Shown here one piece after another: positions 1 through 35,499 of a DNA stretch of 35,499 nt. Source of the stretch: a virus; the IMG/VR virus record IMGVR_UViG_3300025154_000271, positions 1 through 35,499 of that record. One strand, given 5' to 3'. The notes under the pieces were generated by a model. That model worked only from the letters and a program-made list of their open reading frames with translations. It had not been told where the DNA came from and did not search any database. Numbering within the stretch: the first letter of the stretch is position 1; every line of letters begins with the position of its first letter. The position numbers and the translations under genes were made by a program.

Positions 1-187
1 TCCTGAACGCCGCGGTGCCGGTGATGCGCACGGCGGCGTTCAGGATGCGCTCGGCCTGCCCGGACATGAGCACGCACGGGATGTTCGCGTCGCCATAGCC
101 GCCCGAGGACTTGTCATCCCACGTCGGGGTGCCGTCGAGCGCGAGATCGAAAGGCTCCCGGCCTACGGGTGTCACCGTGACTATCAT
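1..187 (-). CDS. Distal tail protein, N-terminal part (gene crosses the contig ends)
   Basis: This is the first part of the tail gene that continues at 34118-35499. The ATG is at 185-187 and overlaps the TGA of the upstream tail gene (184-186) as ATGA, so the two are translationally coupled. Joined through the circular overlap, the protein is about 477 aa, starting MIVTVTPVGREPF. Bases 1-9 do not match the circular continuation and are not part of the gene. The function is discussed at the 34118 entry. Confidence 0.8.
   Translation of the reverse strand, partial: MIVTVTPVGREPFDLALDGTPTWDDKSSGGYGDANIPCVLMSGQAERILNAAVRITGTAAFR
10..135. repeat. Terminal direct overlap, left copy (126 bp)
   Basis: Bases 10-135 are identical to 35374-35499 and the two copies join one open reading frame without a break. 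This is the usual sign of a circular assembly, or a circularly permuted or terminally redundant molecule, closed at about 35,364 bp. The overlap length is close to an assembly k-mer, so it is more likely an assembly overlap than a biological terminal repeat. That last point is inference. Confidence 0.93.
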
Positions 188-1971
188 TGGTTCGTCTCGC
201 TTCCGAGTGCGGCGTACCGTCCCACGACGGTCGCCAGGTAGGTGCCGTTGCCGGGCTTGGCCGCCGCGGGGGTGTGCGCAACGCTGACGACGCGGTTCGT
301 GACTCCCGGCCAGAACATGATGGACCCGAAGCGCCGCACGGTCGAGAGCACCGATGGCCCGATGCCGTCGGCGTCCGCCCAGAAGATGTTGCGGTCCTTC
401 TCCAGATGGGCATTGTTCGCGATGTAGATGCCCTCGGCGGCGGTCGTGGCGCTCGCGGGTGTCCAGATGACCGCACCGTAGGCGGTGGGCACGCGGATAG
501 CGAAGTCGATTTGCGCGACCTTGCTTGCGGCGGCGGTGTCTGCGGCCTGCACGCCGATGGCCGAGTTGAAGCCGAGCTCCGTCTGCCCGTACACCTTGAA
601 GGTGAGGTCGTCGCCTGCGGATTCACCACTGCCGTAGTCAGGGGTCGTGAGAGCGCCAGCGGCGTAGTCACCGTTGGAATAGGCAAAGCCAATCGTGAAT
701 GCTGATGCCGCTACTAGCTGAATCTTGAACGACCACGTTTCTGAGGCTGATACCGCAACGGGTGTTAGAAGTTCGATCTTGTGTGTGCCAGCCGTCAGGT
801 CTGAATCCTGTAGCTGATGTGTTAGTTGCAGCACGTTCGATGCGTTATAGACCTTGATGCTCTTGTTTGATGAAAGCGTCGAACTAGCTTCAGCGTCTAC
901 GGTGTATTCGATGGCCGTGATCTGCCCGGCGAACGATGCGAACGTTTGATGGACCATGAGTGTTTGTGACGTCCCGCTCGACGCCGATGTGAGCGTCAGT
1001 GTGCCATCGTCCACCGTGTTCTCGGCGAGGGAGGACTCTGCCGTCCAACCGCTCCCGGTCTCAACGTCCGGCACCGCGCCTGCTGGCACGTCCATGATGC
1101 CGAGCGCCGTGACCTCGAAGCCCTGCCCGTTGTCGAGCGTGGCGGCCACGGGATCCCCGTAGACGGTGGTGGATCTCGCCATCGCCGCACCCGTGACGGA
1201 TGACCACGCGCGGAAGCTCACGGTGGTATGTGCGGTCGCGGTGTTCTCGATACGCGCGAACACGTAGTGCGGACCGCGGTTGTCGGCGGTACTGATGTTC
1301 GGCGGCGTGGCGATGGTCGCCGGGGTCGCGGTGAGCGATGCGCTGTTGGCGCTCTCGGCATCCCCGAGGGCGTTCGCGTCTGCGGCACCCAAGTAGTCGT
1401 CCAGCGGGTCGTAGCCGCTCGCAGGCTCGGGCCAGAGCCCGAGGGCCGCGCCGGTCACAGCTTGGGCGAACGTCGCTTTGAGCGTCGTGAGGGCGGGCAC
1501 GTCGGGGTCGCCGGGAACGGCGCTCTCGTCCACGCCGGGGAAGTCCACCGTGCCGACGCACGGGACGGTCTGTGCGGCGTAGGTGACACCGGCATCGTAG
1601 GCGTAGTGGCGGGTCGCCGAGCACTCGGACTTGATGAAGCCGCCCGCCGCACGGGACTTGAGCGACGGTGCCGTGAGCTCGCACCACTTCGCGGTCGCCG
1701 AGTCCTCAGCCCACGTGAGGATAGCGCCCTGTTGCCAGAGCGCCGAGAGCGCGAGCAGCGTCCCCGAGCCCTTGATGACGACCGTGAACCCGAGCGGTGT
1801 CTCGCCTACCACGTCACCGATGAACGACCGCGGGTCGCCACCGGCCGCAAGGTGCTTGACGTACGCGGTCGTGTACGGACAGCGCGGGAGCTTCCAGCTC
1901 TCGATGCCGTAGTCGCCCGACACGAGGTCGAGCGTGGCCCCGCCGTAGGAGAGGGTAGCGGTGGTGAGCAT
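184..1971 (-). CDS. Distal tail (Dit-like) / minor tail protein with inserted sugar-binding-like domain
   Basis: The 595-aa protein is encoded directly after the tape measure gene, the usual place for the distal tail protein that builds the tail tip. The first 140 residues (MLTTATLSYGGATLDL onward) look like a beta-rich tail-hub domain. The middle and C-terminal parts are rich in Ala, Thr and Ser and look like beta-sandwich adhesion modules. Around residues 335-445 (about 640-960 bp) base composition drops sharply: hand counts give 45-53% GC in 60-base lines there, against 72% at 1141-1200. This suggests an acquired domain. No separate tail-fibre gene is seen, so this gene is a candidate receptor binder. 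I do not recognise a named family over the full length; the role is inferred from position. Confidence 0.65.
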   Translation of the reverse strand: MLTTATLSYGGATLDLVSGDYGIESWKLPRCPYTTAYVKHLAAGGDPRSFIGDVVGETPLGFTVVIKGSGTLLALSALWQQGAILTWAEDSATAKWCELTAPSLKSRAAGGFIKSECSATRHYAYDAGVTYAAQTVPCVGTVDFPGVDESAVPGDPDVPALTTLKATFAQAVTGAALGLWPEPASGYDPLDDYLGAADANALGDAESANSASLTATPATIATPPNISTADNRGPHYVFARIENTATAHTTVSFRAWSSVTGAAMARSTTVYGDPVAATLDNGQGFEVTALGIMDVPAGAVPDVETGSGWTAESSLAENTVDDGTLTLTSASSGTSQTLMVHQTFASFAGQITAIEYTVDAEASSTLSSNKSIKVYNASNVLQLTHQLQDSDLTAGTHKIELLTPVAVSASETWSFKIQLVAASAFTIGFAYSNGDYAAGALTTPDYGSGESAGDDLTFKVYGQTELGFNSAIGVQAADTAAASKVAQIDFAIRVPTAYGAVIWTPASATTAAEGIYIANNAHLEKDRNIFWADADGIGPSVLSTVRRFGSIMFWPGVTNRVVSVAHTPAAAKPGNGTYLATVVGRYAALGSETNQ

Positions 1972-1981
1972 TTGAGACTCC

Positions 1982-3700
1982 CTACATCCCAGGGCGGGCT
2001 TGAGCGGCGAGCACGTTGGCGAAGCCTTGTTCGACGGCCGCTGTCACGAACGGCGCATCCTCGCGGGACGCGATGACATCGCCATTCCACGTGATCTGCG
2101 TGCCGCCGCCACTCACGCCGAGGTCGGAGAGCAGGTTGCGCGTGAGGCGAAGCGCCTGCGGGCGATACTGCGCACCCGTGGGGATGGTGTACTCGGGGCC
2201 GTCCTCACCCCAGAGATGCACCTGCGGGATGCCGGGGTTGTATGCGCCCTCGGCGTTCGGCGTGATGCCCTTGTAGCCGCTCGGGACTCCCGCCGAACCA
2301 CCGGCCGTCCCAAACGTGCGTTTGCTCGCGTCGTACATGCTGCCGATCTGCGCGGCGGCCTCACGGGCGCGGTCACGGATGCCCGCAAGCCACGCCTCGT
2401 ACTGCTTCTGCGTGGCGATGCCCGCGAGCGTCGTGCCGAGTTCCTGCTCCTTCGCCGTGAGGTCGGCTGCGGCATCCCCGGCCGCCCAGTTCGCATCCTC
2501 CATGCGCAACGCGGCCTTCTGCGCCTCATCGCTCTCTACGCCGTGCTCGGCGACGGCTTCGTTGTAGGCCGTGAGCGCGTCTTTGGCGGCGAATGCAGCC
2601 GTCGAGGCGTTGTTCTGGAGTTCGGCGAGCGTGCGCTCCTTGCCCGAGAGTTCGTCGGCGGCGACCATCGTGCCGTTCATCGCTCGTGTAAGGTCGTCCT
2701 GCTCGATCGCTGCTTCATCAGTGGCGGCGGCGAGGTCTTCGGTGGCGTACTGGCACCCCCGCACGACCTGCGTAGAACCTGCGATGAACACGTCACCCTC
2801 GGCGATGGTGTCCTGGAACTCGCGAAAGCTCGTGGTCGCCGCGGAACCGGACTCGGCCCACGCGTCCCACTGCAGGCGGACCTGCTCGTTGTTGCTCCAC
2901 GCGGCGCCGATCTCGTAGAAGAAGTCGAATACCGCTTCTCCCGCTCCACGGATGGCCTCGCCTGCATCCTTCGCGGCGGGCTCCATCCTGGTGAGCGCGG
3001 AGGACAACTCGTTGATGTCTGCCGCCGAGTCGCCGACAAGCCCCTCGCCGAACGCTTCCTTCAGGTTCTCGACGGCTATCTCGGTGCCCTCCATCGCACC
3101 CGTGAGCGTGTTCGCGTAGGCTTCGGCTTGGCCCGCATACTTCTGGCGGATCGCGGCGAGATACTCTTCTTTCGTCGCGTTCTCGCCGAGGATGATACCC
3201 ATCTTTCGGGCGGCGATGAAGTTACCCGCTTCGATTTTCGCTACCATCACGGCGGCGGCGGCAAGACCCATCTTTCTGCCGCGTGCGAGGTCCGTCACCA
3301 TCGCCAGGTCGTTCATCGCGGTCGAGGTCGAGCCGGTCGTCTGCGTCAATGTCGCCAGCGCGTCTTGCAGGTCCTCATCGTCGTAGGCAGACTTGCGCAT
3401 CGCGTCACTGACGGTCGAATCCAGCACCTCGGCCAACGCCTCGTAGCTCTCGCCGGTCGCGTTGACAGCCGCCTCTAGGCGCACGGCCGATACCTCGGCG
3501 GCGGCGTAGGCTTTGACCGAAGCCACGCCCATCGCCACGGCGGCGGAGCCGATAGCGGCCAGAGACACCCCGACTTTGCTCCCGACGCCCATGATGCCCT
3601 TGGCGCTCTTGCCGACAGCGCCGTCCACCTCAGACGCCGCCCGCTTCGCCGAGGACGCATCCCCGAGAAACTTGAGTATGAGTCGCTGCTCGTCAGCCAC
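1982..3700 (-). CDS. Tail tape measure protein
   Basis: The 572-aa protein sets tail length and is probably ejected with the DNA. It starts at a GTG (3698-3700) behind TAGGAG, just after the end of the frameshifted chaperone. The N-terminus (MADEQRLILKFLGDASSAKR) and the alanine-rich helix with a hydrophobic stretch near residues 40-65 are typical. A long Ala/Glu coiled-coil-like region spans about residues 330-440. The C-terminal 90 residues, rich in Gly and Pro (GEDGPEYTIPTGAQ), match the common tape-measure tail end. At about 0.15 nm per residue the tail would be near 85 nm, which is short for a siphovirus. Position between chaperone and distal tail gene supports the call. Confidence 0.88.
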   Translation of the reverse strand: MADEQRLILKFLGDASSAKRAASEVDGAVGKSAKGIMGVGSKVGVSLAAIGSAAVAMGVASVKAYAAAEVSAVRLEAAVNATGESYEALAEVLDSTVSDAMRKSAYDDEDLQDALATLTQTTGSTSTAMNDLAMVTDLARGRKMGLAAAAVMVAKIEAGNFIAARKMGIILGENATKEEYLAAIRQKYAGQAEAYANTLTGAMEGTEIAVENLKEAFGEGLVGDSAADINELSSALTRMEPAAKDAGEAIRGAGEAVFDFFYEIGAAWSNNEQVRLQWDAWAESGSAATTSFREFQDTIAEGDVFIAGSTQVVRGCQYATEDLAAATDEAAIEQDDLTRAMNGTMVAADELSGKERTLAELQNNASTAAFAAKDALTAYNEAVAEHGVESDEAQKAALRMEDANWAAGDAAADLTAKEQELGTTLAGIATQKQYEAWLAGIRDRAREAAAQIGSMYDASKRTFGTAGGSAGVPSGYKGITPNAEGAYNPGIPQVHLWGEDGPEYTIPTGAQYRPQALRLTRNLLSDLGVSGGGTQITWNGDVIASREDAPFVTAAVEQGFANVLAAQARPGM

Positions 3701-3709
3701 GATGGGCTC

Positions 3710-4227
3710 CTACCTCTGGGCGTTCGGTGACATCATGCGTACTTCGCCACGCTCTGCCGACTCACGGATGGTCCGGTGGTCGCGTACGAGCCCCCGCAGA
3801 TCACCGGGGGACATGCGCCACGCTACCGGGAAGGGGATGCCGAGGACTTCCGACCCGGCGAGCGCTTCTCGGCGCCAGGTCGGGGCGTAGGAGGGACGGC
3901 ATCGGCGACCGGCTCCTCATCGTCTTCGGCCGCGTCCTCATCGGCGAACGATGCGTTCCACAGCTCGTCCGTGATGTCCGCGACGTGCTTGTGCTGCGGC
4001 GTCGGGATGATCTCGGCGGCCTCGCGGAAGCCCCACTCCTTGCGCGGTTCACCGTTCGGGCCGTCTTCCTCGGCCTCGGAGAGCAGCGCCGCGAGAACGG
4101 CCACGGTCTGCGAGGCGGGGGTGACGGCACCCCACCAGCGCTGAAGCTTCTGCGAGTACGCGATGCCCCAATACGAAAGCGGCTTGAGCCGGTGCGGCCC
4201 GTCTTTCAGTACGAGTACCTTCTCCAT
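3710..4227 (-). CDS. Tail assembly chaperone, -1 frameshift product (G-T type)
   Basis: This is the longer product made if ribosomes move to the -1 frame near the end of the 3823-4227 gene. The -1 frame is open from after a TGA in the DDEE-coding stretch (about 3910) to the TAG at 3710-3712. It encodes a protein-like tail, SYAPTWRREALAGSEVLGIP..., then a segment with WRMSPGDLRGLVRDH and ending MMSPNAQR. It has no good start of its own and fills the gap up to the tape measure GTG. This arrangement (short chaperone, frameshifted extension, tape measure) is the standard long-tail phage layout, as in lambda G/GT. The exact slip site is uncertain. Confidence 0.7.
3823..4227 (-). CDS. Tail assembly chaperone (G-like)
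   Basis: This 134-aa protein (MEKVLVLKDGPHRLKPLSYW...) lies between the major tail protein and tape measure genes. The family chaperones the tape measure and recruits tail-tube subunits. The ATG is preceded by GAGGAGGCACTGACTC. The acidic stretch near residues 95-108 and the basic, proline-rich end, stopped by TAG at 3823-3825, fit the zero-frame product. The last codons overlap the -1 extension described above. The call rests on position, size and the frameshift arrangement more than on sequence recognition. Confidence 0.75.
   Translation of the reverse strand: MEKVLVLKDGPHRLKPLSYWGIAYSQKLQRWWGAVTPASQTVAVLAALLSEAEEDGPNGEPRKEWGFREAAEIIPTPQHKHVADITDELWNASFADEDAAEDDEEPVADAVPPTPRPGAEKRSPGRKSSASPSR
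3889..3895 (-). other. Candidate -1 frameshift site
   Basis: On the minus strand this reads CCCTCCT, in the zero frame GTC CCT CCT. A tRNA on CCT can re-pair with CCC after a one-base slip. It lies in the only permissible window: after the last -1-frame stop (about 3910) and before the zero-frame stop (3823). A Shine-Dalgarno-like GAGGAG lies 17 nt upstream. It is not a canonical X-XXY-YYZ heptamer, so the position is tentative. Confidence 0.35.
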
Positions 4228-4256
4228 GAGTCAGTGCCTCCTCATCGAATCCGGGG

Positions 4257-4284
4257 GACGGGACAGGGGCACTCCCGCCCCGTC
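4257..4284 (-). other. Hairpin between major tail protein and chaperone genes
   Basis: The 79-bp gap after the major tail gene holds GACGGG/CCCGTC arms enclosing a GGG-AGTG-CCC inner hairpin on the minus strand. No T run follows, so this is not a standard terminator. It could reduce read-through or protect the abundant tail-protein message. Its function is inferred. Confidence 0.4.
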
Positions 4285-4306
4285 ACCCCGAAACTGAACG
4301 TGAACG

Positions 4307-5143
4307 CTAGGCGCCCGTGGTAAAGTCCGTCGAGTACGATGCCGCGAGCTTGTTGCCCGCAACGTCGCGCACGCCCTTGATGACGGTCGGGTGATACTGC
4401 GTGGTGGCCGCCCATGCGGCGGTCGGCGTGAAGCGGACGATGGTGCATTCGGCGTTGTAGATCGCCACGGTGCCCGCCTTGATGGTGCCGGTGACGTCGT
4501 GGACCATGAAGTGCTCATCGTTCACGTCGTCGCTGCGGATGGCCTCGCTAAACGTCCAGTCCACGACGGTCGTGACTGCCTTATCGACAGCGGCGGCCTC
4601 ATCGGCCGGGCTCACGCTTGAGATCGTCGGCGGCGTTGTGTCACTCCCGCCGGCGGTCGTCAGGTAGTAGTTCTGCCCCGTCGACGCCGTGGTGTCGTAC
4701 AGCACCTCGGCAGTGATGGTGAGCTTGTTCTGCGTGCGCGACTGCTTCCACTCGCTGAAGTCCGCGAACACGACCTTGTTGAGCTTGAGCGTGTGCTCGA
4801 GCCCATCGGCGAACAGCCCCGTGACGTATGCGACCTTCTCCGTGAGCGCTCCGATGCCACCGGCGAACTGGAGTTCGTCGCCTGATGTCGCTACACCGAT
4901 CGCGTATTGAAGCTGCGTCGCACCGATCGACGTGAGGCCGGTGAACGTCACGACAACGCGCGGCGAATGTGCGCTCGCGGCAACCCGTGCCCCGAGCACC
5001 GATGCGTTCTCGGCGTACTCCACCGAACGCTCCGGCGCGATCGTGACCTCTTCGGCCGGACCTATCGAGGTACATGCCCCCTGTGCGGCGCCATAGGCCC
5101 CGACCAGGATATCCGAAACCTGCCTGACTACTTCGTTTGCCAT
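4307..5143 (-). CDS. Major tail protein with C-terminal Ig-like domain
   Basis: This 278-aa tail-tube subunit lies directly upstream of the chaperone genes and downstream of the tail terminator. Residues 1-165 form the tube-like domain (MANEVVRQVSDILVGAYGA..., VTIAPERSVEYAENASVLG, FADFSEWKQSRTQNKLT). From about residue 168 (DTTPPTISSVSPADEAAAVD) a bacterial Ig-like module of the SbsA/Big_5 type follows, with its characteristic TFSEAI and GVRDVAGNKLA motifs, ending TDFTTGA. Such surface Ig domains decorate the tails of many siphophages and probably aid weak binding to host surfaces. Position and domain order make this a firm call. Confidence 0.85.
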   Translation of the reverse strand: MANEVVRQVSDILVGAYGAAQGACTSIGPAEEVTIAPERSVEYAENASVLGARVAASAHSPRVVVTFTGLTSIGATQLQYAIGVATSGDELQFAGGIGALTEKVAYVTGLFADGLEHTLKLNKVVFADFSEWKQSRTQNKLTITAEVLYDTTASTGQNYYLTTAGGSDTTPPTISSVSPADEAAAVDKAVTTVVDWTFSEAIRSDDVNDEHFMVHDVTGTIKAGTVAIYNAECTIVRFTPTAAWAATTQYHPTVIKGVRDVAGNKLAASYSTDFTTGA

Positions 5144-5159
5144 GCTCTCCCTGCTCCTC

Positions 5160-5615
5160 TCACAAGTCGGAACCCATCGTCATAACGACCTGGACGCCTA
5201 CAACGGCTACCCAGGTTTCGTCCTGCTGGTACGGCGGCGATTCATCCACGCTCATGATGGTCGTTGACCACGACCCGTCCGGCGACTCATAGCTGCCGAA
5301 CGTCCGCGTGAGCGCCGTCAACCACGCCTCCACCTTCGCCGCGAGCACCGCCGCGTCAGGGTCACGCTCGGCGACCATCACCCACCGCGTGAGCGCCGCG
5401 TACACACTGTCGCCGGTCACCGTGAGCGGACCCGATACCGGCGCGATCTCGGCGTGCGGATAGGCGTATTCGACCTGCTGCGAGCGGATCACGGATGCGA
5501 GGGTGTCAAGCGTCACCCCGTGGGCGGTCGCTATCGTCGCGCGGTGAGCTTCGAGTGTCGCGCCAAGCAGGAGTTCTATCCTGTCCGCGCTCTGCTTGAT
5601 GCCGTCGAATGCCAC
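5160..5615 (-). CDS. Probable tail terminator / tail completion protein
   Basis: This 151-aa protein lies between the neck gene and the major tail protein, where the protein that caps the tail tube is normally encoded. The GTG start (5613-5615) is behind TAGGGGG. An N-terminal amphipathic helix (MAFDGIKQSADRIELLLGAT) is followed by beta-rich sequence and WVAVVGVQVVMTM near the end, consistent with a lambda U / HK97 gp10-type fold. The assignment is from synteny and length; I do not recognise a diagnostic motif. Confidence 0.55.
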   Translation of the reverse strand: MAFDGIKQSADRIELLLGATLEAHRATIATAHGVTLDTLASVIRSQQVEYAYPHAEIAPVSGPLTVTGDSVYAALTRWVMVAERDPDAAVLAAKVEAWLTALTRTFGSYESPDGSWSTTIMSVDESPPYQQDETWVAVVGVQVVMTMGSDL

Positions 5616-5625
5616 GTGGTGCCCC

Positions 5626-6150
5626 CTAACTGAGCGCGAACGGCTTCATTCCGCTGCCGGACCACATCTTGCCCATGTTCCGGGCTGTCTCGCCGAGCGC
5701 CCGGCCGAATCCCGCCGACTCCTGCACCGCCGAGATGTCTATCAGCTTGCGGACCGGGAGATCCCCCGCGCCGCGCTGGTGATGTATCGCGTACTCGACG
5801 CCCGTGCCGATGCCCATCCACGTCGGGTGCGGCTCGTAGACATGCCCATCGCCGCCCATGAGCGACCCGCGAAGCGCGTTCGTGCGGACCATCAGCGGCA
5901 TCCCAGGATAGTGCTGCGCCTTCCAGGCCGCGTAATCCTTCGACAGTCCCGGCCACGCACCGCCTCGGCCGGCCGAACCCTCGCTCGAGAACTGTGCAAG
6001 CTCCGCGGCGTAGAACGCTTCTCGGAACGCATCCCACACCGGCCGCAAGTCCTCGAATGCGTGTTGCATCCGCCCGACAGCGACCCGGACCTGCTCCTCG
6101 CCGTCGATCTCTATCGAGAAGCCGCCTGTCGCCTTACCTCGCGCGGGCAT
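5626..6150 (-). CDS. Phage virion morphogenesis (Mu gpG / P2 gpS-like) neck protein
   Basis: The 174-aa protein shows the pattern of the virion morphogenesis family. There is an early helix (VGRMQHAFEDLRPVWDAFRE), then FSSEG...WPGLSKDYAAWKAQHYPG, LMVRTNALRGSL and GTGVEYAIHHQRGAGDLPVR, ending with an arginine-rich contact segment. In this family these stretches sit at the head-tail joining ring. It lies between the connector and the tail terminator, as expected. The start ATG (6148-6150) is immediately after the stop of the upstream gene. Confidence 0.78.
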   Translation of the reverse strand: MPARGKATGGFSIEIDGEEQVRVAVGRMQHAFEDLRPVWDAFREAFYAAELAQFSSEGSAGRGGAWPGLSKDYAAWKAQHYPGMPLMVRTNALRGSLMGGDGHVYEPHPTWMGIGTGVEYAIHHQRGAGDLPVRKLIDISAVQESAGFGRALGETARNMGKMWSGSGMKPFALS

Positions 6151-6663
6151 CTAGACCGGACCGCCAGAGAACGCGCCGCCGTGAGCGTCCACGAACTCAT
6201 CGGTGTTCGCCGTCGGGAACTTGGATGCCGCCGAGGATACCGCCGGCGTGTCTGCGATCGCGTAGGTCGATAGCCGCGTAGCGCCCGGGAGCGTCGCAGC
6301 GCCGCTAAAGATGAGCGCCAACACGTCCTCGGCTTGCTTGCGCCACACCTCGGCGACCTTCACGCGCCCGGCCTCGGGGTTCCGGCCGATGATGAGCCGT
6401 TCGAGCGCGTCTGCCGCGACCAGCCGGTCCGCACACGAGTCGAGGACGTTCAGCGCCTCGGCTCCCGTGACGGGTGTCGCGTAGCCAGCTGCTCCAAGCC
6501 GCACGTCGAGTGATGCCGAGAGCGCGTCGAGCGCGTCGGTCACGTCGGTACTCGTCACGGGCGATGATGCCGACAGCGTGATGGTCGGCTTGAGGAACGC
6601 CTGCACGCCCGCGAGCGTGCCGTAATAGCTGACCGCTATGTCTGTCTGCTCGGGGAACGTCAC
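6151..6663 (-). CDS. Head-tail connector (gp6-like adaptor)
   Basis: This 170-aa protein has a GTG start (6661-6663) that overlaps the preceding gene's TGA as GTGA. It is largely helical and Ala-rich (SSPVTSTDVTDALDALSASL, ALNVLDSCADRLVAADALER), which suits an adaptor ring below the portal. Position upstream of the morphogenesis protein supports this. The sequence match to a named family is not certain. Confidence 0.5.
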   Translation of the reverse strand: MTFPEQTDIAVSYYGTLAGVQAFLKPTITLSASSPVTSTDVTDALDALSASLDVRLGAAGYATPVTGAEALNVLDSCADRLVAADALERLIIGRNPEAGRVKVAEVWRKQAEDVLALIFSGAATLPGATRLSTYAIADTPAVSSAASKFPTANTDEFVDAHGGAFSGGPV

Positions 6664-7388
6664 GGTACGATCACCTCCTGTGTCACATCGTCCTTGTGCG
6701 CAAGCCTAGCCACGAGCACATACGTCGCTGCGTCCGGCAGGTCGATATACCAGCTACCGTTGCTCGCCACCGTCACGTTCGGCACCAGCGGCGTCGCGTA
6801 GGTGGTGTCCGTTGGCGCGTAGGCATCGATGACCGTGCCCGGCAGCAGCGTGCCGTAGGTCGCGCTCGTGATGCGCGTGTAGCCTGCGGGCGTGTCGTCG
6901 GTCGGAATCAGTCCGAGCAGCGTGAGCGCTTGGTCGATGAGCGCCTTGAGTGCCGCCAGCCCGCTGGTCGCCAGGTCGCGCACAGCTTCCGCGATGAGCG
7001 TCCGTGAGGCGGCTGCCACCACTACGCCGTCCGTGCCGGTATCCAGAAGGATGCTGCCCACGTTCCCGCCCACGACTGCCAGCGGAGTGAGCACGTCGTC
7101 TTGCGCGTGGTCGCATGTGTCCGCCCAGATGACCGCCGTTCCCGCCACCGTCGCCACCGTCGCCGCGATACGCATGTCCACGTCATCGCCCACAGAGAGC
7201 GCAGGGAGCGTGACTGCGGCCTTGTAGACGCCCGTGGTGATGTTCGTCACCGTGACCGTGGCGGCGTCTGCGGTGCCGTTGACGTAGAGCGTCCCTGTCG
7301 GCGTGGCGTCCGCGTCGGTCGGTGCTTTCGTGGCGGGGTGCGCGGTCGTGAAGATGCGCGTCACGGCCTGTCCTGATGCGATGCTCAC
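6660..7388 (-). CDS. Putative virion protein, beta-sandwich type
   Basis: I do not recognise this 242-aa protein. It is rich in Thr, Val and Ala, with no membrane segment. Residues 1-80 (TLYVNGTADAATVTVTNITT) and 155-242 (TSATYGTLLPGTVIDAYAPT, NGSWYIDLPDAATYVLVA) resemble beta-sandwich or carboxypeptidase-regulatory-like folds, joined by an Ala/Leu helix near residues 120-150. ATGA/GTGA overlaps on both sides tie it to the head-tail joining genes. It probably decorates the capsid or neck. Confidence 0.5.
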   Translation of the reverse strand: MSIASGQAVTRIFTTAHPATKAPTDADATPTGTLYVNGTADAATVTVTNITTGVYKAAVTLPALSVGDDVDMRIAATVATVAGTAVIWADTCDHAQDDVLTPLAVVGGNVGSILLDTGTDGVVVAAASRTLIAEAVRDLATSGLAALKALIDQALTLLGLIPTDDTPAGYTRITSATYGTLLPGTVIDAYAPTDTTYATPLVPNVTVASNGSWYIDLPDAATYVLVARLAHKDDVTQEVIVP

Positions 7389-7930
7389 AAGGCACCTCCG
7401 ATGACGGGATACTTGCCGTAGTAGTCGAAGTTGGCATCAGGCGAGAGGTACACGCCGTCCACGTCGAGGGTCACGGAGTCGCCCGTGTCGATGCCGTTGG
7501 CGATGACATAGAGGCGGGCGCGTGATGCCGTGGCAATGCCGAAGTACGCGGCGGGAATCCAGCGCCATGTGTCCGACGGTAGGTACAACGCGAACGGATT
7601 GTTTGAGAGATACCCGCCTGAAGCGTTGTAGACGTAGGTAGCCGTTGCAATATACGTGATGGCTCCTGCGACACGCACCCACACGCCGCCAGACAAGCCT
7701 GCGCCCTCTGCGACGCTACCAACAGCAGTCGTATCGCAGAAGATCCCCATATTTTTCCCGCTGTCGCTCGAACTCGTGTACGCGATGCGCTGCGCGTAAC
7801 TCCCAAACAGCCCCGCGACGCGGGAGGTCGTCGGCGTACCGCTCACGGTCTTGGTAAGTGTCCAGTTGTCAGCCAGGCCGTCAGCGTTCGTGTCAACCTC
7901 GAAGGATGGATTGAGGATAAGGTTAGCCAC
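7385..7930 (-). CDS. Putative virion protein, carbohydrate-binding (CBM4/9-like) fold
   Basis: This 181-aa protein opens with MANLILNPSFEVDTNADGLA, a hallmark opening of carbohydrate-binding jelly-roll modules (NxSFExxxxDGLxDxW). Later segments such as YAQRIAYTSSS and SRARLYVIANGIDTGDSVTL, and an end near LDVDGVYLSP, also fit this fold. It probably sits on the virion surface and binds host glycans. The GTG start is behind GAGGGGAAGTGAGCC. The domain call is by pattern; the virion role comes from the neighbourhood. Confidence 0.65.
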   Translation of the reverse strand: MANLILNPSFEVDTNADGLADNWTLTKTVSGTPTTSRVAGLFGSYAQRIAYTSSSDSGKNMGIFCDTTAVGSVAEGAGLSGGVWVRVAGAITYIATATYVYNASGGYLSNNPFALYLPSDTWRWIPAAYFGIATASRARLYVIANGIDTGDSVTLDVDGVYLSPDANFDYYGKYPVIGGAL

Positions 7931-7933
7931 GGC

Positions 7934-8329
7934 TCACTTCCCCTCGATGTACCAGAGCAGGTGGTCCATCTGCTCGGGAGTCATGCCGTGCCGCTCCAGG
8001 TGGCCGCGCATCACGGGGTCTTTGAGCGGATAGCAGGCGACCGTCTCAAGCCGCGACACGCGCACCTGGAGTTCGGACTGCGGAAGCCACACGTAACGCC
8101 AGAGCGGCATCACTTCGGGAGGCATGGCCTCGGTGCCGTCGGGATACTCCCACCGGACGATGATGCTGTCGTTCACGTCGAGCGGTTCGGCGGCGTGGAC
8201 GGCCACGGCCTCTGCGATGTGCGAGTCCACGGCGCTCACGTCGGCGTCCCACGGCTGCCACACGGCAAGCGCGAACAGCACGAACGCGGCGGACAGGAGC
8301 GCGGTCAGGATGCGGTCGAGGATACGCAC
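7934..8329 (-). CDS. Small protein with N-terminal membrane anchor
   Basis: The 131-aa protein starts at a GTG (8327-8329) behind GGAGGTGGCTC. I prefer this start because the longer open frame upstream runs antiparallel through the repeat gene at 8871-9320. One transmembrane helix (residues 7-24, LTALLSAAFVLFALAVW) precedes a soluble domain ending MTPEQMDHLLWYIEGK. It overlaps the membrane peptide gene at 8305-8418. Its place between virion genes is unusual for a membrane protein. I do not recognise its function. Confidence 0.6.
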   Translation of the reverse strand: MRILDRILTALLSAAFVLFALAVWQPWDADVSAVDSHIAEAVAVHAAEPLDVNDSIIVRWEYPDGTEAMPPEVMPLWRYVWLPQSELQVRVSRLETVACYPLKDPVMRGHLERHGMTPEQMDHLLWYIEGK

Positions 8330-8418
8330 GAGCCACCTCCACACGGGATAGCCGCGATGACGAGCAGCACGGCGATGAGGGCGATGAGGGCGAGGATACG
8401 GGTCACGATAGGCTCCAT
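8305..8418 (-). CDS. 37-aa membrane peptide
   Basis: The ATG at 8416-8418 has GAGGGA seven bases upstream. The peptide begins MEPIVTRILALIALIAVLLV and continues IAAIPC, giving one strong transmembrane helix (residues 5-24) with a short Cys/Ser tail. It overlaps the start of the 7934-8329 gene by 25 bp in another frame. The arrangement recalls nested lysis-accessory genes, but the Cys is not in a good lipobox. It is too small to assign. Confidence 0.45.
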   Translation of the reverse strand: MEPIVTRILALIALIAVLLVIAAIPCGGGSCVSSTAS

Positions 8419-8482
8419 TCGAGATTCCCTCACACGAACGCACCCATGCCGAGGGGACGGTACACGGATGCGCTCGGGTGAA

Positions 8483-8502
8483 GGGGCGACGGATGCCGCC
8501 CC
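8483..8502 (-). other. Hairpin after the 8508-8858 gene
   Basis: On the minus strand GGGGCGGC-ATCC-GTCGCCCC forms an 8-bp stem including one G-U pair, six bases past a stop codon. No U run follows. It may act as a weak terminator or message-end structure separating virion genes from the membrane gene pair. The 64 bp up to 8418 hold no other feature I can support. Confidence 0.45.
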
Positions 8503-8507
8503 CCGGT

Positions 8508-8858
8508 CTAGCCTTTGGCGATGCCGAAGAGATCGGCGGTGCAGGCGAGCCCCGCGTCCTGCGACTGTATCTGCACCTTGTAGTAGCGGTACGGGGCCTG
8601 AGCGACGGCGTAGGTCGCCGAAGCGGCCCCCGCGATGTCTGCTTCGGCCTGGATGGTGACGGGCGCGGTGAACGCCGCGTCGTTGTCGGCAAGCACCTTC
8701 CAGTGCAGCACCCGCGTGGCGTGCTTGTTGAGGATGGTGTAGCTGACAGACGCCGTGTGAGTCGCGTCGAGCGCGGCCCCGCAGTCGGCGTAGTCGTCGG
8801 TGGAAGCCTGCGCGGATACCGTGACCCGCGAGGCGTCGCGCATGATGAGCAGTGACAC
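8508..8858 (-). CDS. Hypothetical virion-region protein
   Basis: I do not recognise this 116-aa protein (MSLLIMRDASRVTVSAQAST...). It looks like a compact beta-sandwich, with SVSYTILNKHATRVLHWKVL, VTIQAEADIAGAASATYAV and YRYYKVQIQSQD strands, and no membrane segment. It lies among head and tail genes with standard spacing, so a minor decoration role is plausible. A GTG start at 8856-8858 gives the full length. Confidence 0.55.
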   Translation of the reverse strand: MSLLIMRDASRVTVSAQASTDDYADCGAALDATHTASVSYTILNKHATRVLHWKVLADNDAAFTAPVTIQAEADIAGAASATYAVAQAPYRYYKVQIQSQDAGLACTADLFGIAKG

Positions 8859-8870
8859 GAGCGTACCTCC

Positions 8871-9320
8871 TTAGAGCAGCGCGATGATGTCGGCCTTGCG
8901 TGTGGCCTTGCCGAGATCGATACCCTTCTCGGCGGCGTATGCGCGAAGCTGCTTGATGGTGAGGTCATCGAACGCCGGGAGCACTGCGGCGACTTCGGCG
9001 TCGGGAGCTTCGGGAGCGTCCTCGGCGGGTTCGGGCACCTCGGGAGCGTCGGGAGCTTCAAGCTGCTCGGCGACTTCGGCGTCGGGAGCTTCGGGAGCGT
9101 CCTCGGCGGGTTCGGGCACCTCGGGAGCGTCGGGAGCTTCAAGCTGCTCGGCGACTTCGGCGTCCGCTTCGAGCACCACGGCCTCCAGGTACGGATCAGC
9201 CGCGATGGCCTCGTACTGCTCGGCGGTGACGTCGTGCTCATGCGCCGTCTTGTCGAAGTGCAGCCCCGCCCGGTAACGCTCGCCGGTGGGGTGATTGACC
9301 ACGCGCACGCTAATCAGCAT
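8871..9320 (-). CDS. Repeat-linker protein with C-terminal SAP/Rho-N-like helix domain
   Basis: The 149-aa protein has three parts. Residues 1-50 (MLISVRVVNHPTGERYRAGL...) form a small domain. Residues about 55-110 are an acidic Pro/Ala/Glu linker built from two copies of a 27-residue unit (APDAPEVPEPAED core). Residues 116-149 (FDDLTIKQLRAYAAEKGIDL...ATRKADIIALL) match the helix-extended-helix/SAP-like or Rho N-terminal pattern, which often binds nucleic acid. Such short proteins are common in head-tail modules. The function is unknown. The ATG start overlaps the gene upstream by 11 bp. Confidence 0.62.
   Translation of the reverse strand: MLISVRVVNHPTGERYRAGLHFDKTAHEHDVTAEQYEAIAADPYLEAVVLEADAEVAEQLEAPDAPEVPEPAEDAPEAPDAEVAEQLEAPDAPEVPEPAEDAPEAPDAEVAAVLPAFDDLTIKQLRAYAAEKGIDLGKATRKADIIALL
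8987..9163. repeat. 81-bp tandem duplication inside the linker gene
   Basis: The unit 8987-9067 is repeated at 9068-9148, followed by the first bases of a third copy. Since 81 is divisible by 3, the repeat adds 27 residues per copy and keeps the frame. The copies look identical, indicating recent duplication or active gain and loss. Confidence 0.9.
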
Positions 9321-9528
9321 CAGTGACCTCCTGTGGAAGAAGCGCGAGCATCCGCTCGCACTCCGCTATCGCGCCCCGTGTGGCTATCATGCTGCGCTCG
9401 ACTCGGGCAACCTCATCGCGGAGCGCGTCTGCGCGTTCGGATGCCTCCATGACGCCGAGCAACAGGTCTGTGCGGCGGGCCGTGAGAGCTTCCACTGTCA
9501 GCGGCCCACCGCTGTCGGTTATGTCCAT
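9310..9528 (-). CDS. Small coiled-coil protein
   Basis: This 72-aa protein starts MDITDSGGPLTVEALTARRT and is otherwise one long charged helix (ERADALRDEVARVERSM...), probably a coiled coil. It ends inside the first codons of the next gene. It lies between a virion protein and the SAP-like protein. I do not recognise it; a small scaffold-like or structural role is possible. Confidence 0.55.
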   Translation of the reverse strand: MDITDSGGPLTVEALTARRTDLLLGVMEASERADALRDEVARVERSMIATRGAIAECERMLALLPQEVTDAD

Positions 9529-9552
9529 GCCGGGAGTGCCCCCCTTCGGTGA

Positions 9553-10347
9553 CTAGGCGATCGTGCCGAGCTCCAGGTAGTACGCAGTCGCGTCTCCTGC
9601 GATCTTGACGGCGATCTTGTGTGTCTTCGTGAAGGTGCCCGAATCGCTCGTCGAGAGCAGCCCGGCAACGTCCTCGAAGTTGAGCAGGTACGGCATCCGG
9701 CCGCCGTTGTAGATGGTGATGGCGCCGTCATTCGCGACGGTACCGTTGTGCGAAAGCCGCATGAGGTAGTCGCCCGCGCCGGATTTCGTCTCCTGGTGCG
9801 TATCGACCCAAGCGACCCACGTACGGCCGCTCGATGTGCCCGTCCTGTCGCAGACGGCATGCAATGCCGTAGCGACGCTCGCGGCGGCGGTCGTGTTTAT
9901 CGCCCCCGGCTGGACAGCGAAGTAGCCGGCGCACAAGTCGAGGTAGTCGGCGATGTTCGCCGATGCCGAGGCGTTGATGGCCTCCACGCCGCCGGTCGAT
10001 ACCGCGTCTGCCCGGCCGCGCACACGCATCGTGGCGTAGTCGCCTGATGCAGCGGTAGACGAGCAGAGCAGCTTGAACGCACATGCACCTGCGGTCGCGT
10101 GAGCCACCCATGTGCTGCCGGTGCTCACCATCGAGCCGGCGGTGTGCGAACCTGGAACGCAGATCGAGAAGTCCAGGATGCCCGGAAGCTTCACGTCGCC
10201 GTTCGCGTCGAGCACGAGCGCCTTTGAGGCCGCGCCGGTTCCTGCGGTGATGCCGTCGAGCATCTCCATCTCGGCTTCGGCGATGACGGCCGCGCCGCCG
10301 ACGGTCAGGCTATCGACAGCGAGATCATTGAAGTTCGTGGTTCCCAT
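9553..10347 (-). CDS. Putative virion surface / head fibre-like protein
   Basis: The 264-aa protein directly follows the major capsid gene in transcription order. The N-terminus (MGTTNFNDLAVDSLTVGGAA) and the stretch GITAGTGAASKALVLDANGD are typical of phage capsid-attached fibre or head-spike proteins, where they form the anchor region. The remainder is Ala/Gly/Thr-rich and beta-like, including AGYFAVQPGAINTTAAASVA. It is probably displayed on the virion. The match is by composition and position. Confidence 0.6.
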   Translation of the reverse strand: MGTTNFNDLAVDSLTVGGAAVIAEAEMEMLDGITAGTGAASKALVLDANGDVKLPGILDFSICVPGSHTAGSMVSTGSTWVAHATAGACAFKLLCSSTAASGDYATMRVRGRADAVSTGGVEAINASASANIADYLDLCAGYFAVQPGAINTTAAASVATALHAVCDRTGTSSGRTWVAWVDTHQETKSGAGDYLMRLSHNGTVANDGAITIYNGGRMPYLLNFEDVAGLLSTSDSGTFTKTHKIAVKIAGDATAYYLELGTIA

Positions 10348-10401
10348 GTCCCCTCCTTTCGAGGGTCCGTGACGTGCGGGATGTGCCCCCGCGTGTCAGG
10401 T

Positions 10402-11301
10402 TTAGACGATGCTGCCGTAGAGGCCGTACGGGAAGTACGGGCTGACTTCGGCCCATCCGTCGACGCCGTAGAGGATCTGGCCCTTCGCGAACTCCTGCGA
10501 GCGGTCCTCGGCAAGAGCGCCGAGGTTCGAGCCTGCGGCCTCGGTGTAGAGGAACGGCTTCACGGGAGCCTTGCTGTCGAGCAGGTACCAGTTGTTGGCA
10601 TCGGTCAGGAACGGGTTGATGACGGGCTTGAGCCCCAGGCGGTTGACGATGTTGATGTCGTTGTTCGCCGTACCCGGCTTGCCGACGGCCTGCGTGTACT
10701 GGTACGCCTCTTCCATGAGGGCCACCGGGACCATCAGCGTGTCGTAGCTGATGCCCGCCGGGTCGCCGTTCATGTCCGTGATCGCGGGACCGACCTTGAG
10801 GGCGGTCATGAGGTTGTCGTAGGTGAGTGCAGCGGTGCCCTTGTTGTCCCACGTGGTGCCATCGTCCTTGGGGTGGTCGTCGTCCATCAGGTTCTGACCA
10901 TCGGCGCACAGGCCGTTGGCTTCGAGCGCGACCGCGAACCGGCGGAGCTTGAACCGCAAGACCTCGCGGGCCATGCGCTGCACCTGCGGGCGGATGAGCC
11001 CGAACTGGTCGGTATTGATGTCGATGACATCCACGCCGACAGTATCCTCCCACGGCACGTTCGTGATGGTGTACGCCTTGCCGCGGAGATTCCTGACCTG
11101 GCGATCGCCGACCCACTTGCGCAGGGCGGGGATATCGCCGAACCAGTTCACCGTGACGGACTTGCCGGTGCCGGTCATGGTGTCCATGAACGGGTCGAGC
11201 GTGAAGCCGAAGTCGTCCTTCGCGGACTGGAGCGTCGCGTCGAAGAGTCCCTTGAGGGATTCGAACGCGCCGTCGAGGGTCGCTGCGTTGATGATTGGCA
11301 T
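10402..11301 (-). CDS. Major capsid protein, Mu gpT-like
   Basis: The 299-aa protein forms the head shell. The pattern fits the Mu-like major head subunit family (PF10124): WFGDIPALRKWVGDRQVRNL near residues 53-72, YTITNVPWEDTVGVDVIDI, ADGQNLMDDDHPKDDGTTW around 130-150, and YLLDSKAPVKPFLYTE near the end. These match the equivalent Mu segments for the HK97-fold E-loop and A-domain. It follows the protease/scaffold and decoration genes, as in Mu-like head clusters. The ATG at 11299-11301 is behind AAGGAGG. Confidence 0.9.
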   Translation of the reverse strand: MPIINAATLDGAFESLKGLFDATLQSAKDDFGFTLDPFMDTMTGTGKSVTVNWFGDIPALRKWVGDRQVRNLRGKAYTITNVPWEDTVGVDVIDINTDQFGLIRPQVQRMAREVLRFKLRRFAVALEANGLCADGQNLMDDDHPKDDGTTWDNKGTAALTYDNLMTALKVGPAITDMNGDPAGISYDTLMVPVALMEEAYQYTQAVGKPGTANNDINIVNRLGLKPVINPFLTDANNWYLLDSKAPVKPFLYTEAAGSNLGALAEDRSQEFAKGQILYGVDGWAEVSPYFPYGLYGSIV

Positions 11302-11329
11302 TGTCTAGCCTCCTTCCGGGGTTGTCGGA

Positions 11330-11770
11330 TTACGAGTCGCCAAGGGCGTTCGGATGCGCGATCGCGTACCCGTCGATCTTGACGCGGACCTTCGTGGTCG
11401 AGACGTACTCGACGATCTTGCCGCACGGGATCTTGTTCGTCGGGGTGGCGTACACGCCGACGGTCCCGCTGTCCACGACGAACACTGTGAGGCCCACGCT
11501 CGCCTGCGTTGCGGCGCCGATGGGGAACTCGTAGGTGCCCGTGGTGTAGAACTCGACGTCGCTTGTCGCGGCGGCGTTGCCGACGACACGATCGCGAGCG
11601 ACACCCGCGAACGCCATACCGGAGCTGTCCGCCCCGGCCTCGCAGAGTCCGGTCGCAGTCGCGAACATGACGAGCGACCCGCCATAGATGGTCTGGGATG
11701 CCTTGACCTTGCCGCCGACGAGATCGCCGTCCGCACGCTTGGGGTCGAAGTCCGAGCTGAGAGCAGTCAT
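11330..11770 (-). CDS. Head decoration / capsid cement protein (DUF2190-like)
   Basis: The 146-aa beta-rich protein lies between protease/scaffold and capsid genes, the usual place for a gpD-type decoration protein. Residues 10-60 (KRADGDLVGGKVKASQTIYG, GLCEAGADSSGMAFAGVARD) and the VEFYTTGTYEFPIGAATQAS segment resemble the DUF2190 cement fold. It would bind threefold sites on the capsid and stabilise it after DNA filling. The ATG is behind GGAGGTTAGGC. Confidence 0.72.
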   Translation of the reverse strand: MTALSSDFDPKRADGDLVGGKVKASQTIYGGSLVMFATATGLCEAGADSSGMAFAGVARDRVVGNAAATSDVEFYTTGTYEFPIGAATQASVGLTVFVVDSGTVGVYATPTNKIPCGKIVEYVSTTKVRVKIDGYAIAHPNALGDS

Positions 11771-11794
11771 TGCCTAACCTCCTTCGATGTTGAC

Positions 11795-12154
11795 TTAAGC
11801 CATGCCGACCTGCTTGTCGAAGCGCTCCTTCGCGGCCTTCACCTCCGTGCTCAACCCATCGGCCGGCGGCTCCTGAGCGCCTGCGGCCACTACCGGAACG
11901 AACTCGGCATCGGCGAGCGCCAGCAACAGCGCGTCCTCCTGCGTGACCTCGTTACCCTCGGCCAGCATCACCATGCCGCTCGAGGTGAGTGCGGCTTCGA
12001 GCTTCGCACGCGAGGGCTCGGTGAGCCCCTTCGCGCTCATGCCGTCCAGCAGCGACTTGATGCGCTCGGTACGCTCGCGATCCTTGTACTCGGCAAGCTC
12101 CTTCAGCGCCTGGTCACGCTGCTCTTCCGCGAGCTTGACCTGCTCCTCTGTCAT
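11795..12154 (-). CDS. Nested in-frame scaffold protein
   Basis: An internal ATG at 12152-12154 has a near-perfect ribosome site, GGGAGGTGAAGAT, directly in front. It would give a 119-aa protein, MTEEQVKLAEEQRDQALKEL..., made only of the coiled-coil scaffold region. Mu (I/Z) and lambda (C/Nu3) make their scaffold this way, so the arrangement follows known biology. The start itself is seen in the sequence. Expression is inferred. Confidence 0.75.
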   Translation of the reverse strand: MTEEQVKLAEEQRDQALKELAEYKDRERTERIKSLLDGMSAKGLTEPSRAKLEAALTSSGMVMLAEGNEVTQEDALLLALADAEFVPVVAAGAQEPPADGLSTEVKAAKERFDKQVGMA

Positions 12155-13195
12155 ATCTTCACCTCCCGTCGGCTTGGCTGTCTTGGCTTCCAGGATGGCA
12201 GCGAGCTTCGCACGCGACGCTTTCGCGAACGTGCGGAACTCGCGAACGCCCTTGACTCCCGATACCTCTTCCTCGCACGCCTCCATGAGCGCGTCGAACT
12301 CCGACAGGCGGTCGGCATCGGAAAGGGTCACGCCCTCGGTGGGATCGGTAGGTTCCGGCGGGACTTCACGGGCGCCACCCTCGGCCCGCTCCTTCTCCCG
12401 CTCGACCGATGACTTGATGCTTTCGATGACCGCGAGCGGAAGATCCGCCGCAAGCTCTTCGATGATGCGCGCCATGAGGTCGTCGCCTTCGAGCCCGTCG
12501 CTGATCGCCTTGCGCACCAGCGTCTCGAATGCCGAGGTCGCATCCCACACGCCCCACCCGGCGGCCTCGAGCTCGCCCTCGGGATAGGCGTTGCGGTTCT
12601 CGGCGGCCTTGTCTGCGACCTCTCCGAGCGCGAACAGCCCGGAGAACATCGCGCCGATGCGCTCGCGCATACCCGACTTCGGCTCGATACCGAGCGCCAC
12701 GATGTGCTCGGCGTCCTTCAGCCCGTCCGAGAGCGCCACGAGCGGCGGTAGCATCTTCATCACCGGATCGTTCGTGAGAGAGACGGCCTGGAGCACGTTC
12801 TTGTGCACGGTGCCCGTCTCCTCGTCTTTGTAGTCGCCAAACGCCGCCGAGACGTAGCGGTACTGCTTGTCCGAGAGAAGCTGCGCGCCGCCCTCGGTCC
12901 ACTCGACAGCAGCGACGAGCCCCGGCATCTCTTCGCCGGTCTTGGGATGCACGTACGTTCCGATGGCGAGCGACTTGATCCAGCCGGCCGCCTCGGCGAA
13001 CGAATGCCCGATGTCGAAGCGCACGTCGGTCTTGAGCGTGTTCGCCTCGAAGTTCGCCACCATCTCCTCGGCGGCCTCGGGGGTCACGGAGAACTTGCCG
13101 TACTTCGCCGTCTTGAACTCCCCGATGGGCAGCACCGGCACGAGTTCGGGCAATCCGTCTGCCAGTGCGATGCCGGTGAACCAGCGTGTGCTCAT
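11795..13195 (-). CDS. Capsid maturation protease with C-terminal scaffold, Mu gpI-like
   Basis: The 466-aa protein begins at ATG 13193-13195 behind GAGGAGGCAGGT; the open frame further upstream lacks such a site. Residues 1-160 show the Mu protein I pattern (MSTRWFTGIALADGLPELVP, GKFSVTPEAAEEMVANFEAN, DIGHSFAEAAGWIKSL, QYRYVSAAF, VSLTNDPV), a serine-type head protease. The C-terminal half is highly charged and coiled-coil-like, ending VKAAKERFDKQVGMA, as expected of a scaffold. The scaffold shares the reading frame and has its own start (next entry). The middle of about 190 residues looks like a linker with helical segments. Confidence 0.87.
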   Translation of the reverse strand: MSTRWFTGIALADGLPELVPVLPIGEFKTAKYGKFSVTPEAAEEMVANFEANTLKTDVRFDIGHSFAEAAGWIKSLAIGTYVHPKTGEEMPGLVAAVEWTEGGAQLLSDKQYRYVSAAFGDYKDEETGTVHKNVLQAVSLTNDPVMKMLPPLVALSDGLKDAEHIVALGIEPKSGMRERIGAMFSGLFALGEVADKAAENRNAYPEGELEAAGWGVWDATSAFETLVRKAISDGLEGDDLMARIIEELAADLPLAVIESIKSSVEREKERAEGGAREVPPEPTDPTEGVTLSDADRLSEFDALMEACEEEVSGVKGVREFRTFAKASRAKLAAILEAKTAKPTGGEDMTEEQVKLAEEQRDQALKELAEYKDRERTERIKSLLDGMSAKGLTEPSRAKLEAALTSSGMVMLAEGNEVTQEDALLLALADAEFVPVVAAGAQEPPADGLSTEVKAAKERFDKQVGMA

Positions 13196-13205
13196 ACCTG
13201 CCTCC

Positions 13206-13430
13206 TCAGTTGACGTGCGTAGCCATGAAGTACGTGAGCGGCCCTTCGGTGTAGACCCTGCGTGCGACGTGCTCCCAAAGCGATACGCTCGCACACGCCG
13301 GGCGTGGCCCCACATGGAGCGCGGACCACTCATCGAATGCGAGGATGCGCGAATCGGCCATGACCTCGGGCCACCGCGGCGCGGGGATGCCGAGCACCTC
13401 GAAGTCCGCAAGCGCGAGAATGGTGCTCAT
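13206..13430 (-). CDS. Hypothetical 74-aa head-region protein
   Basis: The ATG at 13428-13430 overlaps the stop of the minor head gene as ATGA. The protein starts MSTILALADFEVLGIPAPRW and ends EGPLTYFMATHVN. No motif is recognised. It is co-translated with the minor head gene and precedes the protease gene by ten bases, so a small head-assembly role is plausible. Confidence 0.6.
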   Translation of the reverse strand: MSTILALADFEVLGIPAPRWPEVMADSRILAFDEWSALHVGPRPACASVSLWEHVARRVYTEGPLTYFMATHVN

Positions 13431-14221
13431 CGGCGCATGACGGCGATGGGGTAGCAACGACACCGCTCGATCCCGCCGAGACATTCCGCGTTCGGCGCGG
13501 CCTCGAATCCCTCATCGGGGTCGTCGTACTGCGTCTGGTCAAGCGCCTCGCAGACCTCGCACACGCTATCGTCGAGCACCGCGGTGTAGACGACGTACGC
13601 GACGTCCTCTTTGATCTCCTCGTAGCCGTAGAGCCGTCCTACCGCGAACGCCTCGCGTGCGACCTCGATAGCGCTTGCCACGAGAGAGCGGGTGGCGGTG
13701 TTCGCGATAGTCTCGGCGATCTCATCGTCCCACTCGCCGACTGCCGCCGCTCCGAGCACCGTCCGCTTCACGCTCGCCGCGATCTGCGCTTGTATCTGCT
13801 CGGACATCGCCTCGCTTCGGGCTTCGAGGTACGCAGCCGCCTTCGCCGGGTCTTTCACCGGCCGCTTGGCCGCGAGCCGCACGCCCGCCTTCTTCGCCAT
13901 CGTGAGCACCTGCCGCTTGCCGCGCGTGACCGCAGACTGTTGCGCGACCCTGAGCGCTTGCGCGAGGTCGCCGGTGAACGACGGGCTGACCCGCGCCACA
14001 CCGGCGATGTCCCCGCGCTCGACAAGCGGACGGTACTCGTCCACGAGCTGTGCGACGATCTTCACAAGAACGGGCTTCGCGATCTTCACGACGCCCTCTT
14101 CGGAGGCCTCCATCTGGTCGCGCACGTTGTCCACGTCGCCCCACTCAAGCTCGATGGCCGTGAGCGGACGGCGGTAGACGCGCGGCGCGTTCTCGATGAT
14201 TGCGAGGCACTTGTCACACAT
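13427..14221 (-). CDS. Minor head protein, Mu gpF / SPP1 gp7-like
   Basis: The 264-aa protein follows the portal gene. The N-terminus carries a CDKC pair. The middle is helical. The C-terminal 60 residues show the gp7/gpF pattern with Cys pairs (DDSVCEVCEALD, NAECLGGIERCRCYPIAVMR), which is typical of this family and probably binds metal. In SPP1 and Mu the protein associates with the portal inside the head and affects DNA entry. The ATG overlaps the portal gene's end by 8 bp. Confidence 0.83.
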   Translation of the reverse strand: MCDKCLAIIENAPRVYRRPLTAIELEWGDVDNVRDQMEASEEGVVKIAKPVLVKIVAQLVDEYRPLVERGDIAGVARVSPSFTGDLAQALRVAQQSAVTRGKRQVLTMAKKAGVRLAAKRPVKDPAKAAAYLEARSEAMSEQIQAQIAASVKRTVLGAAAVGEWDDEIAETIANTATRSLVASAIEVAREAFAVGRLYGYEEIKEDVAYVVYTAVLDDSVCEVCEALDQTQYDDPDEGFEAAPNAECLGGIERCRCYPIAVMRR

Positions 14222-15533
14222 GAGCCATCAGCATCAGCTTCGATGTCCTCGCAGTCTCGGCAAGCGCCAGGATGTCCTTGCGGGCTTGCGCAAGTTCCCC
14301 GCCGCCGTCCTCTTCTTGCACGAGCGGCACGTCCAGGCGATCGGCCACCTTGTCCCACGCGATGTTGACGCCGCTGGTCGTGAGCACGGCCTTGAGCAGT
14401 TCGGCGTAGAAGCCGCGCACCTCATCGGTGAGGCCGCCGGTGGTGAGCATCGGCACGGGCGCGTCCGGGCCGAAGGTGTAGCGCACGATACGCGGGACTA
14501 CCTGGACGTTGTAGGCGTCGATGATGTCGCGGCCGATGCGCTCGACGCTATCGGTGTAGGTGTCGGCGTGCGTCTGCGAGAGCGCGAGAGAGCCCGTAGC
14601 GGCGTTCTGCGCGAACACCGTATCGGGGATGAGCAGCGCCCGGAGCATCCACTTGGAATGCGCTTCGAGCATCCCGAGGTACATGTTGCCGCGCTGATCG
14701 TCGCGGAGCAGGTCGATATCCCACGCCTTCTCCCACGTGCCGGACTCGTTTCTCGAAAGCGGCATCGCGACGTGTGTCTCTTCGCCGGTGATCCCCGCGC
14801 CCACATCCAAAGCGGCATCGCGGTTCTGCGTGCCGTCCTCGCTCTTGCCGGGGACGTAGTAGACGATGGTCGGCGGGGTGGCGAGCTTCTCCATGTACCG
14901 CACGGCCTGGTCCCAGATGACCATGAAGCGATACCACGGCTCGTACGCCCGCCTGAGCCTGCCTTCGCCCCACATATTGCCGTACCGGCCGTCGTGGCAG
15001 ACGTGGAACGCCTTCTCGGCCGGGAGCTTGCCGTTCGGCGGGACTGTGAGGGTGTAGCCCGCGAACTCCTCCAGGCCGTCAACGAGGATGTTCGTCAGGC
15101 TGCCGGGGTCGATGTCTTTGATCTTGCGCGGCGCCCAACCCGTCACGGTCTGGTCTATCGCGTGCTCGGCGTCGACGACCTGCGTATCACGGCGCTCCCA
15201 CACGACCTCATGCGGCGCGCATCCCACCAGCACGGCCTCGGCTGCGGTCCGCATCATCCGCGAGAAGATGGGCTTCGTGACCGCCTGGACGTATCCGGCG
15301 ATGAGCGGGTCGCCCTCGACCGACCACGGCATACTCATGAGCGGCATCGCCACGAGATCCGTACCGGCCCCCACCTGGAAGTGCCTGCGCATCTCGGCGA
15401 ACGTCTTGAAGCCGACCTTGCTCGGGTTGAACGTGCCGATGCGTGCGGCGGTGTCGCCGAACGTCGCGCCGATGGACCCGTTGCCGCCGTGGCCCGCTAT
15501 CTCGCCTTCGATGGGCTTAACGTCGTCTGGCAC
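14214..15533 (-). CDS. Portal protein, DUF935 (Mu gp29)-like
   Basis: The 439-aa portal forms the ring through which DNA enters and leaves the head. It sits between large terminase and minor head genes. Typical portal segments are present: MRRHFQVGAGTDLVAMPLMS, WERRDTQVVDAE, FHVCHDGRYGNMWGEGRLRR, AYEPWYRFMVIWDQAVRYME, a loop with PPTIVYYVPGKSEDG, and LGMLEAHSKWMLRALLIPDT. The GTG start at 15531-15533 is behind GGAGGAGCACAA and overlaps the terminase end by 17 bp. The Mu-type family name is my reading of the pattern; the portal role is secure from context. Confidence 0.85.
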   Translation of the reverse strand: MPDDVKPIEGEIAGHGGNGSIGATFGDTAARIGTFNPSKVGFKTFAEMRRHFQVGAGTDLVAMPLMSMPWSVEGDPLIAGYVQAVTKPIFSRMMRTAAEAVLVGCAPHEVVWERRDTQVVDAEHAIDQTVTGWAPRKIKDIDPGSLTNILVDGLEEFAGYTLTVPPNGKLPAEKAFHVCHDGRYGNMWGEGRLRRAYEPWYRFMVIWDQAVRYMEKLATPPTIVYYVPGKSEDGTQNRDAALDVGAGITGEETHVAMPLSRNESGTWEKAWDIDLLRDDQRGNMYLGMLEAHSKWMLRALLIPDTVFAQNAATGSLALSQTHADTYTDSVERIGRDIIDAYNVQVVPRIVRYTFGPDAPVPMLTTGGLTDEVRGFYAELLKAVLTTSGVNIAWDKVADRLDVPLVQEEDGGGELAQARKDILALAETARTSKLMLMAHV

Positions 15534-17196
15534 TTGTGCTCCTCCCGATGCCCGGGGCTTCGGATGCCGGTGTATGTCCCGGCGTCGCTGTCACGCGGTG
15601 CCCGCCCGATGCCGGGGCTTCGCTCACGCCGTCGTCCAAGAAGTCCTGGAGCATCTGCGAGATCATGTCCACCTGGTCGTCGTGGTCCGCGAACGGGAAC
15701 GTCACGAGTTCTTCGAGCAGATCCGACGCCCATCCGCATTCTCGCGGGTGAGGGATGAAGAAGTTCCCCGCCTCGATCATCGGGCTCACACCCGCAAGCC
15801 TGGCCTCTTTGTCGCCCCGCGCCGGTTTCGTGACGATGCCCGCCACCGAATCATTGAGCCTGCGCTTGACCTCGGGACCTGCCGCCGCCGCCTCTACCAC
15901 CTTGCGCACCGCCTCGGGGTTCCTGTCTGTCATGTCGCGCATCGCGGCCATCATGCCAGGCAGGTCGAGCCGCCGCCTGTCGAGGTCCAAGAGGTAGACG
16001 TTCGCACCTATCCTCGCGCCGACGCCTCCGACGGTGTAGTCGTCGCGTGACTTGCCCCAGAGCCCCATATCCCACGACTGCCGGTGTCCCGAAAGCCCCT
16101 CGGGAAGTAGCACGACCTCTGAGGGGTCGTCATCGCTTTGGAGCCGCGTCGTCCAGAACTTCACCCATGCCCGCTTGACCATGCCGCCCTCGAGCGCGGT
16201 AGGCCGCTGCTGGTACTGCCCGGCGAACCCGTGGCTTCCGAGCCGCGTCCTGAGGGTCGCTAGTTCGGCCTCACCCTCACGCTCAGGCCACAACAGGCCG
16301 CCGGTCTTGCGCTTGACCACCCGCCCGCTGCGGGGGAAGACGATGCTCTCGTCATGCTCGGCGATCGCCGGGATGCACACGTGACACCAGCCGGGTTCGT
16401 CGAGAACGTGCCCGGTCAGGTCGCGCTGGTGGAGTCGTTGCATGACGACCACGTACGCGCCGGTCTTCTTGTCATTCAGCCGCGTCGAGAGCTGACCATC
16501 CCAGTAGCGCAGAGTGTTCAGCCGCTTGACCTCGCTGTAGGCGTTGCCGGGGTTCTGCGGGTCGTCCACGATGATACGGTCGCCGCCCTCGCCTATGGCG
16601 GTCGAGCCGAACGTCGTTGCGATCATCTTGCCGCGGGACGTGTTCTCGTAGCTGGTCTTCACGTTCTGATCGCCGGTGAGCGCAAACCCCTCATGCCCCC
16701 AGTAGTGACGCATCCCGCGCTCGTACCACTCGCTTTCGATGATGCGCCGGCGCGATAGTGAGAGGTCCGTCGAGAGCCTGTCGGCGTAGGAGGCTGTCAG
16801 ATAGCGCATGTGCGGCGCCAGCGTCCACTCCCACACCGGCCACATGACGCTGATGAGGATGGACTTCATGTTGCGCGGCGGTTCGTTCACGAGCAGATTG
16901 CGGACTATCTCGCCCTTGTGCGGCCCGAATGCCACCGCTTCGCCGTCCAAGAGGCCGAACGTCACGCACTCCAACCACTCGCAGAGGTAGCTCAGGTGCC
17001 AATTCCACACGAGCGGCGTCGCTGGTTCGATGATCTCCCACGCCGCGCGACAGAACGCCTCAAGACTTCCGTGCGCTCTTCCGTACTCGCGCCTTCGCAA
17101 CTCCGCTACCAGCGCTATCAGCCTCTGCCGCTCGTCTTGCGATAGCTTCGGCTTCGGCGATGATCGCAGCGTCGGGCTTGTCTGTGAGGTCGGCAT
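15517..17196 (-). CDS. terL: Terminase large subunit
   Basis: The 559-aa packaging motor and nuclease matches the psiM2-ORF9/Terminase_6 type. The ATPase part has the Walker A variant EPPRNMKS (residues 105-112), where relatives usually have PPRHMKS or PPRHGKS. Walker B is DRIIVDDPQN (206-215), and the coupling region includes VVMQRLHQRDLTGH. The nuclease part has SWDMGLWGKSRDDYTVGGVG and a final HDDQVDMISQ motif near residue 497. The ATG (17194-17196) has GGAGG eleven bases upstream and lies 137 bp inside the small terminase gene. The Arg/Pro-rich tail of about 45 residues lacks family motifs. Confidence 0.93.
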   Translation of the reverse strand: MPTSQTSPTLRSSPKPKLSQDERQRLIALVAELRRREYGRAHGSLEAFCRAAWEIIEPATPLVWNWHLSYLCEWLECVTFGLLDGEAVAFGPHKGEIVRNLLVNEPPRNMKSILISVMWPVWEWTLAPHMRYLTASYADRLSTDLSLSRRRIIESEWYERGMRHYWGHEGFALTGDQNVKTSYENTSRGKMIATTFGSTAIGEGGDRIIVDDPQNPGNAYSEVKRLNTLRYWDGQLSTRLNDKKTGAYVVVMQRLHQRDLTGHVLDEPGWCHVCIPAIAEHDESIVFPRSGRVVKRKTGGLLWPEREGEAELATLRTRLGSHGFAGQYQQRPTALEGGMVKRAWVKFWTTRLQSDDDPSEVVLLPEGLSGHRQSWDMGLWGKSRDDYTVGGVGARIGANVYLLDLDRRRLDLPGMMAAMRDMTDRNPEAVRKVVEAAAAGPEVKRRLNDSVAGIVTKPARGDKEARLAGVSPMIEAGNFFIPHPRECGWASDLLEELVTFPFADHDDQVDMISQMLQDFLDDGVSEAPASGGHRVTATPGHTPASEAPGIGRSTSARRR

Positions 17197-17620
17197 ACGC
17201 TATCGGGCCTCCATCCGCGCCCGTGTGCTCGACGCGCTGTACGTGCTGCCAGCCCGCCGACGGGTCATCAGGGTCATACCCCTTGTGGCGGCGGTTGCAG
17301 AGCCAGAAGATGCCCGCCGTGGTGTCGGGCGGATAGAAGGTCGTCACGACGCGCCCGTAGGCATCTTTCGTCACGGACTTGACCGCGCCGCCCGTCGCGT
17401 TGCTCTTGAATGCGACCTCTACCGTATCGTCCACGATGGCCTTCGCTAGTTTTACGGCGGCAAGAAACCCTTCGTGATCCTTCGCCCATGCGCGCACCGT
17501 CGGCATGCTCACATCGCACGCTTTAGCGATGTCGGTCCACGTCGCACCACTCGTGAGGACGCCCTCGGAGAGCACGGCCGCGATGTGCTTCTCGGCGTCG
17601 TACTTCGTCGGTCGCGCCAT
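17060..17620 (-). CDS. terS: Terminase small subunit
   Basis: The 186-aa protein starts MARPTKYDAEKHIAAVLSEG, followed by a helix-turn-helix (ATWTDIAKACDVSMPTVRAW, residues 26-45) that would recognise packaging sites on phage DNA. A beta hairpin and C-terminal helices for ring formation follow, including YPPDTTAGIFWLCNRRHKGY. The ATG at 17618-17620 is behind GGGAGAGACTG and overlaps the previous TGA by one base. The longer open frame upstream has no matching ribosome site. Its last 137 bp also encode the start of the large subunit. Confidence 0.87.
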   Translation of the reverse strand: MARPTKYDAEKHIAAVLSEGVLTSGATWTDIAKACDVSMPTVRAWAKDHEGFLAAVKLAKAIVDDTVEVAFKSNATGGAVKSVTKDAYGRVVTTFYPPDTTAGIFWLCNRRHKGYDPDDPSAGWQHVQRVEHTGADGGPIAYADLTDKPDAAIIAEAEAIARRAAEADSAGSGVAKARVRKSARKS

Positions 17621-17820
17621 CAGTCTCTCCCGTTGTGGCTCATCATGTACGCGAGCCCTCGCAGGTGTGGCGGCACCACGTCCGCCCGGAGGATGCGCTC
17701 GCGCAACGTCACCGGCGCGGCTTCCATCGGCACCCAGCATTGCGGACAGTAAGCGACCCCACTCGGAGGCGGGGTCGGGAAGTCGTAGTGAGCGTGGCAC
17801 TCAGTGCATCGCCAGCGCAT
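17620..17820 (-). CDS. Zinc-ribbon protein, first gene of the late operon
   Basis: The 66-aa protein starts at ATG 17818-17820 behind GAGGGAGCC. Two Cys pairs, CTEC at residues 5-8 and CPQC at about 26-29, form a rubredoxin-like zinc knuckle. The C-terminal half is a basic helix (LRERILRADVVPPHLRGLAY). It is the first gene after the late promoter and is coupled to terS, so a packaging or regulatory role is possible. The function is not recognised. Confidence 0.65.
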   Translation of the reverse strand: MRWRCTECHAHYDFPTPPPSGVAYCPQCWVPMEAAPVTLRERILRADVVPPHLRGLAYMMSHNGRD

Positions 17821-17843
17821 GGCTCCCTCATCGGGAATGGGGA

Positions 17844-17873
17844 GGCGGCACCGCGAGGGGATCGGATGCCGCC
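17844..17873 (-). promoter_or_regulatory. Stem-loop in the late-operon leader
   Basis: On the minus strand GGCGGCA and TGCCGCC form a 7-bp perfect stem around a 16-base loop. It lies about 20-50 bases after the predicted late start site and ahead of the first ribosome site. It may stabilise the late message or modulate translation. The structure is seen; the role is inferred. Confidence 0.45.
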
Positions 17874-17899
17874 TGGGGGGAAGTCTTTTGCTACGCCGA

Positions 17900-17928
17900 A
17901 GCGTACTAACGCGTGGGGCCAATGTCAA
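17900..17928 (-). promoter_or_regulatory. Late promoter (sigma-70/sigma-A type)
   Basis: On the minus strand the sequence reads TTGACA (17923-17928), a 17-base spacer, then TACGCT (17900-17905). The -35 box is a perfect consensus match and the spacing is optimal. It stands at the only sizeable gap before the packaging and structural genes, so it likely drives the late unit down to 184 and on through the contig ends to the terminator near 32.6 kb. Confidence 0.75.
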
Positions 17929-17941
17929 GAAGCGGGAGCGT

Positions 17942-18148
17942 CTAGAAGGTCCATGTAATGCCACCCTCACATTCTTGGCCCGGCATCAGAAACCATGACT
18001 CTACGACTGTTCGGTTGTTGCCCGCGCACGCTGGATGGATAGTGCGCACACTCTCCGGCGGCAGGGGGTCGAGCGAGAAGAACGGCGGGAAGAGCACCAC
18101 GTATGGTTCCGAGCACTTCATGAATCGCCCGCAGACCTTGCACCTCAC
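17942..18148 (-). CDS. Small Cys-containing protein
   Basis: A GTG at 18146-18148 overlaps the previous TGA as GTGA, with GAGGGTG upstream. The 68-aa protein starts with a CKVC knuckle (residues 3-6) and another Cys at 11, then a hydrophobic YVVLFPPFFSLDPLP. HPAC and QECEGG follow near the end, giving a possible zinc site. It ends 14 bp before the late promoter's -35 box. The function is not recognised. Confidence 0.55.
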   Translation of the reverse strand: MRCKVCGRFMKCSEPYVVLFPPFFSLDPLPPESVRTIHPACAGNNRTVVESWFLMPGQECEGGITWTF

Positions 18149-18438
18149 GGCTTTGCACCCTCTTCGGACATCGTGACGGTCGGGAGTGTGCGCCCCACAT
18201 CGTGACAGCGCGAGCACTCGCTGATCTGGAATGACAGCGATGCCCGACACGGCTTGCCGTCCACCATGAACGTCTGTGCGAAGCCGGTCATCGTCCGGGT
18301 GCCGAACGTGTGGCCGCGTACGGCGCAGGTGAGTCGCCTGATGAGCGCGGCGAAGCCCGAACCAAAGAACCGTACATGGATTTTCGCCGCGCCTCCATCA
18401 GCCGCAAGGATTATCCACCCTTCGCCTGTCTTCTTCAT
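18145..18438 (-). CDS. Hypothetical protein with zinc-type Cys pairs
   Basis: The ATG at 18436-18438 is behind AAGGGAGCGTGCCACT, which fixes the start inside a longer open frame. The 97-aa protein begins MKKTGEGWIILAADGGAAKI. It has IRRLTCAVRGHTFGTRTM (residues 33-50) and ISECSRCHDVGR near residue 82, so C-x-H and CxxC pairs could hold zinc, as in the C-x5-H...CxxCG signature of small phage proteins. It is coupled to its neighbours by overlaps. Confidence 0.58.
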   Translation of the reverse strand: MKKTGEGWIILAADGGAAKIHVRFFGSGFAALIRRLTCAVRGHTFGTRTMTGFAQTFMVDGKPCRASLSFQISECSRCHDVGRTLPTVTMSEEGAKP

Positions 18439-18923
18439 AGTGGCACGCTCCCTTCGGGTAGCAGCACCTTCACGTCCACCACCGGCAGCATCCCCGGCTC
18501 CTGCGCTTGCACCAGCGTCAACCAGCACACCGCGCCATCCCTGCGTATCGCCAGCGTTTGGTCGGCGTGCGCGTCCAGCTTCTCGTGATGGCAGCGGTAG
18601 CAGAGTCGCACCGTCGGGCCGGTCGTGCCCTTCCTCTTCCCGCCAAGCCCGCGCCTCACGATGTGCGCCCGCTCAAGCCCTCGCCAGTCGGGCGCCTGAC
18701 CGCAGCACTAGCAGCGGGTGTGGCTCACCCACAGATCCAACTCGCCGAGCGCCAGCGTTTCATCCACGCCGAGGAAGTCAGCCGGGAGCCACGATGGGAG
18801 CCCGTAGCCTGATGATGACTTCGGGACGGGGCGGATGCCACGAGCGGTGCGCATCACCCTGGCGCCAGCGCGAAGGTCGAAGTCCACCCACCTGCCGTCA
18901 ACGAACACCTGATGACCGCTCAT
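18435..18923 (-). pseudogene. HNH endonuclease split by one in-frame TAG
   Basis: The frame opens at ATG 18921-18923 (behind AAGGGGACATC), reads 71 codons to TAG at 18708-18710, then continues in the same frame to 18435. The break falls inside the Cys cluster: ...DLWVSHTRC, TAG, CCGQAPDWRGLERAHIVRRG. Downstream comes VRLCYRCHHEKLDAH, completing a normal zinc-bound HNH fold. Read through, the protein would be about 162 aa. HNH nucleases next to terminase genes often assist DNA cutting during packaging. The TAG could be a point mutation (TAC or TAT would give Tyr), a sequencing error, or a site of read-through. The genome uses TAG as a normal stop elsewhere. Alone, the downstream part could start at an ATG near 18659. 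Confidence 0.72.
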
Positions 18924-19243
18924 GATGTCCCCTTACGCTTGTACGGGCCTCGATACTCCGGCGGCACCATGACGACGCTTCGGCCGGCCGCTTTGCCCAA
19001 GTGCCGCAAGCTCTCGTCGATCGCGCCGTGACACTTGCCGAGCAGCTTCCGGTGCGTCGTGGCGGCATGGAGGTTGCCGGGGATGCGACTCCCAGGCTTG
19101 CTACCGCCGGGACCGTCGGGCGATGAGCCGGGAATCGTGATGGCCTCGATGAGCGATAGCGTGTTCACCATGCGCCGCACGAGTTCCTGCCCGGACCCGG
19201 ACAGCTCGCAGAACTCATGCGCCACGCGATCCGCGTCGATCAT
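18920..19243 (-). CDS. Hypothetical protein
   Basis: The 107-aa protein starts at ATG 19241-19243 behind GGAGGAGCG and overlaps the next upstream gene as ATGA. It has an N-terminal helix (MIDADRVAHEFCELSGSGQE), a Gly/Ser/Pro-rich loop near residues 38-55 and a basic C-terminus (YRGPYKRKGTS). No family is recognised. Confidence 0.6.
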   Translation of the reverse strand: MIDADRVAHEFCELSGSGQELVRRMVNTLSLIEAITIPGSSPDGPGGSKPGSRIPGNLHAATTHRKLLGKCHGAIDESLRHLGKAAGRSVVMVPPEYRGPYKRKGTS

Positions 19244-19647
19244 CGCTCCTCCAATGCAGCGATGAAGTCCGCAAGTCCTTCTCGCAGCGTGCAGTCAGCC
19301 TCATCCCACCCATCCTCGATGAGCATGTTCCGAACAGACTCCGCATCCCATGCAATCCACGCGGAGGCTACCGCCTCCACCAGCGCGGCATACTTGGTGC
19401 GCTCGGCTTCGAGTTGGCGCGTAAGTTCGCACACGGGATGGTCGCAGAACTGCCAGTTGTGGTGGTCTGCCTTGCTCCACGGGTCGTGCCTGGAGGGGGA
19501 GTATCTGAGGATGTACGCCGTGCTCGGCTCCTTCTCGAACCGCGTCTTGACGACGTGGACGCGTGTCTGACAGGTCGGGCAGCAGACGTCAGCTTCGCCT
19601 TCGTACACGTCACGCAGCGGAACATCGTGCGCGTGTAGGTCGCTCAC
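19240..19647 (-). CDS. Hypothetical zinc-finger protein
   Basis: The GTG at 19645-19647 is behind GAGGAGGATGCCAA and overlaps the upstream stop, so the longer frame to 19761 is rejected. The 135-aa protein has a CCPTC knuckle near residue 23, and HNWQFCDHPVCELTRQLEAE around 66-85, so a metal site of CxxC and CxxxxC type is likely. The rest is a long helix ending LADFIAALEER. The function is unknown. Confidence 0.6.
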   Translation of the reverse strand: MSDLHAHDVPLRDVYEGEADVCCPTCQTRVHVVKTRFEKEPSTAYILRYSPSRHDPWSKADHHNWQFCDHPVCELTRQLEAERTKYAALVEAVASAWIAWDAESVRNMLIEDGWDEADCTLREGLADFIAALEER

Positions 19648-19799
19648 TTGGCATCCTCCTCGATGGCCTTGAGGTCTGCTACCAGTCGGTCGTGGGCCTT
19701 CTGTTCGTTCATGCGGCGAGTGGATTCGATGCGGTCGAGTGCGCGGTAGTACCTGCCCCACGCCTTCGCGGACGTGTCTTTACTCTTGGTGGCGCTCAT
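19644..19799 (-). CDS. Small 51-aa helical protein
   Basis: A clear gene between two others: ATG at 19797-19799 behind GAGGAGACAGT, TGA at 19644-19646 overlapping the next GTG. It reads MSATKSKDTSAKAWGRYYRA, then a charged helix ending IEEDAK. No family is recognised. The strong ribosome site and tight packing make it credible. Confidence 0.6.
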   Translation of the reverse strand: MSATKSKDTSAKAWGRYYRALDRIESTRRMNEQKAHDRLVADLKAIEEDAK

Positions 19800-19808
19800 A
19801 CTGTCTCC

Positions 19809-20120
19809 TCAGTAGTAGAGTCCGGCGGCTTGGAACGCGCCCCGGCTGTGCGGCTTGGCATCGTGCAGGTAGTGGCTGTAGTAGTCATCATCGCCGTGTA
19901 CGGCTGGAGGAATCCACCGCCACCATCCAGGCTCAAACGTCTTGAAGCAATCCACGGTGAACGGCTCATCCCACGTATCGTCTGGGTAGACGCCGTACTC
20001 CTCCTGGTCGGCGGCGGTAGCCGTGAGTTCGTTCAGCCGCGCGACTGCCGACTCCTTCGTGTGGTCGCCGTACACAAGCCAGCCGCCGCACTCGTGGAAG
20101 TACGCAAGTCGCTTACTCAT
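19809..20120 (-). CDS. Hypothetical acidic, aromatic-rich protein
   Basis: The 103-aa protein starts MSKRLAYFHECGGWLVYGDH, has GAGGAGGCAGCGGA in front of the ATG and is rich in Tyr, Trp and Asp, with a cluster HGDDDYYSHYLHDA near residue 76. No motif is recognised. It lies in a run of small coupled genes. Confidence 0.6.
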   Translation of the reverse strand: MSKRLAYFHECGGWLVYGDHTKESAVARLNELTATAADQEEYGVYPDDTWDEPFTVDCFKTFEPGWWRWIPPAVHGDDDYYSHYLHDAKPHSRGAFQAAGLYY

Positions 20121-20218
20121 TCCGCTGCCTCCTCAAGTAGCCCGTCGATGAACGCTGCCATGAGCGCCTCGTCGGTGGCGATGATGGTGTCCAGGTCGGT
20201 GAAAGCGTCGTCGGTCAT
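20117..20218 (-). CDS. Small 33-aa acidic protein
   Basis: The ATG at 20216-20218 is behind GAGGAGGCATC, and the TGA overlaps the next ATG as ATGA. The product (MTDDAFTDLDTIIATDEALM...) is strongly acidic and helical. Its tight coupling on both sides and good ribosome site support it. The function is unknown; acidic early peptides often inhibit host proteins, but nothing here proves that. Confidence 0.5.
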   Translation of the reverse strand: MTDDAFTDLDTIIATDEALMAAFIDGLLEEAAE

Positions 20219-20418
20219 GATGCCTCCTCGGTGAACAGGCTGAGTTGCGGATCGTCCTCGCATTGGCACTTCGCGCCGAGCGTCGTCGAGAAGCGGAAGG
20301 TGTGGTACTCCATGCCGGGACCGCGTTCGGGAAGCGGCGGCTTCTCGCAGCGCACCTTGCCGGGGACAGACGGCCCCCACTCGGCGCAGTGTGGGCATTC
20401 AGCGGGTGTGCAGTGCAT
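20215..20418 (-). CDS. Small Cys-rich protein
   Basis: The 67-aa protein starts at ATG 20416-20418 behind GGAGGGACCACCG. Cys residues lie in CTPAECPHC near the start (residues 3-11) and KCQCEDD near residue 50, compatible with one zinc ion. The C-terminal LSLFTEEA resembles a sliding-clamp-binding peptide (QLSLF: Q at position 1, L at 4, F at the end). That resemblance is weak evidence only. Confidence 0.57.
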   Translation of the reverse strand: MHCTPAECPHCAEWGPSVPGKVRCEKPPLPERGPGMEYHTFRFSTTLGAKCQCEDDPQLSLFTEEAS

Positions 20419-20439
20419 CGGTGGTCCCTCCAGCAGCGA

Positions 20440-21729
20440 TCATGCGAGTTCCTCGAATAGTGATCCCTGGTCGCGCTCCTTGACGGCCGCCGCAAGATTC
20501 TTGGCCGCCTGGTCGAAGTATGACCGCTTGAGCTCGGCGCCGACGAACCGCCGGCGCATCTTGAGTGCGACATACCCCTCGCTGCCGATTCCCGCAAAGG
20601 GCGACAGAACAATATCGCCGGGATTCGACCAGAGCAGCATCGCGCGTTCGATCACGTCGAGTTGCAGCGGGCAGATATGCCGCTCGTCTTTCTCATCACG
20701 CGCTGCCTCTTTCTGGAGCGTGCGGGACGGGTTGATGTCCATCCATACCGGGCTTGCGTACCGCTGCCAGATGTCGATTGATAGCCGCCCGGTGGACACG
20801 AACGTATCGTCTCCGACCCACGTATCGAGTTCACCCGCCACCGGGTTCTCGTTGACGCCAGGCTTCCGCATCGTCACGAGGTAGTCGGGGATTCCCTGCC
20901 GCGACATGCACGAGTCCTTCACAATCTGCTTGTGGAGCAACCCGAGCGCCTTCGTCCGCTGCATGGCCGTCACGGGGTCTTTCCAGATCACAACCTCCGA
21001 GTGGAAGATGAACCCCGCCGCGATGAATGACGCGATGAGTTCGCCGCGGAAGTCCCGAATGCCGATGTAGCCGTCGTGGGCCTTCGAGGTCGGAAGGTTC
21101 ATGCAGTGGAAGCTCAAGAGTCGGCCCGGTTTCATGACTCGGAATAGATCCCTGACCAGGTAGCCGAAGTGCTCCGCGAACTCCTCATTACCACGGCTGT
21201 TGCCCATGTCGCGCTCTGACGCCGAGTAGGTGTAGAGGCTCGCGAACGGCGGCGAGAACACGGAGAAGTCTATCGAGTCGGATTCGAGCCCGGCCACGAC
21301 CTCCACGCAGTCCCCAAGATGCAGCGTCCAATCCTCGCCCTCGGCGGTGCCGGTCGCATACGTGTCCTGCGTCTTCGTGAAGCCGTGAAGTTCCTGCTCG
21401 AGAATCGCGTGAGTGTGCTCGACCATCCCGTCGACCATCTTCTCGGCATCCTTCTGCTTGCGCTTGATATTGGCCATGACCGCCCCCTCTGCATCGGATA
21501 TGACGATGTGCGCGTCGACCGGACTCTGCTGGCCGAACCGCCAGCACCGCCGGACCGCCTGGTAGTACGACTCGTAGCTATCCGAGAGCCCCACGAATGC
21601 CACATTGCAGCAGTGCTGCCAGTTCATGCCCCACCCGGCGATACTCGGCTTACTGACCATCACCCGGATACGACCGTCGGTAAACGCGGCCATCGACTGC
21701 TCTTTGTGGTCGAGCGAGTCCGAGCCCAT
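20440..21729 (-). CDS. Helicase C-terminal end fused to N4/N6-type DNA methyltransferase (3' fragment)
   Basis: This is the downstream part of a helicase-methyltransferase gene, out of frame with the N-terminal part at 21660-22373. The first 70 residues carry late helicase motifs (VMVSKPSIAGWGMNWQHC, YYQAVRRCWRFGQ, motifs V and VI). A beta-class methyltransferase follows: catalytic SPPF near residue 159, and the AdoMet site SPFAGIGSEGYVALKMRR near 376, an order typical of class beta. Phages use such enzymes to protect DNA from restriction. The first in-frame ATG is 21727-21729; whether the fragment is translated alone is unknown. The methyltransferase domain appears complete. Confidence 0.75.
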   Translation of the reverse strand: MGSDSLDHKEQSMAAFTDGRIRVMVSKPSIAGWGMNWQHCCNVAFVGLSDSYESYYQAVRRCWRFGQQSPVDAHIVISDAEGAVMANIKRKQKDAEKMVDGMVEHTHAILEQELHGFTKTQDTYATGTAEGEDWTLHLGDCVEVVAGLESDSIDFSVFSPPFASLYTYSASERDMGNSRGNEEFAEHFGYLVRDLFRVMKPGRLLSFHCMNLPTSKAHDGYIGIRDFRGELIASFIAAGFIFHSEVVIWKDPVTAMQRTKALGLLHKQIVKDSCMSRQGIPDYLVTMRKPGVNENPVAGELDTWVGDDTFVSTGRLSIDIWQRYASPVWMDINPSRTLQKEAARDEKDERHICPLQLDVIERAMLLWSNPGDIVLSPFAGIGSEGYVALKMRRRFVGAELKRSYFDQAAKNLAAAVKERDQGSLFEELA

Positions 21730-22373
21730 CGCCAGAACGTGCCTTCGGCGTGACCTTTCACGCGCCACTTCGCGGTGTCGCCGCCGTCGTGGACGAAGAA
21801 CGTCGCCAGCATCTCGGAGCGGGTCATGATGCCCAGAAACTCGGAATGGTTGCCAAGCTCCATGTGATCGTTCGGTGCCGGGGTCGCGGTGCAGGCGAGC
21901 CGATACGGCGTGTCGCCGAACGCCTGGATGATCTCGGTGCGCGTCTTCCCGTCGTAGGCCTTGAGTATGCTCGACTCGTCAAGCACGATGCCGCCGAACT
22001 CCTCCGGTGTGAAGTGCTCGATCATCTCGTAGTTGGCGATGTTCACCCCGGGTCGCACATCGTCCTGCGATCGGCACACCGTCACACCGATGCCGAACTT
22101 CTCGCCTTCGCGGCGTGTCTGCTGCGCAACCGCGAGCGGCGCCAGGATGATGACTGGGAGCGCCGTATGCTCCGATACCTGGTGGGCCCACTCGAGCTGC
22201 ATCGGGCTCTTGCCGGTCCCGCAATCCGAGAAGATAGCCGCACGGCCGCGCTTGAGCGCCCACCTCACGATGTCGGACTGAAAGCCGAACAACATTGGGT
22301 TGAGATCGTCGACGTCGAACCCGATCGGCGACGCCTCGACGCGCTTCCCGTTCAGAAACTCCTCGTAGCTCAC
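21660..22373 (-). CDS. SNF2-type helicase N-terminal fragment (5' part of a broken helicase-methyltransferase)
   Basis: A GTG at 22371-22373 behind AGGAGGCTCAC opens a DEAD-like/SNF2 helicase. It has the Q-like segment FGFQSDIVRWALKRGRAAI, Walker A DCGTGKS (residues 50-56), motif II LDES (131-134) and motif III CTATPAPND (161-169). Relatives continue past KWRVKGHAE.-FWRW for about 100 residues before motifs V-VI. Here the frame ends soon after FWRW with unrelated residues and stops at 21660. The rest of the protein appears in another frame from about 21738. The gene looks deleted and frameshifted. Confidence 0.72.
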   Translation of the reverse strand: MSYEEFLNGKRVEASPIGFDVDDLNPMLFGFQSDIVRWALKRGRAAIFSDCGTGKSPMQLEWAHQVSEHTALPVIILAPLAVAQQTRREGEKFGIGVTVCRSQDDVRPGVNIANYEMIEHFTPEEFGGIVLDESSILKAYDGKTRTEIIQAFGDTPYRLACTATPAPNDHMELGNHSEFLGIMTRSEMLATFFVHDGGDTAKWRVKGHAEGTFWRWARTRSTTKSSRWPRLPTVVSG

Positions 22374-22453
22374 GTGAGCCTCCTATCGGGGCCGTCGAGC
22401 ACCACGGTATCCGGGCACAACCGCGCGAGTCGTGAGGCGATCGCATCGTTCAT
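22370..22453 (-). CDS. Possible 27-aa peptide
   Basis: ATG at 22451-22453 overlaps the upstream TGA as ATGA, and its TGA overlaps the helicase GTG as GTGA. The peptide (MNDAIASRLARLCPDTVVLD...) fills the only gap here. The ribosome site is weak (GAAGTGG), so it may only serve translational coupling. Confidence 0.35.
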   Translation of the reverse strand: MNDAIASRLARLCPDTVVLDGPDRRLT

Positions 22454-22839
22454 CGAGTCGCCACTTCATCGAGTAGTTGCATCGCGAAGTCTGGCAACTC
22501 GCCACGGAATGGACGGCCGGCCCCTTCTGAGAACACGACGGCGCAATCGGGGTTGGTGCACCAATGTGTGATACGTAGCAGTATCCGAGTATCGGACGTA
22601 GACCGCACTGTGGCGCCGAAGCGCGACTCATCCTTGCCACCTGAAACCGCAACCACGCCAGGGCGCCCCATCATGTACGCCCTACCTTCGTGATCACGAG
22701 TGCTGAATAGGCTATCCTCCTGGAACCCGATGGTTTCCACTCCCGCGTCGTGCGCGTCGTAGTAGTGCCCGAGACGCTGTGCAAGAGCCCCGCAATCCGG
22801 GCACGCTAGTCGATCCGCAAAGTGCAGTAGGATGCTCAT
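22450..22839 (-). CDS. Hypothetical Cys-rich protein
   Basis: The 129-aa protein begins MSILLHFADRLACPDCGALA, with a CPDC knuckle at residues 13-16, and a second pair, THWCTNPDC, near residues 91-99. Together these would bind one zinc. The ATG (22837-22839) is behind GAGGCAGCG and overlaps the replication gene stop. Base composition is lower in GC than most of the genome. The function is unknown. Confidence 0.6.
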   Translation of the reverse strand: MSILLHFADRLACPDCGALAQRLGHYYDAHDAGVETIGFQEDSLFSTRDHEGRAYMMGRPGVVAVSGGKDESRFGATVRSTSDTRILLRITHWCTNPDCAVVFSEGAGRPFRGELPDFAMQLLDEVATR

Positions 22840-23654
22840 CGCTGCCTCGCTTCCATTCGGTCCTCACGGATGCATCGAAGCCATAGGTTCGACGTTGCAA
22901 ACTTCGTCTTCCCCTTCGTGCGGAGCTTCATGGCTATCAGAAGCGCACAATCAGCGGGGTGTTCGCCCGTACATCCGGGAATGCAGCCCTCGTGTATCGC
23001 GGCTTTGAGTTGCGATAGCTCAGAGTGCGATGGGATCGTACCGAACTGATCCTGCATGGAGTTGACGATGAAGCCGATACACGTACCCGAATACGGAGGG
23101 TCGATAGTCTCGAGCGGGGAGAGCATACATGGCGGCATTGATGTGTCGCCCGCCATCACCTTCCCGTAAGGCTTCTCGGGCGCGCTGCTCTCTCTCTCCT
23201 CTACTTTCCTTTCCTCTGCTTTCCTTTGTGGTGTTTTTGCTGGCAGTAACTCGGTTTCTGTTGACAGTAACCCACCGCTTAAGCACGAATGCGCGTCGGG
23301 AATACTTCCGTTCACACGCCGTTTTGTGATGTCTAAGTACCGCTCCTGTATCGAGCGGCTTGTCAGGATGCCGTGCGCATCAAGTTTTGCTCGGTCGAAC
23401 AGCCGTTCATTAAGACAGTCCTCGATGATTGCCGCGAGTGTTTCGAATTGCACGCCGGTGCTCTTCGCTAGGACGATGCACTCGCGATCATCCCACTTGA
23501 GACAATACCCCTTGCGGTAGATCCGCATGAGTAGTTTCACGTAGACAGCGAAGCCGACAATTCCATGCTTCGCTTCGATGAACTCAACGGCGGAATCCTG
23601 GTCGGCGTCCACGTCGAGCGGGAAGTATTCGAGGCCGTGCTTATAGGGCCTCAT
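22836..23654 (-). CDS. Replication protein, Lin1244/Lin1753-like N-terminal domain (DUF4373)
   Basis: The 272-aa protein begins MRPYKHGLEYFPLDVDADQD, followed by KHGIVGFAVYVKLLMRIYRK, CLKWDDRECIVLAKSTGV and LDAHGILTSRSIQERYLDIT. This is the pattern of the Lin1244/Lin1753 N-terminal (DUF4373) family, a DnaD-related winged-helix fold found in phage replication initiators. A Glu/Lys-rich linker follows near residues 140-165. The C-terminal part has HEGCIPGCTGEHPADC Cys residues and a helix. It is the first gene after promoter P3. Lower GC (a hand count of 50% at 23281-23340) suggests separate origin. Confidence 0.75.
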   Translation of the reverse strand: MRPYKHGLEYFPLDVDADQDSAVEFIEAKHGIVGFAVYVKLLMRIYRKGYCLKWDDRECIVLAKSTGVQFETLAAIIEDCLNERLFDRAKLDAHGILTSRSIQERYLDITKRRVNGSIPDAHSCLSGGLLSTETELLPAKTPQRKAEERKVEERESSAPEKPYGKVMAGDTSMPPCMLSPLETIDPPYSGTCIGFIVNSMQDQFGTIPSHSELSQLKAAIHEGCIPGCTGEHPADCALLIAMKLRTKGKTKFATSNLWLRCIREDRMEARQR

Positions 23655-23670
23655 AGCCTACCCCCGGACG

Positions 23671-23737
23671 CACAAAGAGCAAGGCGCGAGTGGAGGGAAG
23701 CGGCGAAGCGACCCGGCCCCACGCCCTGCTCTTTGTG
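23671..23737 (-). promoter_or_regulatory. Long hairpin in the leader of the replication gene
   Basis: Arms CACAAAGAGCAAGGCG (23671-23686) and CGCCCTGCTCTTTGTG (23722-23737) are inverted repeats with one mismatch. In minus-strand RNA all 16 pairs form (one G-U) around a 35-base loop. It lies between P3 and the replication gene start (17 bp from the ATG) and so sits in the message leader. It could regulate translation, attenuate transcription or mark an origin. Confidence 0.7.
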
Positions 23738-23792
23738 TCCCCGAAGATGCACGATTCCCTCTCTGCCGTTGTGATCGCTTCGCCTATCACGA

Positions 23793-23821
23793 ACGCTACA
23801 CCTACCGCGCCACCCACGCAA
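23793..23821 (-). promoter_or_regulatory. Promoter P3 for the replication operon
   Basis: On the minus strand TTGCGT (23816-23821), 17 bases, TAGCGT (23793-23798). The boxes and spacing resemble P1 and P2, though the -10 is weaker. It lies in a 247-bp gene-free stretch between the palindrome at 23835-23877 and the leader hairpin. Confidence 0.5.
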
Positions 23822-23834
23822 GTGCGGATTTAGC

Positions 23835-23877
23835 GCAGGCGGCGGGCCGGTTTCCCGGGCCTTCTCCCGCCGCCTGC
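23835..23877. terminator. 12-bp perfect inverted repeat, probable terminator of the P2 operon
   Basis: GCAGGCGGCGGG and CCCGCCGCCTGC (23835-23846 and 23866-23877) form a perfect GC-rich stem with a 19-base loop that can pair internally (GGCC/GGCC). It is 25 bp past the last gene of the P2 unit and directly before P3. A short AT stretch (CTAAAT) but no U run follows on the minus strand, so termination is likely but not certain. Confidence 0.5.
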
Positions 23878-23901
23878 ATCGGCCCCGACTCGACCGCGAG
23901 C

Positions 23902-24063
23902 CTACTTCTTCTTGCCGTGGCAGCACGCCGTTCCGCACCCGTCCACGACCTTCGACAGCCGCCGGCACACGCCGCAACCGTCCGAGAGCGCCACGTAGTT
24001 CACGCACTCGGCGTGAGTGCTCCCGTGCGAGGCAGGGAGCGTGGACCTCGTGCGGCGGTTCAT
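23902..24063 (-). CDS. Small Cys-rich protein
   Basis: The ATG at 24061-24063 overlaps the upstream TGA as ATGA. The 53-aa protein carries many Cys residues (AECVNY, GCGVCRRL, GCGTACCHGKKK) and could fold around zinc or through disulfides. The short basic tail ends the operon. The function is not recognised. Confidence 0.55.
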   Translation of the reverse strand: MNRRTRSTLPASHGSTHAECVNYVALSDGCGVCRRLSKVVDGCGTACCHGKKK

Positions 24064-24392
24064 CGGTAGTAGTCCACCGCCCATGCGATGTAATCCTCCC
24101 ACAGCACGGGTATCGATGCCGTGCTCTCGACTGACGCCGTACCCTCGACCGACTCTACGGCCTCCGAGTGCGCGGGCGCGATGGTGCGCGTGGTCGGCGT
24201 CACGGTGCGCGGCGCCTGCACGGTCACGACCGCAGGGGCGATGATCGTACGCCCGCCACCGTCGCAGAGCGTGGCCCCGAATGCAGGCGTAGCGATCGCC
24301 ACCGTCACGAGCATGATGAGCGCCGGGAGCGCCCACCGCCCGTCAACGCGGTAACATCCGAGCCCGAACAGCAGCTTCCATACCGTCGTCAC
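24060..24392 (-). CDS. Putative exported or membrane-anchored protein
   Basis: A GTG at 24390-24392 overlaps the HNH stop as GTGA, with GGAG nine bases upstream. The 110-aa protein has a basic N-terminus, then a hydrophobic helix (ALPALIMLVTVAIATPAFGA, residues 21-40) resembling a signal peptide with a possible cut after AFGA. A Thr/Val/Pro-rich outer stretch follows, ending WEDYIAWAVDYYR. It sits near the transglycosylase gene. The function is unknown. Confidence 0.58.
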   Translation of the reverse strand: MTTVWKLLFGLGCYRVDGRWALPALIMLVTVAIATPAFGATLCDGGGRTIIAPAVVTVQAPRTVTPTTRTIAPAHSEAVESVEGTASVESTASIPVLWEDYIAWAVDYYR

Positions 24393-24943
24393 GGCTTCAC
24401 GCTCCGAACATCTCTCCAAGTCTTACCCGCGAGTATTGCGCTAATGGTTGAATGGCTCACTCCGAACTTCCTTCCAAGCTCGCGCACGCCAGATCCTGCG
24501 GTGCGCTCACGGCGGATTGCTACTACAGATTCAGCATCGAGTCTCATCATCCCCGCCCTCCTCATATTCTCCCTATGCGTAACAGGCTCCAAATGGTCTG
24601 GATTGACACACGCCCGGTTACGGCAAATGTGATCTAGTTCCATGCCGTCTGGTATTGGCCCAACAAGCCTTTCATAGAAAACGCGATGAACCCTGCCACG
24701 TAGCCCGACAGCTCCGTATCCAGTCTTACCCTTGCGACCCTGCCATACCCAGCACCCACTCTCGTCAACGATGTAGTTCTGTGGGTGTCTGAAACTTCCG
24801 TGACCCGGCAGGTATCGGTGAGGTTTCCCGGCGATCACTCCATTCCTAGACTCGCTCTGTTTCGCTATGGCAGTTGGGCGCCCACAGCCGCACATACAGA
24901 GCCCGCTTGGGTTCGGGCCTTCCCCTATCATCTTCGCTGGCAT
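24389..24943 (-). CDS. HNH homing-type endonuclease with C-terminal helix-turn-helix
   Basis: The 184-aa protein starts at ATG 24941-24943 behind AGAGGTGG. It has a Cys knuckle near the start (LCMCGCGRP), then CWVWQGRKGKTGYG and an HNH core, DHICRNRACVNPDHL, with His105, Asn115 and His118 as metal and catalytic ligands. Residues 150-172 (RELGRKFGVSHSTISAIL) form a DNA-binding helix-turn-helix. This is the standard layout of free-standing phage homing endonucleases. Its GC content (hand counts of 53-57% in sampled lines) is lower than the flanks, and a promoter of its own is visible, both signs of an inserted selfish gene. Confidence 0.85.
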   Translation of the reverse strand: MPAKMIGEGPNPSGLCMCGCGRPTAIAKQSESRNGVIAGKPHRYLPGHGSFRHPQNYIVDESGCWVWQGRKGKTGYGAVGLRGRVHRVFYERLVGPIPDGMELDHICRNRACVNPDHLEPVTHRENMRRAGMMRLDAESVVAIRRERTAGSGVRELGRKFGVSHSTISAILAGKTWRDVRSVKP

Positions 24944-24972
24944 ACGCAGCCACCTCTCTACTAGGTGGAAAC

Positions 24973-24978
24973 AGTATA
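24973..24978 (-). promoter_or_regulatory. Extended -10 promoter for the HNH gene
   Basis: On the minus strand TGG-TATACT is an extended -10 element (TGn-TATAnT type) 30 bases before the HNH ATG. I see no good -35 box. It lies in the short AT-rich gap after the transglycosylase stop and probably gives the endonuclease gene separate expression. Confidence 0.4.
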
Positions 24979-24995
24979 CCACAGTATCTCCATAA

Positions 24996-25808
24996 CTAGG
25001 GTTTGGCACTCCAATGGTTCCAGTCGCGCCCGCCGTTCGACAGCACGGCGCTCACGGCGATGTTCGCTCTCGGGTCGAAGATGCTGTCGGGGAGATCCCC
25101 AAACACCACTTCGGCCGCCGCTAGACGGGCAGGCCAGTAGCGCGGCATCTGCTGGAAGAGCCCCGACGCGCCGCTGCTGCTGTTCACGCTGTTCGGATTC
25201 CCGCCGGACTCCTTGCGCATCACGGACAGTGCCGCGTCCACGTTCTCGTCAGGGAAGTATTCATCCACGAGCGACCGCCACTGCTCGACGCCCGACGTGT
25301 CGTAGCTGCCCGTGTATGCAGCCTGCACCGCGCTCGGCGTGGATGCCTTCGGGGCAGGTGTGGCCTTCTGTTGCTTGAGCGTGGCGATGGTGCTCGACGC
25401 TTCTTCGGCGAACGACTTGTAGGTCTGGGCAAGCTCGAGCGCATCAGCGAGTTCGATCTTGAGCGCGTTCGCGGTGGAGCTGGCCTCGTCAGCCTCTTCC
25501 ATCCAGTGGTCGCGGGATTCGGCCGCTTGCGTGGCGAGCCCCTGCGCTTCGGTCGTCGCCTTGTTCGCCTCGGTGATGGCGTCTGTCGCTGCATCCAGCC
25601 CACTGCATCGGCCCACCGTGAAGAGCATGATCGCGACGACGACAAGCGACACGTTACGCCACAGATCGCGCGGCAGCTTCTGCTTCCCTCCTGATGCCGG
25701 GCGCGGCTTGGGCGCCTTGCGGTGCGATTCGTAGACCTTGCGTGTGTCGAGCGCCGGGAAGTCGAGGTCGGTATCCTCGGGCTCCCAGCCGTCTACCTTT
25801 GCCGCCAT
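24996..25808 (-). CDS. Membrane-anchored lytic transglycosylase-like protein
   Basis: The 270-aa protein starts at ATG 25806-25808 behind AGGGGACTGCTC. A basic cytoplasmic N-terminus leads to one transmembrane helix (residues 53-67, VSLVVVAIMLFTVGR). A coiled coil of about 75 residues (70-146) and a Pro/Ala linker follow. The C-terminal domain from about residue 185 has the SLT lysozyme-like pattern: MRKESGGNP with the likely catalytic Glu200, SSGASGLFQQMPRYWPARL, and FDPRANIAVSAVLSNGGRDW. It would cut peptidoglycan outside the membrane. It is encoded with early genes, away from the amidase-holin cassette. Confidence 0.8.
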   Translation of the reverse strand: MAAKVDGWEPEDTDLDFPALDTRKVYESHRKAPKPRPASGGKQKLPRDLWRNVSLVVVAIMLFTVGRCSGLDAATDAITEANKATTEAQGLATQAAESRDHWMEEADEASSTANALKIELADALELAQTYKSFAEEASSTIATLKQQKATPAPKASTPSAVQAAYTGSYDTSGVEQWRSLVDEYFPDENVDAALSVMRKESGGNPNSVNSSSGASGLFQQMPRYWPARLAAAEVVFGDLPDSIFDPRANIAVSAVLSNGGRDWNHWSAKP

Positions 25809-25936
25809 GAGCAGTCCCCTTTCTTCGGGTACAGGATGATGCTCCGAGCGATGTGCTCGCGTAGGGCATCGGTTGGCCGTTCTATCCATTGCCGGTTGTC
25901 CATTCGGCCAGCAAGGGTTTTCACGATGCGTGGCAT
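25793..25936 (-). CDS. Small 47-aa basic protein
   Basis: The ATG at 25934-25936 lies 16 bp inside the end of the upstream membrane gene, and its stop overlaps the transglycosylase start. The product (MPRIVKTLAGRMDNRQWIER...) is basic and helical. The ribosome site is modest (GGTGGTGCTGCT). No family is recognised. Confidence 0.45.
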   Translation of the reverse strand: MPRIVKTLAGRMDNRQWIERPTDALREHIARSIILYPKKGDCSWRQR

Positions 25937-26067
25937 AGCAGCACCACCGCCAGGATCCCCAGGCATCCGACCATCGCCACGACGTTGTTTGCGCGTGGGG
26001 CTTTGAGGCTGTCCGTGCAGCCGAGAACCATCAGCACGACCGCGAGGACCGCTGCGATGATGCTCAC
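25921..26067 (-). CDS. Small two-helix membrane protein
   Basis: A GTG at 26065-26067 overlaps the radical-SAM stop as GTGA. The 48-aa protein has two hydrophobic helices (IIAAVLAVVLMVLGC near 3-17, and VVAMVGCLGILAVVLL near 29-45) joined by a short basic turn. It has the size and shape of a class II holin and lies next to the transglycosylase, so it could help that enzyme. It could also be a simple membrane peptide. Confidence 0.5.
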   Translation of the reverse strand: MSIIAAVLAVVLMVLGCTDSLKAPRANNVVAMVGCLGILAVVLLCHAS

Positions 26068-27065
26068 GATGCACCCGGCTTCCAGTCGTACACGATGCCG
26101 TCCAACGCGGGGTTCGTGCCGCCGTGCTTGTAGTGCAGCGGCACCCCGGCAGTGAGGCATTGGTCGCGCAGGGAGCGGAGCCACGAGGCGGGACAGGTGT
26201 TCGGCATGTTGTCGGAGCAATAGTCGTCGTCGCAGGATGCGTCACGCGAATCACAGTCGTACGAATCGTGCAGCGGCTTCCCTGGCGTCTTGGCTCCGAT
26301 GATCACAAGGTTGATGCCGGGTGCCTGAACTTGGGGCACCACTTCCCCGATGATGTGCCCACACACGTCGCCGAGCGCGTCGAAGAAGCCCTGCGGTGCG
26401 AGCCGTCGCCCCAAGTCCATCGGCCCCAGCATCGGCTCCACGCTCACGAACCGATGCGCTGCGGGCGTGTCGAGCAGGAGCGGGATGCGCTCGTCTGCGT
26501 CGGCTTGGTTGGTGACGGTGACGCCGAGCCAGAGGTTGGGAATCAGCTCGCCTGGGTGCAGCCGTGACTCAGTGAGTGCGGCGAAGTATCGGCGCATGTT
26601 CTCCGGCTGCTTAGTGAGCAGCATGAAGGTATGCCGTGGCGTGTCCGAGAAGGGCGACTGCCCGGAGCACTCGATAATCGTGCCCATGATGCGGTCGCGG
26701 AAGTCGTCTGGGAACGCAGGGTCGAACAGGTCGCCCATGCTGCCGAGGAAGATGACGGACGGCTTCTTGCGGCGCAGGGGTTCGTCCAGGCGGTGCGGGT
26801 AGACGGTGGGATAGAAGCCGACAGGGAATGCACCGTTGCCGATGATGGGGATGACCCCGGGCCGATCCTCTACGGGATGCGGCTCGGGTGCCGTGACGTA
26901 CTCCGCGCCACCCAACAGCTCGGCCGTCAGGTCACTCTTCTTGGCAACAGCGCCAGTACAGAAGCGGTCAGCGATCCGTGCGGCGTAGCAGTAGGGGCAG
27001 CCCCGCGTGCAGCCGGTTATCGGATTCCAGGTGAGGTCACACCAGGGTATCGACGTCTTGTTCAC
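26064..27065 (-). CDS. Phage Gp37/Gp68 family protein (DUF5131), radical-SAM-like
   Basis: The 333-aa protein begins MNKTSIPWCDLTWNPITGCT. Residues 19-26 (CTRGCPYC) give the CxxxCxxC motif that holds a 4Fe-4S cluster in radical-SAM enzymes. Further family signatures are KKPSVIFLGSMGDLFDP, TFMLLTKQPENMRRY, IPNLWLGVTVTNQADADERI, HRFVSVEPMLGPMDL and, near the end, VPLHYKHGG. An insertion rich in Asp and Cys near residues 270-295 (YDCDSRDASCDDDYCSDN) is unusual and may bind metal. The chemical role of the family is unsettled; it is often found in phages and mobile elements. Confidence 0.88.
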   Translation of the reverse strand: MNKTSIPWCDLTWNPITGCTRGCPYCYAARIADRFCTGAVAKKSDLTAELLGGAEYVTAPEPHPVEDRPGVIPIIGNGAFPVGFYPTVYPHRLDEPLRRKKPSVIFLGSMGDLFDPAFPDDFRDRIMGTIIECSGQSPFSDTPRHTFMLLTKQPENMRRYFAALTESRLHPGELIPNLWLGVTVTNQADADERIPLLLDTPAAHRFVSVEPMLGPMDLGRRLAPQGFFDALGDVCGHIIGEVVPQVQAPGINLVIIGAKTPGKPLHDSYDCDSRDASCDDDYCSDNMPNTCPASWLRSLRDQCLTAGVPLHYKHGGTNPALDGIVYDWKPGAS

Positions 27066-27075
27066 GATGCGCCCC

Positions 27076-27486
27076 TCATCGGTACGGATCGCACCACAGC
27101 GATGCGACCTCCTCGGCCAGCGTGTCGGGCGACAGGAGCATCAGCCGGCCGACGCGCACGTCGATGCTCGTGCCGCCCGCCATGAGGCGCACCGTCTCCC
27201 TGCCGCTCGGCGGCTTCGCCTCGAACGACCGCCGAAGCGATGCTGCCTGGTCTGCGATGGAGCGCACCACGCCACGGTAGGCGTCGAGGTCGCGCCAGTC
27301 GTTGCGGGTACGCTTGCGGCCGTCCGGCGAGACATGCACGCGCGGGCGGGCTTCGAGGTTGGCACCGCGGCGGCGCATCTCAGTGATGCGCGACCTGTAG
27401 TCGATGCAGATGTGATCCGCGAATTCCGCGACGTCGTGCCATCGTCCATCCGAAAGAACGGCCGTGATGCGCTGTATGTCGGTCAC
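27076..27486 (-). CDS. Winged-helix DNA-binding protein, possible regulator
   Basis: A GTG at 27484-27486 behind AAGGAGATTCCA gives 136 aa. The N-terminal 60 residues (TDIQRITAVLSDGRWHDVAE, then RSRITEMRRRGANLEARPRV) fit the winged-helix form common in phage early proteins, with a basic recognition helix. The C-terminal half is helical with a hydrophobic core. It may regulate early genes or assist replication. The fold is by pattern. Confidence 0.62.
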   Translation of the reverse strand: MTDIQRITAVLSDGRWHDVAEFADHICIDYRSRITEMRRRGANLEARPRVHVSPDGRKRTRNDWRDLDAYRGVVRSIADQAASLRRSFEAKPPSGRETVRLMAGGTSIDVRVGRLMLLSPDTLAEEVASLWCDPYR

Positions 27487-27668
27487 TGGAATCTCCTTCC
27501 GTGCAGCATTGAGGATACAAGCCCCGCCACGTCGTCGCACTCAAGCGACTCGAGCGTGATGTACGCGCCCGCGCTCCCGTACGCGACGAACACGCACGCC
27601 CCGGCCTTACGAGCAGACACGCCCGGACACGCCTCCTGCACCGCCGCTATCGCCTCATCGTGCGTCAT
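27483..27668 (-). CDS. Hypothetical 61-aa protein
   Basis: The ATG at 27666-27668 is behind GGGAGACGGC, and the stop overlaps the next GTG. The product starts MTHDEAIAAVQEACPGVSAR and looks like a small alpha/beta domain. No family is recognised. Confidence 0.55.
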   Translation of the reverse strand: MTHDEAIAAVQEACPGVSARKAGACVFVAYGSAGAYITLESLECDDVAGLVSSMLHGRRFQ

Positions 27669-27678
27669 GCCGTCTCCC

Positions 27679-27933
27679 TTACTCGCGTCGCAGGAGCTTC
27701 GCGATCTCGATGTGTGCACAGTTCGGCCGAACAGGATGGTACTCGGTGCCGTTCTCGCAGGTGCAGCTCGTGATGAGCCGCCCGTGCGCATCGCGTCCAT
27801 ACGCTACCTGGTAGGGCTCACGGCGCGAACCCCTGACCACAAGGCGGATGCCGTGCTCGTTGGCGCTTGTGACCTCGACGCGCTCTTCGCGAAGATAGCG
27901 GATGGCCTTGTCGGCTTTCGCTTCGCGTGCCAC
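27679..27933 (-). CDS. SWIM-like zinc-finger protein
   Basis: The 84-aa protein has two beta strands (HGIRLVVRGSRREPYQVAYG), then CTC at residues 57-59 and CAH at 72-74, giving the CxC...CxH pattern of SWIM zinc fingers. In those, a preceding beta hairpin is also typical. SWIM proteins elsewhere act with recombinases. The gene directly follows the ERF annealing protein, which suggests a joint role in recombination. The GTG start (27931-27933) lacks a strong ribosome site, implying coupling to ERF translation. Confidence 0.68.
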   Translation of the reverse strand: MAREAKADKAIRYLREERVEVTSANEHGIRLVVRGSRREPYQVAYGRDAHGRLITSCTCENGTEYHPVRPNCAHIEIAKLLRRE

Positions 27934-27935
27934 GG

Positions 27936-28670
27936 CTAGAACTGGATCTCTTCGGCATCCGGGTCGAGCGTGTAATCCTCGGCGGGGGCTTCGGCCGCCA
28001 AGTCCGCTTCGACCTCAGCGATCTTCGCGTCCACCTGCGCCTTCCTAGCCTTCAGCACGTCGATGAATGCCGACGCCTCGGCTTTCGTGAGGTCGCCGGG
28101 GTGGTTCTTGCCGGGCTTCGACTTCGCGATGGTGCTATTCAGGTAGTCGTCATCCCATCCGACCTCGTGCGCGAGTCCGAAGATGAGGCCGATCTGGTTG
28201 TCGGATGCGAGGCCCGTGCGCGGCGTGGCGGCAGGAGTGGACGCGGGGGTATCCGCACCTCCGCTTGCGCGATTCGCGTCATCGTCCTCCTGCGCAAGTC
28301 CGAAGATAGCCGCGACCGCATAACGGCGGCAGTATGTTAGAGCGGCTCCCGCGCCTTGCGGGTCGGGCTTGGACAACGCGACGACAAACTGCCCGAAGTC
28401 CATCTTCTCGCCAGTGACGTACAGCAGCCAGGTGTGGACGCCAACGAGCGGGCCATCATTCACCGGCGCCTGTATGAGCGCGAATCCACACGCAGCGAGG
28501 ATGGGCTTTGCCACATCAAGGAACGCCTCGAGATCCGCATACTTTATCGGCTTGTTGTCGCGCTTGAACGCTGGATTCTCAGCGTTCTTCTTAGGATCGG
28601 GCATCTCGGCATATGCTTCGATGAACGCCTCGTGTATCGGCTTCGGTGAGGCCTTCGCTGTCTCAGCCAC
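27936..28670 (-). CDS. erf: ERF-family single-strand annealing protein
   Basis: The 244-aa recombinase pairs complementary DNA strands during phage recombination and circularisation. Family signatures (PF04404) are plain: IHEAFIEAYAEMPDPKKNAE, KYADLEAFLDVAKPILAACG, then DPQGAGAALTYCRRYAVAAI (residues 103-122) and EDDDANRA. The C-terminal part, DNQIGLIFGLAHEVGWDDDY plus helices, is a helical hairpin common in these proteins. It follows the DUF1351 gene, a frequent partner order. The ATG (28668-28670) overlaps the upstream stop. Confidence 0.88.
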   Translation of the reverse strand: MAETAKASPKPIHEAFIEAYAEMPDPKKNAENPAFKRDNKPIKYADLEAFLDVAKPILAACGFALIQAPVNDGPLVGVHTWLLYVTGEKMDFGQFVVALSKPDPQGAGAALTYCRRYAVAAIFGLAQEDDDANRASGGADTPASTPAATPRTGLASDNQIGLIFGLAHEVGWDDDYLNSTIAKSKPGKNHPGDLTKAEASAFIDVLKARKAQVDAKIAEVEADLAAEAPAEDYTLDPDAEEIQF

Positions 28671-29562
28671 GGCGCACCGTCCCCGATATGCCGAGCGCCT
28701 TCAGCGACGCGAGCAGCGAGTCCAGTTCCTCGCGCGAGCACGTCACGACGATGTGCCACGTCGCGATCTCAACCGCGGCGGGAGGCTCCGGTGCTGGCGC
28801 GGACTCTACCACGGGCGCGGCCACGACCTCGGGTTCTGGTTCGGGCGCGAGTGCCGCGATGTTCGCGTTCTTCTGCTCTTCGACCGCACGGGCGACTTCG
28901 GCGCGTGCTACCAGGTCGGCGTTGCGAGCGATCGCGCGGCCCATGTCGAGCGTCGCGAAGAACTCGGACTTCGCATCCACGATGTATTCCAGGTTGAGCG
29001 AATCGAGCGCGGCGTCGTCTTTGGCGATGCCGTCCACGCGGTCTTCGATGGCCTTGAACGCCGCCATGAGGCTGGTGGACTTGAGCGACCACGCGGGGTC
29101 TTCGATGCGCTCGAACGGCACGGCATCGACAAGCGCACCGGCGTACTCGGCGTAGTGCTTCGCGCACTCGGCACGCTTGGCGGCGCGCTCCTGCTCCTCG
29201 ATAGCCTTCACCTGCGAGTCGATAGCCGCACTCGCCTCACGAACGGGCGCGAGCGTCGTCTTGACCTCGGCCTCGAACGCGGTGTACTCCGCAAGGTAGC
29301 GGCTCTTGATGTCCTTGCGCTTCTGCTCGACGGACGTCACGAGGCTGTTGAGCCACGCGCGGTCCTTCTTCGCTTGCGGCAGGTACTCCGGCGTCACCTC
29401 GATTCCCGAGTACATCTCGACGATGCCCGCGATGCGAGCGCGCACCGCCTCGAAGTTCGCGACGATCGGGCCGCCCGGCGTGAACTGCGTGATGGCGAAC
29501 TCGGCGTCCTCGACCACCTCGGCCGGGACAGGCTCCGGCTCCCTGCGCTTTGCGGTTGCCAT
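28663..29562 (-). CDS. DUF1351-like coiled-coil recombination accessory protein
   Basis: The 299-aa protein starts at ATG 29560-29562 behind GAGGGGAG. Residues 25-150 (VANFEAVRARIAGIVEMYSG, PQAKKDRAWLNSLVTSVEQK, KSRYLAEYTAFEAEVK) match the DUF1351 pattern: a long helical protein usually encoded beside phage annealing proteins. A Pro/Glu/Ala linker (near 245-275) precedes a short C-terminal alpha/beta domain (TWHIVVTCSREELDSLLASL). It is the first gene after P2 and overlaps the ERF gene. It probably assists ERF; no activity is known from the sequence. Confidence 0.8.
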   Translation of the reverse strand: MATAKRREPEPVPAEVVEDAEFAITQFTPGGPIVANFEAVRARIAGIVEMYSGIEVTPEYLPQAKKDRAWLNSLVTSVEQKRKDIKSRYLAEYTAFEAEVKTTLAPVREASAAIDSQVKAIEEQERAAKRAECAKHYAEYAGALVDAVPFERIEDPAWSLKSTSLMAAFKAIEDRVDGIAKDDAALDSLNLEYIVDAKSEFFATLDMGRAIARNADLVARAEVARAVEEQKNANIAALAPEPEPEVVAAPVVESAPAPEPPAAVEIATWHIVVTCSREELDSLLASLKALGISGTVRRG

Positions 29563-29595
29563 GCGATTCTCCCCTCGCTCGGTTGCGTACACCTA

Positions 29596-29624
29596 ATACT
29601 AGCGCGTTGCGGCGCGTGGTGCAA
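29596..29624 (-). promoter_or_regulatory. Promoter P2 (recombination operon)
   Basis: On the minus strand TTGCAC (29619-29624), 17 bases, TAGTAT (29596-29601). The downstream bases TAGGT and a CGAG-GGGGA ribosome leader closely match P1 near 32.5 kb. It lies in the 66-bp gap between the methyltransferase stop and the DUF1351 gene, whose ATG is about 26 bases after the predicted start site. Confidence 0.7.
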
Positions 29625-29628
29625 GTGA

Positions 29629-30275
29629 TTAGAACAGGCGTCCGCCCTCTAGGGCTTCCATTGCTTCACACACGGCGAGCGACAGCAGGTACGGCACGAC
29701 AGCGCGTTCGGCAGCCCCGGAGATACCCTGGGTTCCCGTCTTGGCCCCACGCGGCGCACGCTCGTGGCATGGATCCCCGTTCTTACACATCGGGTTGAAC
29801 GTCAGGCCGGCGGGGAAGTGACCCCATAGGTCAGTGGGCTTCATGCGTGTTTGACCGTACTGGCAGTAGGTAACTGTTACGCGAGGAAGCCCGGCCACGC
29901 ACGGCAGCTTGCGAAGTACGCCGCGAGGGTTCTCCATGATCCACGCCCTCGGTCCCAGCCCGGCGATAAGCCGGACTGTGTGGGCGACTACTTCTTGCGA
30001 CAACCGCGCGTGCTCGGTATTAGGAACATACGCCCGCGCCCCACCAGTCCAGTGATGTCCGATGCTGGCAACGCTAAACGCTTCGCATGGCGGGCTGGCC
30101 CAGATGAAGTCGAACGGACCGAACCGTGCAAGATCATCGACGGAGAGCGCCAGGATGTTCGCTGTAATCGTGCAACCGAAGCGGGGGTCGATGTCCGAAG
30201 TAATCACAGCGTGGCCTCGGTCGCGGAACGCCGCTGACCCCCCCCGAGCCCCGAGAATAGGTCGAGGATTCTCAC
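29629..30275 (-). pseudogene. DNA (cytosine-5) methyltransferase, frameshifted at a G8 tract
   Basis: A GTG at 30273-30275 behind GAGGGTGACGGC starts RILDLFSGLGGG, the AdoMet-binding motif I of C5 methyltransferases. After eight Gs (30238-30245) the frame is lost and stops early. One frame over it continues SAAFRDRGHAVITSDIDPRF and then IWASPPCEAFSVAS with the catalytic Cys (motif IV), WIMENPRG (ENV-type motif VI) and PRVTVTYCQYGQTRMKPTDL. With one more G the frame would be intact, about 215 aa. The enzyme would protect phage DNA from restriction. It could be phase-variable, broken or misread. A GTG at 30205-30207 could start a shorter product, but this would lack motif I. Confidence 0.8.
30238..30245 (-). 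repeat. G8 homopolymer in the methyltransferase gene
   Basis: Eight Gs on the minus strand lie exactly where the reading frame breaks, between motif I (DLFSGLGG) and SAAFRDRG. Such tracts slip in replication and are also error-prone in sequencing. Confidence 0.85.
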
Positions 30276-30448
30276 GCCGTCACCCTCACGCGATCAGCCG
30301 GCACCGTGAACCAGCGATGCACCCACACGGCCCCCATGCGCTCCTGCGTCATGACGGTCACGACGTCCCCATCGCATCGGTACACGACGCCGGGTAGCCA
30401 CCTCGCGCGGCGTAGCGGCTTGACCTGCACGTGCGTCCCCTCGGTCAC
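30272..30448 (-). CDS. Hypothetical 58-aa beta-rich protein
   Basis: A GTG at 30446-30448 behind AAGGAGGGGTGAGCT opens this gene, and its TGA overlaps the methyltransferase GTG as GTGA. The product starts MTEGTHVQVKPLRRARWLPG, continues VVYRCDGDVVTVMTQERMGA and ends PADRVRVTA, resembling a small SH3-like barrel. No family is assigned. Ribosome site and coupling are strong evidence that it is real. Confidence 0.6.
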   Translation of the reverse strand: MTEGTHVQVKPLRRARWLPGVVYRCDGDVVTVMTQERMGAVWVHRWFTVPADRVRVTA

Positions 30449-30451
30449 AGC

Positions 30452-30628
30452 TCACCCCTCCTTGCGTGCTGGGCGCCCAGGCTTGCCGGGAGTGAACGCC
30501 GCGACGCTCTCGGGCGACACGTCCCAATGCGAGCCGATCTTGTACGCCACGATGCGCCCAGACGCGATGTGCTGCTTCACGCGCTGCGAACTCACGCCGA
30601 GCACTCGTGCGGCTTCTGCTACGGTCAC
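30452..30628 (-). CDS. Excisionase/MerR-type helix-turn-helix protein
   Basis: The GTG at 30626-30628 is behind GGAGGACAA. The 58-aa protein reads MTVAEAARVLGVSSQRVKQH, then IASGRIVAYKIGSHWDVS, the pattern of the HTH_17/excisionase fold: helix-turn-helix plus a wing. It would bind DNA as a small regulator. With no integrase in the window, a role in transcription is more likely than excision. Confidence 0.72.
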   Translation of the reverse strand: MTVAEAARVLGVSSQRVKQHIASGRIVAYKIGSHWDVSPESVAAFTPGKPGRPARKEG

Positions 30629-30843
30629 TTGTCCTCCAGTCGTAGGAATACGGTCACGTCGCGTCCCTCGTGGTCGAGGAACCACGCTGCGTGCGTGTAT
30701 GGGGAAGAGGCCGCATCGAACGCCACGAGCCTGTCAGCGGACTCCAGGATGGCGCTCCATGCCGCCTTCAGGTCGCCGCCCATCGTCTCGCCGTTGACGC
30801 GCATGGCGGTGGGGTCGAGATACGCGAGGGCTGACGGCTTCAT
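30625..30843 (-). CDS. Hypothetical 72-aa protein
   Basis: The ATG at 30841-30843 is behind GAGGGCATC and overlaps the previous stop, so the longer frame is rejected. The product starts MKPSALAYLDPTAMRVNGET and ends GRDVTVFLRLEDK. It looks like a small alpha/beta protein, with no known motif. Confidence 0.55.
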   Translation of the reverse strand: MKPSALAYLDPTAMRVNGETMGGDLKAAWSAILESADRLVAFDAASSPYTHAAWFLDHEGRDVTVFLRLEDK

Positions 30844-31301
30844 GATGCCCTCGCAATCGCCCTTGAGAGGGCCCCACGATACCGCCACCACTGGCGCGCT
30901 GCTTCTAGCTTCTGGTCTTCGATGTGCTGCGTGCATGGGTTCGGCTTCCGCGCAGGCTCGAGCGACCGACAGGTTGTTGGCCGGGAGTCATCGGGTAGAG
31001 CGCACCCATCCGCGAACAAGAACAGGCAGTGTCCGCCCCATGTGGCGCACTCAACGGGGTCGCAGGGATCGGTGTCATGCCGCGGTCTGACGAATCGTCC
31101 TTCGCTGCCATCGGGGACTGAGGGGCAATACCCCTCCCAGTGATCCACAATCCACATCCCCGAAGCGAACGCTGCCACGAGTGCAGTCTCGATTTCTACG
31201 GCGGTGAATCCGAAGTCACGCGGGAACGTTATGCCCGAGGCACCCTTGCAGCACACACCGCCGCATTCGGCACAGACGGTGTGATCCACGTAGTCGCTCA
31301 C
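30840..31301 (-). CDS. YkgJ-like cysteine-cluster protein
   Basis: The 153-aa protein has Cys groups in the order CAECGGVCCKG (residues 10-20), CDPVECATWGGHCLFLFADG (79-98), then TTCR and a final PCTQH. The CC-x-G, GHC-x-FL, G-C-L, RP-x-x-CR pattern is that of YkgJ-type proteins, which bind zinc or an iron-sulfur cluster. The GTG start (31299-31301) is behind GAGGGGGCGAA. Its role in phages is unknown. Confidence 0.75.
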   Translation of the reverse strand: MSDYVDHTVCAECGGVCCKGASGITFPRDFGFTAVEIETALVAAFASGMWIVDHWEGYCPSVPDGSEGRFVRPRHDTDPCDPVECATWGGHCLFLFADGCALPDDSRPTTCRSLEPARKPNPCTQHIEDQKLEAARQWWRYRGALSRAIARAS

Positions 31302-31471
31302 TTCGCCCCCTCGACCGCCGCGATGATGGCCTGCGTGGCCTGGTTCATCGCACGGATGATGAGGACGGTGGCGGTGCCGGTCGTCAGCATCCCAAGCGGT
31401 CCCGCCGCTCGGATAGCCGCGTCCTCCGTCTTGTCGAGCGCGTCAAGCCACGACTTCACTGCGGGGCTCAT
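31298..31471 (-). CDS. Small 57-aa protein with hydrophobic helix
   Basis: The ATG at 31469-31471 overlaps the repeat gene's TGA as ATGA, with GAGGACGTGACACG in front. The product starts MSPAVKSWLDALDKTEDAAI, then GMLTTGTATVLIIRAMNQAT. The hydrophobic C-terminal half may associate with the membrane. The longer frame upstream only runs through the minisatellite and is rejected. Confidence 0.5.
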   Translation of the reverse strand: MSPAVKSWLDALDKTEDAAIRAAGPLGMLTTGTATVLIIRAMNQATQAIIAAVEGAK

Positions 31472-32304
31472 CGTGTCACGTCCTCGATGTAGCCGAGCAG
31501 GATACGCCCATTCGCGCTCCGTGCCGCGCTCCGTGCCGCGCTCCGTGCCGCGCTCCATGCCGCGCTCCATGCCGCGTCCTTCGCCGCGCTCTCTGCCGCG
31601 CTCTCTGCCGCGCTCCGTGCCGCGCTCCATGCCGCGCTCCATGCCGCGCTCCATGCCGCGCTCCATGCCGCGTCCTTCGCCGCGCTCTCTGCCGCGCTCT
31701 CTGCCGCGCTCCGTGCCGCGCTCCATGCCGCGCTCCATGCCGCGCTCTCTGCCGCGCTCCATGCCGCGCTCTCTGCCGCGCTCTCTGCCGCGCTCCATGC
31801 CGCGCTCCATGCCGCGTCCTTCGCCGCGCTCTCTGCCGCGCTCCATGCCGCGCTCCATGCCGCGTCCTTCGCCGCGCTCTCTGCCGCGCTCCATGCCGCG
31901 TCATCAAGGAAACCGAGCGAGTAGGCACGAACGGCGTTGATGCACTCGCCCACACGCGGGTCGCCGGTGTTGTGCAGGACGGACTCAGCGAACAGCGTCC
32001 CGAGCCAACGCAGGTCGTACTCGTCGAGTGAGATGAGGCGCTTGGTCAATCGGATGCGCTCAGCCACGCACTTGTCGCCAGCGTCCGTGACACCCTCGGC
32101 CTCGCACTCCCACACCTCAAGCGGCAGGAACTCGTCGCTGCCAGCGAAGAGCCACGCGCAAACCTGCTCTAGCGTGGCGATGTGCCACCCGCGCTTGCAG
32201 GCTTTCGTGTCGGTGATGCGCCGCGTCCAGCGGTTCGGACGATAGGTGTACGTCCCGCCGTGGCACGCCTTGTGACCGACGGAGAGAATCTTGTAGTAGA
32301 TCAT
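31468..32304 (-). CDS. WSAA-repeat protein with N-terminal DUF7666-like domain
   Basis: The 278-aa protein starts at ATG 32302-32304 behind GAGGAGGAGTCGCG. The N-terminal 130 residues (MIYYKILSVGHKACHGGTYT, GWHIATLEQVCAWLF, LPLEVWECEAEGV) resemble a family of short phage proteins that sense or bind an unknown ligand. Residues about 136-265 consist of tetrapeptide units AWSA, AESA, ARSA and AKDA, about 32 of them, predicted to be helical. A closing NGRILLGYIEDVTR follows. Alanine-rich repeats of this type recur in phage genomes; their function is unknown to me. Confidence 0.72.
   Translation of the reverse strand: MIYYKILSVGHKACHGGTYTYRPNRWTRRITDTKACKRGWHIATLEQVCAWLFAGSDEFLPLEVWECEAEGVTDAGDKCVAERIRLTKRLISLDEYDLRWLGTLFAESVLHNTGDPRVGECINAVRAYSLGFLDDAAWSAAESAAKDAAWSAAWSAAESAAKDAAWSAAWSAAESAAESAAWSAAESAAWSAAWSAARSAAESAAESAAKDAAWSAAWSAAWSAAWSAARSAAESAAESAAKDAAWSAAWSAARSAARSAARSANGRILLGYIEDVTR
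31514..31900. repeat. 12-bp minisatellite of about 32 units
   Basis: Direct 12-bp units alternate among four forms: GCGCTCCATGCC, GCGCTCTCTGCC, GCGCTCCGTGCC and GCGTCCTTCGCC (plus strand). Larger blocks of several units recur in the same order (for example around 31560-31620 and 31675-31715), showing block duplication. None of the units makes a stop in any minus frame, so all three frames are open across it. Confidence 0.95.
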
Positions 32305-32489
32305 CGCGACTCCTCCTCGGCGTAGATGTCCGTCCACACGCGCCACGCGCAATCCTCGGTCGTCTCATCGCCGCAGGAGGCGTGACATGAGTCCTTGAGC
32401 GGGCATTCGTCGGCTTCCACGAGCAGCGTCGCGAGACGCATCCCCGCGCGTTCGTGCGCTTCGAGTGTGGCGGTGTCTACCTCGTCCAT
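32301..32489 (-). CDS. Small 62-aa protein, first gene after P1
   Basis: The ATG at 32487-32489 is behind GAGGGGATGATGGACG. The acidic product starts MDEVDTATLEAHERAGMRLA and contains CPLKDSCHASCGDETTEDC (Cys at about 29, 35, 39 and 47), perhaps a metal site. It is the first gene of the early region and is probably made in quantity. No family is recognised. Confidence 0.6.
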   Translation of the reverse strand: MDEVDTATLEAHERAGMRLATLLVEADECPLKDSCHASCGDETTEDCAWRVWTDIYAEEESR

Positions 32490-32527
32490 CGTCCATCATC
32501 CCCTCGTTCGGTGTACCTTGCGACCTA

Positions 32528-32556
32528 ATCCTAGCACCACCGTATGACACGCGCAA
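32528..32556 (-). promoter_or_regulatory. Promoter P1 (early operon)
   Basis: On the minus strand TTGCGC (32551-32556), 17 bases, TAGGAT (32528-32533), then TAGGT. It stands in the 150-bp gap between the late terminator and the first early gene. The start site should be near 32520, giving a leader of about 30 bases. Sequence around the -10 and leader matches P2. Confidence 0.7.
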
Positions 32557-32579
32557 GGGTTTACCGCAAGTATTTGTGG

Positions 32580-32613
32580 CAAAGGGAAACGGCCCCCGCC
32601 GAAGCAGGGGCCG
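32580..32613 (-). terminator. Rho-independent terminator of the late operon
   Basis: On the minus strand a 10-bp stem, CGGCCCCTGC / GCGGGGGCCG, is closed by a TTCG loop and followed by TTTCCCTTT. The cUUCGg loop is an exceptionally stable form often used in terminators. It lies 27 bp past the holin stop and just before P1. Confidence 0.88.
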
Positions 32614-32640
32614 CGCGTTACGATGATGGTGCGGGTTGCG

Positions 32641-32877
32641 TCAGGCCGCGGCCTTCTGCTCCTTGTGATACTTCGCGTACTCCTTGACGACGGTGGCACC
32701 GGCCGCGATCGCGCCGACGGCACCGGCCGCAAGAGCGACCACGAGCGCGAACGGCAGGACGAACGCGCCTGCCTCCACCCAAGCCGCCGCAAGCGCGCCG
32801 AGGAACACGACGGCCACGCCGAGGAACGACTCCGCCGCCGTCCAAAGCGCACGTTTCCGAACGTCTACCCAGTCCAT
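32641..32877 (-). CDS. Holin, two transmembrane helices
   Basis: The 78-aa protein has a charged N-terminus, two hydrophobic helices (FLGVAVVFLGALAAAW near 18-33, and FVLPFALVVALAAGAVGAIA near 39-58) and a basic tail (EYAKYHKEQKAAA), the layout of a class II, r1t-like holin. It follows the amidase and a small membrane protein and is the last gene before the terminator. It would open the membrane for the amidase. The ATG is behind GGAGGCACAC. Confidence 0.78.
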   Translation of the reverse strand: MDWVDVRKRALWTAAESFLGVAVVFLGALAAAWVEAGAFVLPFALVVALAAGAVGAIAAGATVVKEYAKYHKEQKAAA

Positions 32878-32889
32878 GTGTGCCTCCTT

Positions 32890-33120
32890 CTAGTGTACGA
32901 GTTGCCCGGCAAGAAAGTAGATCGCGGTAAGTGCCCCGCCGAGCGTGGCCGTGGTGACGCCCCAGAGCATCACCATCCAGTTCGGCAGACGATCGACTCG
33001 CTTGTACAAGATGCCCACGTCCTCCTTGATGTTCGTGATCTCAGCGTTTGCGACCTGGAGCAATCCGCACGGCTCGATGTGGTCGGTAGCCCTACGTCCG
33101 AAGTCCTCTGGCGCCGTCAT
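32890..33120 (-). CDS. Small membrane protein, XhlA-like lysis accessory
   Basis: The ATG at 33118-33120 overlaps the amidase TGA as ATGA. The 76-aa protein has a helical N-terminal part (LLQVANAEITNIKEDVGILY, a likely coiled coil) and one C-terminal transmembrane helix (MVMLWGVTTATLGGALTAIY). This resembles XhlA hemolysin proteins, which act with holins. The longer frame to 33360 is rejected because it antiparallels the amidase gene. Confidence 0.68.
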   Translation of the reverse strand: MTAPEDFGRRATDHIEPCGLLQVANAEITNIKEDVGILYKRVDRLPNWMVMLWGVTTATLGGALTAIYFLAGQLVH

Positions 33121-34106
33121 GACGCCTCCCCGACTATCCCGGCGATGCGGTCGTACTTCGCGGCCTTCTTGGCGAGCGTCGGGTCTGTCGATGGCTTGGC
33201 GAGCACTCCGAGCCCGAACAGCGGCCCCTCTAGCGTCCAGGTCGGCGCACCCTCGGTCGCAGACGTCGAGTAGAGATGGTCGCCGCCCGACAGCAGGCGG
33301 TGCATGGTCGCGCCGCTTCCGACGGGATGCACCATCACGAGCACGCCCTGGTCGGGCCAACCCGCCGGGAGCACATCGTCCGCGACGTACAGGTGCTTGC
33401 CGTTGAGGTAGAGCTGATGCAGCGGTATGGTGCCGCCCGGCGCGAGATCGTACACGCCGTCGTAGGTGTACCCCGCCCCGTCCGCAGAAGCCTGCTGCTC
33501 ACGGCTCACGGCAAGCACGTAGTCCTTGCCCTTGTGGAAGCGGTGCAGTCCGACGAATCCGAGCGTCGGTATCGCGGGCACGAGCATATCGTCTCCTCCT
33601 GTCATTCCTGCGACCGCGCTCCAGATGGTCCGGGCGATCGTCTCGTGGTTCGCGTCGATCCACGCGCGGTCTGCATCGTTGGTCATCATCCCGACTTCGA
33701 GGATGAACGCATCTTCGTTCCCGGCGTCACGTACCGCGTTCAGGAGGCCGTAGTAGCCTGAGAGCGCCGCCGTGTAGTTGTCCAGGTGCCAGCCCCCCGG
33801 CCACCCCGCGGCGTTGTACGCGGCCTTCCAGCGCTGCGCGAGCACCTGTCCCGCGCTGTTACGGTAGCCGACGCTCGCCCCGCGTATAGCGCGGTTGGTC
33901 GAACCGTCGCCGTGGACGGCCACGAAGGCATCCCCGGCGTACTTCGAGTCCGGCTCATCGGCGTCGATGACGAGGCATTCCCAACCAGGCGGCGTGAGCG
34001 CATAGAGCCACGCACACACGTCCCACGTCATCTGCTGCTCGCCCGCGGTGCCGGTAGCGCCCGTGGTGCGACCGACGTGTCCAGCCTGTGCTACGAGTCG
34101 GAGCAT
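33117..34106 (-). CDS. Endolysin: N-acetylmuramoyl-L-alanine amidase with DUF5648 repeats
   Basis: The 329-aa lysin has an Amidase_3 zinc domain (residues 1-165): AGHVG with His10, GEQQ with Glu23, VHGDGS with His65 and LEVGMMTN with catalytic Glu137. After a linker, three DUF5648-type repeats follow, from about residue 183 (LHRFHKGKDYV, LHQLYLNGKHLYV, MHRLLSGGDHLYS). These probably bind cell-wall sugars or peptides. It is placed directly upstream of the holin genes and after the last tail gene. The start (34104-34106) is behind GGGAGGTCGCAT. No signal peptide is seen, so export needs the holin. Confidence 0.9.
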   Translation of the reverse strand: MLRLVAQAGHVGRTTGATGTAGEQQMTWDVCAWLYALTPPGWECLVIDADEPDSKYAGDAFVAVHGDGSTNRAIRGASVGYRNSAGQVLAQRWKAAYNAAGWPGGWHLDNYTAALSGYYGLLNAVRDAGNEDAFILEVGMMTNDADRAWIDANHETIARTIWSAVAGMTGGDDMLVPAIPTLGFVGLHRFHKGKDYVLAVSREQQASADGAGYTYDGVYDLAPGGTIPLHQLYLNGKHLYVADDVLPAGWPDQGVLVMVHPVGSGATMHRLLSGGDHLYSTSATEGAPTWTLEGPLFGLGVLAKPSTDPTLAKKAAKYDRIAGIVGEAS

Positions 34107-34117
34107 ATGCGACCTCC

Positions 34118-35499
34118 CTACCTGATGATCCGTCGGAGTGATTCGGGTATCCGTAGCGAGTTGTCGATGGTGAGCGTGACCTCATCCGCGCCGACGTGCT
34201 TTGCGAGGTCGATATAGCCAGTGATGTCACCGTGCCGGGTGGCGAACACCGTCACGACCTTCCCGGATTCGACCATCGTCGGGTCCACCGGGGCGCCCGT
34301 CGCCGTCGTGATGACCGGCCCGATGCACTTGACGGTCCCCGAGTGCGTGATGACCGAATGCGCCGCGAGGTACGCCGTCGCCGCCGCGGTAGCGACCACC
34401 GATGATGTGGTGTCGACGGTGATGGTGTGTGAGACTGCGCTGTCGCCCGTCATGCCGAGCTTCACGAGATAATGCGTGAGGTCGGTATCTGCGACCGTGA
34501 CCGTCTGCCAGTTGCCGTCGGTGTCGCGGTAGCGCCCGCGTATCTCCGAGAAGAGGTCGTCCATGCTCCCGCCCGAAAGCGAGACGATGACGCTTGAGCC
34601 GTCGTGTGTGCAGAGGTACGCGGGGGTCGTCGGCCGCGCCTCATAGATGCCTACCGGCTCGCGTGTCCATCCGACATCCCGAAGCCGCACGCCGAACTGC
34701 CGGCCGGTCGTCTCCAGTATCTTCACCGATGCGTCCGCGTCCGAACCGTCCACGTCGAGATCCGTGAGCGCGGCTTCATCGGAGGCTATCCACGCCCGCG
34801 AGGTCGAGAGCCCCGCCGTGCGGTCGAGCATCGCGTCGAAGAGGTTCGCCGGGGTCGTCGAGTAGCTCACGCCGTAGAGCACCGCCGAGGACATCGCGAC
34901 ATGGACGGCCGTATCGGTCGGCGTCACGGAGGCAGCCATCGCGCCCATGACCGCGAAGCGATAGGCGCCGTCGAGGTCGGCGGTCTGCCCGGTCGAGGTC
35001 CCGGCCGTCGATTTCGAGTACACGAGCGTCCAGGTGGACGATGCGTACTTCCACACCTCTAGGTTGATGGCGACGTGGTTCACGCCGCCCGTGAACTCAA
35101 TCCGGTCGAGCGGCACATCCGAGATGTACTCGTAGCCCGCGCGGTCGCTGATGGTGCTCGTGGTGCCAGCGTCTTGCCCGACGTACATGATGCCGCCCGT
35201 TATCGAGCGGTAGAAGATGCCCCAGTTCGTGCCGTTGTACTCCCGGAGTCCCTGGAGGAACGCCGTCGTGGCGTAGAGCGCGTGGCGTTCCTTAAGCCCG
35301 AGCCGCGACTGCTTGCCCGCGCACGACAGCCCGCCCTCGGAGTAGTCCCACACGTCGCCCGCGTAGCAGTCGCCCGCGGTGCCGGTGATGCGCACGGCGG
35401 CGTTCAGGATGCGCTCGGCCTGCCCGGACATGAGCACGCACGGGATGTTCGCGTCGCCATAGCCGCCCGAGGACTTGTCATCCCACGTCGGGGTGCCGT
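34118..35499 (-). CDS. Distal tail / tail hub protein (C-terminal part)
   Basis: This is the main part of the tail gene that starts at 187 on the other side of the contig junction; joined length is about 477 aa. It follows the Dit-like gene and precedes the endolysin, which is the typical place for a tail-hub or tail-associated protein. Segments include AGDCYAGDVWDYSEGGLSCA, WGIFYRSITGGIMYVGQDA, DPLD-like strands in the middle, and SGGSMDDLFSEIRGRYRDTD. The C-terminus, GYIDLAKHVGADEVTLTIDN, looks like a hub beta-barrel. No enzymatic motif is seen. Confidence 0.72.
   Translation of the reverse strand, partial: GTPTWDDKSSGGYGDANIPCVLMSGQAERILNAAVRITGTAGDCYAGDVWDYSEGGLSCAGKQSRLGLKERHALYATTAFLQGLREYNGTNWGIFYRSITGGIMYVGQDAGTTSTISDRAGYEYISDVPLDRIEFTGGVNHVAINLEVWKYASSTWTLVYSKSTAGTSTGQTADLDGAYRFAVMGAMAASVTPTDTAVHVAMSSAVLYGVSYSTTPANLFDAMLDRTAGLSTSRAWIASDEAALTDLDVDGSDADASVKILETTGRQFGVRLRDVGWTREPVGIYEARPTTPAYLCTHDGSSVIVSLSGGSMDDLFSEIRGRYRDTDGNWQTVTVADTDLTHYLVKLGMTGDSAVSHTITVDTTSSVVATAAATAYLAAHSVITHSGTVKCIGPVITTATGAPVDPTMVESGKVVTVFATRHGDITGYIDLAKHVGADEVTLTIDNSLRIPESLRRIIR
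35374..35499. repeat. Terminal direct overlap, right copy (126 bp)
   Basis: Identical to 10-135; this copy closes the circle. See the left-copy entry. Confidence 0.93.

Follow-up and report, generated by a model that had tools for sequence, protein, structure and literature searches.

A small orphan gene for a C5-cytosine DNA methyltransferase (PHROG 757/PF00145 type) is frame-broken at a run of eight Gs on the minus strand (29629..30275) of the virus record analysed here, hereafter called the window (the whole stretch of 35,499 bases, 65 % G+C). It is probably the OFF copy of a phage-borne gene of this orphan type, with a poly-G tract within its coding sequence that is prone to slippage; we put the probability of this reading at approximately two in three. 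For the enzyme family to which the gene belongs, slippage-driven ON/OFF variation is strongly supported by comparison of sequences. The poly-G phase-variable switch that the initial annotation had proposed is thereby supported by relatives, with one-base variants of G8-G13 and C9-C10 tracts and the G9 tract of locus L231, and not by the window alone.

The methyltransferase gene and its G8 tract

The gene starts with a GTG at position 30275, sharing the letters GTGA with the stop of an upstream ORF of 58 amino acids (30272-30448). The minus-strand letters 30275-30246 (GTG AGA ATC CTC GAC CTA TTC TCG GGG CTC) comprise this start and the first part of motif I (30246..30275), coding for VRILDLFSGL. 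The G8 tract follows within motif I (30238..30245, minus strand; C8 on the plus strand) and is one base short of uniting the two frames of the methyltransferase. Directly after it the minus strand continues with TCAGCGGCG..., and the remainder of the enzyme (29629..30237, minus strand) is read in the other frame, as SAAFRDRG...SPPC...ENPRG..., with an open stretch of 202 codons and a stop at 29629. This part contains SPPC (motif IV), ENPRG (motif VI), YCQYGQTRMKPTDLW, CKNGxxCH and APRGxxTGTQG, and its translation also reads SAAFRDRGH, KPTDLW and APRGAKTGTQG. The OFF-state frame (frame 0) is closed after 23 codons by a TGA (30204..30206, minus strand), which overlaps a GTG (30205-30207) opening an ORF of 192 amino acids that lacks motif I. 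The initial annotation had described a methyltransferase interrupted exactly at the G8 at 29629-30275, with a DLFSGLGG-type motif I in one frame, SAAFRDRG.../SPPC in another, and a single G sufficient to restore the gene. The coordinates were right, on the minus strand, both frames could be read out, and the tract does leave the gene one base out of frame.

The downstream part matched PHROG 757 (DNA methyltransferase) with an E-value of 1.7e-26 and, weakly and under the curated cut-off, Pfam PF00145 (E 5.8e-4, motif I missing). The Pfam cut-off was passed by the intact relatives L022, L010, L045, L099 and L043, and the relative L117 had no Pfam hit. The catalytic Pro-Cys of motif IV and the ENP/R motif VI are kept in the window gene. 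The SAM-binding motif I is present but divided by the G8 and so not in one frame, and therefore the window copy, in the form sequenced, does not encode a working enzyme. Enzymes of the family are small, about 205-245 amino acids. The fold was modelled with AlphaFold on the intact relative L231 and not on the window copy; the model had a pLDDT of 89, and its best PDB matches were DNMT3A/3B and M.HhaI (E 1e-7 to 1e-6, TM about 0.5). Judged by sequence, the window gene belongs to the C5-cytosine DNA methyltransferases, its enzyme activity and target being predicted ones. The neighbours tested were a DUF1351 protein, an Erf annealing protein, an HTH (helix-turn-helix) protein and short unmatched proteins; no restriction enzyme or nuclease gene was recognised among them beside the methyltransferase. 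A restriction-modification cassette was among the readings rejected. An intact second gene in the window (20440-21768) matches phage helicase and DNA methyltransferase profiles and is 62 % identical to the 'DNA methylase' of Synechococcus phage S-CBS3.

Apart from the G8 tract, the 35.5 kb of the window contain no homopolymer of seven bases or longer; G/C runs of five, six, seven and eight bases numbered 28, 4, 0 and 1, respectively. Approximately 1.1 G/C runs of eight or more would be expected (first-order Markov estimate), so that one such run is unsurprising; what is notable about the G8 is that it coincides exactly with the break in frame of an enzyme that is conserved otherwise, and not that it is present. 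By the simple-repeat criterion (a homopolymer of 7-8 or more inside an ORF) the tract is a candidate for phase variation. In Campylobacter a cut-off of 7 G/C has been used, with experimental evidence for tracts of 8 or more (PMC6321876), and a tract of eight is near the lower limit of the lengths prone to slippage. The window also contains a 12-bp tandem repeat array of 32 copies (31513-31900) inside a minus-strand ORF (31468-32352), where it codes for WSAA/ESAA/RSAA repeats; changes in copy number would keep the frame, since the unit is a multiple of three. A perfect 81-bp tandem repeat of 2.2 copies is found within a coding region at 8987-9164.

It is rather unlikely that the break is a sequencing or assembly indel, in which case the true sequence would be one base longer, for example with a Trp or Phe codon at the site, and the gene would be intact. 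The window is a single metagenomic viral contig, known from assembled sequence alone, and inspection of the sequence showed that loss of the T from GGGGGGTGG would itself yield G8. Such an error would, however, have fallen on the sole run of this length in the window, and no other window gene looked frame-broken in a coarse GC-by-position scan.

Of the residues that 24 relatives share without exception, 29 could be tested in the window, and all 29 are kept, downstream of the G8; therefore the gene is not decayed and not an old pseudogene. An ordinary inactivating mutation, with the methyltransferase lost through a one-base indel and decay just beginning, would agree with the single frame break and with the lack of a tract at this site in the closest relatives. 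It is distinctly improbable, given that the downstream frame has no further stops and that the invariant residues are retained.

Tracts and frame breaks across the enzyme family

About 150 family loci (denoted by L numbers) were fetched by similarity. A protein search of IMG/VR with the window sequence as the sole query gave no match, and an alignment was needed as the query. Enrichment was assessed in the loci fetched by protein similarity alone. In viral loci, G/C runs of eight or more numbered 5 in 48.6 kb of the gene and 2 in 355.8 kb of flanking sequence (18-fold, p 4e-4), and in genome loci 6 in 39.2 kb of the gene and 4 in 317.4 kb of flank (12-fold, p 3e-4). The excess could reflect glycine-rich motifs, but 7 of 123 in-frame genes had a G/C run of at least eight, whereas shuffling of synonymous codons gave an expectation of 2.0 (maximum 6 in 300 shuffles). 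Chance may explain some of the in-frame genes with G8-G9.

The frame-split genes of the similarity-fetched set, L139 (C9), L140 (C10), L142 (G9) and L146 (G9), all broke at the run (4/4); the apparent split of L098 proved to be false, the second part being a tandem second gene. This confinement of breaks to long G/C runs, and not to random places, also speaks against a chance inactivation of the window gene, and random decay was rejected on this ground together with the kept residues. Breaks were found in isolate assemblies too (Adlercreutzia mucosicola DSM 19490 and A. caecimuris B7), and the independent occurrence of the same type of break in the family, these isolates included, is evidence against an indel error in the window. 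Two metagenome-derived relatives were broken at C6 (L002) or by a stop codon (L112), which could be error or decay. The former, a phage genome from Manatee Spring (MW202733.1), has the family gene broken at C6 in ENPRG at position 3318, and in the record one piece is annotated as a DNA cytosine methyltransferase and another as a hypothetical protein.

With pattern scans added, and with repeat fetches of the same contig or place excluded, 28 family loci had G/C runs of eight or more. Of these, 18 kept the frame and 10 were out of frame; since the scans select for tracts, the numbers cannot be read as frequencies. The tracts reported in the family are G8-G13 or C9-C10 runs, and they occur at approximately seven sites: in motif I, shortly after motif I, after HHW, before WFIENP, at ENPRGG, at PTDLWG and before CH. 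A G-run after HHW was matched by pattern in 42 contigs, 15 of which had family members, and ENPRG followed by eight Gs was matched in two contigs, with a family gene detected in neither. Searches of whole genomes, 138 from the Adlercreutzia family and 394 from the order of genome G004, yielded few extra members and no new length pair. The named phages with intact family members (BM15, CM1, HFTV1 and others) had no long tract. In L135, a Dependentiae contig, G9 tracts were present at 2983 and 4063 in two adjacent genes, the family methyltransferase and an adjoining gene resembling another C5 methyltransferase.

Length variants and the motif I position in relatives

Tract length was found to differ between near-identical copies, and to toggle the frame, in two sets of relatives. 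L154 (G11, out of frame, OFF) and L158 (G12, in frame, ON) were 99.4 % identical over 6,677 aligned bp, with a single indel, located in the tract; that the sole indel in 6.7 kb is in the tract further argues against an indel error. L190 (G9, OFF) and L163/L156 (G10, ON) agreed at 597 of the 600 bases surrounding the tract and differed further by the one G within it. The broader clade that includes L158 had G11 and G13 out of frame and G12 in frame, so the OFF lengths flank the ON length. On a tree made with a quick method, at least 7 tract gains or losses were counted by strongly supported branches and 11 by parsimony. The changes of length in both directions fit replication slippage and not a fixed programmed frameshift.

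In a programmed frameshift the ribosome or RNA polymerase would slip on the G8 and some full-length enzyme would be made from the gene as sequenced. A G-run is slippery, and from the sequence a -1 slip would unite the two frames. The many tract-bearing relatives that are in frame would, however, be harmed by such slipping, the OFF genes would have to be shifted in opposite directions (G11 and G13, on either side of G12), and the tract lies at about seven different places. Programmed frameshifting was rejected on these three points and is extremely improbable.

At the position of the G8 itself, relatives with a GLGG-type motif I among the similarity-fetched loci have ordinary codons, for example L028 with GGAGGCTGG (TGG, Trp) and L148 with GGTGGGTTC (TTC, Phe), and the closest relatives, L090, L010 and L018, have motif I without the tract. 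Codons of this kind at the site favour an indel error, and since the closest relatives lack a homopolymer and some have TGG, the window taken alone could reflect an isolated indel or error. When motif I was scanned by pattern for runs of at least eight Gs, L231 was identified, a relative of L010 (63 % identical) with an in-frame G9 (GLGGGW) exactly at the position of the window's G8. The initial annotation had held that an ordinary codon such as TGG in relatives would count against a switch; in this respect the closest relatives, without a homopolymer and with TGG in L028, do speak against it, while the in-frame G9 of L231 and the length variants elsewhere in the family speak for it. The searches yielded no sibling nearly identical to the window and differing from it in tract length; a search with the neighbouring DUF1351 protein gave no related contigs, and therefore no sibling phage. 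The scan of motif I also matched L226 (6017-6042, minus strand), a C5 methyltransferase without a match to the family that is frame-broken at G9 in motif I, which suggests that the switch may extend beyond this methyltransferase family.

For the window's own phage we infer slippage from the one OFF state observed, the slip-prone length of the tract, the conserved coding in both frames and the in-frame tract of L231 at the same site.

Proposed switching and its meaning

In the proposed switch, the poly-G tract would gain or lose a G during DNA replication, and this change would join or separate the part with motif I (the SAM-binding loop) and the remainder of the enzyme. A phage population would then be a mixture in which ON genomes are methylated and OFF genomes unmethylated. 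The window would be an OFF copy, with translation predicted to end after 23 residues; were translation to restart at the internal GTG, the product would lack motif I. Bet-hedging would be the likely benefit. Methylation would be protective where a host restriction enzyme shares the methyltransferase's target, and the unmethylated state would escape hosts with methylation-dependent restriction, so methylated and unmethylated phage would likely suit hosts with opposite restriction systems. This selective benefit is put forward as a hypothesis.

In bacteria, phase-variable methyltransferases are well known. The CpG C5-methyltransferase of Mycoplasma agalactiae has an in-frame poly(G) of 6-11, the length of which truncates or restores the enzyme, and active variation of the tract has been demonstrated by fragment-length analysis (PMC9465063). 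Like the present family it is a C5 methyltransferase switched by poly(G) length, but it is bacterial and its single tract site lies mid-gene, whereas the family consists of small phage-borne enzymes whose tracts lie at many sites. Phase-variable restriction-modification genes and phasevarions, e.g. the Type IIG genes of Campylobacter jejuni (PMC4889913), similarly have methylation turned ON or OFF by slippage in simple repeats. They are, however, located in the host chromosome and usually have a restriction function, in contrast to the phage gene with no recognised adjoining nuclease.

Among phages, Campylobacter Fletchervirus phages have hypermutable poly-G tracts (Sorensen et al. 2021, as cited in PMC10579305, PMC11868660 and PMC11959909). 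As far as these citing papers describe them, the length of poly-G switches phage genes there as in the present family, but the genes encode receptor-binding proteins, altering host recognition and not DNA modification. Reviews treat phase variation in phages as an exceptional case, represented by the receptor-binding proteins of Campylobacter phages (PMC11959909, PMC11868660), and a phage methyltransferase switched by poly-G was not found among the open-access reports searched. The earlier statement that such switching has rarely been described for the modification genes of phages agrees with the literature searched. Small C5 methyltransferases of PHROG 757 from Bacillus phage BM15 and Haloferax tailed virus 1 belong to the same family by profile and alignment, but their genes are intact and without a long G/C tract.

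On balance, the evidence favours a family of phage orphan C5 methyltransferases that would have been convergently fitted with poly-G/C switches at approximately seven places, with phages in many environments hedging methylation genome by genome, probably against opposite restriction systems. Tracts that arose repeatedly within a single enzyme family amount to a natural experiment, and genes of this kind that are annotated as broken or split in viral databases may be switchable. If phages flip their own DNA modification, a population would be epigenetically mixed before it meets a host, and restriction, methylation-dependent restriction and phage host range would have to be measured differently.
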